A stretch of 64,000 bases of DNA. Origin: Actinomycetota bacterium (GTDB lineage: Bacteria > Actinomycetota > Actinomycetes > Propionibacteriales > Propionibacteriaceae). The DNA lies in NCBI GenBank assembly GCA_020161755.1, contig JAIUOS010000002.1, positions 62,001 through 126,000 on the forward strand. The letters run 5' to 3'. Position numbers and translations under genes: made by a program. Each line of letters starts with the position of its first letter. The first letter of the stretch is position 1. Positions 1 through 64,000 of this stretch are shown one piece after another. The notes beneath the pieces were generated by a model. That model did no database searches. It was not told where the DNA came from and saw only the letters and a program-made list of their open reading frames with translations.

Positions 1-1
1 C

Positions 2-502
2 ATCCTCGAGAACAGCTCGGCGGTGATGACCGAGCGCGGGGTCACCGAGATCGTCGCGGCCGACGTCTGGTTCGTGATCACCGGTGCGCTGGTCGGAGTC
101 GGGCTGGGACTGGTGACCTGGAAGTGGTTCCGTCCCCTGGGCTGGCTGACCGCGCTGCTCGCGGTGGGCGCCGGGCTGCTGGCGGGCCTGGTGTGCTGGC
201 AGGTCGGGCAGGTGCTCGGCCCCGGACCCGAGAACGAGCGCATCGCCGCTGCCCTGCCGGGTGCGGTGGTCCCGGCCGCGCTGCAACTGCGGTCGCTGTC
301 GGCGCTGGCGGTGTGGGGCTTCGCTGCGGTCACCCCGGTGCTGTTGGTGTCCTCCCTCGGCCCGGACGAGGAGGACGTGACGTCCCGACGGCGCCGTCGC
401 TCGACCCTGGCCGAGGAGAAGCAGCAGCAGGCCGGCGCGGAGGTCGGCACCGTCGATGAGCGCGGTGTGCTCACCGAGACCGAGTCGCCCGCCTCCCCAT
501 GA
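2..502 (+). CDS. DUF2567-like integral membrane protein, 5' end cut by the window
   Basis: The reading frame is open from base 2, so the true start lies upstream; the ATG codons at 23 and 26 are internal candidates only. The visible product has about four hydrophobic segments: one near residues 15-32, two in the 38-65 region, and one near 93-108. It ends in a charged Arg/Glu/Gln-rich cytoplasmic tail. The 'WFVITGALVGVGLGL' segment and overall shape resemble the actinobacterial DUF2567 family, whose function is unknown. Its last four bases (ATGA) overlap the CHAD gene start, so the two are probably co-translated. The family name is from memory and moderately sure; membrane location is well supported. 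Confidence 0.7.
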   Translation: MLENSSAVMTERGVTEIVAADVWFVITGALVGVGLGLVTWKWFRPLGWLTALLAVGAGLLAGLVCWQVGQVLGPGPENERIAAALPGAVVPAALQLRSLSALAVWGFAAVTPVLLVSSLGPDEEDVTSRRRRRSTLAEEKQQQAGAEVGTVDERGVLTETESPASP

Positions 503-1341
503 CCGACCGCAGCGCCGGCGACGTCGTGGGCGCCTACCTGCGCGCGCAGGTGGCCGAGTTCGAGGAGTGGGAGGCGTCCGAGCACGGGCTGGCCGCGGGC
601 CTCACCCACGACGGCCGGGTCGCCCTGCGACGGCTGCGGAGCGTCCTGGCGACCTACGGGTCGTTGTTCGACGCCGAACCGGTGCGCAGGATCCGCAAGG
701 AGCTGCGCTGGTTCGGGCTCGAGCTCAGCCCACTCCGGGACGCGGAAGTGGCCGGCGCCCGGATGCGCGACGGCTTCACCTCCGACGACGCCTACGCCGC
801 CGGGCTGGTGCTCGAGGGCTACGAGAACCTCGTGCAGCAGGCCCGGGTCCAGGACGTCCTGAACGGGGTCGACGGCGACCGGCTGGCCGAACTGGATGCC
901 GCTCTCGCCGCGTTCGCCGCGGACCCCCCGCTGACCAGGGCCGCCGGTGCGCCGGCCGTGGACGTGCTGCCCGCCCTCTGGGAGGCGACACGGGACGTGG
1001 TGCGCGAACGGCTCGCCCGGACCACCGGCTGGGGCGCGCTGGCGGCCTGGCACGAGGTGCGAAAGGCCGCCAAGGCTGCCCGGTACGGCGCGGAGGTGCT
1101 GGTTCCGGTGCTGCCGGCGATGGAGGCCCGCCGGGCGGAGTGGGAGCGGGTGACCGAGGCGCTCGGCGCGGTCATGGACGCCGTGATCACCCACCGGGAG
1201 GTCACCGAGCTCGCACTCGGCGCGGCCGTCGACGGGCACCCGGGGGCGCTGCCCGCCCGGCTGTGGCTGCGCGAGGAGGAGCGTCTCACCGCCGCCCTTG
1301 CCCGCGGCCGCAAGGCGCTGACGGACGCGCTGGCCGACTGA
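499..1341 (+). CDS. CHAD domain protein
   Basis: The 280-residue product fits a single CHAD domain, a helical fold that binds polyphosphate and often accompanies CYTH or polyphosphate granule proteins. The first helix repeat carries the basic signature THDGRVALRRLRS with His37, Arg40, Arg44, Arg45 and Arg47. The second repeat has the matching WHEVRKAAKAARY near residue 180. No CYTH domain is fused and none is adjacent. The start ATG overlaps the previous stop by four bases. A role in polyphosphate binding is inferred from the family; nothing else nearby concerns phosphate. Confidence 0.85.
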   Translation: MTDRSAGDVVGAYLRAQVAEFEEWEASEHGLAAGLTHDGRVALRRLRSVLATYGSLFDAEPVRRIRKELRWFGLELSPLRDAEVAGARMRDGFTSDDAYAAGLVLEGYENLVQQARVQDVLNGVDGDRLAELDAALAAFAADPPLTRAAGAPAVDVLPALWEATRDVVRERLARTTGWGALAAWHEVRKAAKAARYGAEVLVPVLPAMEARRAEWERVTEALGAVMDAVITHREVTELALGAAVDGHPGALPARLWLREEERLTAALARGRKALTDALAD

Positions 1342-1360
1342 CCGACGTCGCCGGCGCGAG

Positions 1361-1369
1361 TTATCCACA
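1361..1369 (+). promoter_or_regulatory. Isolated perfect DnaA-box-like nonamer
   Basis: TTATCCACA lies in the 124-bp gap between the CHAD and lipoprotein genes. It matches the strong DnaA box exactly. It stands alone, with no cluster or AT-rich element, so it is not an origin; it could be a DnaA-regulated site or chance. A short GC hairpin (1389-1402) follows it. Confidence 0.25.
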
Positions 1370-1465
1370 GATTGCGTATGGACCCCTTCCCGCGAGCGCG
1401 GGCGGCGGTCTAGACCGGAAGCACCTCCGGGTGACGGGCACCCGGGGGAGCCGAAGGAGCCATCC

Positions 1466-2887
1466 GTGAGCACCCACCCCCTGGTCCTGGTCGTCGTGCT
1501 CGTGCTGGGCCTGCTCGCCGCCTGCACGCCGGCGCCGCCGACACCGCCGGAGCCGGCGCCACCGTCCGCACCGCGCACTGTCGAACGCCTGTGGAACCGG
1601 AAGGTCGACCTGGTCGGCTGGCCCGCGGTGGGGGACGAGGCGGTCGCCTCGTTCTCCCGCGACAGCGACGGGCTCGCTGTCGCCGGGTGGGACCTCGACA
1701 CCGGCCGTCGGCTGTGGCGCCACCGGGCCGTGCCCGGCAACGGGACGGCCGGCGTGGACATCGACCTCGACCTGGTCGAGGCCGGTGGCAAGGAGTGGGT
1801 GGCCTGGTTCGGCGACGCCCGACAGGGCTGGCAGCGACTGATCGTCGCCCCGATCGGCACCGGACGTCGGCGCGCGCTGAAGGAGGACGTCTTCTGGGCC
1901 ACCTCGGGTGTGGTGGCCTGCCCGGACCGGAAGGCCTTCTGCTTCACCGGCTACCGCGAGTGGGACGACGAGGACGTTGCGCTGCGCGTCGACCCCGTGA
2001 CCGGACGGGTCGAGCGCGACGCCCCGGCCGCCCAGCTGGCCGGCGTCCGGTTCCTCGGCGACTACGTGTTCACCACCGACGTCCGGCCCCCGAAGGGGGT
2101 CGAGCAACTGGGCCTCGCCGAGGACGGCGTGGTGCGCTGGCGGCGTCGCTACACCGAGGTCTTCGGAAAGCGCAGCACCTCGGACGCGGGCTGGTGGTGG
2201 GAGGACGATGCCGACCGCCAGGTGGTCATCGGGACCGGCTGGCCGATGCCCCACTGGGACACCTTCGACAAGACGGGGAAGCTCCGCATTCCGACGCGCC
2301 GGGTGCGCACGGTCGGGCTCGATCGGGCGACCGGCCGGACGCTCTGGTCGCTCGACGGGGTGGAGCTGTGCGGTTTCGCCGATCTCGACCAGTGGCAGTC
2401 CGACCAGCCCGTGCCGCTGTGCCGGATCCAGGCCGGGTCCACGCTGGTCAGGAAGACCGGCAAGCGGGTCACCCACACCTCGTCCGGGCACGACGTCGAC
2501 GTGATCGGGGTCGATCCGTCCTCGGGGGCGCAGCTGTGGTCGGTGCCGATCGGCGGCGCGGAGTACGACGGCAACAGCACGATTCGGTTCACCCCGACGA
2601 CCTCGGTCGTTGCGCTCCGCGACGGCGCCGCCATCCGGATCGACCCCGCCACCGGGACGGTGGTCGCCGTGGGAGCTGAGGAGGTGCTCAGTTGCTCGGT
2701 GGATCGCAAGAGCCTCCCCTACGACGGGGCCCGCTGGTCGACCGGCGCGGCGGTGCTGCCGTGCGACCGCACACGCCGGCCCGTCCCGGCCTGGTCGGCG
2801 GACGCGGTGGAGGTCGCCGGCCAGGAGGTGGGTGACGGACGCTGGGTGCTCGCCACGCGGGAGGGACTGCTGGTCGTGCGGGTGTGA
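1466..2887 (+). CDS. Secreted lipoprotein with PQQ-like beta-propeller repeats
   Basis: The 473-residue product begins with a hydrophobic stretch ending in the lipobox LLAAC, with Cys20 as the lipidation site, followed by a Pro-rich linker. The rest shows repeated blade motifs of the PQQ/quinoprotein type, such as DLDTGRRLW, LDRATGRTLW and VDPSSGAQLW, so it should fold as a beta-propeller outside the membrane. GTG 1466 is chosen because GAAGGAG lies a few bases upstream. The propeller could bind protein or ligand; without the full cofactor-site residues I do not claim a dehydrogenase. It is monocistronic and convergent with the ybaK gene. Confidence 0.85.
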   Translation: MSTHPLVLVVVLVLGLLAACTPAPPTPPEPAPPSAPRTVERLWNRKVDLVGWPAVGDEAVASFSRDSDGLAVAGWDLDTGRRLWRHRAVPGNGTAGVDIDLDLVEAGGKEWVAWFGDARQGWQRLIVAPIGTGRRRALKEDVFWATSGVVACPDRKAFCFTGYREWDDEDVALRVDPVTGRVERDAPAAQLAGVRFLGDYVFTTDVRPPKGVEQLGLAEDGVVRWRRRYTEVFGKRSTSDAGWWWEDDADRQVVIGTGWPMPHWDTFDKTGKLRIPTRRVRTVGLDRATGRTLWSLDGVELCGFADLDQWQSDQPVPLCRIQAGSTLVRKTGKRVTHTSSGHDVDVIGVDPSSGAQLWSVPIGGAEYDGNSTIRFTPTTSVVALRDGAAIRIDPATGTVVAVGAEEVLSCSVDRKSLPYDGARWSTGAAVLPCDRTRRPVPAWSADAVEVAGQEVGDGRWVLATREGLLVVRV

Positions 2888-2911
2888 CGGTCCTGCGGGA
2901 CCGCCTGGGTG

Positions 2912-3394
2912 TCAGCGGGCGATGTCGGCGAAGGTGGCCCCGGAGACGCGGGCGAGGTCGTCGGCGGCCAGTTCCACCTGGAGCCCGCGCTTGCCGGCGG
3001 AGACGAAGACGGTGTCCCACAGCTGTGCGGTCTCGTCGATCACGGTCGGCAGGGGAGTGCGCTGGCCCAGTGGCGACACCCCGCCCAGCACGTAGCCGGT
3101 GCTGCGGGCGACCAGCGCCTTGTCGGCCATCGCGGCCTTCTTGGCGCCGAGGGCCGCCGCGAAGTGCTTGAGGCTCAACTGGCCGGCGACCGGGACCACG
3201 CCGACGGCCAGCTCCGGCCGGACCGCGCCGATGTCGACGACGAGCGTCTTGAAGATGCGCAGCGGGTCGACGCCGAGTGCTGCCGCGGCCTCGTCGCCGT
3301 AGCCGGTGGCGTCCGGGTCGTGGTCGTAGGGGTGCAGGACGAACGCCACGCCCGCGCGGGTGAGCGCGTCGGTGGCCGGGGTGCCGCCGGCCAT
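2912..3394 (-). CDS. ybaK: YbaK/EbsC-type Cys-tRNA(Pro) deacylase
   Basis: The 160-residue product matches the YbaK/EbsC branch of the ProX editing superfamily, which hydrolyses Cys wrongly attached to tRNA(Pro). Family marks are the LRIFKTLVVDI segment with the substrate-site Lys near residue 49, the GQLSLKHFAAALGAKKA helix, and the GGVSPLGQRTPLPTVID loop. The ATG at 3394 overlaps the stop of the upstream DUF554 gene by one base (TGATG), giving a two-gene minus-strand operon. Length is normal for the family. Activity on Cys-tRNA(Pro) is assigned from the family. Confidence 0.93.
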   Translation of the reverse strand: MAGGTPATDALTRAGVAFVLHPYDHDPDATGYGDEAAAALGVDPLRIFKTLVVDIGAVRPELAVGVVPVAGQLSLKHFAAALGAKKAAMADKALVARSTGYVLGGVSPLGQRTPLPTVIDETAQLWDTVFVSAGKRGLQVELAADDLARVSGATFADIAR

Positions 3395-4131
3395 CAGCGG
3401 AACAGTCCGACGCCGGCCACCAGCAGCGGTGCGACCACCAGCGCCGGCAGGAGGTCGCCCACCGGGATCTGCTTGATGGCGGCCAGACGGATGCCCAGGC
3501 CGAGCAGGATCACGCCGCCGGCCGCACCGAGGGCGTCCAGGTGGCCGGCGGGCAGGAAGTTGCCCAGGGCGAAGCCGAGCAGGGTGAGCAGCCCCTGGTA
3601 GAGCGCCAGAGGGATCACCGAGGCCATCACGCCGATGCCGAAGGAGGAGGCGAAGGCGATCGCGGCGAAGCCGTCCATCACCGCCTTGATCAGCAGCTGT
3701 TCCGAGCCGTGGCCCAGCCCGTCCGACAGCGACCCCAGGATCGAGAGCGGGCCGACGCAGAACACCAGGGTCGAGGTGACCGCGCCCTCGACGAACCGGC
3801 TGCCCTCGGTGCGGGAGGCGAAGCGGTCGTGCAGCAGCTGGGCGCCGCCGTCGAGGCGCTGCTCGAGCTGGAGCAGCGAGCCGATGATGCCGCCGATCAG
3901 CAGAGCCCCGAGCACCACCAGCAGTCGGGCGTCGGCGCCGACCTCGGCGCTGAGCGCCTCGGAGAGGCCGGACGCGATCGCGCGCCCGCCGATGACCAGC
4001 GTGAACAGGCCGAGAATCGTGGTGACCAGCGTGCGGGTGCGCTCGGGCAGCCGGTGGCCGACCAGGACGCCGAGGCCGCTGCCGACGAGGACAGTGATCA
4101 CGTTGACGACGGTGCCGAGGCCGATGAACAT
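3394..4131 (-). CDS. DUF554 family membrane protein (YdfK-like)
   Basis: This 245-residue protein has about seven hydrophobic segments and the DUF554 pattern: an N-terminal '[16 protein letters not shown]', a [16 protein letters not shown] signature mid-protein, and a final pair of helices. The function of this family is unknown; transport has been suggested but not shown. It is the first gene of a pair with ybaK. ATG 4131 has no clear ribosome site, and TTGACT stands 7 nt upstream. That is a poor fit to the TANNNT leaderless pattern, so how it is expressed is unclear. Confidence 0.88.
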
Positions 4132-4209
4132 GGCGCCAAGTCAACCATTCAGGCGGACGCCCGAGTGCCCACGGCCGGCAACCCGGACCCGGTGTCGGAC
4201 GGGGCGCCC

Positions 4210-4215
4210 TAGAAT
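4210..4215 (+). promoter_or_regulatory. Leaderless -10 element of hisD
   Basis: TAGAAT is followed by exactly 7 nt and then the GTG start at 4223, with no ribosome-binding site. This places the transcription start at the GTG. Confidence 0.6.
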
Positions 4216-4222
4216 CCGCGTT

Positions 4223-5533
4223 GTGCTGAGAACCATCGACCTGCGCGGCACGGCCCCCGACGACTACCGCGGCGTGCTGCCGCGCGCCGAGTTGGACGTG
4301 GACGCCGCCGTGGAACGGGTGCGTCCGATCGTGGCGGCGGTGGCCGAGCGCGGTGCGGCCGCACTGGCCGAGTTCTCGGCGGCGTTCGACCACGTGGTGC
4401 CGGAGAGCTTCCGGGTTCCGGCCGAGGCCATCGCGCAGGCGGCCGCGGGTGTCTCTGACGACGTCCGGGCGGCGTTCACCGAGGCGATCACCCGCCGGCG
4501 CGCGGTGGCGGAGGCCGAGGCAGCGGGCGTGCCGGTGCGGGTCGAGTTGGCCCCGGGCGCGATCGTCGAGCAGCGGCTCGTCCCGGTCGGACGGGTCGGG
4601 CTGTACGTGCCCGGCGGGCTCGCGCCACTGGCGTCCAGCGTCCTGATGAACGTGGTGCCCGCACAGGTCGCGGGAGTGCCGTCGATCGCGGTCGCCAGCC
4701 CGCCGCAGGCCGGCTTCGGCGGCCTGCCGCACCCGAACATCCTCGTGGTCTGCGGGCTGCTGGGGGTCGAAGAGGTCTACGCGGTGGGCGGCGCCCAGGC
4801 GATCGCGATGTTCGCGCTCGGCGTGCCCGGGCTGTGCGAACGCGTCGACATGGTCACCGGGCCGGGCAACATCTACGTGGTCGCCGCCAAGCGGCTGCTG
4901 CGGGGACGGGTCGGCATCGACTCCGAAGCCGGCCCCACCGAGATCGCGATCCTGGCCGACGACACGGCCGACCCGGGGTTCGTGGCGGCCGACCTGATCT
5001 CCCAGGCCGAGCACGACCCGTCCGCCGCCTCGGTGCTGATCACCGACTCGGTGGCGCTCGCGGACGCGGTGGTGGCCGCGCTGGAACCGCAGGTGGCGGT
5101 CACCAAGCACGCCGACCGGATCCGGACGGCGCTGGGCGGGCCGCAGTCGGCCGTCGTCCTGGTGGACGACCTCGAGCAGGGCATCGCGGTGGCGGACGCC
5201 TACGCGGCCGAGCACCTGGAGATCCACACCGCCGACGCGGCCGGTGTGGCCGCACGCATCCGCAACGCGGGGGCGATCTTCGTCGGCTCGTTCTCGCCGG
5301 TCTCCCTCGGCGACTACAGCGCGGGCTCCACGCACGTCCTGCCCACGGCCGGCTGTGCGTGCCACTCCTCGGGGCTGAACGTGCACAGCTTCCGCCGGCA
5401 GGTCCACGTGATCGACTACTCCGAGGCCGCGCTGATGGACGTGGCCGGGGTGGTGGAGACCTTCGCCGCCGCGGAGGACCTGCCCGCCCACGGTGCGGCC
5501 GTGACGATCCGGCGTCCGGGGGCGCGCGGATGA
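4223..5533 (+). CDS. hisD: Histidinol dehydrogenase
   Basis: This 436-residue enzyme catalyses the last two steps of histidine synthesis, oxidising L-histidinol to L-histidine with NAD+ and zinc. Recognisable blocks are [10 protein letters not shown], the [12 protein letters not shown] stretch, [21 protein letters not shown] and the C-terminal [15 protein letters not shown]. The frame stays open far upstream, but GTG 4223 gives the family-standard N-terminus and sits 7 nt after a TAGAAT hexamer, which marks a leaderless message. It heads the his cluster and its stop overlaps hisC (ATGA). No attenuator or leader peptide is possible if the message is leaderless. Confidence 0.97.
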
Positions 5534-6618
5534 GGCCCGACGTGACCCTGGCCGAGCTGCCGCTGCGTCCCGAGCTGGTGGGGGAGGAGCCGTACGGCGC
5601 CCCCCAGCTGGAGGTGCCGGTGCGGCTGAACGTGAACGAGAACCCGTACCCGCCCGGCGCGGACGTGCGCGAGGAGATGGCCGAGGCGGTGTCGGCGCAT
5701 GCGCTGAACCGCTACCCCGACCGCGAGGCGCTGGCGCTGCGGACGGCGCTGGCCGGGTACCTGGGCCACGGACTGGACGCGTCCCGGATCTGGGCGGCGA
5801 ACGGCTCCAACGAGGTGATGACGCACCTGCTGCAGGCCTTCGGCGGGCCCGGACGGACCGTGCTCAGCTTCACCCCGACGTACTCGATGTACCCCGAATA
5901 CGCGCGCAACACCCACACCGCCTACGTCACCGAGCCGCGGGCGGCTGACTTCACCCTCGACGCCGCCACCGTGCTGGCGGCGATCGCCGAGCACACGCCG
6001 GACGTGGTGGTGATCACCACTCCGAACAACCCGACGGGCACCACCACGCCGCTCGCCGTGATCGAGGAGGTGCTGGCCGGCACCGAGGCGATCGTGGTCG
6101 TGGACGAGGCGTACCAGGAGTTCGCGAAGCACCCGGAGCGGACCGCGCTGACGCTGCTCGACCGGTTCGGCAACCTGGTCGTCTCGCGCACGATGAGCAA
6201 GGCGTTCGCGCTGGCCGGCGGCCGTGTCGGGTACCTGGCGGCGGCGCCCGCGATCGTGGACGCGTGCCGCATTGTCCGGCTGCCGTACCACCTGTCCGCA
6301 CAGACTCAGGCGGTGGCCGAGGTGGCCCTACGGCACGCGGGCGAACTGCTCGCCCAGGTGGACGAACTGCGCGCGACGCGCGACGAGATGCTCGTCCGGC
6401 TGCCTCAACTCGGGGTCGAGGTCATCGACTCGGATGCCAACTTCTGCCTGTTCGGCCCGTTCGGCGACCGTCATGATGTCTGGCAGCGGCTACTCGACCG
6501 CGGCGTTCTCGTGCGGGAAACCGGCCCGGCCGGCTGGCTGCGGGTGAGCGCCGGGACGCCGGCCGAGACCGAGCGGTTCTACACCGCCCTGGCCGAAGTG
6601 ATGGAGGAGAACCGATGA
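5530..6618 (+). CDS. hisC: Histidinol-phosphate aminotransferase
   Basis: This 362-residue class I/II PLP aminotransferase converts imidazole-acetol phosphate and glutamate to histidinol phosphate. Visible marks include the substrate-site N-terminus [12 protein letters not shown], the [13 protein letters not shown] motif, TPNNPTG, the cofactor-contacting VVDEAYQEF, and the [17 protein letters not shown] block that holds the PLP lysine. Start and stop overlap hisD and hisB by four bases each. Similar enzymes act on aromatic amino acids, but the operon context supports HisC. Confidence 0.97.
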
Positions 6619-7229
6619 GTCCGCGTACGGCTGTCCGCGAGCGGAGCACGAGCGAGTCGCAGGTCCGGGTGGCGCTGAACCTGGACGGCACCGGTGCGTC
6701 CACGATCGGCACCGGGGTCGGTTTCTACGACCACATGCTCACCGCGCTGGCCCGGCACTCGCTGATCGACCTCGAGGTGACCACCACCGGTGACCTCCAC
6801 ATCGACGGCCACCACAGCATCGAGGACACCGCGATCGTGCTGGGCCAGGCGTTCGCCGAGGCGCTGGGCGACAAGGCGGGCATCCGCCGGTTCGGCGACG
6901 CCACCGTGCCGCTGGACGAGGCGCTGGCGTTCTGCGTGGTCGACCTCGCCGGCCGGCCGTACGTGGTGCACAGCGGTGAGCCGGAGGGCCAGCAGTACGC
7001 CCTGATCGGCGGCTCGGGCGTGCCCTACGCCGGATCGATGACCCGCCACGTGGTGGAGTCGTTCGCGCTGCACGCGCAGATCTGCGTCCACCTCACCCTG
7101 CTGGCCGGGCGCGACCCGCACCACATCGTGGAGGCGCAGTTCAAGGCGCTGGCCCGCGCCCTGCGGGACGCGGTCGCGCTCGACCCGCGCATCGAGGGCG
7201 TGGTGCCGTCCACCAAGGGCAGCCTGTGA
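6615..7229 (+). CDS. hisB: Imidazoleglycerol-phosphate dehydratase
   Basis: The 204-residue monofunctional enzyme dehydrates imidazole glycerol phosphate using a di-manganese site. Metal-ligand motifs are present: [28 protein letters not shown], and the duplicate [11 protein letters not shown] and [16 protein letters not shown] blocks. There is no fused histidinol phosphatase domain, as expected outside enterobacteria. ATG 6615 overlaps the hisC stop and the gene ends overlapping hisH. Confidence 0.98.
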
Positions 7230-7873
7230 CGTCTCCTGCCGCACCCCGTGTGGTCGTCCTCGACTACGGGTCGGGCAACGTCCACTCGGCGACGCGCGCG
7301 CTGGCCGCAGCGGGTGCGGAGGTCGAGTTGACCGCCGACCCGGAGGCAGTGCTGGCCGCGGACGGGCTGGTGGTTCCCGGGGTGGGCGCGTTCGCCGCGT
7401 GCATGGACGGGCTCGCCGGGGTCGGTGGTCCGCGCCTGATCCTGAAGCGCCTGGAGGCACGCAAGCCGGTGCTCGCGATCTGCGTGGGGCACCAGGTGCT
7501 GTTCAGCCTCGGCGTGGAGCACGGCGAGCCGACCCCGGGCGTCGGGGTCCTGCCGGGTGTGGTGGAGGAACTGGATGCCGTTCCGCTGCCGCACATGGGC
7601 TGGAACACGGTGTCGCCGCCGGCTGCGTCCGCGATGTTCGCGGGGGTCGAGCGAGAGCGGTTCTACTTCGTCCACTCCTACGGTGTGCACGAGGTGCCCG
7701 ACTGGCCGGCGAGCGCACGGATCACCTGGGCCGAGCACGGCGGCGACCGGTTCATCGCCGCGGTCGAGCAGGGTCCGCTCTGGTCGACCCAGTTCCATCC
7801 CGAGAAGTCAGGGGACGCCGGTGGCCGGCTGCTCCGCAACTGGCTCCAGACCCTGCCCCGAGAGGAATCATGA
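7226..7873 (+). CDS. hisH: Imidazole glycerol phosphate synthase, glutaminase subunit
   Basis: The 215-residue class I glutamine amidotransferase supplies ammonia to HisF. The nucleophile Cys lies in [11 protein letters not shown], somewhat different from the common GICLGMQLL, and the His/Glu pair is in TQFHPEKSG. The N-terminal [12 protein letters not shown] block is typical. GTG 7226 overlaps the hisB stop. Its obligate partner HisF is not in this window; the next gene after hisA is unrelated. Confidence 0.96.
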
Positions 7874-8595
7874 GCGCGCTCGTGCTGCTGCCCGCCGTCG
7901 ACGTCCAGGGCGGCCAGGCCGTCCAGCTGACCCAGGGGGTGGCCGGCTCGGAGAAGGTGTTCGGCGATCCGCTGGCGGCCGCGCAGCGCTGGCAGGACGC
8001 CGGCGCGGAGTGGCTTCACCTGGTCGACCTGGACGCCGCGTTCGGGCGGGGCAGCAACGCGGAGGTGATCGCGGAGATCACCGCGGCGATGCAGCTCAAC
8101 GTCGAGTTGTCCGGGGGGATCCGGGACGACGCGAGCCTCGAGCGCGCGCTGGCGACGGGTTGTCGCCGGGTGAACATCGGGACGGCCGCGCTGGAGAACC
8201 CGGTGTGGTGCGACCGGATCGTGCGCGAGCACGGTGATCGGGTCGCGATCGGCCTCGACGTGCGCGACACCCGGCTGGCCGCGCGCGGCTGGACCCGCGA
8301 GGGTGGCGAGCTGTGGGAGACCCTCGACCGGCTCAACGCGGCCGGCTGCACCCGCTACGTGGTCACTGACGTCGCGAGCGACGGGATGCTCACCGGCCCG
8401 AACGTGCAGCTGCTGACCGACGTGTGCGCCCGTACCGACGCCGCGGTGGTCGCCAGCGGCGGGATTTCGACCCTGGACGACCTGCGCACGCTGCGTGAGC
8501 TGGTGCCCCTCGGCGTCGAGGGTGCGATCGTCGGTACGGCTCTCTACGTCGGCAACTTCACCCTCGAGGACGCCCTGGTCGTCTGCCGCGGCTGA
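7870..8595 (+). CDS. hisA: Phosphoribosyl isomerase (HisA; probably bifunctional PriA/HisA-TrpF)
   Basis: This 241-residue TIM barrel isomerises ProFAR to PRFAR. Asp in [15 protein letters not shown] and the second catalytic Asp in [14 protein letters not shown] are present, along with phosphate loops LSGGIRDD and ASGGIST. In most actinobacteria the same enzyme also performs the TrpF step of tryptophan synthesis; I infer but cannot prove that here. The start overlaps the hisH stop. The his cluster stops at this gene. Confidence 0.95.
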
Positions 8596-8662
8596 GGCGG
8601 ACAACTGGCAGGCTCGGCTCGACCGACCCACTTCGGGTGTGAGACGGACTGTCAGAGGGCCG

Positions 8663-8677
8663 TCCGACACTGTCGGA
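8663..8677 (+). promoter_or_regulatory. Perfect dyad abutting the EVE gene start codon
   Basis: TCCGACA-C-TGTCGGA is a 7-bp inverted repeat with a one-base centre, ending on the base before the ATG at 8678. It could be an operator or an RNA hairpin that hides the start. No protein is known to me for this sequence. Confidence 0.35.
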
Positions 8678-9163
8678 ATGACGAACATCGAGAAGGCGCC
8701 ACGAGAGCGCCGCGACTGGATCAACACGGTCAGCCTGAACCACGTCCAGCGTGGCGTGGTCGGGAGCTTCACCCAGGCAGATCACGGCAGCAGCACACGA
8801 CTGGCCCGGCTCCAGGCCGGCGACCGGATCGTCTTCTACTCACCCCGCACCGACTACCCGGACGGCGAGCCGCTCCAGCAGTTCACGGCCATCGGCGTGG
8901 TCACCGGCGCAGAGGTGTACCAGGTGCAGCTGATGCCCGACTTCCGGCCGTGGCGGCGCGAGGTCGCCTTCGCCGCCTGCCTGCCGGCGCCGATCAAGCC
9001 GCTGTTGAGCGAGTTGTCGTTCATCCCCGACCTGCGCAACTGGGGCTTCACGTTCCGCCGGGGGTTGTTCGCGATCCCGGCGGACGACTTCGACCGCATC
9101 GCCGGTGCGATGGGCGCGCTCAGTCTGCTCAGGGTGGACGCGGTCGCAGCCGCCTCCGCTTGA
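8678..9163 (+). CDS. EVE domain protein (UPF0310)
   Basis: The 161-residue product is a stand-alone EVE domain, a PUA-like fold that binds modified bases in DNA or RNA. The family signature RDWINTVSLNHVQRGV and the FTQADHG, RIVFYSPRT and NWGFTFRRG blocks are clear. The ATG at 8678 is chosen because the encoded N-terminus matches the family; the frame is open further upstream over the end of hisA. An inverted repeat touches the start codon. Stand-alone EVE proteins can read modified DNA in restriction settings, but no such partner is nearby. Confidence 0.93.
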   Translation: MTNIEKAPRERRDWINTVSLNHVQRGVVGSFTQADHGSSTRLARLQAGDRIVFYSPRTDYPDGEPLQQFTAIGVVTGAEVYQVQLMPDFRPWRREVAFAACLPAPIKPLLSELSFIPDLRNWGFTFRRGLFAIPADDFDRIAGAMGALSLLRVDAVAAASA

Positions 9164-9170
9164 CCATCGG

Positions 9171-10256
9171 TCAGGGGACGCGGGCGGTCCACTCGGGGTT
9201 GTGGAACTTGGTCTCGGCCAGCCGGTTCATCTCGGCGACCTCGGCCTCGGTGAGCGCGCCGTCCTCGACCCGGTAGAGCTCGCGGAAGGTGGCCAGGAAC
9301 GAGGCCATCACCTCCTCGCGCGGCAGCCGGGTCTGCGAGCGCACCGGGTCGACGCGCTTGTTGGCGCTCTTGGTGCCCTTGTCGGAGAGCTTCTCCCGGC
9401 CGATCCGGAGCACCTGGAGCATCTTGTCGGCGTCGATGTCGTACGCCATCGTCACGTGGTGCAGCACCGCGCCGCCGACGAACCGCTTCTGCGCGGCCCC
9501 GGCGATCTTGCCCGCCGCGGAGGCGATGTCGTTGAGGCCGGCGTAGTGCGCCTGCACCCCGACCCGGGCGAGCGCGGTCAGCACCCACTCGTCCAGGAAG
9601 GCGTAGGACGACTCGTAGCTCATGCCGTCGACCAGGCTCGCCGGCACCACCAGCGAGAACGTGATGCAGTTGCCCGCCTCCATGAACATCGCGCCGCCGC
9701 CGGAGACCCGCCGCACGACCTGGACGCCGAACCGCTCGGCGCCCTCGGCGTCCACCTCGTTGCTGAGCGACTGGAACGACCCGATCACGACCGCGGGGTT
9801 CGTCCACTCCCAGAACCGGAACGTCGGCCCGCGCTGCCCGGCGGCGAGCTCGCGGGACAGCACCTCGTCCAGCGCGGCGTGCTCGGCCGGGTCGAGGACC
9901 CCGGTGTCGAGGTAGGTGAAGGTGTGGTCGCGCCAGCCGGTCGAGTGCCCCAGCGCCCGACGGACGGCGATCGCCACCGCCCGGGAGTCGAAGCCCGCCA
10001 TCGTCACTGCCGGCAGCGCCCCGTCCGCCGTCGCCCGATCCAGGTCGGCGTCGATCCGTCCGGCCAGCTCGCCGACCGCGGTCGCCGCGGGCAGCCCGTC
10101 CAGCGCCCGGTCGATCACGACCAGCGCCTCGTCGGGATCGAGGAAGAAGTCGCCGCTGACCCTCACGTCCGCCAGCCGGTCCTCCGCCACCGCGAGGTCG
10201 ACGGCCACCAGCTTCCCGCCGGGCACCTTGTACTCGCCGTGCAACCGCTCGCTCAT
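9171..10256 (-). CDS. lplA: Lipoate-protein ligase A with the accessory domain at the N-terminus
   Basis: The 361-residue enzyme activates lipoate with ATP and attaches it to lysine of E2 and GcvH proteins. Residues about 1-85 match the small lipoate ligase accessory domain (HGEYKVPGGKLVAVDL, RVSGDFFLDPDEAL), which in E. coli LplA sits at the C-terminus. The catalytic BPL/LplA domain follows, with RRVSGGGAMFMEAGN and the key lysine in AAGKIAGAAQKR. ATG 10256 is preferred over the in-frame GTG 10265 because TACTGT lies exactly 7 nt upstream, the leaderless spacing seen elsewhere here. Confidence 0.92.
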   Translation of the reverse strand: MSERLHGEYKVPGGKLVAVDLAVAEDRLADVRVSGDFFLDPDEALVVIDRALDGLPAATAVGELAGRIDADLDRATADGALPAVTMAGFDSRAVAIAVRRALGHSTGWRDHTFTYLDTGVLDPAEHAALDEVLSRELAAGQRGPTFRFWEWTNPAVVIGSFQSLSNEVDAEGAERFGVQVVRRVSGGGAMFMEAGNCITFSLVVPASLVDGMSYESSYAFLDEWVLTALARVGVQAHYAGLNDIASAAGKIAGAAQKRFVGGAVLHHVTMAYDIDADKMLQVLRIGREKLSDKGTKSANKRVDPVRSQTRLPREEVMASFLATFRELYRVEDGALTEAEVAEMNRLAETKFHNPEWTARVP

Positions 10257-10263
10257 GCGGGTC

Positions 10264-10269
10264 ACAGTA
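10264..10269 (-). promoter_or_regulatory. Leaderless -10 element of lplA
   Basis: Read on the minus strand this is TACTGT, 7 nt before the ATG at 10256. It lies back to back with the yebC promoter. Confidence 0.55.
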
Positions 10270-10276
10270 AGTGGCC

Positions 10277-10282
10277 TAGACT
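10277..10282 (+). promoter_or_regulatory. Candidate -10 element of yebC
   Basis: TAGACT lies 39 nt before the yebC ATG. The short leader carries AGGGGAG before the start, so this message is leadered. Confidence 0.45.
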
Positions 10283-10321
10283 GAGCCGCGCAAAACCAGC
10301 GGACACGGAGCAGGGGAGTAC

Positions 10322-11092
10322 ATGAGCGGCCATTCCAAGTGGGCCACCACCAAGCACAAGAAGGCGGCCATCGATGCCAAGCGCGGCAAGCTCTTCGCCA
10401 AGCTGATCAAGAACATCGAGGTGGCGGCCCGCACCGGCGGCGCCGATCCGGCCGGCAACCCGACCCTGTACGACGCCATCCAGAAGGCGCGCAAGACCTC
10501 CGTCCCCGTCGACAACATCGAGCGTGCGGTCAAGCGCGGCGGCGGCACCGAGGCCGGCGGCGCCGACTACATCACGATCATGTACGAGGCGTACGGCCCC
10601 GGCGGTGTCGCGCTCCTGATCGAGTGCCTCACCGACAACCGCAACCGGTCCGCCTCCGACGTCAAGGTCGCGGTGACCCGCAACGGCGGCACCATGGCCG
10701 ACGTCGGCTCGGTCTCGCGCATCTTCGACCGCAAGGGTGTCGTCGAGGTCGCCAAGGTCCAGGGCGGTCGCACCCTGGAGGAGGACGACCTGCTCGAGGC
10801 CACGCTGGACGCCGACCCCGAGGAGGTCTTCGACGAGGGCGAGACCTTCCGCGTGATCAGCGACCCGAACAACGTCGTCGAGGTGCGCAAGGCCATCCAG
10901 GCCGCCGGGCTCGACTACGAGTCGGCCGAGGTCGAGTTCGTCCCGCAGTACACCGAGACCGTCAGCACCGTCGAGGCCGCCGAGAAGTTGTTCAAGCTGC
11001 TCGACGCCATCGAGGACTGCGACGACGTGCAGAACGTCTACAGCAACGACGACGTCCCCGACGAGATCGGCGCCCAGCTCGACGGCGAGTAG
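10322..11092 (+). CDS. yebC: YebC/PmpR family regulator or translation factor
   Basis: The 256-residue product is a full-length YebC/TACO1 protein. The start [20 protein letters not shown] and the following [16 protein letters not shown] block are diagnostic. Members have been described as DNA-binding regulators and, for TACO1-like proteins, as ribosome-associated factors that ease translation of difficult sequences; the role here is not decided by sequence. It has a strong ribosome site AGGGGAG. In many actinobacteria it precedes ruvC, as it does here, though a long hairpin and a separate SOS promoter separate them. Confidence 0.96.
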
Positions 11093-11105
11093 CCCCAATC
11101 AGCGA

Positions 11106-11151
11106 CAAAGTGGACCTGAACCGTCGTCATCGACGGTTCAGGTCCACTTTG
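11106..11151. terminator. 21-bp perfect hairpin after yebC
   Basis: Arms 11106-11126 and 11131-11151 are exact inverted repeats (AAAGTGGACCTGAACCGTCG core) around a TCAT loop. No U-tract follows. It probably ends the yebC transcript before the ruvC promoter, and it belongs structurally to the set of long palindromes in this window. Confidence 0.6.
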
Positions 11152-11195
11152 CGGTTGTGGGTGTGGCGGTGAGCCGCCCACCCGGCCGATCGGGT

Positions 11196-11201
11196 TAGTA
11201 T
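11196..11201 (+). promoter_or_regulatory. -10 element of the ruvCAB promoter
   Basis: TAGTAT stands just upstream of, and shares one base with, the LexA-type palindrome, so repressor binding would block transcription initiation. Confidence 0.5.
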
Positions 11202-11218
11202 CCGAACAGCTGTTCGGA
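11201..11218 (+). promoter_or_regulatory. LexA/SOS box controlling ruvCAB
   Basis: TCCGAACAGCTGTTCGGA is a perfect 18-bp palindrome containing CGAAC-N4-GTTCG, the LexA site of actinobacteria and Gram-positives. It overlaps the expected transcription start of ruvC. This predicts DNA-damage induction of the Holliday-junction genes. Confidence 0.85.
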
Positions 11219-11234
11219 CGTGAGGATCACAGGC

Positions 11235-11759
11235 ATGCGCGTACTGGGGGTCGACCCAGGGCTCACCAGGTGTGGCGTCGGCGTGATCGAGGGCTCGCCG
11301 GGACGCCCGCCGGCGCTCGTCGCGGTCGGCGTGATCACCACCCCGAGCAGCATGGAACTGCCGCAGCGGCTGCTGCACATCGAGGCCGGTCTGACCGAGT
11401 GGGTGGCGGAGCACCGTCCGGACGTGGTCGCGGTCGAGCGGGTCTTCGCCGACGTGAACGTGCTGTCGGTGATCGGCACCGCGCAGGCGTCCGGGCTGGC
11501 CATGCTGGTGGCCGCGCGCGCCGGGCTGCCGGTGCACACCCACACCCCGACCGAGGTCAAGGCGGCCATCACCGGCTCCGGCCGCGCCGAGAAGGCGCAG
11601 GTCGGCGCGATGGTCGCCCGCATCCTCAAGCTGGACGCCCCCCCCAGACCGGCGGACGCGGCGGACGCCGTCGCCCTCGCGATCTGTCACCTGTGGCGTG
11701 GCGGCGCCGCCACCCGCATCGCAGAGGCCTTGGCCAAACAGGGAGGACGACGGGCATGA
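11235..11759 (+). CDS. ruvC: Holliday junction resolvase RuvC
   Basis: The 174-residue endonuclease cuts four-way junctions as a dimer. All four acidic catalytic residues are visible: Asp7 in GVDPG, Glu68 in VAVERVF, and Asp141 and Asp144 in the DAADAVALA helix. ATG 11235 gives the family N-terminus MRVLGVDPG; a GTG at 11220 is in frame but would add an unsupported MRITG extension. The gene is first in ruvC-ruvA-ruvB, overlaps ruvA by four bases, and lies behind a perfect LexA-type box. Confidence 0.97.
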
Positions 11760-12358
11760 TCGCGCAACTGACCGGGAAGGTGGCCGCCGTCGGCGGCACC
11801 TGGCTGGTGGTCGACCTCTCCGGCTTCGGGCTGAAGGCGTCCTGCACCCCGGCGACCGCCGCCCGCGCCGTCGTGGGCGAGCCGATCACCGTGCACACCT
11901 CGCTAGTGGTCCGGGAGGACTCGCTCACCCTGTACGCCTTCAACGAGCCGGCCGAGCGCGACTGCTTCGAACTGGTCCAGAGCGCCACCGGCATCGGTCC
12001 CAAGATCGCGCAGGCCGTGGTCTCGGTCTTCAGCCCCGACGAGTTCCGGGCCGCCGTGGCCTCCGGCAACGTCGCTGCGCTCACCCGCGTCCCGGGGATC
12101 GGCGCGAAGGGTGCCCAACGGCTCGTCCTCGAACTCAAGGACAAGGTTGCGCTGCTGGCCGGCACCACCGCCCCGGGCGCCACCGTCCCGGTGGCCAGCA
12201 GCTGGCGCGAACAGGTGCGGGCCGGCCTGGAAGGCCTGGGCTACTCGACGCGGGACGCCGAGGCCGCCTGCGACCGGGTGGCCGCCCAGGCCGAGGAGAA
12301 CCCCGACACCCCGGTCGCCCTGCTGCTGCGCGCCGCCCTGCGCAGCCTGGCCAAGTGA
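11756..12358 (+). CDS. ruvA: Holliday junction branch-migration protein RuvA
   Basis: The 200-residue protein binds four-way junctions as a tetramer and loads RuvB. It has the N-terminal OB fold ([23 protein letters not shown] is the first strand pair), two helix-hairpin-helix motifs ([13 protein letters not shown] and [13 protein letters not shown]), and the C-terminal RuvB-binding domain with [13 protein letters not shown]. Start overlaps ruvC by four bases. Confidence 0.97.
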
Positions 12359-12376
12359 GCCGGGCGGTCTGGCAGA

Positions 12377-13438
12377 GTGTCTGACGTGCCGTCCTCCGAT
12401 ACCGATCCGCTCGACCCGCACGTCCACACCGACGAGCAGGCCGCGGAGTCGGCGCTCCGCCCGTCCACCCTGGCGGAGTTCGGCGGCCAGCGGCGGGTCA
12501 GCGACCAGCTCGGCCTCGTCCTCGCCGCCGCCCGGCACCGCGGCGCCACCCCCGACCACGTGCTGCTGTCGGGCCCGCCCGGGCTGGGCAAGACCACCCT
12601 GGCGATGATCATCGCCGCCGAGATGGCCGCCCCGATCAGGATCTCCTCCGGCCCCGCCATCCAGCACGCCGGCGACCTGGCCGCGATCCTGTCCGGGCTC
12701 AGCGAGGGCGAGGTGTTCTTCCTCGACGAGATCCACCGCATGTCGCGACCGGCCGAGGAGATGCTCTACCTCGCGATGGAGGACTTCCGGGTCGACGTCG
12801 TGGTGGGCAAGGGACCCGGCGCCACCGCGATCCCACTGGACATCCCGCGCTTCACCCTGGTCGGTGCCACCACGCGCGCCGGCCTGCTCCCCGGGCCGCT
12901 GCGCGACCGGTTCGGCTTCACCGCCCAGCTCGACTTCTACGCCGCCGCCGACCTGGAGGCGATCCTGCGCCGCTCGGCCGTCCTGCTGGGCATCCAGCTG
13001 GACAAGGAGGCCGCCGTCGAGATCGCGTCCCGCTCGCGCGGCACGCCCCGCATCGCCAACCGGTTGCTGCGCCGCGTCCGCGACTACGCGCAGGTGAAGG
13101 CGGACGGACGCCTGACCAGGGCGGTGGCCGCCGCCGCCCTCGAACTGTACGAGGTCGACCCGCTGGGGCTCGACCGGCTCGACCGCGCCGTGCTCGACGC
13201 CCTGTGCCGCGGGTTCGGTGGTGGCCCGGTCGGGCTGACCACGCTGGCGCTCGCCGTCGCCGAGGAGACCGAGACAGTCGAAGAAGTGGCCGAACCCTTC
13301 CTGGTGAGGGAGGGGTTCCTGATGCGCACCCCGCGCGGACGGGTCGCGACCCGGCGGGCCTGGGAGCATCTGGGGCTCACCCCGCCCGCCTCGACCGGCG
13401 TGCCGCCCACGGCGCCGGACCTTTTCAGCGCCGGGTGA
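12377..13438 (+). CDS. ruvB: Holliday junction helicase RuvB
   Basis: The AAA+ motor (353 residues from GTG 12377) drives branch migration on RuvA-bound junctions. Walker A is GPPGLGKTT, Walker B FLDEIHRM, sensor 1 lies in [10 protein letters not shown], and the arginine-finger region is PLRDRFG. A winged-helix domain with [17 protein letters not shown] closes the protein. A second start, GTG 12386, lies 7 nt after CAGAGT, a weaker form of the leaderless hexamer, so an internal promoter giving a product three residues shorter is possible. Confidence 0.97.
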
Positions 13439-13474
13439 CGCGTGGCCGAATGGGTCATTCCCAGCTTGCGGCGC

Positions 13475-13480
13475 TAGGCT
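13475..13480 (+). promoter_or_regulatory. Candidate -10 element of yajC-secDF
   Basis: TAGGCT lies about 50 nt before the yajC start in the 94-bp gap after ruvB. No convincing -35 is seen. Confidence 0.35.
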
Positions 13481-13532
13481 ACCTGCTCGGCGGCTAGGCC
13501 GTCCCAGACAAAACGTGACGTGAGGATTGATG

Positions 13533-13973
13533 ATGGGTGGCGACATTTGGTCCACCGTGCTGCTGTTCGTCCTGATGGGCGCAGTGCTGTACTTCCTGAT
13601 GATCCGTCCGCAGCAGAAGCGGGCGAAGGAGCAGCAGAACCTGATGAACGGCCTCGCTGAGGGATCCCGCGTGATGCTGATCTCCGGCATCCTGGGCACG
13701 ATCAAGCACCTGGGCGAGAAGCAGGCCGTGGTGGAGATCTCTCCCGGGGTCGAGATGACCGTCGACAAGCGGGCGTTCAGCTCCCAGCCGGTGGTGGACG
13801 AGTTCGAGTACGCCGCCGACGACGACGAGGTCGACGCGGACGAGCCCGAGGGCACCGAGGCGGCCACGGTCGAGCCGACGGAGCCCGAGGCGACCGACGC
13901 GGACGCGTCCGAGGCCGGCGAGCCGGCCGAGTCCGAACCGACCTGGGACAATCCAGGAACGTCCAAGAACTGA
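13533..13973 (+). CDS. yajC: SecYEG accessory membrane protein YajC
   Basis: A single N-terminal membrane helix (IWSTVLLFVLMGAVLYFLM) is followed by the family signature IRPQQKRAKEQQ and the SRVMLISGILGTI barrel segment. The tail after about residue 85 is acidic and Glu/Thr/Ala-rich and probably disordered. Three tandem starts exist (TTG 13527, ATG 13530, ATG 13533). The last has the best distance, 7 nt, from GTGAGG. It leads the secretion operon with secD and secF. Confidence 0.93.
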   Translation: MGGDIWSTVLLFVLMGAVLYFLMIRPQQKRAKEQQNLMNGLAEGSRVMLISGILGTIKHLGEKQAVVEISPGVEMTVDKRAFSSQPVVDEFEYAADDDEVDADEPEGTEAATVEPTEPEATDADASEAGEPAESEPTWDNPGTSKN

Positions 13974-13990
13974 TCCAGAGCTAGGCAGAC

Positions 13991-15709
13991 GTGGCTACCA
14001 CAAGCAGGAAACACGCACACCCGCTGCGCACCCTGGTGATCTTCGCCCTGGTGATCGCCGGGTTCTACACGATCATCGCCGTCTCGGGCGTCTGGATGCC
14101 GAAGCTGGGCCTGGACCTGAGGGGCGGCAGCACGATCACGCTGACCGCCTCCAACTCCACCGGCTCCGGCCAGGTCGACGCCAAGAGCCTGGAGCTCGCG
14201 CGCACGATCATCCAGCAGCGCGTCGACGGCTACGGCGTCGGCGAGAGCGAGGTCACCACCTCCGGTGACCGCCAGATCGTCGTGTCGGTGCCCAACGTCC
14301 AGAAGGACGACCTGGTGCGCCTGGTCGGCACCACCGCGCAGCTGTACTTCCGCAAGGTGTACAACGTGGCCGCCGCCACCGGCAGCGTGGCCGAGCCGTC
14401 GGCAACCCCGTCCGCCTCGGCCCAGCCCTCGGCCAGCGCCACCGCCAGCGCCGAGCCGTCCGCCAGCGCGTCGGTGTCGAGCCCCAGCCCGTCGGCGTCC
14501 AGCACCGCCAACAAGCGGCCGCTGCCGTCCCTGCCGACCCCGGTCGCCAGCCCGCGTCCGACCACGCCGGGGGAGACCAAACCGTTGGCCGACCTGCTGA
14601 CCTGGACGCCGTCCGACCGCGACAACAGCGACTTCGAGACCTACCTGTGCGGTGACACGAACTTCCCCGACGTCACCACCGAGGCGCTGATCACCTGCGA
14701 CCAGGACAAGGCCTACAAGTACCTGCTCGGTCCGGCGCTGATCCCGGGCAACATGGTCACCCGGGCGATCGCCGCGGTGCCGCAGAACTCGGTCGCCTAC
14801 GTGGTGCAGCTCGAGTTCAACAACCAGGGCGCCGCCGACTTCCAGACCGTGACCGCGCACCTGGCCACCCAGACCTCGCCGCAGAACCAGTTCGGCATCG
14901 TCCTGGACGGGCAGGTCATCTCGGCGCCCTCGGTGGCGTCGAACTACACCGCCGGCATCGCGGGCGGCAAGGCCGAGATCTCCGGCAGCTTCACCCAGAA
15001 GTCTGCGCAGGACCTGGCGAACATCCTGTCCTACGGCGCGCTGCCGCTGTCGTTCGACGTCTCCAGCGTCGAGAACGTGTCCGCCAAGCTCGGCGCCGAC
15101 CAGTTGCAGGCGGGCATCATCGCCGGCGTGATCGGCCTGGCCCTGGTGCTGGCCTACAGCATCCTGTACTACCGCGCGCTGGCCGTGGTGGTGGCGGCGT
15201 CGCTGGTGGTGGCGTTCGGGCTCACCTGGGCGCTGGTGGTGCTGCTCGGCACGAGCATGGGCTTCGCCCTGAACCTGCCCGGTATCGCCGGCGCGATCGT
15301 GGCGATCGGCGTGACCGCCGACTCGTTCATCATCTACTTCGAACGAATACGGGACGAGGCGCGTGAGGGACGCAGCCTGCGCACCGCGATCGAGACCGGC
15401 TGGCAGCGCTCGCGCTCGACGATCCTGGCCGCGGACTCGGTGTCGCTGCTGTCGGCCGTGGTGCTGTTCATCATCGCCATCGGCGCGGTCAAGGGCTTCG
15501 CGTTCACGCTCGGCCTGACCACGCTGATCGACATCGCGGTGGTGTTCTTCTTCACCCACCCGATGCTCACCCTGCTCGGACGGACGAAGTTCTTCGGCGA
15601 GGGCCACCGTTTCTCCGGGTTCGAGGCCCAGCACATGGGCACGACCAACCCGCCGTTGCACAACTCGCGCCGCACGAAGGGCGCCGCTGTCGTGGGAGGT
15701 GAGGCGTGA
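13991..15709 (+). CDS. secD: Protein translocase subunit SecD
   Basis: The 572-residue protein uses proton motive force with SecF to help exported proteins leave SecYEG. It has one N-terminal helix, the GLDLRGGSTITL motif, a large periplasmic P1 domain and a C-terminal RND-type helix bundle from about residue 365 (GVTADSFIIYFERIRDEAREG). Residues about 135-175 form an Ala/Ser/Pro/Thr-rich low-complexity insert inside P1, as in other high-GC actinobacteria. GTG 13991 is the start. The stop is shared with the secF start. Confidence 0.96.
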   Translation: MATTSRKHAHPLRTLVIFALVIAGFYTIIAVSGVWMPKLGLDLRGGSTITLTASNSTGSGQVDAKSLELARTIIQQRVDGYGVGESEVTTSGDRQIVVSVPNVQKDDLVRLVGTTAQLYFRKVYNVAAATGSVAEPSATPSASAQPSASATASAEPSASASVSSPSPSASSTANKRPLPSLPTPVASPRPTTPGETKPLADLLTWTPSDRDNSDFETYLCGDTNFPDVTTEALITCDQDKAYKYLLGPALIPGNMVTRAIAAVPQNSVAYVVQLEFNNQGAADFQTVTAHLATQTSPQNQFGIVLDGQVISAPSVASNYTAGIAGGKAEISGSFTQKSAQDLANILSYGALPLSFDVSSVENVSAKLGADQLQAGIIAGVIGLALVLAYSILYYRALAVVVAASLVVAFGLTWALVVLLGTSMGFALNLPGIAGAIVAIGVTADSFIIYFERIRDEAREGRSLRTAIETGWQRSRSTILAADSVSLLSAVVLFIIAIGAVKGFAFTLGLTTLIDIAVVFFFTHPMLTLLGRTKFFGEGHRFSGFEAQHMGTTNPPLHNSRRTKGAAVVGGEA

Positions 15710-16890
15710 TGACCGACCAGCTCACCCAGACCCCGGAACCGGCCGTCAAGAAGGCGAGCCTGACCCACCGGCTCTACACCGGCGAGATGTCCTACGACTT
15801 CGTCGCCAAGCGCAACCGTTGGTACCTGATCTCCGGCGTCGTGCTGCTGATCGCGATCCTCGCGATCGCCTTCCGCGGGCTGAGCCTGGGTATCGAGTTC
15901 AAGGGCGGCGTGGAGTTCCAGGCCCCCGTCCAGGTCACCAGCAGCACGGTCGAGACCGTCCGCCAGGCCGTCCAGGACCTGCGGATCCCCGGCAACGACG
16001 ACATCAGCGTCAACACCATCGGCGACGGCCAGGTCCGCGTCCAGACCACCGCGCTGAGCTCCGACGAGGTCACCCAGGTCAAGGGCGCGATCGCCGGCGC
16101 GATCGGCCTGCAGCCCGATGACGTCGCCTACTCGCTGATCGGCGCCTCCTGGGGCCAGCAGATCACCACCCAGGCGGTCATCGCCCTGGTGGTGTTCCTG
16201 GTGCTGGTGATGCTGCTGATCTGGATCTACTTCCGCGAGTTCAAGATGAGCATCGCGGCCATCGTCGCGTTGCTGCACGACCTGGTGATCACGGTTGGCG
16301 TGTATGCGTTGGTCGGCTTCACGGTCACGCCGGCGACGATGATCGGCGTGCTCACGATCCTGGGCTACTCGCTGTACGACACCATGGTCGTGTTCGACCG
16401 GATCCGCGAGAACACCCGCGAGCTGTCCAACACCCGCTTCACGTACTCGGTGGCCGCCAACTCGGCGCTGAACCAGGTGCTGGTGAGGTCGCTGAACACC
16501 ACGATCATCGGCGTCCTGCCGGTGGCGGCGCTGCTGTTCACCGGCTGGTTCATCCTCGGCACCGGCCCGCTGAAGGACCTGGGCCTGGCGCTGTTCGTCG
16601 GCATGATCGCGGGCGCGTACTCCTCGATCTTCATCGCGACCCCGCTGCTGGCGCAGATGCGCGAGGCCGACCCCGACATGGTCGAGCACCGCGAGCGGCT
16701 CGCCCGCCGGGCCGCCCGGGCGACCGAGAAGGCCGCGGTCCGCAAGCCGAAGGCGGTCACTCTCGTCGCCGGCGACGCCACCGCGCCGCCCGTCGACCCG
16801 GCCAGCCTCGGGCTGGTCCCGGCCAAGGCGCTGGACCCGACCACCCGCCGCCAGCCGTCCAAGCAGGCCCGTAGCCGACGCAAGAAGTGA
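15709..16890 (+). CDS. secF: Protein translocase subunit SecF
   Basis: The 393-residue partner of SecD has six membrane helices. Family blocks are LSLGIEFKGGVEFQ, the helix carrying HDLVITVGVYAL, and the GYSLYDTMVVFDRIREN loop. ATG 15709 shares its A with the secD stop (TGATG) and has GAGGTGAGG upstream; a GTG one codon earlier is possible. The C-terminal tail is basic and ends in RRKK. Confidence 0.96.
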   Translation: MTDQLTQTPEPAVKKASLTHRLYTGEMSYDFVAKRNRWYLISGVVLLIAILAIAFRGLSLGIEFKGGVEFQAPVQVTSSTVETVRQAVQDLRIPGNDDISVNTIGDGQVRVQTTALSSDEVTQVKGAIAGAIGLQPDDVAYSLIGASWGQQITTQAVIALVVFLVLVMLLIWIYFREFKMSIAAIVALLHDLVITVGVYALVGFTVTPATMIGVLTILGYSLYDTMVVFDRIRENTRELSNTRFTYSVAANSALNQVLVRSLNTTIIGVLPVAALLFTGWFILGTGPLKDLGLALFVGMIAGAYSSIFIATPLLAQMREADPDMVEHRERLARRAARATEKAAVRKPKAVTLVAGDATAPPVDPASLGLVPAKALDPTTRRQPSKQARSRRKK

Positions 16891-16892
16891 CC

Positions 16893-17435
16893 ATGGAATC
16901 CACGCAGGAGAACAGGGCACTGATCGCGTCCCTGATCCGGGACATCCCCGGCTTCCCGAAGCCGGGGGTGGTGTTCAAGGACATCACGCCGCTGCTGTCG
17001 AACGCGGCCGGCTACCGGGCCGCGATCAGCGAGCTCGCCGCAAGCGCGCCCGCCGGCATCGACGTGGTGGTCGGCATGGAGGCCCGCGGGTTCATCTTCG
17101 CCGGGCCGGTCGCGCTCGAGCTGGGGGCGGGCTTCGTCCCCGTCCGCAAGCCCGGCAAGCTGCCCGGCGACGTGTACACCCAGACCTTCTCGCTGGAGTA
17201 CGGCCACGAGACGCTGGCGGTGCACACCGACGCGATCATGCCGGGCGCGAAGGTGCTGGTGATCGACGACGTCCTCGCCACCGGCGGGACGGTCGGCGCC
17301 ACGGCCGCCCTCATCCAGCGCCTGGGCGCGGAGCTGGTGCACGTCTCGGTGCTGCTCGAGCTGAGCTTCCTCGGCGGACGCCAGCACCTGGCCGGGCTGG
17401 GGATCACCGACACGACGGCGGTCCTCACGGTCTGA
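16893..17435 (+). CDS. apt: Adenine phosphoribosyltransferase
   Basis: The 180-residue enzyme salvages adenine to AMP using PRPP. The PRPP-binding motif VLVIDDVLATGGT, the GMEARGFIFAGP loop and FPKPGVVFKDITPLL N-terminus identify it. ATG 16893 follows an AAGAAG tract; GTG 16887, overlapping the secF stop, is the alternative. Placement between secF and relA is the usual actinobacterial order. Confidence 0.96.
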   Translation: MESTQENRALIASLIRDIPGFPKPGVVFKDITPLLSNAAGYRAAISELAASAPAGIDVVVGMEARGFIFAGPVALELGAGFVPVRKPGKLPGDVYTQTFSLEYGHETLAVHTDAIMPGAKVLVIDDVLATGGTVGATAALIQRLGAELVHVSVLLELSFLGGRQHLAGLGITDTTAVLTV

Positions 17436-17470
17436 CGCCGGGCACCCGCGCCGTCCGGCGCTGCCACGGG

Positions 17471-17476
17471 TAGAGT
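17471..17476 (+). promoter_or_regulatory. Candidate -10 element of relA
   Basis: TAGAGT lies 32 nt before the relA start; GCGGAGGCGG just before the GTG serves as ribosome site. Confidence 0.35.
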
Positions 17477-17508
17477 GAGCCTCCACTTCAACCACTTGCG
17501 GAGGCGGC

Positions 17509-19809
17509 GTGTCCCAGGGCGTCCATGGTCCCTACGGCGAGGGGGATGGCCTGCCCGGAGAACCGCGGACGCGGCTGGCGTCCACGGACCAGCCGCGCAT
17601 GCGGATGCGTCAGGTCCTGGCCCGTATCGGGGCCCAGCGCAACCAGCCGGTGCCTGTGCTGGACCCGCTGATCCGGATCGTCCACACGCACCACCCGAAG
17701 GCCGACATCGCGCTCATCGAGCGCGCCTACCGCACCGCTGAGCACTACCACACCGGCCAGCTGCGCAAGAGCGGCGACGCCTACATCACCCACCCGCTGG
17801 CCGTTGCGACGATCCTGGCCGAGCTGGGCATGACCGAGCCGACGATCTGCGCGGCCCTGCTGCACGACACCGTGGAGGACACCTCCTACACCGTCGAGCA
17901 GCTGATGGCCGACTTCGGCGGCGAGATCGCGGCGATGGTCGACGGCGTCACCAAGCTCGACAAGATCGTGTGGGGCGAGTCGGCCAAGGCCGAGACCATC
18001 CGCAAGATGGTGCTCGCGATGAGCAAGGACATCCGCGTCCTGGTGATCAAGCTGGCCGACCGGCTGCACAACATGCGCACCATCGGCTACCTGCGCCAGG
18101 ACAAGCAGACGGTGATCGCCCGCGACACCCTGGAGATCTTCGCCCCGCTGGCCCACCGGCTGGGCATGAACGCGATCAAGTGGGAGCTGGAGGACCTGTC
18201 CTTCGCCACCCTGCAGCCGAAGGTCTACGACGAGATCGTGAAGCTGGTGGCCGCCCGGGCACCGCTGCGGGAGGACTACCTGCGGGTGGTCACCGAGCAG
18301 GTGCGGGCCGACCTGGGTGAGGCGGGGATCAAGGCGACCGTGTACGGGCGTCCCAAGCACTACTACTCGATCTACCAGAAGATGGTGGTGCGCGGACGGG
18401 ACTTCGCCGACATCTACGACCTGGTCGGCCTGCGGATCCTGGTGGACAGCCAGCGCGACTGCTACGCCGCGCTCGGCACGCTGCACGCCCGCTGGAACCC
18501 CCTGCCCGGGCGGTTCAAGGACTACATCGCGATGCCGAAGTTCAACCTGTACCAGTCGCTGCACACCACCGTGCTGGGGCCGGGCGGCAAGCCGGTGGAA
18601 CTCCAGATCCGCACCCACGAGATGCACCGCCAGGCCGAGTACGGCGTGGCCGCCCACTGGAAGTACAAGGAGGGCAAGGTCGACGGGACCGAGCTCAACT
18701 GGGTGCAGCAGATCAACCAGTGGCAGCGCGAGACCGAGGACCCGGGCGAGTTCCTGGACACGCTGCGCTTCGAGATCGCGAACGACGAGGTGTTCGTGTT
18801 CACGCCGAAGGGCGACGTGATCAGCCTGCCCGCGGGGGGCACGCCGGTCGACTTCGCCTACGCCGTGCACACCGAGGTGGGGCACCGGACCATCGGCGCC
18901 CGGGTGAACGGACGGCTGGTGCCGCTGGAGTCCGCGCTGTCCAGCGGGGACGTGGTCGAGGTGCTGACCTCGAAGGCCGTCAACGCCGGGCCCAGCCGTG
19001 ACTGGCTCGGCTTCGTCAAGAGCCCGCGGGCCCGCGGCAAGATCCGCCAGTACTTCATGCGCGAGCGGCGCGAGGAGTCGATCGAGAACGGCAAGGAGCT
19101 GCTCACCAAGCAGCTGCGCCGGGCCGGCCTCCCGCTGCAGCGACTGCTGACGCCCGAGCACATGACCGGCCTCACCGAGCACTTCCGGGTGGCGGACGTG
19201 AACGCGCTGTACGCGGCGATCGGCGAGGGCTCGATCAGCCCGCAGGCAGCGGTGCAGCGACTGATCGCCTCCGAGGGCGGCGCCGAGGAGGTGGCCGAGC
19301 TCGGCGGCGAGGACACCTCGGTGATCACCCGTCCGCGGCGCAGCCGGATGTCGTCGGGGAACGACGCGGGCGTGGTGGTGCAGGGCGACCCGAACGTGTG
19401 GGTGAAGCTGGCCCGCTGCTGCCGTCCGGTGCCCGGCGACGAGATCCTCGGCTTCGTCACCCGCGAGAACGGGGTCTCGGTGCACCGCGTGGACTGCACC
19501 AACGCCCAGGACCTGCGCCACCAGCCCGAGCGGCTGGTGGAGGTGGCCTGGGCGCCGACCGCGACCAGTTCGTTCCTGGTCGCCCTGCACGTGGAGGGCC
19601 TGGACCGCACCGGCATCCTGTCGGAGGTGACCCGGGTGCTGGGGGAGCACCACATCTCGATCCAGTCGGCCACCCTGAACACCGCCAAGGACCACACGTT
19701 CCGCTTCCGGCTGACCTTCGAGACCACCGACCCGACCCATCTGGAGCACCTGATCGGCGCCGTCCGCAAGGTCCCCGGCGTCTACGACGTCTTCCGCCTC
19801 AAGAACTGA
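17509..19809 (+). CDS. relA: Bifunctional (p)ppGpp synthetase/hydrolase
   Basis: This long RSH protein (766 residues) makes and destroys the stringent-response alarmone. The hydrolase HD domain is intact with LLHDTVEDT (His119, Asp120, Glu123, Asp124). The synthetase domain has [13 protein letters not shown] and [22 protein letters not shown] ([16 protein letters not shown]), a conserved-cysteine region ([13 protein letters not shown]) and a C-terminal ACT domain follow. Both activities are therefore expected, as in actinobacterial Rel. GTG 17509 is the start. Confidence 0.96.
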
Positions 19810-19838
19810 CCCTCGCTCTGCGCGCCGGATTCCCCGAC

Positions 19839-19905
19839 GGACCGAATTGGGGACGGTTCCTAACTCGGTCCCGGACCGAAATAGGAACCGTCCCCAATTC
19901 GGTCC
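19839..19905. repeat. 67-nt REP-like palindrome between convergent genes
   Basis: Arms 19839-19871 and 19873-19905 pair over 33 nt with two mismatches. The arm opens with GGACCGAATTGGGGACGGTT. A palindrome inside metH (55846-55872) shares the GGACCGAA-N2-GGGGAC core on one strand. It sits between the converging relA and DUF349 genes and could end transcripts from both sides. The core resembles REP-type palindromes that travel with REP-associated (Y1) transposases, but no such gene is in the window. Confidence 0.65.
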
Positions 19906-19917
19906 GGTGGGGGGGCG

Positions 19918-21162
19918 TCAGCGGTTGAAGTCCGCCAGCGTCGCCTTGGCCTGGTCGAGCCAGGTCTGGTAGGTGGCGATCGAGTCGTTCGCCTTGGCCG
20001 CCGCCGCGGCGTCGCCACGAGCGGTGGCCTTGGCCGCCTTGTCGGTGAGCTTCTCGATCTCGGCGGTGAGCATGCCGACGGTTTCCTCGGCACGGGCCCG
20101 GGCCTGCGGGTCCGTGCGGCGCCACTCGTCCTGCTCGGCGTTCTGGATCGCGGTCTGCAGCGCCTTGAGACGGGCGTCGACGGTGCGCATCTGGTCGCGC
20201 GGCACCCGGCCGTAGGCGTTGTACTTCTCCAGGAACGCGCTGTAGCCGGCCCGCGCCGCGGCCAGGTCGGTGACCGGCAGCAGGCTGGCCTCGGCCTCGT
20301 CCAGGAGGGCGAGCTTGGCGTCCAGGTTGGTCTTGAACTCCGCGTCCTGCTCGCTCAACACGGACGCGCGGGCGCCGAAGAAGCCGTCCTGGATGCCCCG
20401 GAACTCCGCCCACAGGGCGTCGTCCACCTCACGGGGCGCCGAGCCGGCCGCCTTCCAACGCGTCATCAGCTCGCGGAACGCGCCGGCCGTCGCACCCCAC
20501 TCGGTGGACGTGGCCAGCTCGCGCGCCTCGGCGATGATCTGCTCCTTGGTCGCCTTCGCGGTCTCCCGCTTGGCCGCCTGCTCGGCGAACTGGGACTTGC
20601 GACGACGGGTGTAGGTGGTCCGGGCCGCCGAGAACCGGTGCCACAGGGCGTCGTCCGTGGCCCGGTCGATGCGGGGGAGCGCCTTCCACTCGTCCAGCAG
20701 CGCCCGGAAGCGGTTCACGCCACCGCGCCAGTCGTTGCCCAACGCGAGGGTCTCGGCCTCGGTGACCATCTGTTCCTTGGTCTCCCGGGTGGCCTCCAGC
20801 TGCTTGGACCGCTCGGCCTTGCGCACCTCGGTCTGCTCGGCCAGCAGTGGCGCCAGCGCGTCCAGCCGGTCCACCAGGGACGCGAGGTCGCCGACGGCGT
20901 TCGCCGAACTGACCGTGGTGCGCACCGTGTTGATGCTGTGCCGCGCCTCCTCCGGCGAGAGGGCTCCACCCTTGATCCTGGTCTCCAGCAGGCCCACCTC
21001 CACCTCGAGCGCCTCGAAGCGCCGGGTGTAGAAGGCGAGGGCTTCACTAGCCTCGACATCGGGAATCTGACCGACGACACGCTCGCCGTCGGCCGTGCGC
21101 ACGTAGACCGTGCCGTCGGCGTCGACGCGACCGAAGTCAGCCGGACCTGTGGTGGAGTTCAT
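19918..21162 (-). CDS. DUF349 repeat protein
   Basis: The 414-residue, highly charged and mostly helical protein contains several DUF349 repeats of about 75 residues. They are marked by recurring patterns such as DWRGGVNRFRALLDEWKAL, EWGATAGAFRELMTRWKAAG and DDALWHRFSAARTTY. Long stretches predict coiled coil. The function is not established for actinobacteria. ATG 21162 is chosen; ATG 21171 is an alternative. CAAGAT stands 7 nt upstream, a near match to the leaderless hexamer. The gene converges on relA across a palindrome. Confidence 0.9.
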   Translation of the reverse strand: MNSTTGPADFGRVDADGTVYVRTADGERVVGQIPDVEASEALAFYTRRFEALEVEVGLLETRIKGGALSPEEARHSINTVRTTVSSANAVGDLASLVDRLDALAPLLAEQTEVRKAERSKQLEATRETKEQMVTEAETLALGNDWRGGVNRFRALLDEWKALPRIDRATDDALWHRFSAARTTYTRRRKSQFAEQAAKRETAKATKEQIIAEARELATSTEWGATAGAFRELMTRWKAAGSAPREVDDALWAEFRGIQDGFFGARASVLSEQDAEFKTNLDAKLALLDEAEASLLPVTDLAAARAGYSAFLEKYNAYGRVPRDQMRTVDARLKALQTAIQNAEQDEWRRTDPQARARAEETVGMLTAEIEKLTDKAAKATARGDAAAAAKANDSIATYQTWLDQAKATLADFNR

Positions 21163-21224
21163 GGGGATCATCTTGCCTGATCCCGCGCGGTTTGTGGCAA
21201 CGGCCCCGATCCGCGATCTGGCAT

Positions 21225-21230
21225 TAAGCT
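21225..21230 (+). promoter_or_regulatory. Leaderless -10 element of the metallo-hydrolase gene
   Basis: TAAGCT is followed by 7 nt and GTG 21238, with no ribosome site. Confidence 0.6.
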
Positions 21231-21237
21231 GTCGCGC

Positions 21238-21930
21238 GTGTTCCTGGCTTCCTTCGCAACCGGCCAGTGGCAGTCGAACTGCTACGTGGTCGCGGCCCCC
21301 GGCGCTTCCGAGTGCGTCGTCATCGACGCCGGTCAGGACGCTGCGCCCAGCGTCCGCCAGTTGCTGACCGAGAACCAGCTCAGGCCGAAGGGCGTCCTGG
21401 CCACCCACGGCCACTTCGACCACGTCGCCAGCGCCGCCGAGATCGCGGACGAGTACAACGTCCCGCTGTGGATCCACTCCGCCGACCGCGACCTGCTCAG
21501 CGATCCCGCGGCCGGGCTCGGCCCCGACGGCGCGGCCCTGGTCAAGCAGTTCCTGCGCACCCCGATGGCGGAGCCGGCGCGGGTCGAGGAGTTCGACGGT
21601 CTCCGCGAGCTCAACCTTGCCCGGATGGTCTTCAGCGTCACCCACGCCCCCGGCCACACGCAGGGATCGGTACTGCTCGGCCTCGACTACAACGGACGCA
21701 ACACCGCGATCAACCGCATCGTGTTCAGCGGTGATGTCGTGTTCGCCGGCTCGATCGGACGCACCGACCTCCCCGGCGGCGACGCCAAGTCGATGGCGCG
21801 GACGCTGCGCGACGTCGTCCTCGCCCTGCCCGACACCGCCGCCCTGCTGCCCGGGCACGGCCCGCAGACCACGATGGCCCGCGAACGGCGCGAGAACCCG
21901 CACCTGGCCACCGCCTCGGCGAGGAACTGA
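21238..21930 (+). CDS. MBL-fold metallo-hydrolase, glyoxalase II-like
   Basis: The 230-residue product has the metallo-beta-lactamase zinc motif THGHFDH, the downstream ligands in [11 protein letters not shown] and [19 protein letters not shown], and a final [11 protein letters not shown]. The pattern matches the YcbL-like hydrolase group often annotated as hydroxyacylglutathione hydrolase. Actinobacteria generally lack glutathione, so the real substrate is probably another thioester. It sits directly before hisS, sharing the last base of its stop with the hisS ATG, which is the usual neighbourhood. Its start is set by the leaderless spacing. Confidence 0.9.
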
Positions 21931-23261
21931 TGGCACGTCCCAAGGCACTGTCCGGCTTCCCGGAGTTCTCCCCGGCCGGACGGATCATCGAACAGCGCGT
22001 GCTGGCGAGCCTCGCCGACACCTTCGAGCTGCACGGCTTCGGCTCCATCGAGACCCGCGCGGTCGAGCCGATGGAGCAACTCACCCGCAAGGGCGAGATC
22101 GACAAGGAGGTGTTCGTCGTGCGGCGCCTGCACGCCGCCGCGGACGCCCCCGACGAGCTCGGCCTGCACTTCGACCTGACCGTGCCGTTCGCCCGGTACG
22201 TGCTCGAGCACGCCGGCGAGCTGCAGTTCCCGTTCCGTCGCTACCAGATCCAGAAGGCGTGGCGCGGGGAGCGTCCGCAGGAGGGCCGCTACCGCGAGTT
22301 CACCCAGGCCGACATCGACATCGTCGGAGCGGAGACCCTTGCTGCGCACCACGACGTCGAACTGCCGCTGGTCACCCTGGAGGCGCTGGAAAAGCTGCAC
22401 GTCGACTTCGGGGTGCCGCCGGCCACGATGAGCGTCAACAACCGCCAGCTCAGCGAGGGCTTCTACCGCGGGCTCGGTGTCGAGGACCACCTGGCCGTGC
22501 TGCAGCGCGTCGACAAGCTCGACAAGATCGGCCCGGACGCGGTCGAGACCCTGCTCGTCGACGAGGTCGGGCTGAGCCGCGAGGCCGCCCGCACGTGCCT
22601 GGCGCTGGCCGGCATCCGCAGCGCGGACGCGTCCTTCGTCGACCGGGTGACCGCGCTCGGGGTCGAGCACCCGCTACTCACCGCCGGCCTCGAACTGCTG
22701 GCCGACGTGGTGTCGGCGGCCGCCGCCCTGGTGCCCGGACGACTGGTGGCCGACCTGAAGATCGCTCGCGGGCTCGACTACTACACCGGCACCGTCTACG
22801 AGACCACCATGGCCGGCTTCGAGTCGATGGGGTCGATCTCCTCGGGCGGACGCTACGACTCCCTCGCCTCGGACGGACGCACCACCTACCCCGGCGTCGG
22901 CCTCAGCATCGGCGTCAGCCGCATCCTGGTGCCGCTGGTCGGCAAGGGCGTGCTGACCGCGTCCCGGCCGGTGCCCACCTGCGTCCTGGTCGCGGTGGAC
23001 GCCGAGGAGACCCGCTTCGAGGCGGTCGCGCTGGCCAGCCGGCTGCGGGCCCGCGGCATCCCGTGCGAGGTCGCGCCCAAGGCCGACAAGTTCGGCAAGC
23101 AGATCCGCTACGCCGACCGCCGCGGCATCCCGTTCGTGTGGTTCGGCACCGGCGAGGTCAAGGACATCCGCACCGGCGAGCAGGTGCCCGCCGACCCGGA
23201 CGCCTGGCTGCCGCCGGCGGCCGACCTCCGTCCGGTCGTCGTAAGATCGCCTTCGGCCTGA
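21930..23261 (+). CDS. hisS: Histidine-tRNA ligase
   Basis: The 443-residue class II synthetase charges tRNA(His). Motif 2 is in [19 protein letters not shown]. The histidine-binding [16 protein letters not shown] and motif 3 ([15 protein letters not shown]) follow, then a C-terminal anticodon-binding domain. The N-terminus carries [16 protein letters not shown]. Start shares a base with the preceding stop. The aspS promoter lies inside its last codons. Confidence 0.96.
23242..23247 (+). promoter_or_regulatory. Candidate -10 element of aspS inside the end of hisS
   Basis: TAAGAT falls within the last hisS codons. The 40-nt region before aspS includes a small CGGCC/GGCCG hairpin and a GAAAGGA ribosome site. 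Confidence 0.35.
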
Positions 23262-23287
23262 AACCGGCCGACGAAAGGAAACCACTC

Positions 23288-25081
<1,794 letters not shown>

Positions 25082-25098
25082 TCGCCCCCGAAACGACG

Positions 25099-25144
25099 CA
25101 CGCTGTGAGTGTGGCGGCGAGTACACCGCCACGCTCACAGCGTG
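25099..25144. terminator. 19-bp hairpin between convergent aspS and padR
   Basis: Arms 25099-25117 and 25126-25144 pair with one G-T wobble around an 8-nt loop. It could serve both converging genes. The flanking 12-mer CGCCCCCGAAAC (25083-25094) recurs at the dop-pup palindrome. Confidence 0.55.
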
Positions 25145-25147
25145 TGG

Positions 25148-25840
25148 TCAGCGCAGGTCGTCACCGTTCGGCAGGTCTTCGGCGGCGAGCAGGCCGTAGA
25201 GCTTGCGGCGGGTGTCGGCGAGCAGCTTCGTCGCGGCCGTCAGCTGGCGGTCGTCGGCGTTGCGGTTGAGTTCCTTCAGGGCGCCGGCGAGCGAGGCGAA
25301 CTCCTGCCACATGCCCTTGACCTGGTCGGCACCCCAGCCCGCGGCGGCCTCGTTGACCATCTCCCACGGGGGAGTCTCCACCTGCTCGGCGGCCTGCCGG
25401 CCGGCCTCGGTGAGGCGGAAGGCCTTCTGGCCGTCGTTGTCGAAGGCCTCGATCAGCCCCTGGTCCTCGAGCTGCGACAGTGCCGGGTAGACCGCACCGG
25501 GGCTCGGCTTCCACATGCCCTGCGTGCGCTCGGCCAGCTTCTGCATGATCTGGTACCCGTTCGCGGGCTCGTCGGCGAGCAGGGCCACGATGGCGTTGCG
25601 GACGTGTCCGCCGCGACGGCCGCGTCCACGGCCACCGGGCCCCATCGGGCCGCCGGCACCGAACGGGCCCCCCGGGCCGAACGGGCCGCCGGGGCCGAAC
25701 GGAGCGCCCGGACCGAACCCGGCGCCCGGGCCGAAGCCCCCCGCTCCGGGCATGCCGTGGCCGTGCCAGCCACCGCGTCCGCCGCGTCGACGGCCGCGGC
25801 CGCCTTCCACCCAGGTCTCTTCATTTCCAAAGTCGTTCAT
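25148..25840 (-). CDS. PadR family regulator with a Gly/Pro-rich N-terminal repeat
   Basis: The 230-residue product has a PadR winged helix from about residue 80 ([38 protein letters not shown]) and a helical dimerisation tail. Unlike typical PadR proteins, residues 13-75 form an Arg/Gly/His tract followed by about six short FGPG(A/G)P repeats, a flexible collagen-like stretch. ATG 25840 follows AAAGGAAC. Dyads upstream (25872-25887) suggest autoregulation, and the gene diverges from rarA. No transporter gene, a common PadR target, is adjacent. Confidence 0.9.
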
Positions 25841-25871
25841 GACTGTTCCTTTCGTATCGTCGGCATGTCGC

Positions 25872-25887
25872 CGATATATCGAAGATA
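25872..25887 (-). promoter_or_regulatory. Candidate PadR operator
   Basis: CGATATATCG (25872-25881) is a perfect palindrome overlapping TATC-GAA-GATA (25877-25887). A wider CGTATC/GATACG pair (25853-25858, 25884-25889) surrounds it. This AT-rich cluster is unusual in so GC-rich a region and lies 32 bp upstream of padR. Confidence 0.45.
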
Positions 25888-25947
25888 CGCTGGGAAGAAG
25901 ACAAACGCAAGAGCACGGGCGTGGCGGGCGGTGTCCGCCGGGCGGTG

Positions 25948-25953
25948 TAGCGT
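25948..25953 (+). promoter_or_regulatory. Leaderless -10 element of rarA
   Basis: TAGCGT, 7 nt, then GTG 25961; no ribosome site. Confidence 0.6.
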
Positions 25954-25960
25954 CGCCGAC

Positions 25961-27355
25961 GTGGACACCGACCTCTTCGGCAACCCGGTCCCGGGCACCG
26001 ACGCACCGCCGCCACCCGGCGGTTCGCTGAGCACGGCCGGGCACGTCGACACCCCGCTCGCCGTGCGCATGCGGCCGCGCACCGTCGACGAGATCGTGGG
26101 GCAGGACCACCTGCTGGCGCCCGGGTCGCCGCTGCGCCGCCTCGCGGAGGGGCGCACCGCGATGTCGGTGTTCCTGTGGGGTCCGCCGGGGGTCGGCAAG
26201 ACCACCATCGCCGCGGTCGTGTCGGCGTCCGGGCAGCGCCGGTTCGTCGAACTGTCCGCGGTGACCGCCGGGGTGAAGGAGGTGCGGGCGGCGCTGGCCG
26301 AGGCCCAGCACCAGCTCGCCCGCGGGGTGGGCACCGTGCTGTTCGTCGACGAGGTGCACCGCTTCTCCAAGGCCCAGCAGGACGTGCTGCTGCCGGCGGT
26401 GGAGAACCGGCTGGTGACACTGATCGCCGCCACCACCGAGAACCCGTCCTTCTCGGTGATCTCGCCGCTGCTCAGCCGCTCGCTGCTGCTCACCCTGAAG
26501 CCGCTCACCGACGCCGACATCGCCGCCCTGCTCGACCGCGCCCTCACCGAGGAGCGCGGCCTGGCCGGGGCCTACACCCTGGCCGACGACGCGCGTGCCG
26601 ACCTGCTGCGCTTCGCCGGCGGGGACGCGCGCCGCGCCCTGACCTACCTCGAGGAGGCGGCGGCCGGCGCCGCCGCCCAGGGCGTCACCACGATCGACGG
26701 CAGCATCATCTCCGCCGCCGTCGACAAGGCCGCGGTGCGCTACGACCGGGACGGCGACCAGCACTACGACGTGATCAGCGCGTTCATCAAGAGCCTGCGC
26801 GGCTCCGACGTGCAGGCCGGCCTGCACTACCTGGCCCGCATGCTGGAGGCCGGGGAGGACCCGCGCTTCATCGCCCGCCGGCTGGTGATCCTGGCCAGCG
26901 AGGACATCGGCATGGCCGCGCCATCGGTGCTGCAGACGTGCGTGGCGGCCGCGCAGGCCGTCCAGCTGATCGGGCTGCCCGAGGCGCGGATCAACCTCGC
27001 CCAGGCGGTCATCGCCTGCGCGATGGCGCCCAAGTCGAACGCGGTGGTGACCGCCGTCGACGCCGCGATCGCCGACGTCCGGGCCGGGCGCATCGGCACC
27101 GTCCCGCCGCACCTGCGCGACGCCCACTACCCGGGGGCGAAGACCTACGGGCACGGCCAGTCCTACCTCTACGCCCACGACGCCGAGCACGGGGTCGCCG
27201 CCCAGCAGTACCTGCCGGACGAGCTCGTCGGCGCCACCTACTACGTGCCCACCGACCACGGGAACGAGGCCGCGATGCAGGAGCGGCTCCAGGTGCTGGT
27301 CGACCTGCTCGGACGCCAACAGCCGAAGAAGCCCCCGCGCCGTAATGAGTCCTGA
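25961..27355 (+). CDS. rarA: Replication-associated recombination protein RarA (MgsA)
   Basis: The 464-residue AAA+ ATPase of the clamp-loader/RarA family acts at stalled replication forks. Walker A is GPPGVGKTT, Walker [15 protein letters not shown], and sensor 1 lies in [11 protein letters not shown]. The family-specific tetramerisation region includes [25 protein letters not shown] (cut to key residues) and MAPKSNAV. The N-terminus VDTDLFG resembles the PIP-like start of actinobacterial homologues. GTG 25961 fits the leaderless spacing. Confidence 0.95.
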
Positions 27356-27513
27356 GCCCGGGCGCAGACGTGACTCCTCCGCTGTGGCCGCCCGCCGGTC
27401 GACGATGCGTCCGAAGCCGTTGTGGCCTGACTCCAGAACCCGTCGCTGACGCGCCGGGATCTGTTCGTCGTCTAGTGTTTGTCCGTACGTCTATTCAGAC
27501 AGCGAGGTAGCCC
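27356..27513. other. 158-bp gap between rarA and the DUF948 gene
   Basis: TAGTGT (27473-27478) is a plausible -10 for the DUF948 pair, with GAGG near 27501 as ribosome site. I see no RNA gene, repeat or strong hairpin in the rest. Confidence 0.4.
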
Positions 27514-27894
27514 ATGTCCGCCGGAGAGATCGCGGGCCTCATCGCAGCGGTGGCTGCGGTGGCGTTCGTCGTGTTCTGCGCCGTCCCGCTGTTGAAGCTC
27601 GGCCGGGTGCTGGAGGAGGTGCGCCTCGCCGTCCGCGACCTCGGTCACAACTCCGTGCCGATCCTGCAGGAGCTGAAGGGCACCGTCACCGCGACCAACT
27701 CTGAACTCGGCAAGCTCAGCGTGGTGACCGAGGACGTCGCCAAGGTGAGCGCCCACGCGACCGTGGTCAGCGAGAACGCCGCCCAGCTGTCGACCCTGTT
27801 CGCGTCCACCCTCGGCGGGCCGCTGATCAAGACCGCGGCGTTCACCTACGGCGTGCGCCAGGCGGTCACCGGAAAGCGGAAGCAGGGCAAGTGA
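27514..27894 (+). CDS. DUF948 family membrane-anchored protein
   Basis: The 126-residue product has one N-terminal membrane helix (AGLIAAVAAVAFVVFCAVPL) followed by a long amphipathic helix (LEEVRLAVRDLGHNSVPILQ) typical of DUF948. A short basic tail KRKQGK ends it. The function is unknown; the family is common in Gram-positives and is sometimes linked to general stress. It is coupled by TGATG to the next small gene and lies before alaS, a conserved actinobacterial arrangement. Confidence 0.88.
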   Translation: MSAGEIAGLIAAVAAVAFVVFCAVPLLKLGRVLEEVRLAVRDLGHNSVPILQELKGTVTATNSELGKLSVVTEDVAKVSAHATVVSENAAQLSTLFASTLGGPLIKTAAFTYGVRQAVTGKRKQGK

Positions 27895-28121
27895 TGGGCA
27901 AACGCCTGTTCTGGTTCGCCGTCGGGGTGGGCCTGACCGCGCTCATCGTGGTCAAGGGCCGCGAGTACTACGAGCGCTTCACCCCCAAGGGTGTGGCCGA
28001 CCAGATCGAGAAGAGCCGTACCGGCCTGGTCGACTGGGTGGGGGAGTTCCTCACCACCATGGGTGAGGCCATGGACACCAGGGAGGGTGAGCTGCGGGAG
28101 GCTCTCGGCCTGGACGAGTGA
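27894..28121 (+). CDS. Small DUF6167-like membrane protein
   Basis: The 75-residue product has one N-terminal membrane helix (RLFWFAVGVGLTALIVV), then a GREYYERFTPKGVADQIEK segment and an acidic end. It matches the small protein that accompanies the DUF948 gene before alaS in actinobacteria. ATG 27894 shares its first base with the previous stop; GTG 27891 is an alternative. Function unknown. The pair may form a membrane complex, an inference from their translational coupling. Confidence 0.85.
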   Translation: MGKRLFWFAVGVGLTALIVVKGREYYERFTPKGVADQIEKSRTGLVDWVGEFLTTMGEAMDTREGELREALGLDE

Positions 28122-28201
28122 ATCCCGCCCGTCCAGGAGGAACCGACCCGACCACCCGCTGTACCGGCGCCCTGCGCCGCGCCTGACAAGGACAAACCAT
28201 C

Positions 28202-30850
28202 ATGAAGACAGCTGACATCCGCCAGCGCTACCTCGACTACTTCGCGGCGCGGGGGCACCAGATCGTGCCGTCCGCGCCCCTGGTCTACAACGACCCGACC
28301 CTGCTGTTCGTCAACGCCGGCATGGTGCCGTTCAAGCCGTACTTCACCGGTGCGGAGGACGCACCGTTCGACCGCGCGGTGAGCGTGCAGAAGTGCGTCC
28401 GCACCCTCGACATCGAGGAGGTGGGCAAGACCACCCGCCACGGCACGTTCTTCCAGATGAACGGCAACTTCTCCTTCGGTGACTACTTCAAGGAAGGCGC
28501 CATCGACTTCGCCTGGGAGCTGGTCACCGGCAGCCAGGCCGACGGCTTCTACGGCTTCGACCCCGACAAGGTCTGGGTCACCGTCTACCTCGACGACGAC
28601 GAGGCGGCCGCGCTGTGGCGCAAGGTCGGCGTGCCGGACGCGCGCATCCAGCGGCGGGGACTGAAGGACAACTACTGGCACATGGGCGTCCCCGGTCCCG
28701 GTGGCCCCTGCAGCGAGATCTACATCGACCGCGGCCCCGAGTTCGGCGCGGACGGTGGCCCGGTCGTGGACGAGGACCGGTTCCTGGAGATCTGGAACCT
28801 GGTGTTCCAGACCGAGGAGCTGTCCGCGGTGCGCGCGAAGGACGACTTCGACGTGGCGCGTCCGCTGCCGAGCAAGAACATCGACACCGGCATGGGGCTG
28901 GAGCGCACCGCGTACCTGCTGCAGGGCGTGGCCAACATGTACGAGATCGACGAGATCTTCCCGGTGATCGCCAAGGCGGCCGAGCTCGCCGGCAGGCCCT
29001 ACGGCACGGACGCGCAGTCCGACGTCCGGCTGCGGGTGGTGGGCGACCACGTCCGCTCGGCCCTGATGCTGATGACCGACGGCGTCACCCCCGGCAACGA
29101 GGCGCGCGGCTACGTGCTGCGCCGGCTGCTGCGCCGCAGCATCCGCTCGATGCGGCTGCTCGGCGTCAACGACCCGGTGCTGCCCGAGCTGCTGCCGGTC
29201 AGCCGCGACCTGATGGCGGCGTCGTACTCCGACGTGCTCGACCAGTGGGCGCGGGTCAGCCAGGTCGCCTACGGCGAGGAGGAGGCGTTCCGCCGCACCC
29301 TGGCCGCGGGCACCCAGATCTTCGACCTGGCCGCCGGCCAGGCGCGCGAGGCGAGCAGCACCGAGATCTCGGGCGAGCGCGCGTTCGCGCTGCACGACAC
29401 CTACGGCTTCCCGTTCGACCTGACCCTGGAGATGGCCTCCGAGCAGGGGCTGAGCGTCGACCAGGCCGGCTTCCGGCGGCTGATGCAGGAGCAGAAGGAC
29501 CGTGCCCGCGCCGACGCGAGGGCGAAGAAGGGCGCGGCCGTCGCCACCGAGGCCTACCGGACGCTGCGCGCGGCGGGCGAGGTGCCGTTCCTGGGCTTCA
29601 CCGACCTGACCTCGGACGCGCACGTGCGCGGAATCGTCGCGGACGGCCAGCTGGTCGACCGCGCGCAGCCCGGGGACGTGGTCGAGGTCGTGCTCGACCG
29701 GACGCCGTTCTACGCCGAGGCCGGCGGCCAGGACGCCGACAGCGGCCTGATCACCGGTGACGGCCTCAGCCTGGAGGTGCTGGACGTGCAGCGTCCGGTG
29801 CAGGGGCTGGTGGTCCACAAGGTGCGGGTCGACGACGGCGAGCTGGCCACCGGGTCGCGCGTGGTCGCGGCGGTGGACGCGCTCGCGCGGGCGGGCGCCT
29901 GCCAGGCACACACCGCCACCCACATAGTGAACGCGGCGCTGCGGCAGCTGCTCGGCGAGTCGACCCACCAGGCCGGCTCGTACAACAAGCCGGGCTACCT
30001 GCGCTTCGACTTCAACGCCTCCGCGGCGCTCAGCCACGGCCTGAAGGAGGAGCTGGAGGGCGTCGCGAACGAGGCGATCCGCGCCGACTACGAGGTCACC
30101 GCGACCGAGATGCCGCTCGCGCAGGCGAAGGCGCTCGGCGCGCAGGCGATGTTCGGCGAGAAGTACGGCGACGTCGTCCGCATGGTCGAGCTCGGCGGCC
30201 CGTGGTCGCGCGAGCTGTGCGGAGGCACCCACGTGGAGCGCACCGCCCAGATCGGGCTGCTGAGCCTGCTGGGCGAGTCGTCGGTGGGTTCGGGCCTGCG
30301 CCGGGTCGAGGCGTTCGTCTCGGCGGACGCGTTCGCGCACCTGGCGAAGGAGCGGGCGCTGGTCGCCGGCCTGGCCGACCTGCTGAAGGTGCAGCCCGAC
30401 CAGCTGACCGACCGTGTCGCGCGGCTGGTGGCCCAGGTGAAGGCGGCCGAGAAGGAGATCGCCACCCTGCGCAGCCGCGAGTTGCTGGCCGACGTGCCCG
30501 CGCTGGTCGCCGGCGCCGAGCAGGTGGGGGGCTACGAACTCGTCGCGAGGCACCTGCCGGGCACCGGCGCGGACGATCTGCGCACGCTGGCGATGGAGGC
30601 CCGCGGGTCCTTCGGTGCGCGTCCGGGCGTGGTGGCGCTGGTCGGCGGGGACACCAAGCCGGTGCTGATCGTGGCCACGACCGAGGCGGCTCGCGCGCTC
30701 GGGGCGAAGGCGGGTGCCCTGGTGGGCGTCGGCGCCGCGTCCCTCGGCGGGCGCGGTGGCGGTCGCGACGACCTCGCCCAGGGCGGCGGTGCGGACGCGG
30801 ACGCGGCCCCGAAGGCGCTCGCCGACATCCGCGCGGCGCTGGCGGGCTGA
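28202..30850 (+). CDS. alaS: Alanine-tRNA ligase
   Basis: The 882-residue enzyme charges tRNA(Ala) and edits Ser- and Gly-tRNA(Ala). Class II motifs lie in the N-terminal 250 residues (VQKCVRTLDIEEVGKT, GNFSFGDYFKE, GPGGPCSEIY). The editing domain carries the zinc-binding HTATHIVNAAL and ELCGGTHVERT motifs, and a C-Ala domain with SLGGRGGGRDDLAQGGG closes it. An AAGGACA ribosome site precedes ATG 28202. Confidence 0.97.
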   Translation: MKTADIRQRYLDYFAARGHQIVPSAPLVYNDPTLLFVNAGMVPFKPYFTGAEDAPFDRAVSVQKCVRTLDIEEVGKTTRHGTFFQMNGNFSFGDYFKEGAIDFAWELVTGSQADGFYGFDPDKVWVTVYLDDDEAAALWRKVGVPDARIQRRGLKDNYWHMGVPGPGGPCSEIYIDRGPEFGADGGPVVDEDRFLEIWNLVFQTEELSAVRAKDDFDVARPLPSKNIDTGMGLERTAYLLQGVANMYEIDEIFPVIAKAAELAGRPYGTDAQSDVRLRVVGDHVRSALMLMTDGVTPGNEARGYVLRRLLRRSIRSMRLLGVNDPVLPELLPVSRDLMAASYSDVLDQWARVSQVAYGEEEAFRRTLAAGTQIFDLAAGQAREASSTEISGERAFALHDTYGFPFDLTLEMASEQGLSVDQAGFRRLMQEQKDRARADARAKKGAAVATEAYRTLRAAGEVPFLGFTDLTSDAHVRGIVADGQLVDRAQPGDVVEVVLDRTPFYAEAGGQDADSGLITGDGLSLEVLDVQRPVQGLVVHKVRVDDGELATGSRVVAAVDALARAGACQAHTATHIVNAALRQLLGESTHQAGSYNKPGYLRFDFNASAALSHGLKEELEGVANEAIRADYEVTATEMPLAQAKALGAQAMFGEKYGDVVRMVELGGPWSRELCGGTHVERTAQIGLLSLLGESSVGSGLRRVEAFVSADAFAHLAKERALVAGLADLLKVQPDQLTDRVARLVAQVKAAEKEIATLRSRELLADVPALVAGAEQVGGYELVARHLPGTGADDLRTLAMEARGSFGARPGVVALVGGDTKPVLIVATTEAARALGAKAGALVGVGAASLGGRGGGRDDLAQGGGADADAAPKALADIRAALAG

Positions 30851-30852
30851 GC

Positions 30853-31335
30853 GTGCGGCGCGGCGTCCGCCTCGCCCTCGACTGGGGACGGGCACGGATC
30901 GGGGTGGCCGCGAGCGACCCCGACGGCATCCTGGCCCACCCGGTCGAGACCGTTCCCGCGGGCGACGCCGCGGTCGGTCGCGTCCAGCAACTGGTGGCCG
31001 AGTACGAGCCGCTCGAGGTCGTGCTCGGCCTGCCGCGCAACCTCGCCGGCGTCGAGGGGCCGGCGGCGGATGCGATGCGCGAGGTCGCCGGACACCTCGC
31101 GGCGGCGCTGCCCGGTGTGCCGATCCGGCTCGTCGATGAGAGACTGACCACCGTCACCGCGTCCCGGCAGCTCCAGGGGGCGGGACGCAACACCAGGCGC
31201 CAGCGCCGTGTCATCGACCAGGCGGCCGCCGTGGCACTCTTGGAGCAGGCCTTGCAGCACGAACGGACAACCGGCCGGGCACCGGGGGAGTTGGTCCCCA
31301 CGCCCGACCCAGGAAGGACTCCAGCGGATGAGTAG
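30853..31335 (+). CDS. ruvX: YqgF/RuvX family RNase H-like nuclease
   Basis: The 160-residue protein is a RuvC-like nuclease implicated in pre-16S rRNA 5' processing. Acidic sites are in LALDWGRARIGVA, EVVLGLPRNL and LVDERLTTVTA, with a final DQAAAVALLEQAL. GTG 30853 begins just after the alaS stop, and the gene overlaps mltG by eight bases. Alternative roles as a junction resolvase are debated for the family. Confidence 0.93.
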   Translation: MRRGVRLALDWGRARIGVAASDPDGILAHPVETVPAGDAAVGRVQQLVAEYEPLEVVLGLPRNLAGVEGPAADAMREVAGHLAAALPGVPIRLVDERLTTVTASRQLQGAGRNTRRQRRVIDQAAAVALLEQALQHERTTGRAPGELVPTPDPGRTPADE

Positions 31336-32491
31336 CCGATTCCCCGGGGAGATCAGGGACCCCGAGACCGGGAAGCTCGACCTCAAGGAGGTCTGGTACA
31401 AGGTGCGCTCGGCGTTCGCCGTGCTGCTGTCGCTGGCGGTGTTCGTCGGCGGCGGCTGGTTCGTCTACAACAAGGCCCACGACTCCTGGATGGACTACCG
31501 CACCGCCGAGGACTACATCGGCGAGGGCGTCGCACCGGTCGAGGTGACGATCCCGTCCGGGTCGACCACCACCCAGATCGCGAACATCCTGCTCCAGGCC
31601 GACGTCGTGAAGACTGCCAAGGCGTTCACCCGCGAAGCGGCGTCCAACCCCGACTCGGCGGGCATCCAGGCCGGCCGCTACAACCTGCGCACCCAGCTGC
31701 CGGCCAAGACCGCCCTGGCGATGCTGCTGAACCCGAAGAACCAGATCCACAACCGGATGACCCTGCGCGACGGCCTGCGGATGAGCGAGGCCGTGACCGC
31801 GATGGCGAAGGCCACGAAGCTGCCGAAGAAGGACTTCCAGAAGTTGCTGAAGAACTGGAAGAAGCTCGGCCTGCCGACCTGGGCCAAGCGCGGGGCGGAA
31901 GGCTTCCTGTTCCCGGACACCTACGAACTCGCTGACAAGCCGACGGCCAAGTCGGTGCTGAAGTCGATCACCACCAACTTCACCAACGTCACCAACGACA
32001 TCCAGTTCGTGGACGGCGCCAACGCGCTCGGCTACACGCCCTACCAGGTGCTGGTGATGGCGAGCATCATCCAGCGCGAGGCCGGTCCGAACCCCGACGA
32101 CCTGCCGAAGATCGCCCGGGTGTTCTACAACCGACTCGACCCGAAGCTGTGGCCCGGTAACCAGCTGCAGTCGGACGCGACCGTCGCCTACGCCAACAAC
32201 ATCACCGGCCGCGTGTACACGACCGACGCCGAGCGCGCGCTGAAGTCGCCGTACAACACGTACTACATCAAGGGCCTGCCGGTCGGACCGATCACCTCGC
32301 CGTCGAAGAAGGCGATGGAGGCGGCGCTGCACCCGGCCGACGGCAACTGGACGTTCTTCACGGTCGTCAACCTCGACACCGGCGAGACGGCGTTCGCCGA
32401 CAACATCAACGACCAGAACGCGAATGCGGCCAAGCTCCAGGCGTGGTGCCAGGAGTCGCAGGCCAACCGCGACAAGTGCAACGGGAAGTAG
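31328..32491 (+). CDS. mltG: Endolytic murein transglycosylase
   Basis: The 387-residue YceG-family enzyme cuts nascent glycan strands at the outer face of the membrane. A cytoplasmic stub is followed by one membrane helix (about 28-47), a LysM-like region, and the catalytic domain with the glutamate in [10 protein letters not shown] and the conserved ARVFYNRL and [10 protein letters not shown]. The reading frame is open upstream, but ATG 31328 within the end of ruvX gives the family N-terminus. aroE, which often follows mltG in actinobacteria, is absent. Confidence 0.94.
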
Positions 32492-32495
32492 CCGG

Positions 32496-33683
32496 ATGCT
32501 GCGCTACCTGACCGCTGGGGAGTCCCACGGCCGCGCCCTGGTGGCCACGATCGAGGGTATCCCGGCCCACGTCGCGCTGACCTCCACCGAGGTCTCGGAC
32601 GCGCTGGCGCGCCGCCGGCTGGGCACCGGGCGGGGCGCCCGGATGAAGTTCGAGGCCGACGAGGTGACGATGCTGGCCGGCGTCCGCCACGGGGAGACCC
32701 TCGGGTCGCCGATCGCGATCATGGTCGGCAACTCGGAGTGGCCGAAGTGGGAGACGGTGATGGCGCCCGACCCGGTGCCCGCCGAGGAGCTGGAGGCGCA
32801 GGCCCGCAACGCGGCCCTGACCCGTCCGCGGCCCGGCCACGCCGACCTGTCCGGCATGCAGAAGTACGACTGGGACGAGGCCCGGCCGATCCTGGAACGC
32901 GCCTCCGCCCGGGAGACCGCCGCCCGGGTGGCGCTCGGCCAGGTCGCGAAGAACTTCCTCGAACAGGCCTTCGGCATCCGGGTGTTCAGCCACGTCGTGC
33001 GGATCGGCGCGGCCGAGAGCACCGCGACGCTGCTGCCGGCGCCCGAGGACCTGCCCGCGATCGACGCCTCGCCCGTCCGCTGCTTCGACGCCACGGCCGC
33101 GGAGGCGATGCTGACCGAGATCGACGCGGCGAAGTCCGAGGGCGACACCCTCGGCGGCGTGGTCGAGGTGCTGGCCTACGCCCTGCCGCCCGGGCTCGGT
33201 TCGCACAGCCAGGGCGATCGCCGCCTGGACGCGCGCCTGGCCGGCGCGCTGATGGGCATCCAGGCGATCAAGGGCGTCGAGGTCGGCGACGGGTTCGCCC
33301 TCGCCGCCACCCGCGGCAGCCTCGCCCACGACGAGATGCTGCCCGGCGACGGCGGCGTCCACCGCCTCTCCAACCGCTCCGGCGGCACCGAGGGCGGCAT
33401 GAGCAACGGCGAGGTGCTGCGCGTCCGGGCCGCGATGAAGCCGATCGCGACCGTCCCGCGGGCCCTGCGCACCGTGGACGTCACCACCGGCGAGGCCGCT
33501 CAGGCCCACCACCAGCGCTCGGACGTCTGCGCGGTGCCGGCCGCCGGCGTGGTCGCCGAGGCGATGGTCGCCCTCGTCCTCGCCGAGCTGGCACTGGAGA
33601 AGTTCGGCGGCGACTCGCTGGCCGAGACCCGGCGCAACCATGCCGGCTACCTGGCCCGGCTGGCCGAGCGGAACCTGGGTTGA
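32496..33683 (+). CDS. aroC: Chorismate synthase
   Basis: The 395-residue enzyme makes chorismate from EPSP using reduced FMN. Signatures are [15 protein letters not shown] at the start, [28 protein letters not shown], and the [13 protein letters not shown] block. It begins 4 nt after the mltG stop and overlaps aroK. As in other bacteria it is monofunctional and needs a separate flavin reductase. Confidence 0.98.
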
Positions 33684-34183
33684 GCCGTCCCGACCTCGTG
33701 CTGGTCGGCATCCCCGGCTCCGGGAAGTCCACCGTCGCCGCCCTGCTGGCCGCGCAGCGCCACCTGCCGCTGGTCGACGTCGACGACATGGTCGAGGACG
33801 CCCTCGGCGCCCCCGCCGAGGAGGTCTTCGCCACCGGCGAGGCCCACTACCGCGAGGTCGAGGAGGGGGTCAGCCTGGCTGCCCTGCAGCTGCCCGGCGT
33901 GGTCGCCCTGGGCAGCGGGGCGGTCGATTCCCGGGCGGTCCGGGAGGCACTCGCCGGCATCGACGTGGTGTGGCTGCGCACCTCGGTGACGGTCGCGACG
34001 AGGCGCTTGGGCATGAACAGCCTCGGAATGGCTGCACTGGTCGCCATCCGGGATCGGATGGATCGTATGCTCGCCGAACGGGCACCCTGTTACGCGGCGG
34101 TGGCCACCTTCGTGGTGGACACCGACCGGCTGACCGCCGAGCAGGTGGCTGCCGACATCTCCGGACGAGGAGCGGGACGATGA
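33680..34183 (+). CDS. aroK: Shikimate kinase with an atypical lid
   Basis: The 167-residue kinase phosphorylates shikimate. The Walker A loop GIPGSGKST (10-18), VDVDD (32-36), Arg58 in AHYREVE and Arg134 in AERAPCY match shikimate kinases. The LID normally carries an Arg-Pro pair (VRPLL in the tuberculosis enzyme, with catalytic Arg117), but here reads [10 protein letters not shown] at 113-122, so both residues are missing. The GGG loop is GSG. TTG 33680, overlapping the aroC stop, is the only start that keeps the first strand. Context supports the pathway role; activity is uncertain. Confidence 0.9.
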
Positions 34184-35265
34184 CCTGGGTGCCGATCGAC
34201 GTGGCGACCGAACAGCCCTACCAGGTGCTGATCGGGGCGGGCGTCTCGAGCCTGCTGCCGCAGTTCCTCGACGGGGTCGAACGCGTCGCCGTGATCCACC
34301 CGCCGGGCCTGGCGTCCCTGCTGCCCGCGATCACCACCGGCCTCGACCAGCAGGTGACCGCGATCCGCGTGCCCGAGGCCGAGGCGGGCAAGACCGCCGA
34401 GGTGCTGGAAGGCTGCTGGGAGGCCCTCGCCGGCGCCGGCTTCACCCGCTCGGACGCGATCCTCGGCCTGGGCGGGGGAGCGACCACCGATCTCGCCGGG
34501 TTCGTCGCCGCCACCTGGCTGCGCGGCGTCCGGTACGTCGCCCTGCCCACCTCGCTGCTGGCGATGGTGGACGCGGCCGTCGGCGGCAAGACCGGCATCA
34601 ACCTGTCGGCCGGCAAGAACCTGGTCGGCGCGTTCCACGAGCCGTTCACCGTGCTCGGCGACCTCGACTTCCTGGCGACCCTGCCGCCGAGCGAGCTGCG
34701 CTCTGGCATGGCGGAGGTGCTGAAGTGCGGCTTCATCGCCGACCCCAGCATCCTCGACGACTTCCAGGCCGACCCGGTGCAGGCGCTCGAGCCGACCAGC
34801 GAGCTGCAGGCGACCCTGATCCGGCGGGCGGTCGCGGTGAAGGCCGCCGTGGTCGCGGCCGACCTGCGCGAGCGCACGTCCGCGGGCTCCGACATCGGCC
34901 GGGAGGCGCTGAACTACGGTCACACGCTCGGCCACGCGATCGAGCGGCAGGAGCACTTCTCGTGGCGCCACGGCCAGGCGGTGTCGGTCGGCATGGTGTT
35001 CGCGGCCGAGGTGGCCCGCCGGCTCGGCCTGGTGGACGACGACCTGGTGGCCCGGCACCGTCGGGTGCTCGAACTGGCCGGCCTGCCGATCCGCTACCCG
35101 GAGGGCACCTGGCTCACCCTGCGCGACACGATGAGCCTGGACAAGAAGTCGCGCGGCTCGAGCCTGCGGTTCGTGCTGCTGAACGGCCTGGCCGCGCCGA
35201 CGATCGTGGCCGACCCGCCCGAAGGTGTGCTCGCCGACGCGTTCCTCGGGCTGAACGCGCTCTGA
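34180..35265 (+). CDS. aroB: 3-dehydroquinate synthase
   Basis: The 361-residue NAD+- and zinc-dependent enzyme converts DAHP to 3-dehydroquinate. NAD-binding GGGATTDLAGFVAATWLRG, VDAAVGGKTGINLSAGKN, the active-site EVLKCGFIAD, and zinc ligands in NYGHTLGHAIE and WRHGQAVSVGM are all present. It overlaps aroK by four bases and shares its stop with the next gene's start. aroQ, the usual next step in this locus, is not here. Confidence 0.97.
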   Translation: MTWVPIDVATEQPYQVLIGAGVSSLLPQFLDGVERVAVIHPPGLASLLPAITTGLDQQVTAIRVPEAEAGKTAEVLEGCWEALAGAGFTRSDAILGLGGGATTDLAGFVAATWLRGVRYVALPTSLLAMVDAAVGGKTGINLSAGKNLVGAFHEPFTVLGDLDFLATLPPSELRSGMAEVLKCGFIADPSILDDFQADPVQALEPTSELQATLIRRAVAVKAAVVAADLRERTSAGSDIGREALNYGHTLGHAIERQEHFSWRHGQAVSVGMVFAAEVARRLGLVDDDLVARHRRVLELAGLPIRYPEGTWLTLRDTMSLDKKSRGSSLRFVLLNGLAAPTIVADPPEGVLADAFLGLNAL

Positions 35266-35933
35266 TGTACATCCCGGCCCACTTCGCGATGACGCCGGAC
35301 CAGATCGGGGTGGTGCTGGCGTCCGGGGCGGCCGGCGACCTGGTCACGCACACTGCGGACGGGTTGGTGGCCACCTTCGTCCCGATGCTCTTCGACGGCG
35401 ACGGCGGCCCGCTCGGCAGCCTGGTCGGCCACCTGTCGCTGGTCAACGACCAGTGGCGGCCCGCAGCCGAGGGCCCGACGCCGGCACTGTTCATCCTCCA
35501 CGGGCCCGGTGACTACGTGCAGGCCGAGTGGCTGAGCACCCCCGGCTCGCCGAACGTGCCCACCTGGAACTACGTCACCGTGCACGCCTGGGGCGACCTC
35601 GTGGCCCACCGCGACCCCGCCTGGGTGCGGGACGCCGTCCGTCGGCTCAGCGCCGCGCACGGCGACGCGTCCATCGACGACCTGCCCGCCGGCGAGGTCG
35701 ACACCCTGCTGCGGGCCATCGTCGGCGTCGAACTGCGCATCACCAGGCTGGACGGCAAGGCCAAGATGAGCCAGAACAAGCGGCCCCAGGTCGTCGGCCA
35801 GGTCATCGACGGCCTCCGCACCGCCGGGGGAGACGACACCGCCGACTGGATGGCCGAGCACTCCCTTCCCCGCGCCCAGGCGAAGGCCGACCTCCTCGCC
35901 GGCCTGCGCGCGTCCCGCACCCCCGATTCGTGA
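35265..35933 (+). CDS. PaiB-type FMN-binding protein
   Basis: The 222-residue product matches the FMN-binding split-barrel PaiB family (N-terminus MYIPAHFAM, GHLSLVNDQWR, VPTWNYVTVHAWGDL, ELRITRLDGKAKMSQNK). B. subtilis PaiB is called a negative regulator of degradative enzymes and sporulation, but many homologues are probably flavin-dependent enzymes. It is translationally coupled to aroB (TGATG). A link to chorismate synthase's need for reduced flavin is tempting but only an inference. Confidence 0.9.
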   Translation: MYIPAHFAMTPDQIGVVLASGAAGDLVTHTADGLVATFVPMLFDGDGGPLGSLVGHLSLVNDQWRPAAEGPTPALFILHGPGDYVQAEWLSTPGSPNVPTWNYVTVHAWGDLVAHRDPAWVRDAVRRLSAAHGDASIDDLPAGEVDTLLRAIVGVELRITRLDGKAKMSQNKRPQVVGQVIDGLRTAGGDDTADWMAEHSLPRAQAKADLLAGLRASRTPDS

Positions 35934-35942
35934 CCCCCACCC

Positions 35943-35996
35943 CCGACTTGTCAGAATCTGGGAACGCTATGGCGACCCCAGATTCTGACAAGTCGG
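35943..35996. terminator. 20-bp perfect hairpin after the aro cluster
   Basis: Arms 35943-35962 and 35977-35996 (CCGACTTGTCAGAATCTGGG and its complement) flank a 14-nt loop. It starts 10 nt after the PaiB stop and precedes the efp promoter, with no U-tract. Confidence 0.6.
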
Positions 35997-36006
35997 AGGG
36001 GGCCGC

Positions 36007-36012
36007 TAGACT
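36007..36012 (+). promoter_or_regulatory. Candidate -10 element of efp-nusB
   Basis: TAGACT lies about 43 nt before the efp GTG; AAAGGTGG serves as ribosome site. Confidence 0.45.
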
Positions 36013-36054
36013 GAGCGGTCGCGAACGACGTGAGACGAACAAAGGTGGGCGGCA

Positions 36055-36618
36055 GTGGGCACGGCATCAACCAATGACCTGAAGAACGGCATGGTCCTCG
36101 ACATCGACGGACAACTCTGGACCGTGATCTGGTTCCAGCACCACAAGCCGGGCAAGGGCAACACCGTCGTGCGCAGCAAGCTCAAGCACGTGCTGTCCGG
36201 CAAGGTCGTCGACCGCACCTTCAACTCCGACACCAAGGTGGAGACCGCCAGCGTCGACCGTCGCGAGATGCAGTATCTGTACCACGACGGCGAGAACTAC
36301 GTCTTCATGGACAACGACACCTACGACCAGCTCAACCTGAGCGAGGACGTGGTCGGGGACGCCAAGAACTACCTGCTCGAGAACGGCGTGGCCACCGTCG
36401 CGCTGCACGAGGGCAACCCGCTGTTCATCGACATGCCGACCTCGGTCGAGCTGGAGATCACCTACACCGAGCCGGGCCTCCAGGGCGACCGCTCGACCGG
36501 CGGCACCAAGCCCGCCACCGTCGAGACCGGCCTGCAGATCCAGGTGCCGCTGTTCATCACCACCGGTGAGCGCGTGAAGGTGGACACCCGCGACGGCAGC
36601 TACCTCGGCCGGGTCTGA
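36055..36618 (+). CDS. efp: Elongation factor P
   Basis: The 187-residue factor relieves ribosome stalling at proline runs. The tip loop reads HHKPGKGN with the functional lysine in the PGKG context of actinobacterial EF-P, probably unmodified. The three beta-barrel domains are complete, ending in [17 protein letters not shown] 36055 gives the actinobacterial N-terminus ([12 protein letters not shown]). nusB follows directly. Confidence 0.97.
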
Positions 36619-37056
36619 GTGACCCCGACCGACTCCGTCCGGCGGGCACCGTCCCGCACCAAGGCCCGCAAGCGGGCGCTCGACATCCTGTTCGAGGCCG
36701 ACCTGCGTGAGGTGCCGGCGCTGGAGGTGCTGGCCGCCCACACCGCGGAGGCCGACCCGGCGGTCCGTCCGTTCACGGCCGAACTGGTCGAGGGCGTGAT
36801 CGCCCACCGCGACGAGCTGGACGCCCTCGTCGGCGCCCACCTGCCGTCCGGCTGGACGCTGGACCGGATGCCGCGGGTCGACCGCAACCTCGCCCGGCTC
36901 GCCGCCTACGAGGCACTGCACACCACCACGGACGCGGCCGTCGCGATCGCCGAGTGCCTGCTGCTCGCGACCGAGCTGTCCACCGACGACTCCCCGGCAC
37001 TGCTCAACGGCGTGCTGGGTGCGGTCGTCCGCGACGCCGACCCGGCGCGTTCGTGA
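36619..37056 (+). CDS. nusB: Transcription antitermination factor NusB
   Basis: The 145-residue helical protein binds boxA of rRNA leaders with NusE. Family marks are SRTKARKRALDILFEAD, WTLDRMPRVDRNLARLAAYE and STDDSPALLNGVLGAV. GTG 36619 abuts the efp stop, so the two are co-translated. Confidence 0.96.
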   Translation: MTPTDSVRRAPSRTKARKRALDILFEADLREVPALEVLAAHTAEADPAVRPFTAELVEGVIAHRDELDALVGAHLPSGWTLDRMPRVDRNLARLAAYEALHTTTDAAVAIAECLLLATELSTDDSPALLNGVLGAVVRDADPARS

Positions 37057-37092
37057 ACTCGGGCGGCCCCCGAAGGGTCGCCCGCGCTTTGC

Positions 37093-37098
37093 TAAGGT
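37093..37098 (+). promoter_or_regulatory. Candidate -10 element of the car-pyr operon
   Basis: TAAGGT lies 45 nt before carA, in the 87-nt gap after nusB. GAAGGA precedes the start. I found no PyrR-type or attenuator structure in this short leader. Confidence 0.35.
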
Positions 37099-37143
37099 CA
37101 ACCCGGCCCGCGACCAGATCGCACCCGCGAGTGAAGGACGTCC

Positions 37144-38315
37144 ATGCACAGCAGCCTCTTCTCCGCCCAACAGGTCCCCGCACTCCTCGTGCTGGAGGAC
37201 GGTCGGTCATTTCGAGGCATTTCCTTCGGCGCACAGGGCGAGACCTTCGGTGAGGCGGTCTTCTCCACCGGCATGTCCGGCTACCAGGAGACCCTGACCG
37301 ACCCCAGCTACCACCGCCAGGTCGTGGTCGCCACCGCGCCGCACATCGGCAACACCGGCTGGAACGACGAGGACGACGAGTCCGGCCAGATCTGGGTGGC
37401 CGGCTACGTGGTGCGCGACCTGTCCCGCGTCCGCTCGAACTGGCGCTCCAACCGTTCGCTGGACGCCGAGCTGCGCGCGCAGGGCGTGGTGGGAATCGCC
37501 GAGGTCGACACCCGCGCGCTCACCCGTCACCTGCGGGAGCGCGGCGCGATGCGGGTGGGCATCTCCACCACCGAACTCGACCCCGCCAAGCTGCTCGAAA
37601 GGGTGCTGCAGGCGCCGCCGATGGCCGGGGCGAACCTGGTCGCGGACGTGACCGTGCTCCAGCCGGAGGTCACCGAGGCGATGGGGGAGAAGCGGTTCAC
37701 CGTGGCCGCGATCGACCTCGGCATCAAGGACATGACGCCGACCCGGATGTCCGAGCGGGGCATCGAGGTGCACCTCCTGCCGGCCGGCGCAGGCATCGAG
37801 CAGGTGCGCGCGCTCGGCCCCGACGGCGTGTTCTTCTCCAACGGCCCCGGCGACCCGGCGGCCGCCGACGAGGCGGTGGCGCTGCTGACGCAGGTGCTGG
37901 ACGCCGGCCTGCCCTACTTCGGGATCTGCTTCGGCAACCAGATCTTCGGCCGCGCCCTCGGCTTCGGCACCTACAAGCTGAAGTACGGCCACCGCGGCAT
38001 CAACCAGCCGGTGATGGACCTGACCACCCGCAAGGTGGAGATCACCGCCCAGAACCACGGCTTCGCGGTCGACGCCCCGCTCGACCGTGCCACCCCCACC
38101 CGTTGGGGGGAGGCGAGGGTGTCCCACGTCTGCCTCAACGACGACGTGGTCGAGGGTCTCGAACTGCGCTCCGCGGACGGCGCCCTGCTCGGCTTCTCCG
38201 TGCAGTACCACCCGGAGGCCGCGGCCGGCCCGCACGACGCCGCCTACCTGTTCGACCGCTTCGTCGACATGATGGCCGTCCGAGCCGCCAGCACCACCGC
38301 GGAGGAGAACGCCTG

Positions 38316-38316
<1 letters not shown>
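37144..38316 (+). CDS. carA: Carbamoyl-phosphate synthase small subunit
   Basis: The 390-residue glutaminase subunit releases ammonia for CarB. Catalytic Cys is in [12 protein letters not shown], and the His/Glu pair is in [13 protein letters not shown]. The N-terminal CPSase domain has [20 protein letters not shown] 37144 has a good ribosome site. The pyrR-pyrB-pyrC genes that often precede carA in actinobacteria are not present here. Confidence 0.97.
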
Positions 38317-41647
<3,331 letters not shown>

Positions 41648-41648
<1 letters not shown>

Positions 41649-42781
41649 TGGGCCTGCCCGCCGGCCTGCTGAGCGCCGGCTACGCCGCGGTGGTGAGGCC
41701 GGTGCTGTTCGCCAGCTACGGCGGCGACCCCGAGGCGATCCACGAGCGGCTGATCGAGCTGCTCGCCGGGCCCGGCTCGGCGGCGCCATTGCGCGCCCTC
41801 ACCGGGCTGCTGGCCGGCAGCGAGGGCCGTCCGGTGACCGTGGCGGGCATCGACTTCCCGTCCCGGGTGGGCCTGGCCGCCGGGCTGGACAAGGACGCGT
41901 CCGCGGTGCTGGCGTGGCGGGGCCTCGGGTTCGGTTTCGCCGAGCTGGGCACCGTGACCGGGAAGGCGCAGCCGGGCAACCCCCGTCCGCGGGTGTTCCG
42001 GCTGCGGGACTCGAAGGCGCTGGTCAACCGGATGGGCTTCAACAACCCCGGCGCGGCCGCGGTGGCGGCGACCCTGGCCGAGCGCAACGTCTACCGCGGC
42101 AACGGGGTGGCGGGACTGCCGGTGGGCATCTCGATCGGCAAGACCAAGCTCGTCGACCTGGCCGACGCCGTCGAGGACTACCTGGTCTCGCTGCGCCTGC
42201 TCGCCCCGCACGCCGACTACGTGGCCGTGAACGTCTCCAGCCCCAACACCCCCGGCCTGCGCAGCCTCCAGGACGCGGGCGCGCTCGCCGAGCTGGTCGG
42301 CGCGCTGGTGACCGACGCCAGCACCGCGGCAACGGTCCCCGAGGAGCCGCGAGGAACGAGCGGCGTCACAAAGGGCCTCCCCCCGCTGCCGGTGTTCGTC
42401 AAGGTGGCCCCGGACCTGACCTGGGCGCAGCTGGACGAGGTGCTCGCCACCTGCGTCGACCGCGGCGCGTCCGGCCTGATCGCGACCAACACCACGCTGG
42501 CCCGCACGGGCATCGCCGACGCCGACACCGGCAGCGCCAGTGAGGCCGGCGGCCTGTCCGGGGCGCCGCTGACGGTGCGTGCGCGTGAGGTCGTCGGCTA
42601 CGTCGCGTCCCACACCGACCTGCCCGTGATGGGCGTCGGCGGGGTGATGACGCCGGCCGACGCGATGGCGCTGTTCGACGCCGGCGCCGACCTCGTCCAG
42701 CTTTACACTGGCTTCATCTACGGCGGGCCGGGCCTCCCGGCAGCCATCAACGCCCTCGACGTCGAAAGGCAGCGATCGTGA
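41648..42781 (+). CDS. pyrD: Dihydroorotate dehydrogenase (quinone), class 2
   Basis: The 377-residue membrane-associated flavoenzyme oxidises dihydroorotate to orotate with quinone. The N-terminal helix ([16 protein letters not shown]), [19 protein letters not shown], the catalytic serine in [12 protein letters not shown], and [11 protein letters not shown] mark class 2. Residues about 229-246 ([16 protein letters not shown]) look like an insertion in a surface loop, encoded by a repetitive GAGGAGCCGCGAGGAACGAG sequence. Both ends are coupled to neighbours. Confidence 0.96.
42337..42380 (+). repeat. Small in-frame repeat-like insertion in pyrD
   Basis: The stretch contains imperfect repeats of GAGGA and CGAGC with GAGCCGCGAGGAACGAGCGG at its core. 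It resembles short dispersed elements I recall from high-GC actinobacterial genomes. Only this copy is seen in the window. Confidence 0.4.
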
Positions 42782-43593
42782 CCACCTACTGGCGCCGGCT
42801 CCGTGAGGTGGTCGCAGAGCGCGGGCCCCTGTGCGTGGGCATCGACCCGCACCCGTCCCAGCTGAAGGCCTGGGGGCTCGAGGTCAGCGCGACCGGCGCC
42901 GAACGCTGCGCGCGGACGCTGGTCGAGGCCCTCGGTGACCAGGTGGCGGCGTTCAAGCCGCAGTCGGCCTTCTTCGAGGCGTACGGCTCGGCCGGCATCG
43001 CCGCCCTGGAGCGCGTCCTGGCCGACATTGCCGGCACCGGCGCGATGAGCATCCTGGACGTCAAGCGCGGCGACATCGGCTCCACCATGGAGGCCTACGC
43101 CGACGCCTACCTCGCCGACGGCTCGCCGCTGGCCGCGGACGCGATCACCCTGTCGCCCTACCTCGGCTTCGGCTCGCTCGCCCCCGCCTTCGAGCGCGCG
43201 CACCGCTACGAGCGCGGCGTCTACGTGCTGGCCCGCACCTCCAACCCCGAGGGCGGCCAGGTCCAGCTCGCGCTGACGCAGGACGCGTCGGTCGTCCAGT
43301 CGATCATCGACGCGGCCACCGAGGTGAACCACGCGTCCCGCCAGAAGGCGATCGGACTGGTCGTCGGCGGCACGCACGCCAGCCTCGGCTGCGACCTGTC
43401 CGACTTCAACGGATCGATCCTGGTGCCCGGCATCGGCTTCCAGGGCGGACGCATGGAGGACCTGCCCGAACTGTTCGGCGACGCCGTCGACCAGGTGCTC
43501 GCCGTGGTCGGTCGCGGGGTCATCTCCGCCGGTCCGGACGCGGCCGCGCTGCGGGGCAAGGTGGCCGAACTCCTCAGCCGCGCGGCCGACTGA
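42778..43593 (+). CDS. pyrF: Orotidine 5'-phosphate decarboxylase
   Basis: The 271-residue enzyme belongs to the longer PyrF subfamily of actinobacteria and makes UMP. Marks are [23 protein letters not shown] and the catalytic lysine in [18 protein letters not shown] 42778 overlaps the pyrD stop. It ends the car-pyr operon. Confidence 0.97.
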
Positions 43594-43595
43594 AA

Positions 43596-43622
43596 CTTCG
43601 TACAACCCTGCTTGTGCCGAAG
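43596..43622 (+). terminator. Weak hairpin after pyrF
   Basis: CTTCG-ACAA and TTGT-CGAAG elements pair imperfectly around CCCTGC just past the pyrF stop. There is no U-tract. Confidence 0.3.
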
Positions 43623-43658
43623 ATTTGCGTTCGCGTGACGGCGGACACCGGCGCCCGC

Positions 43659-43664
43659 TAGGTT
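43659..43664 (+). promoter_or_regulatory. Candidate -10 element of mihF
   Basis: TAGGTT lies 47 nt before the mihF start in the 118-bp gap. No clear -35 is visible. Confidence 0.35.
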
Positions 43665-43711
43665 GAAGCTGCTAGGCCAGTCATCCCGATTTCCCAGACG
43701 AAGGCACACCA

Positions 43712-44029
43712 GTGACCATCCCGCAGCTCACCACGGAGCAACTGGAAGCCGCGCGCGCCGCGGCCACCGAAGCGCGGCGCCGTCGCGCTGATCTCAAGTC
43801 CAAGGTTCGTACCGGCACCCTCACTCTCAGCCAGGCCCTCGACGTGGCCGCCGACGACGACGTGCTCGCGCACGTCAAGGTCGTCGACCTGCTGAAGGCG
43901 CTGCCGCGCGTGGGCGAGAAGCGGGCCTCTGTGGTGATGACCCGCCTGGACATCGCGCCGAACCGGCGCATCCGCGGGCTCGGCCGGCACCAGGTGGCCG
44001 GCCTGAAGGCCGAGTTCAGTGACAGGTGA
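43712..44029 (+). CDS. mihF: Actinobacterial integration host factor (mIHF)
   Basis: The 105-residue nucleoid protein binds and bends DNA and is unrelated to E. coli IHF. The long N-terminal helix ([20 protein letters not shown]) and the helix-turn-helix-like VVDLLKALPRVGEKRASVV and GLGRHQVAGL segments are typical. It sits between pyrF and gmk as in mycobacteria and overlaps gmk by 11 bases. Confidence 0.96.
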   Translation: MTIPQLTTEQLEAARAAATEARRRRADLKSKVRTGTLTLSQALDVAADDDVLAHVKVVDLLKALPRVGEKRASVVMTRLDIAPNRRIRGLGRHQVAGLKAEFSDR

Positions 44030-44570
44030 CGTCACCGTCATCTCCGGTCCTACCGCGGTGGGCAAAGGCACGGTGGTGCGAGCCCTCCGCACGCTTCATC
44101 CCGAACTCTGGGTGTCGGTCTCGGCGACCACCCGTGCGCCCCGCCCCGGTGAGGTGCACGGCGAGCACTACCTGTTCGTCAGCGACGCCGAGTTCGACGA
44201 ACTGATCGCCGGCGACGGCCTGCTGGAGTGGGCGCTGGTGCACGGCACCGACCGCTACGGCACGCCGGCCGCGCCGGTGAGGGCCGCGGTCGCGGCCGGA
44301 CGCCGCTGCATCCTCGAGATCGAGTTGCAGGGCGCCCGGCAGGTGCGACGGCTGATCCCGGACGCCCGGCTGGTGTTCATCGCCCCGCCGAACTTCGAGA
44401 CCCTGCACGAGCGCCTCGCCGGCCGCGGCACCGAGACGGCCGAGCAGATGGCCCGCCGGCTGCGCACCGCGGAGGGCGAACTGGCCGCCGCCAGCGAGTT
44501 CGACAACGTGGTGGTGAACGACGATTTGGGCACCGCGGTGGAGCAGTTGGTAGAGTTGCTGGGTCTGTGA
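44019..44570 (+). CDS. gmk: Guanylate kinase
   Basis: The 183-residue enzyme phosphorylates GMP. The P-loop reads ISGPTAVGKGT, and GMP-binding SATTRAPRPGEVHGEHYLF and LEIELQGARQVRR are present. GTG 44019 lies inside the end of mihF; the C-terminal EFDNVVVNDD is normal. Confidence 0.96.
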   Translation: MTGDVTVISGPTAVGKGTVVRALRTLHPELWVSVSATTRAPRPGEVHGEHYLFVSDAEFDELIAGDGLLEWALVHGTDRYGTPAAPVRAAVAAGRRCILEIELQGARQVRRLIPDARLVFIAPPNFETLHERLAGRGTETAEQMARRLRTAEGELAAASEFDNVVVNDDLGTAVEQLVELLGL

Positions 44571-44621
44571 CGGCAGTGCGGTCTCCACGCGCGCCGCGAA
44601 TCCAGGATCAGGAAGCCGAAT

Positions 44622-44960
44622 TTGAGCACTCACATTCCCGAGGGGATCACCAACCCGCCGATCGACGACCTGCTCACCCGGGTCGACTCCAAGTACCGGC
44701 TGGTGCTGTTCGCTGCGAAGCGGGCACGGCAGATCAACGCCTACTACTCCCAGCTCGGCGAGGGCCTGCTCGAGAACGTCGGCCCGCTGGTCGACATCGC
44801 GATCCAGGAGAAGCCGCTGTCGATCGCGCTGCGCGAGGTCAACGCCGGCGTGCTGGAGTGCACCCCGATCGATCCCGAGGCCGAGGCCGCGGCGCGCGCC
44901 GAGGCGACGGGCGATCCGGACTTCTCCCTCGACCCGTTCGGCGCCGACGACCTGAGCTGA
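44622..44960 (+). CDS. rpoZ: RNA polymerase omega subunit
   Basis: The 112-residue protein stabilises the beta' subunit. It carries [20 protein letters not shown], the [14 protein letters not shown] helix and [13 protein letters not shown]. The start is TTG 44622, six bases after the good ribosome site AGGAAG; no ATG or GTG fits the family N-terminus. Long acidic tail. Confidence 0.95.
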
Positions 44961-44970
44961 GCTCCCCGCC

Positions 44971-46193
44971 GTGAGCCGGATCGTTCTCGGCGTGTCCGGA
45001 GGGATCGCCGCGTACAAGGCGTGCGTGCTGCTCCGCCGCCTCACCGAGGCGGGCCACGAGGTGCAGGTGGTGCCGACTGCGAACGCGCTGTCGTTCGTCG
45101 GCGAGACCACCTGGGCCGCGCTGTCCGGCCGTCCGGTGGCCACGTCGGTGCTCGCCGACGCCCACGAGGTCAACCACGTCCGGCTGGGGCGTGAGGCCGA
45201 CCTGGTGCTGGTGGCTCCGGCTACTGCCGACCTGCTGGCACGCGCCGCGTCCGGACGGGCCGACGACCTGCTCACCAATGTGCTGCTGACCGCCACCTGC
45301 CCGGTGGTGATGGCCCCGGCCATGCACACCGAGATGTGGCTGCACGCCGCCACCAGGGCCAACGTGGCCACGCTGCGCTCGCGTGGCGTGGTCGTGCTGC
45401 GGCCGGCCGAGGGACGCCTCACCGGCGCCGACTCCGGGCCCGGCCGGCTGCCCGAACCCGAGGACATCGAGGCGTCCGCGCTGGCCGCGCTCGCCGACGC
45501 CGCCGCGGCGTCCGCGATGGCCGCCCAGGACCTCTCCGGCCGAAAGGTCGTGATCAGCGCCGGCGGCACCCGTGAGCACCTCGACCCGGTGCGGTTCGTC
45601 GGCAACTCCTCCTCGGGCCGCATGGGCGTCGCCCTGGCCCGCGCCGCCGTCCAGCGGGGCGCGGAGGTCACGCTGGTCGCGGCGAACCTGGCGATCGAGA
45701 CCCCGGCCGGGGTGGACGTGGTCACCGTCGAGTCGACCGCCGACCTCGCGTCCGCCATGGACGCGGCCGCCGCCGACGCCGACCTGGTCGTGATGGCCGC
45801 CGCCCCCGCCGACTTCACGCCGGTGGAGTCCAGCGCGACCAAGCTCAAGAAGTCGGGGGACGCCGGGCTGACCGTCGCCTTCACCCAGACCACGGACGTG
45901 CTGGCCGGGCTGGCCGCGCGGCGTCCGTCCGGCCAGGTCGTGGTGGGGTTCGCCGCCGAGACCGCCGCCGACGAGGCCGAACTGGTCACCCTCGGCACGT
46001 CGAAGCTGGCGCGCAAGGGCTGCCAGCTGCTGGTCCTGAACAACGTCTCCGGGGGTGCCGTGTTCGGTTCCCCCGACAACCAGGTGGTGCTGCTGGGCGC
46101 GTCCGGAGTGATCGGGCATGCGGCGGGCAGCAAGACGTCGGTGGCGCACGCCATCCTCGACGCCGCCGACACCGTCCGCGAAAGGAACGCCGA

Positions 46194-46197
<4 letters not shown>
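44971..46197 (+). CDS. coaBC: Bifunctional phosphopantothenoylcysteine decarboxylase/synthetase
   Basis: The 408-residue fusion performs two steps of coenzyme A synthesis. The N-terminal flavoprotein CoaC domain has [11 protein letters not shown], the active histidine region HEVNHVRLG and [10 protein letters not shown]. The CoaB domain starts near residue 185 with [20 protein letters not shown] and uses CTP. GTG 44971 is the start; the stop overlaps metK. Confidence 0.96.
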
Positions 46198-47381
<1,184 letters not shown>

Positions 47382-47409
47382 ACAGCCCGACGCTGTCGGG
47401 GCCGGCCCC

Positions 47410-47415
47410 TACGAT
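47410..47415 (+). promoter_or_regulatory. Leaderless -10 element of priA
   Basis: TACGAT, 7 nt, ATG 47423. This favours 47423 over the earlier in-frame ATG at 47414, which would fall inside the hexamer. Confidence 0.6.
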
Positions 47416-47422
47416 GCCAGCC

Positions 47423-49372
47423 ATGGAACGACCGGTGGCGAAGGTGGCGGTGGACCTGCCGCTGGCCAACCTCGACCGGCCGTTCGACTACGCGGTGCCG
47501 GCCGAGCTGGACGCGGAGGCGCGGCCGGGCGTCCGGGTGAAGGTCCGTTTCGCCGGGCAGTTGCGCGACGGCTTCGTCCTGGATCGCGCCGAGCCGGGGG
47601 AGCGCACCGACCTGGCGCCGCTCCAGCGGGTGGTGTCACCCGAGCCGGTGCTGGGCGCGGCGGTGGTCGAGCTCGTGCGTGCGGTCGCCGACCATTACGC
47701 GGGCAGCTTCGCCGATGTGGTGCGCACCGCGGTGCCGCCCCGGCACGCCGCCACCGAGAAGGCGTCGCCGCCGACCCATCCCGCACCCGACCTCGCTGAC
47801 ACCTCCGCGCCGACGCTGGACGCCTATCCCGGCTCCGAGCGGTTCCTCGCCGCGCTGGCCTCGGGCGGACGGCCGCGGGCGGCGTGGACGGTGCTGCCCA
47901 CCACCACGTCGGCCGGCGACTGGGCGGCCGGCTTCGCCGAGGCAGCGGCCGCCACGCTCGCCGCCGGGCGGGGTGCGCTGCTGCTGGTGCCCGACGCCCG
48001 CCACCTCGCCGTGCTCACCGAGGTGGTCACGCGCCGGTTCGGTCGGGGCTCCTTCGCCACCCTGTCGGCGGACGCCGGTCCGGCGGCGCGCTACCGCAAC
48101 TTCCTGGCCGTCGCGCGCGGCGGCGTCCGGCTGGTGCTGGGCACGCGGGCAGCGGTGTTCGCGCCCGTCCGCGACCTCGGCCTGGTCGCGCTGTGGGACG
48201 ACGGCAACGACGCCTGGGCCGAGCCGCACGCCCCGTACTGGCACGCGCGCGAGGTCGCCGCGCTGCGCGCGCACGCCGCCGGCTGCGGGCTGCTGCTGGC
48301 CGGCTACGCCCGCACCGCCGAGGTGCAGCAGCTGGTGGCGCGGGGGTGGCTCGCCGAGCTCCAGCTGGCGCCGGTCGAGGCCCGGCGGCAGGCGGCAGCC
48401 ATCCGCACCACCGCTGCCGACAGCTCCCGCGACCCGCACGCCACCACCGCGCGGCTGCCGCACGACGCGTTCACCGTGGTGCGGGCCGGGTTGGCGTCCG
48501 GGCCGGTGCTGGTGCAGGTACCGCGCGCGGGGTACCTGCCGGTGCTGATGTGCGCGGACTGCCGCGCCCCGGCGCGCTGCCCGACGTGCGGCCAGGGGTT
48601 GGGCTTCCCCGCCGGGCAGCAGGACGGCCCCGGCCGTCCGCTGTGCCGGTGGTGCGGGCCGCTGCTGACCCCGTGGCGCTGTGCGGAGTGCGGTGGTGCC
48701 CGGCTGCGCACGCCGGTGGTCGGGGTGGCCCGTACCGCCGAGGAGTTCGGCAAGGCCTTCCCGGGCACGCCGGTGCTGCAGGCGAGCGCCGACAAGCCGC
48801 TGGCGAAGGTCGGCACCGAGCCCACGCTGGTGCTCGCGACCCCGGGGGCCGCCCCGCCGGCGGCGGCCGGGTACGCGGCGGCTGTGCTGCTGGACGCCGA
48901 GCTCATGCTGGGCCGCCCGGAGTTGCGGGCGGGGGAGGAGGCGCTGCGCCGCTGGCTGGCCGTCACGGCGCTGGTGCGCCCGGCGACCGAGGGCGGCACC
49001 GTGATTGCGGTCGCCGACGGCGGGCTGCGCGAGGTGCAGGCCCTGCTGCGGCTCGACCCGGTGGGCTACGCCGAGCGCGAGCTCGCCGACCGGGCGTCCG
49101 CCGGGTTCCCGCCCGCGGTCAAGCTCCTCACGGTGGAAGGCACACCGGCCGCCATCGAGACCGCGCTGGCCGGGCTGGAGCTGCCGCGGGACGTGCATGT
49201 GCTGGGGCCGTTCGACCTGCCCGGGGTCGACCCGCTGGCCCGGCTCACCCTGCGCGCGCCGCTGTCGGGTTCCGCCGAGCTGGTCGACCACGTCCGCACG
49301 ATGCTGTCGGTTCGCGCGGCCCGCAAGGACCCGCCGCTGCGGGTCCGGGTCGACCCCCAGGTGCTCTCCTGA
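47423..49372 (+). CDS. priA: PriA-like primosomal protein, helicase motifs lost
   Basis: The 649-residue protein aligns with PriA over the N-terminal DNA-binding region and the zinc module, with four Cys pairs (CADC, CPTC, CRWC, CAEC) from about residue 376. The Walker A loop normally present near residue 160 is replaced by a stretch without GKT, and the DEAH-type motif reads WDDGNDAW. ATP-driven unwinding is therefore unlikely. Degenerate PriA of this kind is typical of actinobacteria and may act as a structural restart factor. The start follows the leaderless rule. Confidence 0.93.
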   Translation: MERPVAKVAVDLPLANLDRPFDYAVPAELDAEARPGVRVKVRFAGQLRDGFVLDRAEPGERTDLAPLQRVVSPEPVLGAAVVELVRAVADHYAGSFADVVRTAVPPRHAATEKASPPTHPAPDLADTSAPTLDAYPGSERFLAALASGGRPRAAWTVLPTTTSAGDWAAGFAEAAAATLAAGRGALLLVPDARHLAVLTEVVTRRFGRGSFATLSADAGPAARYRNFLAVARGGVRLVLGTRAAVFAPVRDLGLVALWDDGNDAWAEPHAPYWHAREVAALRAHAAGCGLLLAGYARTAEVQQLVARGWLAELQLAPVEARRQAAAIRTTAADSSRDPHATTARLPHDAFTVVRAGLASGPVLVQVPRAGYLPVLMCADCRAPARCPTCGQGLGFPAGQQDGPGRPLCRWCGPLLTPWRCAECGGARLRTPVVGVARTAEEFGKAFPGTPVLQASADKPLAKVGTEPTLVLATPGAAPPAAAGYAAAVLLDAELMLGRPELRAGEEALRRWLAVTALVRPATEGGTVIAVADGGLREVQALLRLDPVGYAERELADRASAGFPPAVKLLTVEGTPAAIETALAGLELPRDVHVLGPFDLPGVDPLARLTLRAPLSGSAELVDHVRTMLSVRAARKDPPLRVRVDPQVLS

Positions 49373-49407
49373 CCGGAACGGTGGCGTTCAGTGCCGGGAG
49401 CACGCAC

Positions 49408-49413
49408 TAGGCT
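49408..49413 (+). promoter_or_regulatory. Leaderless -10 element of fmt
   Basis: TAGGCT, 7 nt, ATG 49421; no ribosome site. Confidence 0.6.
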
Positions 49414-49420
49414 GCGCCGC

Positions 49421-50341
49421 ATGCGTCTCGTGTTCGCCGGCACCCCCCAGGTGGCCGCTGACACCCTGGCCCACCTGCTCGACCACGGCGGCCACGAGGT
49501 CGTCGCGGTGCTCACCCGTCCGGACGCGCCGAAGGGACGCAGTTCGCGTCCGGTGCCCAGCCCGACCGCCGAACTGGCGCTCGACCGCGGCATCGAGGTG
49601 CTGCGTCCGGCCCGTGCCCGCGACCCCGAACTGGCCGCGCGGCTCGCCGAGCTCGCCCCCGAATGCTGCCCGGTGGTCGCCTACGGCGGCCTGATCCCAC
49701 CGAGCCTGCTGGCCCTGCCGCCGAAGGGCTGGGTGAACGTCCACTTCTCGCTGCTGCCGAGGTGGCGCGGCGCCGCCCCCGTGCAGCACGCGATCCTCGC
49801 CGGCGACGACGTGACCGGCGTCACCGTGTTCGAGCTCGTCGAGGAGTTGGACGCGGGCGCGGTGCTGGCCACCCGCGAGTACCGCCTCGGCGAGCACGAG
49901 AACGCCGGCGAGGCGCTCGCCGCCCTCCAGCACTTCGGCGCCGAGCTCCTCGTGGACACCCTGGACGGGCTCGCTGCCGGCACGGTCACGCCGCACGCCC
50001 AGCCGAGCGACGGCATCACCCTCGCCCCGAAGCTGAGCGTCGAGGGCGCCCGCATCGACTGGACGCGGGACGCGCCCTCGATCGAACGGCAGGTCCGGGC
50101 GAACTTCCCCTCACCGGTCGCCTGGACCGAGCTGGCCGGCGAGCGGTTCCGGGTGCTGGCCGCCCGCGCCACGCCCGACGCCGGGCTCGCGCCGGGGGAG
50201 CTGCGTCCGGGCAAGCGGGAGGCGCTGGTCGGCACCGGCGACGGCTCGCTCGACCTGGCGCTGGTGCAGCCGGCGGGCAAGCGTCCGCTGGCCGGCCCGG
50301 ACTGGGCGCGCGGGCTGCGCGAGCCGGGACGCTTCGCGTGA
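49421..50341 (+). CDS. fmt: Methionyl-tRNA formyltransferase
   Basis: The 306-residue enzyme formylates initiator Met-tRNA. It has MRLVFAGTPQVAA, the formyl-THF site SLLPRWRGAAPVQHAI (with catalytic Asn and His), and a C-terminal OB domain. The Asp of the catalytic triad lies in VEELDAGAVL. The start at 49421 is fixed by the family N-terminus and the leaderless hexamer. It overlaps rsmB by four bases. Confidence 0.96.
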   Translation: MRLVFAGTPQVAADTLAHLLDHGGHEVVAVLTRPDAPKGRSSRPVPSPTAELALDRGIEVLRPARARDPELAARLAELAPECCPVVAYGGLIPPSLLALPPKGWVNVHFSLLPRWRGAAPVQHAILAGDDVTGVTVFELVEELDAGAVLATREYRLGEHENAGEALAALQHFGAELLVDTLDGLAAGTVTPHAQPSDGITLAPKLSVEGARIDWTRDAPSIERQVRANFPSPVAWTELAGERFRVLAARATPDAGLAPGELRPGKREALVGTGDGSLDLALVQPAGKRPLAGPDWARGLREPGRFA

Positions 50342-51681
50342 ACGCCCGTCGCGGCCGGGCCCGGCGCCGCGACGCCGCCCGGACCGTCGCCTACCGGGTG
50401 TTGCGGGCGGTCACCGCGGACGGCGCCTACGCCAACCTCGAGCTGGCCCGCCTGCGCGGGTCCCTGTCCGCCCAGGACGCCGCGTTCGCCACCGAGCTGG
50501 TCGCCGGCACCTGCCGCGCGATGGGCACCTACGACCGGGTGCTCGAGCGTGCGGCCGGCCGTGAACTGCGGTCACTCCAACCCGCCGTGGTGGACGCCCT
50601 CCGGCTGGGGGTGCACCAGCTGCTGGGCATGCGCGTCCCCAGCCACGCCGCGATCGCCACGACCGTCGACCTCGCCGCCCTCGAAGTGGGCGAACGGGTG
50701 GCCGGGCTGGTCAACGCCGTGCTGCGCAACGTCGCCGAGCGTGACCTGGACGGGTGGGTCGACCTCCTTTCCGAGGGCGAGGACGAGCGGGGCCGGCTCG
50801 CGCTGGCCACGCACCACCCGCGCTGGATCGTGGACGCATGGTCGCGCGTCCTGCCGGCCGGCGAACTCGCCGCGGCGCTGGCGGCCGACAACGTGGCCCC
50901 GGTGCCGAACCTGGTGGTGCGGCCGGGCCTGGCCGAGGTCGCCGAGCTGGGCGGCGAGCCCGACCGCTGGTCGCCCTACGGCGCGCGGCGCGACGGCGAC
51001 CCGGCGACGGTTCCCGCGGTGGCGGAGGGCCGCGCCGGGGTGCAGGACGAGGGTTCGCAGCTGGTCGCGCTGGCCCTCGCCCGGGCGGACGCCCCCGACG
51101 GCCCGTGGCTCGACCTGTGCGCGGGGCCGGGCGGCAAGTCGGCGCTGCTCGCCGGGCTGGCGCGTGAGCAGGGCACCCGCCTGGTGGCCAGCGAGCTCCA
51201 GCCGCACCGGGCCGCGCTGGTCGCGTCCAACCTGCGCGCCTACCCCGAGCCGAACGCGCCGGTGGTGCTGGTGGCCGACGGGACCCGTCCGGCGTGGCGA
51301 CCCGGCAGCTTCGCGCGGGTGCTCGCCGATGTGCCCTGCACCGGGCTGGGGGCGCTGCGCCGCCGTCCGGAGAGCCGGTGGCGCCGGCGTCCCGAGGACC
51401 TGCCCGGGCTGGTCGAGCTGCAACACACGCTGCTGGCGTCCGCGATCGCCGCGGCCGCCCCCGGCGGCGTGGTCGCCTACGTCACCTGCTCCCCGCACCC
51501 GGCCGAGACCACCGACGTGGTGGACGCGGCGGTGGCCGCCGGCGGGGTCGACCTGCTGGACGCGTCCGCGTTCCTGCCCGAGGTGCCGGACGCCGCGTCC
51601 GGTCGCACCGTGCAGCTGTGGCCGCACCGACATGGCACGGACGCGATGTTCCTGGCCCTGCTGCGCCGCGCCGGACGGTAG
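50338..51681 (+). CDS. rsmB: 16S rRNA (cytosine-5) methyltransferase RsmB/Fmu
   Basis: The 447-residue protein joins an N-terminal NusB-like RNA-binding domain (about 1-140) to a SAM-dependent methyltransferase. The SAM loop is [15 protein letters not shown]. Both catalytic cysteines are in place: [13 protein letters not shown] and [14 protein letters not shown] 50338 overlaps fmt. Its TAG stop forms the first half of the -10 hexamer of rpe. Confidence 0.95.
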
Positions 51682-51684
51682 GTT
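51679..51684 (+). promoter_or_regulatory. Leaderless -10 element of rpe, overlapping the rsmB stop
   Basis: TAGGTT starts with the rsmB stop codon TAG, is followed by 7 nt and then GTG 51692. Confidence 0.6.
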
Positions 51685-51691
51685 TCTGGTC

Positions 51692-52354
51692 GTGGGAATC
51701 CGAATCACGCCCAGTGTCCTGAACGCGAACCTGGCCGACCTCGGCCACGAGATCGCCCGCATCCCCAGCGCGGACGCGGTGCACCTCGACGTGATGGACA
51801 ACCGTTTCGTGCCCAACCTGACGTTCGGGCTGCCGATGGTCGAGTGCATCCGGGCGACCACCACCCAGATGCTCGACATCCACCTGATGATCGCCGAGGT
51901 CGACCGGTGGGCCCCCGGGTACGCCGAGGCGGGTGCGGAGTCGGTCACCTTCCACATCGAGGCGTCCGACGCCCCGGTGAAGCTGGCGCGCGAACTGCGC
52001 TCGCTGGGCGCGCGGGCGTCGATGGCGCTGCGTCCGGCGACGGCGATCGAGCCGTACGCCGAGTTGCTCCCCGAGGTCGACATGGTGCTGCTGATGACGG
52101 TGGAGCCGGGCTTCGGCGGCCAGTCGTTCCTCGACCTCGTCCTGCCCAAGATCCGGCGGACCAGGGCTCTGCTGGACGCCTGCGGCGGCGACATCTGGCT
52201 CCAGGTCGACGGCGGGGTGTCAGCGCAGACCATCGAACGGTGCGCCGAGGCCGGCGCGGACACCTTCGTGGCCGGCTCGGCCGTCTACAGCGCGGCCGAT
52301 CCCGACGCGGTCGTCCGCGCCCTCAAGGCCCAGGCCGAAGCCGCGATCTCCTGA
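51692..52354 (+). CDS. rpe: Ribulose-phosphate 3-epimerase
   Basis: The 220-residue TIM barrel interconverts ribulose 5-phosphate and xylulose 5-phosphate. Metal and catalytic residues are in [35 protein letters not shown] and [10 protein letters not shown]; the phosphate site is [11 protein letters not shown] 51692 gives the family N-terminus and fits the leaderless spacing. It converges on the PAC2 gene with a gap of only four bases. Confidence 0.97.
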
Positions 52355-52358
52355 CGGA

Positions 52359-53198
52359 TCAGCCGCGGCGCCGGTCGCGGCGGCGCAGGTAGCGCTCGAA
52401 CTCGGCGGCGATCGAGTCGCCGCTGGGCGGGGGAGTGGCCTCGTCCCGCCGCTCCTCGAGCGCGGAGATGTAGCTGGAGATGTCCGGGTCGTCGGCCACC
52501 AGCTCGTTGACCTGCTCGACCCAGTTGGCCGCGTCCTGGGCGAGGTCGCCGGCGTCGATCGGAAGGTTCAGGACGTCCTCCAGCCGGGTGAGCAGCGCGA
52601 GCGTCCCCTTCGGGTTCGGCGGCTCGGCCACGTAGTGCGGCACCGACGCCCACATCGACACCACCGGCAGCCCGGCCCGGTCGCACTCCCACGACAGCAC
52701 GCCCACGATGCCGGTCGGGCCCTCGTAGTCGCTCAGCTCCAGGCCCAGCTCGTCGGCCAGTTCCTGGGTGCTGGCGGTACCGCTCACCGGAACCGGACGG
52801 GTGTGCGGCGCGTCGGTCAGCAGCGCGCCCAGCAGCACCACGATCTCGGGCTGCACCGAGCGCAGCATCGACAGCAGCCGCGACACGTACTCCTGCCAGT
52901 GGTAGTTGGGCTCCGGCCCGCCGATCAGCACCAGGTCGCGGTCGGCCAGGCGGGCCACCAGCACCTCGGTGGTGGGCCACTCGATCGTCCGGACGCCGTC
53001 GACCAGCCGAGAGGTCGGACGGTTCACCTGGAAGTCGTAGAACTCCTCGGGATCGATGGCGAACGCCAGCTCGGCCCGGTACGTCTCGACCAGGTGGTCG
53101 ATCACTCCGCTGGCCGCCTCGCCGGCATCGTTCCAGCCGCCGAACGCCGCGATCACCGCCGGATTCCGCAGCCCCCTGAGCCCACGAGCCTCTGCCAT
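52359..53198 (-). CDS. PAC2 family protein (proteasome-assembly-chaperone-like)
   Basis: The 279-residue product belongs to the PAC2 superfamily, with AAFGGWNDAGEAASGVIDHL, VLIGGPEPNYHWQEY, VSMWASVPHYVAEPPNPKG and a helical C-terminus. Eukaryotic PAC2 helps assemble 20S proteasomes, but actinobacterial members are found with or without a proteasome and their role is unknown. Since this window shows Pup factors without 20S genes, the name should not be over-read. ATG 53198 is set by TACAGT 7 nt upstream; GTG 53207 is the alternative. Confidence 0.9.
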   Translation of the reverse strand: MAEARGLRGLRNPAVIAAFGGWNDAGEAASGVIDHLVETYRAELAFAIDPEEFYDFQVNRPTSRLVDGVRTIEWPTTEVLVARLADRDLVLIGGPEPNYHWQEYVSRLLSMLRSVQPEIVVLLGALLTDAPHTRPVPVSGTASTQELADELGLELSDYEGPTGIVGVLSWECDRAGLPVVSMWASVPHYVAEPPNPKGTLALLTRLEDVLNLPIDAGDLAQDAANWVEQVNELVADDPDISSYISALEERRDEATPPPSGDSIAAEFERYLRRRDRRRG

Positions 53199-53205
53199 GG
53201 CGACC

Positions 53206-53211
53206 ACTGTA
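53206..53211 (-). promoter_or_regulatory. Leaderless -10 element of the PAC2 gene
   Basis: On the minus strand this reads TACAGT, 7 nt before ATG 53198. Confidence 0.6.
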
Positions 53212-53223
53212 GGCCGACTCGCC

Positions 53224-53229
53224 TATTCT
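53224..53229 (+). promoter_or_regulatory. Leaderless -10 element of metH
   Basis: TATTCT, 7 nt, ATG 53237. The opposing PAC2 -10 lies 12 bp away, so the two promoters share a 38-bp gap. Confidence 0.65.
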
Positions 53230-53236
53230 GCTCCCC

Positions 53237-56200
53237 ATGACCCGCGATCTCCGCTCGGCCCTGCTCTCCCGCGTCCTCGTGGCCGACGGGGGCATGGGCA
53301 CGATGCTGCAGGGTTACGATCTCGGGCTCGCCGACTTCCAGAACCTGGAGGGCTGCAACGAGGTCCTCAACGTCACCCGGCCGGACGTCGTGGGCGCCAT
53401 CCACACCGCCTACCTGGACGCCGGCGCGGACTGCATCGAGACCAACACCTTCGGCGCGAACCTGTCCGCGCTGGCCGAGTACGACGCGGTCGACCGCATC
53501 GCCGAGCTCGCCGGGGCCGGTGCCCGGGTCGCCCGCGCGGCCGCGGACGCCGCCAGCACGCCGGAGCGTCCGCGCTACGTCCTGGGCAGCATGGGGCCGG
53601 GCACCAAGCTGCCGAGCCTGGGCCACATCGGGTACGCGCAGCTCCGGGACGCCTACCAGCAGCAGGCCGAGGCGATGATCGCCGGCGGCGTGGACGGCTT
53701 CCAGATCGAGACCTGCCAGGACCTGCTCCAGGCCCGCGCGGCCGTCAACGGCGCCCGCCGGGCCCGCGAGGCCGCCGGGGTCGACCTGCCGATCTTCGTC
53801 AACGTCACCGTCGAGACCTCCGGCACCATGCTGCTGGGCAGCGAGATCGGCGCCGCCCTGACCGCGCTGGCGCCGCTCGGCATCGACGCGATCGGCCTCA
53901 ACTGCGGCACCGGGCCGACCGAGATGAGCGAGCACCTGCGGCACCTGTCCCGCTACGCGTCCATCCCGCTGGTGTGCATGCCGAACGCCGGCCTGCCCGA
54001 GCTGGGCCCCGACGGTGCGGTCTACCCGATGGGCCCCGACGAGTTCGTCCGCTACGTCGAGCAGTACACGAACGAGTTCGGGTTGAGCCTGGTCGGGGGC
54101 TGCTGCGGCACCACCCCCGCGCACATCTCCCTGCTCGCGCAGACGGTGGCCGGGCGCACCCCGTCCCCGCGCACCCCGACGCCGGTCTCGGCGGTCTCCT
54201 CGCTGTACGCGGACGTCCCGCTGCACCAGGACACCGCCTACCTGTCGATCGGCGAGCGCACCAACGCCAACGGGTCCAAGGCGTTCCGCGAGGCGATGCT
54301 CGCCGAGAACTGGGCGGACTGCGTGGACATCGCCAAGCAGCAGAGCCGTGACGGCGCACACCTGCTCGACCTGTGCGTGGACTACGTCGGACGCGACGGC
54401 GCCGCCGACATGGCCGAGCTGGCGTCCCGCATCGGCACCGGCGTGGCCCTGCCGATCATGCTCGACTCCACCGAGCCGGACGTCCTGCGCGCCGGCCTGG
54501 AGCGGCTCGGCGGACGCTGCGTGATCAACTCGGTGAACTACGAGGACGGGGACGGCCCCACGTCCCGTTACGCCCGGGTGATGCCGCTGGTGAAGGAGCA
54601 CGGCACCGCCGTCGTCGCCCTCACGATCGACGAGGAGGGCCAGGCGCGCACCGCCGAGTGGAAGGTGCGGGTGGCCGAACGGCTGATCAGCGCCCTCACC
54701 GACGACTGGGGCCTGGACATCGGCGACATCATCGTCGACTGCCTCACGTTCCCGATCGCCACCGGCCAGGAGGAGACCCGCCGGGACGCCCTGGAGACCA
54801 TCGAGGCGATCCGGCAGCTGACCACCGCCCACCCCGGCCTGCACACCACGCTGGGCGTCTCGAACGTCTCGTTCGGCCTGAACCCGGCCGCCCGGCAGGT
54901 GCTGAACTCGGTGTTCCTGCACGAGTGCGTGGAGGCCGGCCTCGACTCCGGCATCGTCCCGGCGGCGCGCATCATCCCGATCTCGCGCATCCCCGAGGAG
55001 CAGCGCCGGGTGGCCGAGGACCTGGTCTACGACCGGCGCAGCGACGGCTACGACCCGCTCACCCGGTTCCTGGAGCTGTTCGAGGGCGTCACCACCGCGT
55101 CCACCCGTGAGGCGCGCGCGGCCGAACTGGCCGCCCTGCCGGTCAACGAGCGCCTGCAGCGCCGCATCATCGACGGCGACCCGAAGGGCCTGGAGGCCGA
55201 CCTCGACGAGGCGCTGGCGGCCAAGCCGGCCCTCGACATCATCAACGACGACCTGCTCGCCGGCATGAAGGTGGTCGGGGAGCTGTTCGGGTCCGGCCAG
55301 ATGCAGCTGCCGTTCGTGCTCGGCTCGGCCGAGGTGATGAAGACCTGCGTCCGCTACCTCGAACCCCACCTCGACCGCGCGGAGGTCGGCGGCAAGGGCA
55401 CGATGGTGATCGCCACCGTGAAGGGGGACGTGCACGACATCGGCAAGAACCTGGTCGACATCATCCTCACCAACAACGGCTACACGGTCGTGAACCTGGG
55501 CATCAAGCAGCCGGTGAGTGCGATCATCGAGGCCGCGATCGCCCACAACGCGGACGCGATCGGCATGTCCGGCCTGCTGGTGAAGTCGACGGTCGTGATG
55601 CGCGACAACCTCGCCGAGCTCAACCAGCGCGGCCTGGGCCACTTCCCGGTGCTGCTCGGCGGCGCGGCCCTCACCCGGGCGTTCGTCGAGGAGGACCTGA
55701 ACGACCTGTACACCGGCGAGGTGCGCTACGCCCGGGACGCGTTCGAGGGCCTCGCCCTGATGGAGACCGTGGCCGCCATGAAGCGGGGCGAGGAAGGTGC
55801 GGCGCTGCCCGCCCCCCGCCGGCGCCGCGTGGTCGCCAAGCCCGAACCAAAAGGGGACAGTCCCCTTTCGGTCCACGACGAGACCCGCTCCGACGTCGCC
55901 CGCGGCGGCGACGTGCCCACGCCGCCGTTCTGGGGCAGCCGGGTGGTCAAGGGCCTGACGCTGGCCGAGGTGTCGGCCTGGCTGGACGAGCGCGCCACCT
56001 TCATGGGCCAGTGGGGCCTGCGCGGCGCGTCCGGCGGTCCGAGCTACGAGGAGCTGGTCGAGACCGAAGGGCGTCCGCGCCTGCGGCACTGGCTGGACCG
56101 GCTGCACACCGAGTCGCTGGTCGAGCCCGCGGTGGTCTACGGGTACTGGCCGTGCCACTCCGAGGGCAACGCGCTCGTCATCGGCGACCCGGACGACCCC

Positions 56201-56713
56201 GCGCGCGAGGTGGCCCGCTTCGACTTCCCGCGCCAGACCCGGGACCGCCGGCTGTGCCTGGCCGACTTCTTCCGGGACGCCGGCGAGGCGGCCGAGCTCG
56301 GCCCGGACGTGATCGCGCTCCAGCTGGTCACGATGGGGTCGTCGGTGGCGCAGGCGACCGCGAAGCTGTTCGCCGCGGACGCCTACCGCGACTACCTCGA
56401 ACTGCACGGGCTCAGCGTCCAGCTCACCGAGGCGCTCGCCGAGTACTGGCACGCGCGGGTGCGTTCCGAGCTGGGCCTGGGCGGGGACGGCGACACCGAG
56501 TCGATGATCCGCGACCAGGCGTACCGCGGTTCGCGCTACTCGTTCGGCTACCCGGCCTGCCCCGACCTGGCCGACCGGGCCAAGCTGGTCGCCCTGCTGC
56601 GGCCCGATCGCATCGGCGTCGAGCTGAGCGAGGAGCTCCAACTGCACCCCGAGCAGTCCACCGACGCCATCGTCGTGCACCACCAGGAGGCCAAGTACTT
56701 CAATGCGCGCTGA
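53237..56713 (+). CDS. metH: Cobalamin-dependent methionine synthase
   Basis: The 1158-residue enzyme methylates homocysteine using B12 and methyl-THF. The homocysteine domain has zinc ligands near residues 222 (LNCGTG) and 289 (GGCCGTT). The pterin domain follows with SIGERTNANGSKAFREAM, then the B12 cap and B12 domain with GDVHDIGKN near residue 730. The SAM-dependent reactivation domain begins about residue 890. A short REP-like palindrome is inserted in frame in the linker near residue 870, coding for KPKGDSPLSV-like sequence. No B12 riboswitch precedes the gene, since the message appears leaderless. Confidence 0.97.
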   Translation: MTRDLRSALLSRVLVADGGMGTMLQGYDLGLADFQNLEGCNEVLNVTRPDVVGAIHTAYLDAGADCIETNTFGANLSALAEYDAVDRIAELAGAGARVARAAADAASTPERPRYVLGSMGPGTKLPSLGHIGYAQLRDAYQQQAEAMIAGGVDGFQIETCQDLLQARAAVNGARRAREAAGVDLPIFVNVTVETSGTMLLGSEIGAALTALAPLGIDAIGLNCGTGPTEMSEHLRHLSRYASIPLVCMPNAGLPELGPDGAVYPMGPDEFVRYVEQYTNEFGLSLVGGCCGTTPAHISLLAQTVAGRTPSPRTPTPVSAVSSLYADVPLHQDTAYLSIGERTNANGSKAFREAMLAENWADCVDIAKQQSRDGAHLLDLCVDYVGRDGAADMAELASRIGTGVALPIMLDSTEPDVLRAGLERLGGRCVINSVNYEDGDGPTSRYARVMPLVKEHGTAVVALTIDEEGQARTAEWKVRVAERLISALTDDWGLDIGDIIVDCLTFPIATGQEETRRDALETIEAIRQLTTAHPGLHTTLGVSNVSFGLNPAARQVLNSVFLHECVEAGLDSGIVPAARIIPISRIPEEQRRVAEDLVYDRRSDGYDPLTRFLELFEGVTTASTREARAAELAALPVNERLQRRIIDGDPKGLEADLDEALAAKPALDIINDDLLAGMKVVGELFGSGQMQLPFVLGSAEVMKTCVRYLEPHLDRAEVGGKGTMVIATVKGDVHDIGKNLVDIILTNNGYTVVNLGIKQPVSAIIEAAIAHNADAIGMSGLLVKSTVVMRDNLAELNQRGLGHFPVLLGGAALTRAFVEEDLNDLYTGEVRYARDAFEGLALMETVAAMKRGEEGAALPAPRRRRVVAKPEPKGDSPLSVHDETRSDVARGGDVPTPPFWGSRVVKGLTLAEVSAWLDERATFMGQWGLRGASGGPSYEELVETEGRPRLRHWLDRLHTESLVEPAVVYGYWPCHSEGNALVIGDPDDPAREVARFDFPRQTRDRRLCLADFFRDAGEAAELGPDVIALQLVTMGSSVAQATAKLFAADAYRDYLELHGLSVQLTEALAEYWHARVRSELGLGGDGDTESMIRDQAYRGSRYSFGYPACPDLADRAKLVALLRPDRIGVELSEELQLHPEQSTDAIVVHHQEAKYFNAR
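55846..55872. repeat. REP-like palindrome inside the metH linker
   Basis: ACCAAAAGGGGA and TCCCCTTTCGGT pair with one mismatch around CAG. Read on the minus strand it opens GGACCGAAAGGGGAC, matching the core of the palindrome at 19839. It keeps the metH frame and lies in an interdomain linker. Confidence 0.6.
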
Positions 56714-58202
56714 CTCCCACCCCCTCCGCGCCACCTCCGGGCTGGCGGCGCTGCTCGTCGTCGGTGCCCTGATCGCCGGGTGCACCCCGACCACCGTGCC
56801 GACCCAGAGCCCGACGGCGACCGCCACGCCGCGCAACTTCACCGTCCTGACCACCGGCGAGATCACCACCGCCGACCCGGCGGTCGCCACCGGTGACACC
56901 GACTCGATCGTGGTCACCAGCCTCTACCAGCGCCTGATGGTGGTGCTGCCCGGCACCGGCGAGTTGAAGCCGGACGCGGCCACCGACTGCCTGTTCACGT
57001 CCAATCTCGTCTACGCCTGCACGCTGCCGGACACCCTGAAGTTCCAGAACGGCAACGTCCTGGACTCCTCGGACGTGAAGTTCAGCATCCAGCGGGCGCT
57101 GCGCCTGGACACCCCGGGCAGTTCGGTGCTGATGCTCTCGGCGCTGAAGCGCATCGTCACCCCGGACGCGCACACCGTCCGCTTCGAGCTGTCGTGGCCG
57201 GACAACCAGTTCGGGTTCGCGCTGGCCGGCCAGGCCGCCGGGATCGTCGACGAGCAGACGTTCGGCCCGGACACGCCGCTGCCGCTGGCGCAGCGTCCGA
57301 TCGGTTCGGGGCCGTACTCGGTCGACAGCATCTCCGGCACCGCCGCCGTCTTCACCAAGTACACCGACTACGTGGGCGCCAAGGCCGGCCTGCTGTCCAG
57401 CCTCACGCTGTCGATCGCCCCCGACTCGGTGGCCGCGGAGGAGGCGATCGCGAAGGGCACCGCGGACGTGGTCTGGCGCAGCCTCGACAACGCCGCCCTG
57501 CAGCGCGTCGACAACGAGATCGCGGGCAGCACCGACAAGGCCACCGCCAAGGGGTTCACCGCCTTCCCGCTGCCGGGCCTCCGGGTCACCCAGGTGGTCT
57601 GGAACGCCGACTCCAAGCTGCGTCGCAACGCCGACCTGCGCGAAGGGGTCTCCAAGGCCCTCCAGCCCGACCGGACGCTGGACTCGATCGTCCCGGTGGG
57701 CGTCACCGACCACGCCAGCGCCTTCGCCCTTGGCGGGCGTCCCAAGCTGCCGAAGCTCGACGGCGACCGGATCTACCTCACCCTCGGCTACTCGCCCAGC
57801 GCCCCCGGCCACGCCGACCTGGCCAGCATCCTGCGCGACCGCATCGAGGAGCTGGACGGGGTGAGCGTCCGGCTGGTCACGAGCGGGTCCGCCGACCTGT
57901 GGCTGACCGACCAGCCCGCCTGGGTCGACAACGCCATCGGCTGGCTGCAGCGCTACCTGACCGACCCGCTGCCGGGCAGCAAGAACAAGCTCGACACCCT
58001 CACCACCCGGGCCCGGACGACCACCGGGACCGCCCGCACCGCGACCCTCACCGAGCTGCAGCAGCAGGCGGCCGCCGATGCTACGGTGCTGCCGGTCTCG
58101 CAGGCGGACGGGATCATGTTCGTGGCGAAGGGCGTCACCCTGGTCGGCGAGCCGTTCGGCAGCGGCCAGGTGCTCGGATTGTGGGGGATCACGCGTGGCT
58201 GA
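56703..58202 (+). CDS. Family 5 (peptide-type) extracellular solute-binding lipoprotein
   Basis: The 499-residue product has a signal peptide ending in the lipobox LIAGC with Cys27, then a Thr/Pro linker and an SBP family 5 fold (NFTVLTTGEITTADPA, VKFSIQRALRLDTPGS, RPIGSGPYSV). Such proteins deliver oligopeptides or similar ligands to an ABC permease, but no permease or ATPase gene lies nearby. The ATG is 11 bases inside the end of metH, and the stop lies inside trmI, so it sits in the trmI-ARC-dop transcription unit. It may be an orphan receptor. Confidence 0.9.
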   Translation: MRADSHPLRATSGLAALLVVGALIAGCTPTTVPTQSPTATATPRNFTVLTTGEITTADPAVATGDTDSIVVTSLYQRLMVVLPGTGELKPDAATDCLFTSNLVYACTLPDTLKFQNGNVLDSSDVKFSIQRALRLDTPGSSVLMLSALKRIVTPDAHTVRFELSWPDNQFGFALAGQAAGIVDEQTFGPDTPLPLAQRPIGSGPYSVDSISGTAAVFTKYTDYVGAKAGLLSSLTLSIAPDSVAAEEAIAKGTADVVWRSLDNAALQRVDNEIAGSTDKATAKGFTAFPLPGLRVTQVVWNADSKLRRNADLREGVSKALQPDRTLDSIVPVGVTDHASAFALGGRPKLPKLDGDRIYLTLGYSPSAPGHADLASILRDRIEELDGVSVRLVTSGSADLWLTDQPAWVDNAIGWLQRYLTDPLPGSKNKLDTLTTRARTTTGTARTATLTELQQQAAADATVLPVSQADGIMFVAKGVTLVGEPFGSGQVLGLWGITRG

Positions 58203-59103
58203 ACCCAGCGGCGTCCGTACCGGACCGCTCACGGAGGGTGAGCGAGTCACCCTCACCGACCCGAAGGGGCGGCGGCACTCGGTGCGGCTCACCGCCGGCG
58301 GCACCTTCCACACCACCAAGGGCGCGATCAGCCACGACGACCTGCTCGGGCACCCCGAGGGCAGCGTGGTGACGTCGGCCGGCGGCGTCGGCTACCTCGC
58401 GTTCCGACCGCTGCTGGAGGAGTTCACGGTCACGATGCCCCGCGGCGCCACCGTGGTGTACCCGAAGGACGCCGCGCACATCCTCGTGCAGACCGACATC
58501 TTCCCCGGCGCGCGCGTGCTGGAGGCCGGCGCCGGGTCGGGTGCGCTGAGCATCTTCCTGCTGCGCGCGATCGGGACGACCGGGAAGCTCTACTCCTACG
58601 AGCGCCGCGCGGAGTTCGCCGAGATCGCGAAGAAGAACGTCGCCGCGTTCTTCGGCGGCGAACACCCGGCCTGGGAGTTGCGCAACGGCGACCTCGCCAC
58701 CGACATCGGTCCCGAACCGATCGACCGCGCCGTGCTCGACATGCTCGCGCCCTGGGAGTGCGTGGACGCGGTCGCGGACGTGCTGGTGCCCGGCGGCCTG
58801 CTGTGCTGCTACGTGGCCACCACCACCCAGCTGGGACGCACCGTCGAGACCCTGCGCGCGCACGGCGGCTTCACCGAGCCGGACGCCCGCGAGTACTCCG
58901 CCCGCGAGTGGCACGCCCAGGGCCTGGCGATCCGGCCGGGGCACGGCACCAGTGGCCACACCGGTTTCCTGATCTTCACCCGCCGGCTCGCCCCCGGCGT
59001 GGTCGCCCCGCTGCGCCGCCGCCGTCCGGCACCCGGCGCCTACGGGCCCGACTACAGCGGTCCCCGCCCGGCAGGGGTGACGTCGGAGCCGGCCGATGCC
59101 TGA
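58195..59103 (+). CDS. trmI: tRNA (adenine-58 N1) methyltransferase TrmI
   Basis: The 302-residue SAM-dependent enzyme makes m1A58 in the T-loop of tRNA. The fold includes [19 protein letters not shown], the SAM loop [16 protein letters not shown], and a conserved LDMLAPWE motif. An N-terminal beta domain precedes it. GTG 58195 overlaps the solute-binding gene by 8 bases; the end overlaps ARC by 8 bases. Location just before the proteasomal ATPase gene is standard for actinobacteria. Confidence 0.95.
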
Positions 59104-60694
59104 GCCGGCCGAACTGGCCCGCCAGCTGGCGCAGGCCAACGAACTGCTCGAGTCGCGGGCGCGCGCTCTCGACCTGGCCGAACGCCGGCTGGCCGACGCG
59201 CGAGCGGACGCCCGGACGCTGGCCGCGGCCAACGAGCGCCTGAACGCGACCCTCACCGACGCCCGCGACTCGCTCGTGGGCCTGCGGGCCGAACTGGACG
59301 CGCTGGCGACCCCGCCGAACTCGTTCGGGCTGGTGCTGGGGACTGCCGAGGATGTCGTCGACGTCGCGACCAACGGACGCGTGCTGCGCTGCGCGGTCAG
59401 CCCGGACGTCCCGTCCGATGCCCTCGTGGTCGGCGCGCGGGTGCTGCTGAACGAGGCGATGCTGGTGATCGCGGTGGTCGCCGAGCTGCCGGCGGGGGAG
59501 ACCGTCCGGCTGGTCGAGGTGCTGCCCGACGGGCGGCTGCTGGTCGCGGGGGCCTCGGGGGACGAGCTGGTGCTCCTGGCCGGTAGCGAGGTGGACGCGG
59601 GCGCGCTGCGTCCCGGCTCGACGCTGCTGGCCGACCGCCGGGCGCTGGTGGCGCTGGCCGCCGTGCCGCGCAGCGAGGTGGCCGACCTGACGCTGGAGGA
59701 GGTGCCGGACGTCAGCTACGACGACATCGGCGGCCTCGGCGCCCAGATCGAGCAGATCCGCGACGCGGTCGAGCTGCCGTTCCGGCACCGCGAACTGTTC
59801 GTCGAGTTCGGGCTACGGCCGCCGAAGGGCGTCCTGCTGTACGGGCCGCCGGGCTGCGGCAAGACGATGATCGCCAAGGCGGTGGCGAACTCGGCCGGCT
59901 CGCACTTCCTGAACATCAAGGGTCCCGAGCTGCTGGACAAGTACGTGGGCGAGACCGAGCGCCAGATCCGGGCGATCTTCACCCGCGCGCGGGAGCACGC
60001 CACGTCCGGCCGGCCGGTGATCGTGTTCTTCGACGAGATGGACGCGCTGTTCCGCACCCGCGGCAGCGGGGTGTCCTCCGACGTGGAGGCGACGATCGTG
60101 CCGCAACTGCTCAGCGAGATCGACGGGGTCGAGGGCCTGGCCAACGTGATCGTCATCGGGGCGACCAACCGCGAGGACCTGATCGACCCCGCGATCCTGC
60201 GCCCGGGCCGCCTCGACGTGAAGATCAAGCTCGACCGTCCCGACCGTGCGGGCGCGGCCGAGATCCTGGCCCGCTACCTGACTGCCGAGACCCCGCTGAA
60301 CACCGGCGGCGCCGAGCCCGAGGAGTTCCGCGCCGGCCTGGTCGAGGCGATCGTCGAGCGGCTGTACGCGCGCACCGACGAGAACCGGTTCATCGAGGTC
60401 ACCTACGCCGGCGGCGACCGCGAGGTGCTGTACGTGGCCGACTTCGTCAGCGGCGCGATGCTGGCCGGCGTGGTCGGACGCGCGAAGAAGGCGGCGATCA
60501 AGGAGCTGATCGGGGGCGGGGAGCGCGGCGTCCGTCGTGAACACGTGCTCGGCGCCTGCGCGGCCGAGATCACCGAGAACGAGGAACTCCCGAACACCAC
60601 CAACCCCGACGACTGGGCCCGGGTCTCGGGCCGCAAGGGCGAGCGGATCGTCTTCCTGCGCACCCTGGTCGGCTCCCGGGCGCTCAACGCGTGA
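59096..60694 (+). CDS. arc: Proteasome-associated AAA+ ATPase ARC/Mpa, without the C-terminal docking motif
   Basis: The 532-residue ring ATPase recognises Pup through its N-terminal coiled coil (about residues 4-72), followed by two OB-like interdomain folds (about 75-200). Walker A is GPPGCGKT (250-257) and Walker [11 protein letters not shown] (311-320); the pore loop region is KYVGETERQ. Mycobacterial Mpa ends in a Gln-Tyr-Leu tail that opens the 20S gate. This protein ends in GSRALNA and its length is close to corynebacterial ARC. It could unfold pupylated proteins without a core protease. Confidence 0.95.
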
Positions 60695-62100
60695 CCGCTC
60701 GCATCCTCGGCATCGAGACCGAGTACGGCATCCTCGCCCCCTCCGCCCCCGACCTCCACCCGGCAACCCTCAGCGCCGCCGTGGTCGCCGCCTACCCGGG
60801 AATCGCGACCGGCACCGTGCTCGACTGGGTCGACCCCATCCCGATCGAGGACGCCCACAACCGCGTGCTGGCCAACGGCGCCCGCCTCTACGTCGACCAC
60901 GCCCACCCGGAGTACTCGGCGCCCGAGGTCACCACCGCCGCGGACGCCGTCGCGCACGACCTCGCCGGGGACGCCGCCGTGGTCGCCGCCGCGCGGGCCG
61001 CCTCGGCCGAGCTGGGGCTGGAGATCGGGATCTACAAGAACAACACCGATTCCCAGGGCGCGTCCTACGGGTGTCACGAGAACCACTTGGTAGCCCGTTC
61101 GGTGCCCTGGGCCGAGATCGCCCGGCACGTGCCGTCGTTCCTGGTGACGCGCACGGTGGTGGTCGGCGCGGGGCGGGTCGGCCTCGGCCGGCACGGGGAG
61201 CGTCCGGGCTTCCAGCTCAGCCAGCGCGCCGACTTCTTCGAGACGTTGGAGGGCATCCAGACCACGCGGCGCCGTCCGATCCTGAACACCCGCGACGAGC
61301 CGCACGCCCCGCCGTCGAGGTTCCGGCGGTTGCACGTGATCACCGGGGACGCGAACCGCTCGATGTGGAGCACCTGGCTGAAGGCCGGGACGCTGGCTGC
61401 GTTCCTGACCGCGCTGGCCCACGGCGCCCTGCCCGACCTGCAACTGGCCGACCCCGTCGCCGCGTTCCCGGCTTTCAGCCACGACGTCGGCCTGCGCGCG
61501 ACGCTCGAGCTGGCCGACGGACGCCGCTGCACCGCGCTCGACCTCCAGGAGGCGGCGTGCGAGGCCGTCCTCGCCGACGCCGAGCAGCGCCCGGAGGACT
61601 ACGAGGAGGACGTGCTGGCCGCCTGGGCCGAGGCGCTGGCCGACCTGCGCACCGACCCGTCCCTGGTCGCCGACCGGCTCGACTGGGCGGCCAAGCTGGC
61701 CCTGCTGGACGCCTACGCGGCCCGCCACGGCCTGGACTGGGGGAGTCCGCGACTCGCGCAACTCGACCTGGCCTGGGCGCGGCTGGACCGTCCGGGCCCG
61801 TTCGACGCCCTTCGCGTCGCCGGACGCCTGCGCAGCGTCGTCACGGACGCGGACGTGGCTCGCGCCGGGGTCGAGCCGCCGTCCGACACCCGGGCCTGGA
61901 CCCGCGGACGCCTGGTCGCCGCCGGCCCCGACCGCGTCACCGGCGCCGCCTGGGACTGGCTGACGATGAAGGACGCCGCCGGCGTCGAGCGGCGCGTCGA
62001 CCTCGCCGAGCCCGCCGGCCATACCCGCGCCGACGTCGGCGACCTGGCCGACGAGGTGGCGGTGGAGGCGTTCCTGAGATCCCGGCCCGCCCGGGGATGA
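60691..62100 (+). CDS. dop: Depupylase/deamidase Dop
   Basis: The 469-residue enzyme belongs to the glutamine-synthetase-like Dop/PafA family. It deamidates the C-terminal Gln of Pup and removes Pup from proteins. ETEYG opens the protein, and the [14 protein letters not shown] motif (with Asp69) is the Dop form; PafA reads LDVGSHPEYATAE. Mycobacterial Dop has this Asp at about position 95, so about 26 residues are missing between roughly 38 and 62, where the Dop-specific loop lies. GTG 60691 overlaps the ARC stop by four bases. Confidence 0.94.
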
Positions 62101-62169
62101 CGTCCCGCGCCCCGAGCCGCCCCCGTCCCACCCGCCGTCCCACCCGCTTCCACCCGCTTCCACCCGCTA

Positions 62170-62231
62170 ACGCCCCCGAAACTCACAGGCGCCCCCGAAA
62201 TTTCGGGGGCGCCTGTGAGTTTCGGGGGCGT
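62170..62231. terminator. 62-nt perfect palindrome between dop and pup
   Basis: Every base from 62170 to 62200 pairs with 62201 to 62231. The sequence CGCCCCCGAAA occurs twice in each arm, around CTCACAGG. It could end the trmI-ARC-dop transcript and leave pup on its own promoter. The 12-mer CGCCCCCGAAAC is shared with the aspS/padR junction. Confidence 0.6.
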
Positions 62232-62292
62232 CTGGGCGGGGAGCGGCGTGCCCGGCAGGCGTCGCGGGGACGGCCCCGGCAGCCGAGGTGAG

Positions 62293-62298
62293 TAGGCT
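62293..62298 (+). promoter_or_regulatory. Candidate -10 element of pup
   Basis: TAGGCT lies 35 nt before the pup start, downstream of the palindrome; the AGGAGG ribosome site is at 62318. Confidence 0.45.
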
Positions 62299-62327
62299 GT
62301 CGGCGCCCGAGCAGATCAGGAGGACCG

Positions 62328-62504
62328 GTGGCCGAGCGGGTGCAGCGTGAGCGGACGCCGCAGCGCATCGACGAGGTGGCCGAGGCCACCCCCACAGCGG
62401 CGCGCGCGGTCGACTACGACGCCATCCTCGACCAGATCGATTCCGTGCTCGAGGCCGACGCCGAGGAGTACGTCCGCTCGTTCGTGCAGAAGGGCGGCCA
62501 GTGA
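62328..62504 (+). CDS. pup: Prokaryotic ubiquitin-like protein Pup
   Basis: This 58-residue protein is the tag that PafA links to lysines of target proteins. The sequence ends FVQKGGQ, so the C-terminal Gln must be deamidated by Dop before use. The helix that docks on ARC includes DYDAILDQIDSVLEADAEEY, and the N-terminal half is disordered. GTG 62328 follows AGGAGG. The last base before its TGA belongs to the GTG start of tyrA (GTGA overlap), so pup and tyrA are co-translated. No prcB, prcA or pafA follows. Confidence 0.96.
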   Translation: MAERVQRERTPQRIDEVAEATPTAARAVDYDAILDQIDSVLEADAEEYVRSFVQKGGQ

Positions 62505-63580
62505 CCACCCGTGACCTCTCCCCGGCGCTGGTGATCGGCACCGGCCTGGTCGGAGCCTCCGTCGCCCATGCGCTCACCCGCGCCGGGCTCACGGTCCACC
62601 TCCAGGACAAGGTGTCCAGCCACGCGCACGTGGCCGCGTCCCGCGGTGCGGGCACCACCCAGGCCCCCGACCCGGCCGCGGTGCGGCTGGTGGTCGTCGC
62701 GGTGCCGCCCGGGGCGCTGCCCAAGGTGATCGCGAAGGCCCTGGCCACCTACCCGAACGCGACCGTCACCGACGTCGGCTCGGTGAAGGGCACCGTGCTG
62801 GCCGCGCTGCGCCGCACGGGCGCAGATCTGTCCCGCTACGTCGGCTCGCACCCGATGGCCGGCTCGCAGCACGCCGGCCCGCTCACCGCCAACGCCGACC
62901 TGTTCGTCGACCGCACCTGGGTGATCACGCCGCACGACACGTCCGCCGCGCACGCCGTGCTGGACGTCCAGGAGGTCGCCGCGCTGTGCGGCGCCCGCCG
63001 GATCACGATGGGCGCCGCCCACCACGACGAGGCCGTCGCCCAGGTGTCGCACCTGCCGCACCTGGTCTCGGTGCTGGTCGCCGGCACGCTCACCCGCGTC
63101 CCCGCCGAGCACCTCCGGCTCGCCGGCCAGGGGCTGCGCGACGTCACCCGGATCGCCGGCTCCGACCCGGGGCTGTGGCAGCAGATCATCGGGGCGAACG
63201 CGAGCGCCGTCCGGACCGAACTGGTGGCCATCCAGGCCGACCTGGCCGGCATGATCGACCGGCTCGACGCCGGCGAGATCGAGGCCGTGCTTGAGCGCGG
63301 CCTGGAGGGCACCCGCGCGCTGCCCGGCAAGCACGGCCTGGAGGCGACCAGCTACGCGCACGTGGTCGTCGAGATCCCGGACGCCCCGGGCGCCCTGGCG
63401 CGGCTGTTCCGCGACATCGAGGCCGCCGGGGTCAACATCGAGGACCTGTCCATCGACCACGAGGTCGACCGGGAGGTCGGCTGGCTGTCGGTGCAGGTCG
63501 CACCGGCGAAGGCCGACGACCTCGCCGGCGCCATGACCACCGCGGGCTGGACGGTCCGCGACCGCGAACCCCAGCCCTGA
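62501..63580 (+). CDS. tyrA: Prephenate dehydrogenase with C-terminal ACT domain
   Basis: The 359-residue enzyme oxidises prephenate on the tyrosine branch. The NAD-binding start VIGTGLVGASVAHAL and the catalytic SHPMAGSQHAG (with His) are typical. A tyrosine-sensing ACT domain occupies about residues 285-355 (VVEIPDAPGALARLFRDIEA). GTG 62501 overlaps pup. Along with aroC-K-B in this window it serves aromatic synthesis. Confidence 0.95.
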   Translation: MTTRDLSPALVIGTGLVGASVAHALTRAGLTVHLQDKVSSHAHVAASRGAGTTQAPDPAAVRLVVVAVPPGALPKVIAKALATYPNATVTDVGSVKGTVLAALRRTGADLSRYVGSHPMAGSQHAGPLTANADLFVDRTWVITPHDTSAAHAVLDVQEVAALCGARRITMGAAHHDEAVAQVSHLPHLVSVLVAGTLTRVPAEHLRLAGQGLRDVTRIAGSDPGLWQQIIGANASAVRTELVAIQADLAGMIDRLDAGEIEAVLERGLEGTRALPGKHGLEATSYAHVVVEIPDAPGALARLFRDIEAAGVNIEDLSIDHEVDREVGWLSVQVAPAKADDLAGAMTTAGWTVRDREPQP

Positions 63581-63593
63581 CCAGGAGGAACCC

Positions 63594-64000
63594 ATGTCAA
63601 CCGATCGTCTGGTGATCGCCATCGACGGCCCGAGCGGCTCCGGGAAGTCGACCACGTCCCGGGGCGTGGCGAAGGCGCTCGGCCTGGCCTACCTGGACAC
63701 GGGCGCGATGTACCGCGCGGTGGCCTGCGCGTTCCTGGACGCGGGCGTCGACCCGTCCGACACCGCCGGCGTGATCGCGACCACCCTCGGCGCCGACCTG
63801 GAGATCAGCACCGACCCCGACGACCAGTGGGTGCGGGTGAACGGCCGCGACGTGACCACGGCGATCCGCGAGCCCGAGGTGAGCGCCAAGGTGAGCGCGG
63901 TCTCCACGGTGCCCGAGTGCCGCGAGAACCTGGTGGCCCGCCAGCGGGCGCTGATCGAGGCCGCCCCCGCCGGGATCGTGGCCGAGGGCCGCGACATCAC
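63594..64000 (+). CDS. cmk: Cytidylate kinase, 3' end cut by the window
   Basis: The first 135 residues show the CMP kinase P-loop IDGPSGSGKSTTSRGVAKAL, YLDTGAMYRAVA, and the start of the insert domain, ending in VAEGRDI where the window stops. AGGAGG at 63583 and ATG 63594 define the start. The tyrA-cmk order is typical of actinobacteria, usually followed by der. Confidence 0.95.
   Translation, partial: MSTDRLVIAIDGPSGSGKSTTSRGVAKALGLAYLDTGAMYRAVACAFLDAGVDPSDTAGVIATTLGADLEISTDPDDQWVRVNGRDVTTAIREPEVSAKVSAVSTVPECRENLVARQRALIEAAPAGIVAEGRDI

Follow-up and report, generated by a model that had tools for sequence, protein, structure and literature searches.

A lidless shikimate kinase homologue in the aroC-aroB operon of the Propionicimonas group and its probable displacement by a second, intact enzyme

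The closest described counterpart of the protein considered here is shikimate kinase (SK) itself (AroK, PF01202; M. tuberculosis SK 1zyu/2iyq), in which a Gly-Gly-Gly triplet contacts shikimate according to the available part of one report (PMC7144000). The lid of the enzyme contains an Arg-Pro pair within the motif RPLL. In the accessible portions of two mutagenesis studies, neither activity nor binding of shikimate could be detected for the R116A and R116K variants of HpSK (PMC3306394), and Arg and Lys mutants of MtSK, with Arg117 among the sites, dropped in activity by more than 100-fold (PMC3537612). The excerpts available for three other systems describe plant SKL1 and SKL2 as SK duplicates without SK activity (PMC2593004), the C-terminal SK-like domain of BzdR as an SK fold that lacks SK activity and senses a ligand (PMC3602430), and DvMF_0971 of Desulfovibrio as a homoserine kinase related to SK (PMC5764234). 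Among the matches listed in the open-access literature, we recognised no bacterial pseudo-shikimate kinase or displaced aroK.

The gene described here, which we call copy A, lies in a 64,000-nucleotide stretch of DNA (the window) from genome G000 of the Propionicimonas group. It is set within the following features:

31208..32491, + strand: gene upstream of aroC (synteny), which we take to be mltG
32496..33683, + strand: aroC, chorismate synthase (PF01264, 381 bits)
33680..34183, + strand: copy A, lidless SK-like gene and native operon aroK (open reading frame and PF01202)
33707..33730, + strand: Walker A GIPGSGKS, codons 10-17, intact (sequence)
33911..33919, + strand: G78-S79-G80, replacing the GGG shikimate-contact triplet (sequence and alignment)
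34016..34045, + strand: lid segment N113-A122 (sequence and alignment)
34025-34030, + strand: G116-M117 in place of the lid Arg-Pro (alignment)
34180..35265, + strand: aroB, 3-dehydroquinate synthase (PF01761 and PF24621)
35265..35933, + strand: FMN_bind_2 domain gene downstream of aroB (domain match)

The product of copy A, 167 residues read from a TTG start codon, scores 92.9-93.3 bits against the Pfam SKI model (PF01202; cut-off 22.1), which places it in that domain family. Four bases are shared with each neighbour, at the aroC stop and aroK start (TTGA) and at the aroK stop and aroB start (ATGA). A preliminary description of this DNA had stated that the lid Arg-Pro is missing from residues 113-122 and that Walker A, Arg58 and Arg134 are still present, and both statements are correct. 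Specifically, the window protein retains Lys16 of Walker A, Asp35, Arg58, Arg109 and Arg134, so that the GxxGxGK[ST] signature and the DxD Asp of a shikimate kinase are in place and the Arg-Pro of RPLL is not. A gap-free alignment of the lid (copy A RRAGLNQLRPLLLGDVR vs the ordinary SK L061, from a sister genus) indicates that Gly116 and Met117 stand where Arg-Pro belongs. The conversion of GGG to GSG, by which the shikimate-contact triplet is also lost, is a further change that the earlier description did not contain.

Among 30 Propionicimonas-group genomes, copy A lies between aroC and aroB in 19 (one cut by a contig end) and is frameshifted in one (G028); in another eight it is absent, and aroB follows aroC with 9-38 bases between the matches. 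Two genomes gave no aroC match and hence were not scored. When the orthologues were aligned, as the preliminary description had advised, Gly was found at the lid Arg position in all 19, which excludes chance or sequencing error; the wider-family alignment slid by one and has Met, Leu or Ile in the lid Arg column, with Arg-Pro missing in both alignments. The triplet is broken in every one of the 19, its middle Gly being Ser in 18. Equivalents of Asp34, Arg110 and Arg136 are present in all 19 sequences, the P-loop Lys in 18 and Arg58 in 12 (lost in seven), and 24 columns, the start included, do not vary across 18 copies. The copy A of G026 (L049) has Thr for the Walker A Lys in a frame that is otherwise open. 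In a tree of aroC, aroB and mltG, seven of the eight genomes without copy A form one clade, sister to the remaining genomes, and G022 represents a separate loss; one branch is thus without the native aroK, and the other has kept its lidless form.

The preliminary description had also proposed that another kinase does the job and that a second aroK be sought in the genome. A PF01202 search of G000 gave two matches, copy A and an intact second gene, copy B (G000:C40:5139-5594, 126.9 bits), which carries Walker A, GGG and SRPML. Copy B lies in an aroE-aroK-aroQ locus, in which it overlaps with aroE and precedes aroQ; a class-II DAHP synthase gene is nearby, and the single aroE domain of G000 is located in this locus. 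Copy B occurs in 27 of the 30 genomes, lid Arg-Pro and GGG being present in 27/27 and the P-loop Lys in 26/27, where the remaining one is a cut sequence; the three genomes without a copy B match above 100 bits are 59-74% complete. The proposal that another kinase does the job therefore gains sequence support from an intact second SK in 27/30 genomes. An assembly artefact or contamination is an unlikely source of the two copies, given 17 genomes with both, of which G014 is a single contig.

It had further been suggested that Arg124 or Arg126 might compensate for the missing lid Arg, and the comparison lends this no support. Arg124 aligns with the Arg of the canonical NVR of L061, and the position is Arg in 12/12 order-level and 40/54 family SKs; by these alignments it is the ancestral, conserved Arg of an ordinary lid and no new compensation. 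Residue 126 is variable inside the copy A clade. From a structural perspective, the AlphaFold2 model of copy A has the SK fold, its best solved match being M. tuberculosis SK 1zyu (Z 25.2, rmsd 1.7, 160 residues), and reaches a pLDDT of 92.9 vs 92.7 for an intact Microlunatus SK predicted with the same 25 sequences as input. A single helix runs from residue 117 to 141 in the copy A model; in the model of the intact enzyme the matching helix begins six residues further on and most of the lid is coil, of lower confidence. The difference between the two predictions points to the replacement of a mobile lid by a fixed helix in copy A. The predicted overall fold would suit a protein that is still a shikimate kinase, in which another Arg or a partner replaces the lid Arg, but we find this scarcely credible when the invariant Arg of the lid region (124) is ancestral, the GGG is broken too and the lid-Arg mutants, Lys included, had undetectable activity in the accessible portion of PMC3306394. 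Because the lid Arg is essential or important in the published mutants, copy A is unlikely to be an SK.

Copy A is under purifying selection. A codon model applied to 15 of the 17 genomes with both copies (leaving out G001, where B is partial, and G015, whose B sequence was not included) gave an omega of 0.230 for copy A, 0.165 for copy B, 0.152 for aroE, 0.099 for aroB and 0.079 for aroC; with kappa free, the omega of copy A was 0.232, at an lnL of -5765 vs -6031 when omega was set to 1 and kappa fixed at 2. Pairwise values for copy A in six pairs ranged from 0.11 (L038/L039) to 0.47 (L040/L041, vs 0.13 for aroC), with 0.39 for the window/L044 pair (vs 0.18 for aroC). Outside the genus, omega was 0.20 for the lidless operon pair G168/G169, similar to the intact pair G164/G165 (0.22), and 0.42 for G167/G166. 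Classification of copy A as a pseudogene fails on its open frame and its omega of 0.23; one relative, in G028, is frameshifted. The looser pairs (0.39-0.47 in the genus, 0.42 for G167/G166) would accommodate a slow decay of copy A.

Such decay would be expected if copy A were a functionless relic on its way out, whose frame survives by coupling the translation of aroC and aroB. The four-base overlaps at both ends fit that account, as do the looser pairs, the frameshift in G028 and the eight genomes in which the aroC and aroB matches lie 9-38 bases apart without copy A. Coupling alone, however, does not conserve residues, and omega is 0.23 over deep divergence with 24 invariant columns in 18 copies; the A-less genomes also show a spacer to be unneeded. 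We consider the relic account quite improbable.

A survey of the family led us to reject the idea that lid loss is an oddity of one clade, the genus. Among 160 family genomes searched outside the genus, 156 gave a match, and the reading covered 171 SK-like loci. The lid Arg-Pro is present in 140/140 single-copy SKs, of which 134 lie directly after aroC. Four loci fall outside the 140: L209 and L321, which were mis-extracted and proved to have an intact lid when reread; L247, which has internal stops, comes from a genome that is 60% complete and has a lid that can be read in a different frame; and L287 of G119, which has an insertion and an intact lid. L332 and L333 (G125, G126) were excluded because they match weakly and do not resemble SKs. 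The insertion in L287, a single-copy SK, precedes the glycine motif. Two SKs were found in 12 genomes (three in G167), a count from which second SKs can be missing because some genomes are incomplete. The operon copy lacks Arg-Pro, wholly or partly, in six of the 12 (G083, G092, G167, G168, G169 and G180), where G167-G169 are fragmented MAGs and the lid alignment of G167 is ambiguous. That of G153 retains Arg-Pro but none of the P-loop Lys, the middle Gly and the two Leu of RPLL, that of G171 is frameshifted, and the remaining four (G077, G081, G084, G097) have Arg-Pro, P-loop and GGG. Every catalytic residue tested is present in the 13 non-operon copies of these genomes. The Gly-to-Ser change at the same glycine as in copy A is found in the operon copies of G083, G153 and G167.

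In the sequences read, lid loss is thus recurrent where a second SK exists (6/12 two-SK vs 0/140 single-SK genomes; Fisher p 6e-8, or 8e-11 for any damage, both ignoring kinship). Its restriction, outside the genus, to genomes with a second SK weighs further against copy A still being a shikimate kinase. Since the damaged operon copies mostly stand beside intact SKs of their own genera in a FastTree analysis, the losses outside the genus look largely independent. Across six damaged lineages (G168 and G169 taken as one, G171 excluded) there were 21 changes at 26 columns chosen as invariant in single-copy SKs, of which 16 fell in the four RPLL columns vs 3.2 expected; 0/200,000 draws were as extreme, under the untrue assumption that columns are equally mutable. 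The eight other catalytic residues received 4 hits in 48 slots.

The arrangement of neighbouring genes helps to identify the native copy. In four genomes from other genera (L059-L062) the order is mltG-aroE-aroC-aroK-aroB, with one intact SK each. The order in the genus is mltG-aroC-(copy A)-aroB; aroE was located next to copy B, and a search for aroE between mltG and aroC at this locus in genus genomes found none. A FastTree of 233 SK sequences, built on one short protein and weakly supported at many nodes, recovers copy A as monophyletic (support 0.998) with operon SKs from genera g7 and g34 as its neighbours (support 0.856), and places copy B in a separate clade. Synteny and tree together show that the native aroK of the aroC-aroK-aroB operon is copy A, inherited vertically. 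The second SKs of G153 and G167-G169 (L228-L231, L233) nest inside the Propionicimonas copy B clade, which suggests transfer out of Propionicimonas. The other copies from G180 and six g15 genomes, plus the sole SK of G178, group with the operon SKs of the g29 genomes G181 and G188 (support 0.985). As in Propionicimonas, no aroE was found between mltG and aroC in L207 (G180) or L237 (G171), both of which have a damaged operon SK. Six non-operon SKs of other genera (L224, L228, L231, L236, L238 and L239) have frames of 525-587 residues with an aroB match just downstream and are probably AroKB fusions; no aroB match was found at L235.

We propose that the native aroK was probably displaced by copy B, lost its lid and was kept as a protein for a role without shikimate phosphorylation. 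Copy B, acquired or duplicated and present through the genus, most likely took over as the shikimate kinase, and the native copy A has lost both the lid Arg-Pro and the glycine triplet. Judging from published mutants of other SKs, these losses should abolish shikimate binding and phosphoryl transfer. Selection still acts on copy A, whose predicted fold, P-loop Lys, Asp35, Arg109 and Arg134 are retained, and the most likely role would be to assist AroC and AroB, whose genes flank and overlap its own, as a structural or regulatory partner, or else to bind a ligand. It is most likely, as far as its sequence can tell, that copy A is without SK activity and is retained for another role: conservation without the expected activity calls for a role independent of SK catalysis, and we rank a role within the aroC-K-B operon, structural or regulatory, as the likeliest, with a new substrate next. 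Counting against displacement are the frameshift in G028, the P-loop Lys loss in G026, the loss of Arg58 in 7/19, the higher omega of A than of B, and the operon copies that are intact in four of 12 two-SK genomes outside the genus. In the 8/30 genus genomes that lack copy A, its role would be dispensable.

The retained ATP-site residues would fit a kinase with another substrate equally well. Copy A could be a working kinase in which the lid and GGG-to-GSG changes reshape the acceptor site and ATP binding is kept, and we regard this as unlikely but worth weighing. It would agree with the P-loop Lys in 18/19 copies and the Asp34, Arg110 and Arg136 equivalents in 19/19, with purifying selection, and with the same Gly-to-Ser change in G083, G153 and G167; DvMF_0971 offers a precedent (PMC5764234, in the part available). 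Set against it are the variation of Arg58 (12/19 kept) and the copy of G026 without a P-loop Lys. The best NCBIfam score of copy A is to the homoserine kinase model NF040667, yet at 68.6 bits it is far under the cut-off of 197. No thrB over the cut-off was found in the 30 genus genomes (50/107 family genomes have one), but the gap is filled: hom is followed by thrH, a bifunctional phosphoserine phosphatase/homoserine phosphotransferase, in the four genus genomes tested (G000, G008, G014 and G020; L153, L163, L165, L172), and G020 is without copy A. A homoserine kinase is therefore an unlikely identity. The earlier suggestion of a shifted function keeps the support of purifying selection, but no new substrate emerged, and homoserine, its best lead, is unlikely.

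The displacement that we favour for Propionicimonas may have parallels across the family. A broader proposal, which we offer tentatively and with some doubt, is that a second SK repeatedly makes the operon AroK a lidless pseudo-SK in this family. Catalysis would be removed at the lid, and often at the same glycine, and the fold, P-loop and other ligand residues would stay, because AroK would have a conserved non-catalytic function alongside AroC and AroB in which the other enzyme could not replace it. Vinella et al. are said to have claimed a second activity of E. coli AroK in 1996. The lidless copies would be ready-made separation-of-function variants for seeking a second AroK role, and they provide natural evidence from several lineages that the catalytic value of AroK and any non-catalytic one may be separable. 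Automatic annotation may label such genes shikimate kinase and miss the intact SK elsewhere in the genome.

Compared with AroK, copy A shares the predicted fold, the P-loop, the DxD Asp, the Arg58/Arg110/Arg136 equivalents and the place in the aroC-aroK-aroB operon, and differs in having neither the lid Arg-Pro nor an intact GGG and in sharing its genome with another SK that is intact. According to the portion of the source available (PMC2593004), the lid Arg is gone from the plant duplicate SKL1, as it is from copy A, and purifying selection has preserved most of the ATP-binding residues of SKL1. SKL1 and SKL2 differ in being plant proteins with extra domains; in SKL1, moreover, the proximal Arg of the shikimate site is missing and the lid region evolves neutrally. 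Here, unlike in SKL1 and SKL2, the change affected the copy at the ancestral locus, whose new lid shows partial sequence conservation. The SK-like domain of BzdR is fused to a DNA-binding domain in the part of PMC3602430 available, whereas copy A has no extra domain. DvMF_0971, like copy A, shares its genome with a separate true SK, but as described in the accessible part of PMC5764234 it fills a thrB gap, which thrH after hom occupies in the four genomes tested here.
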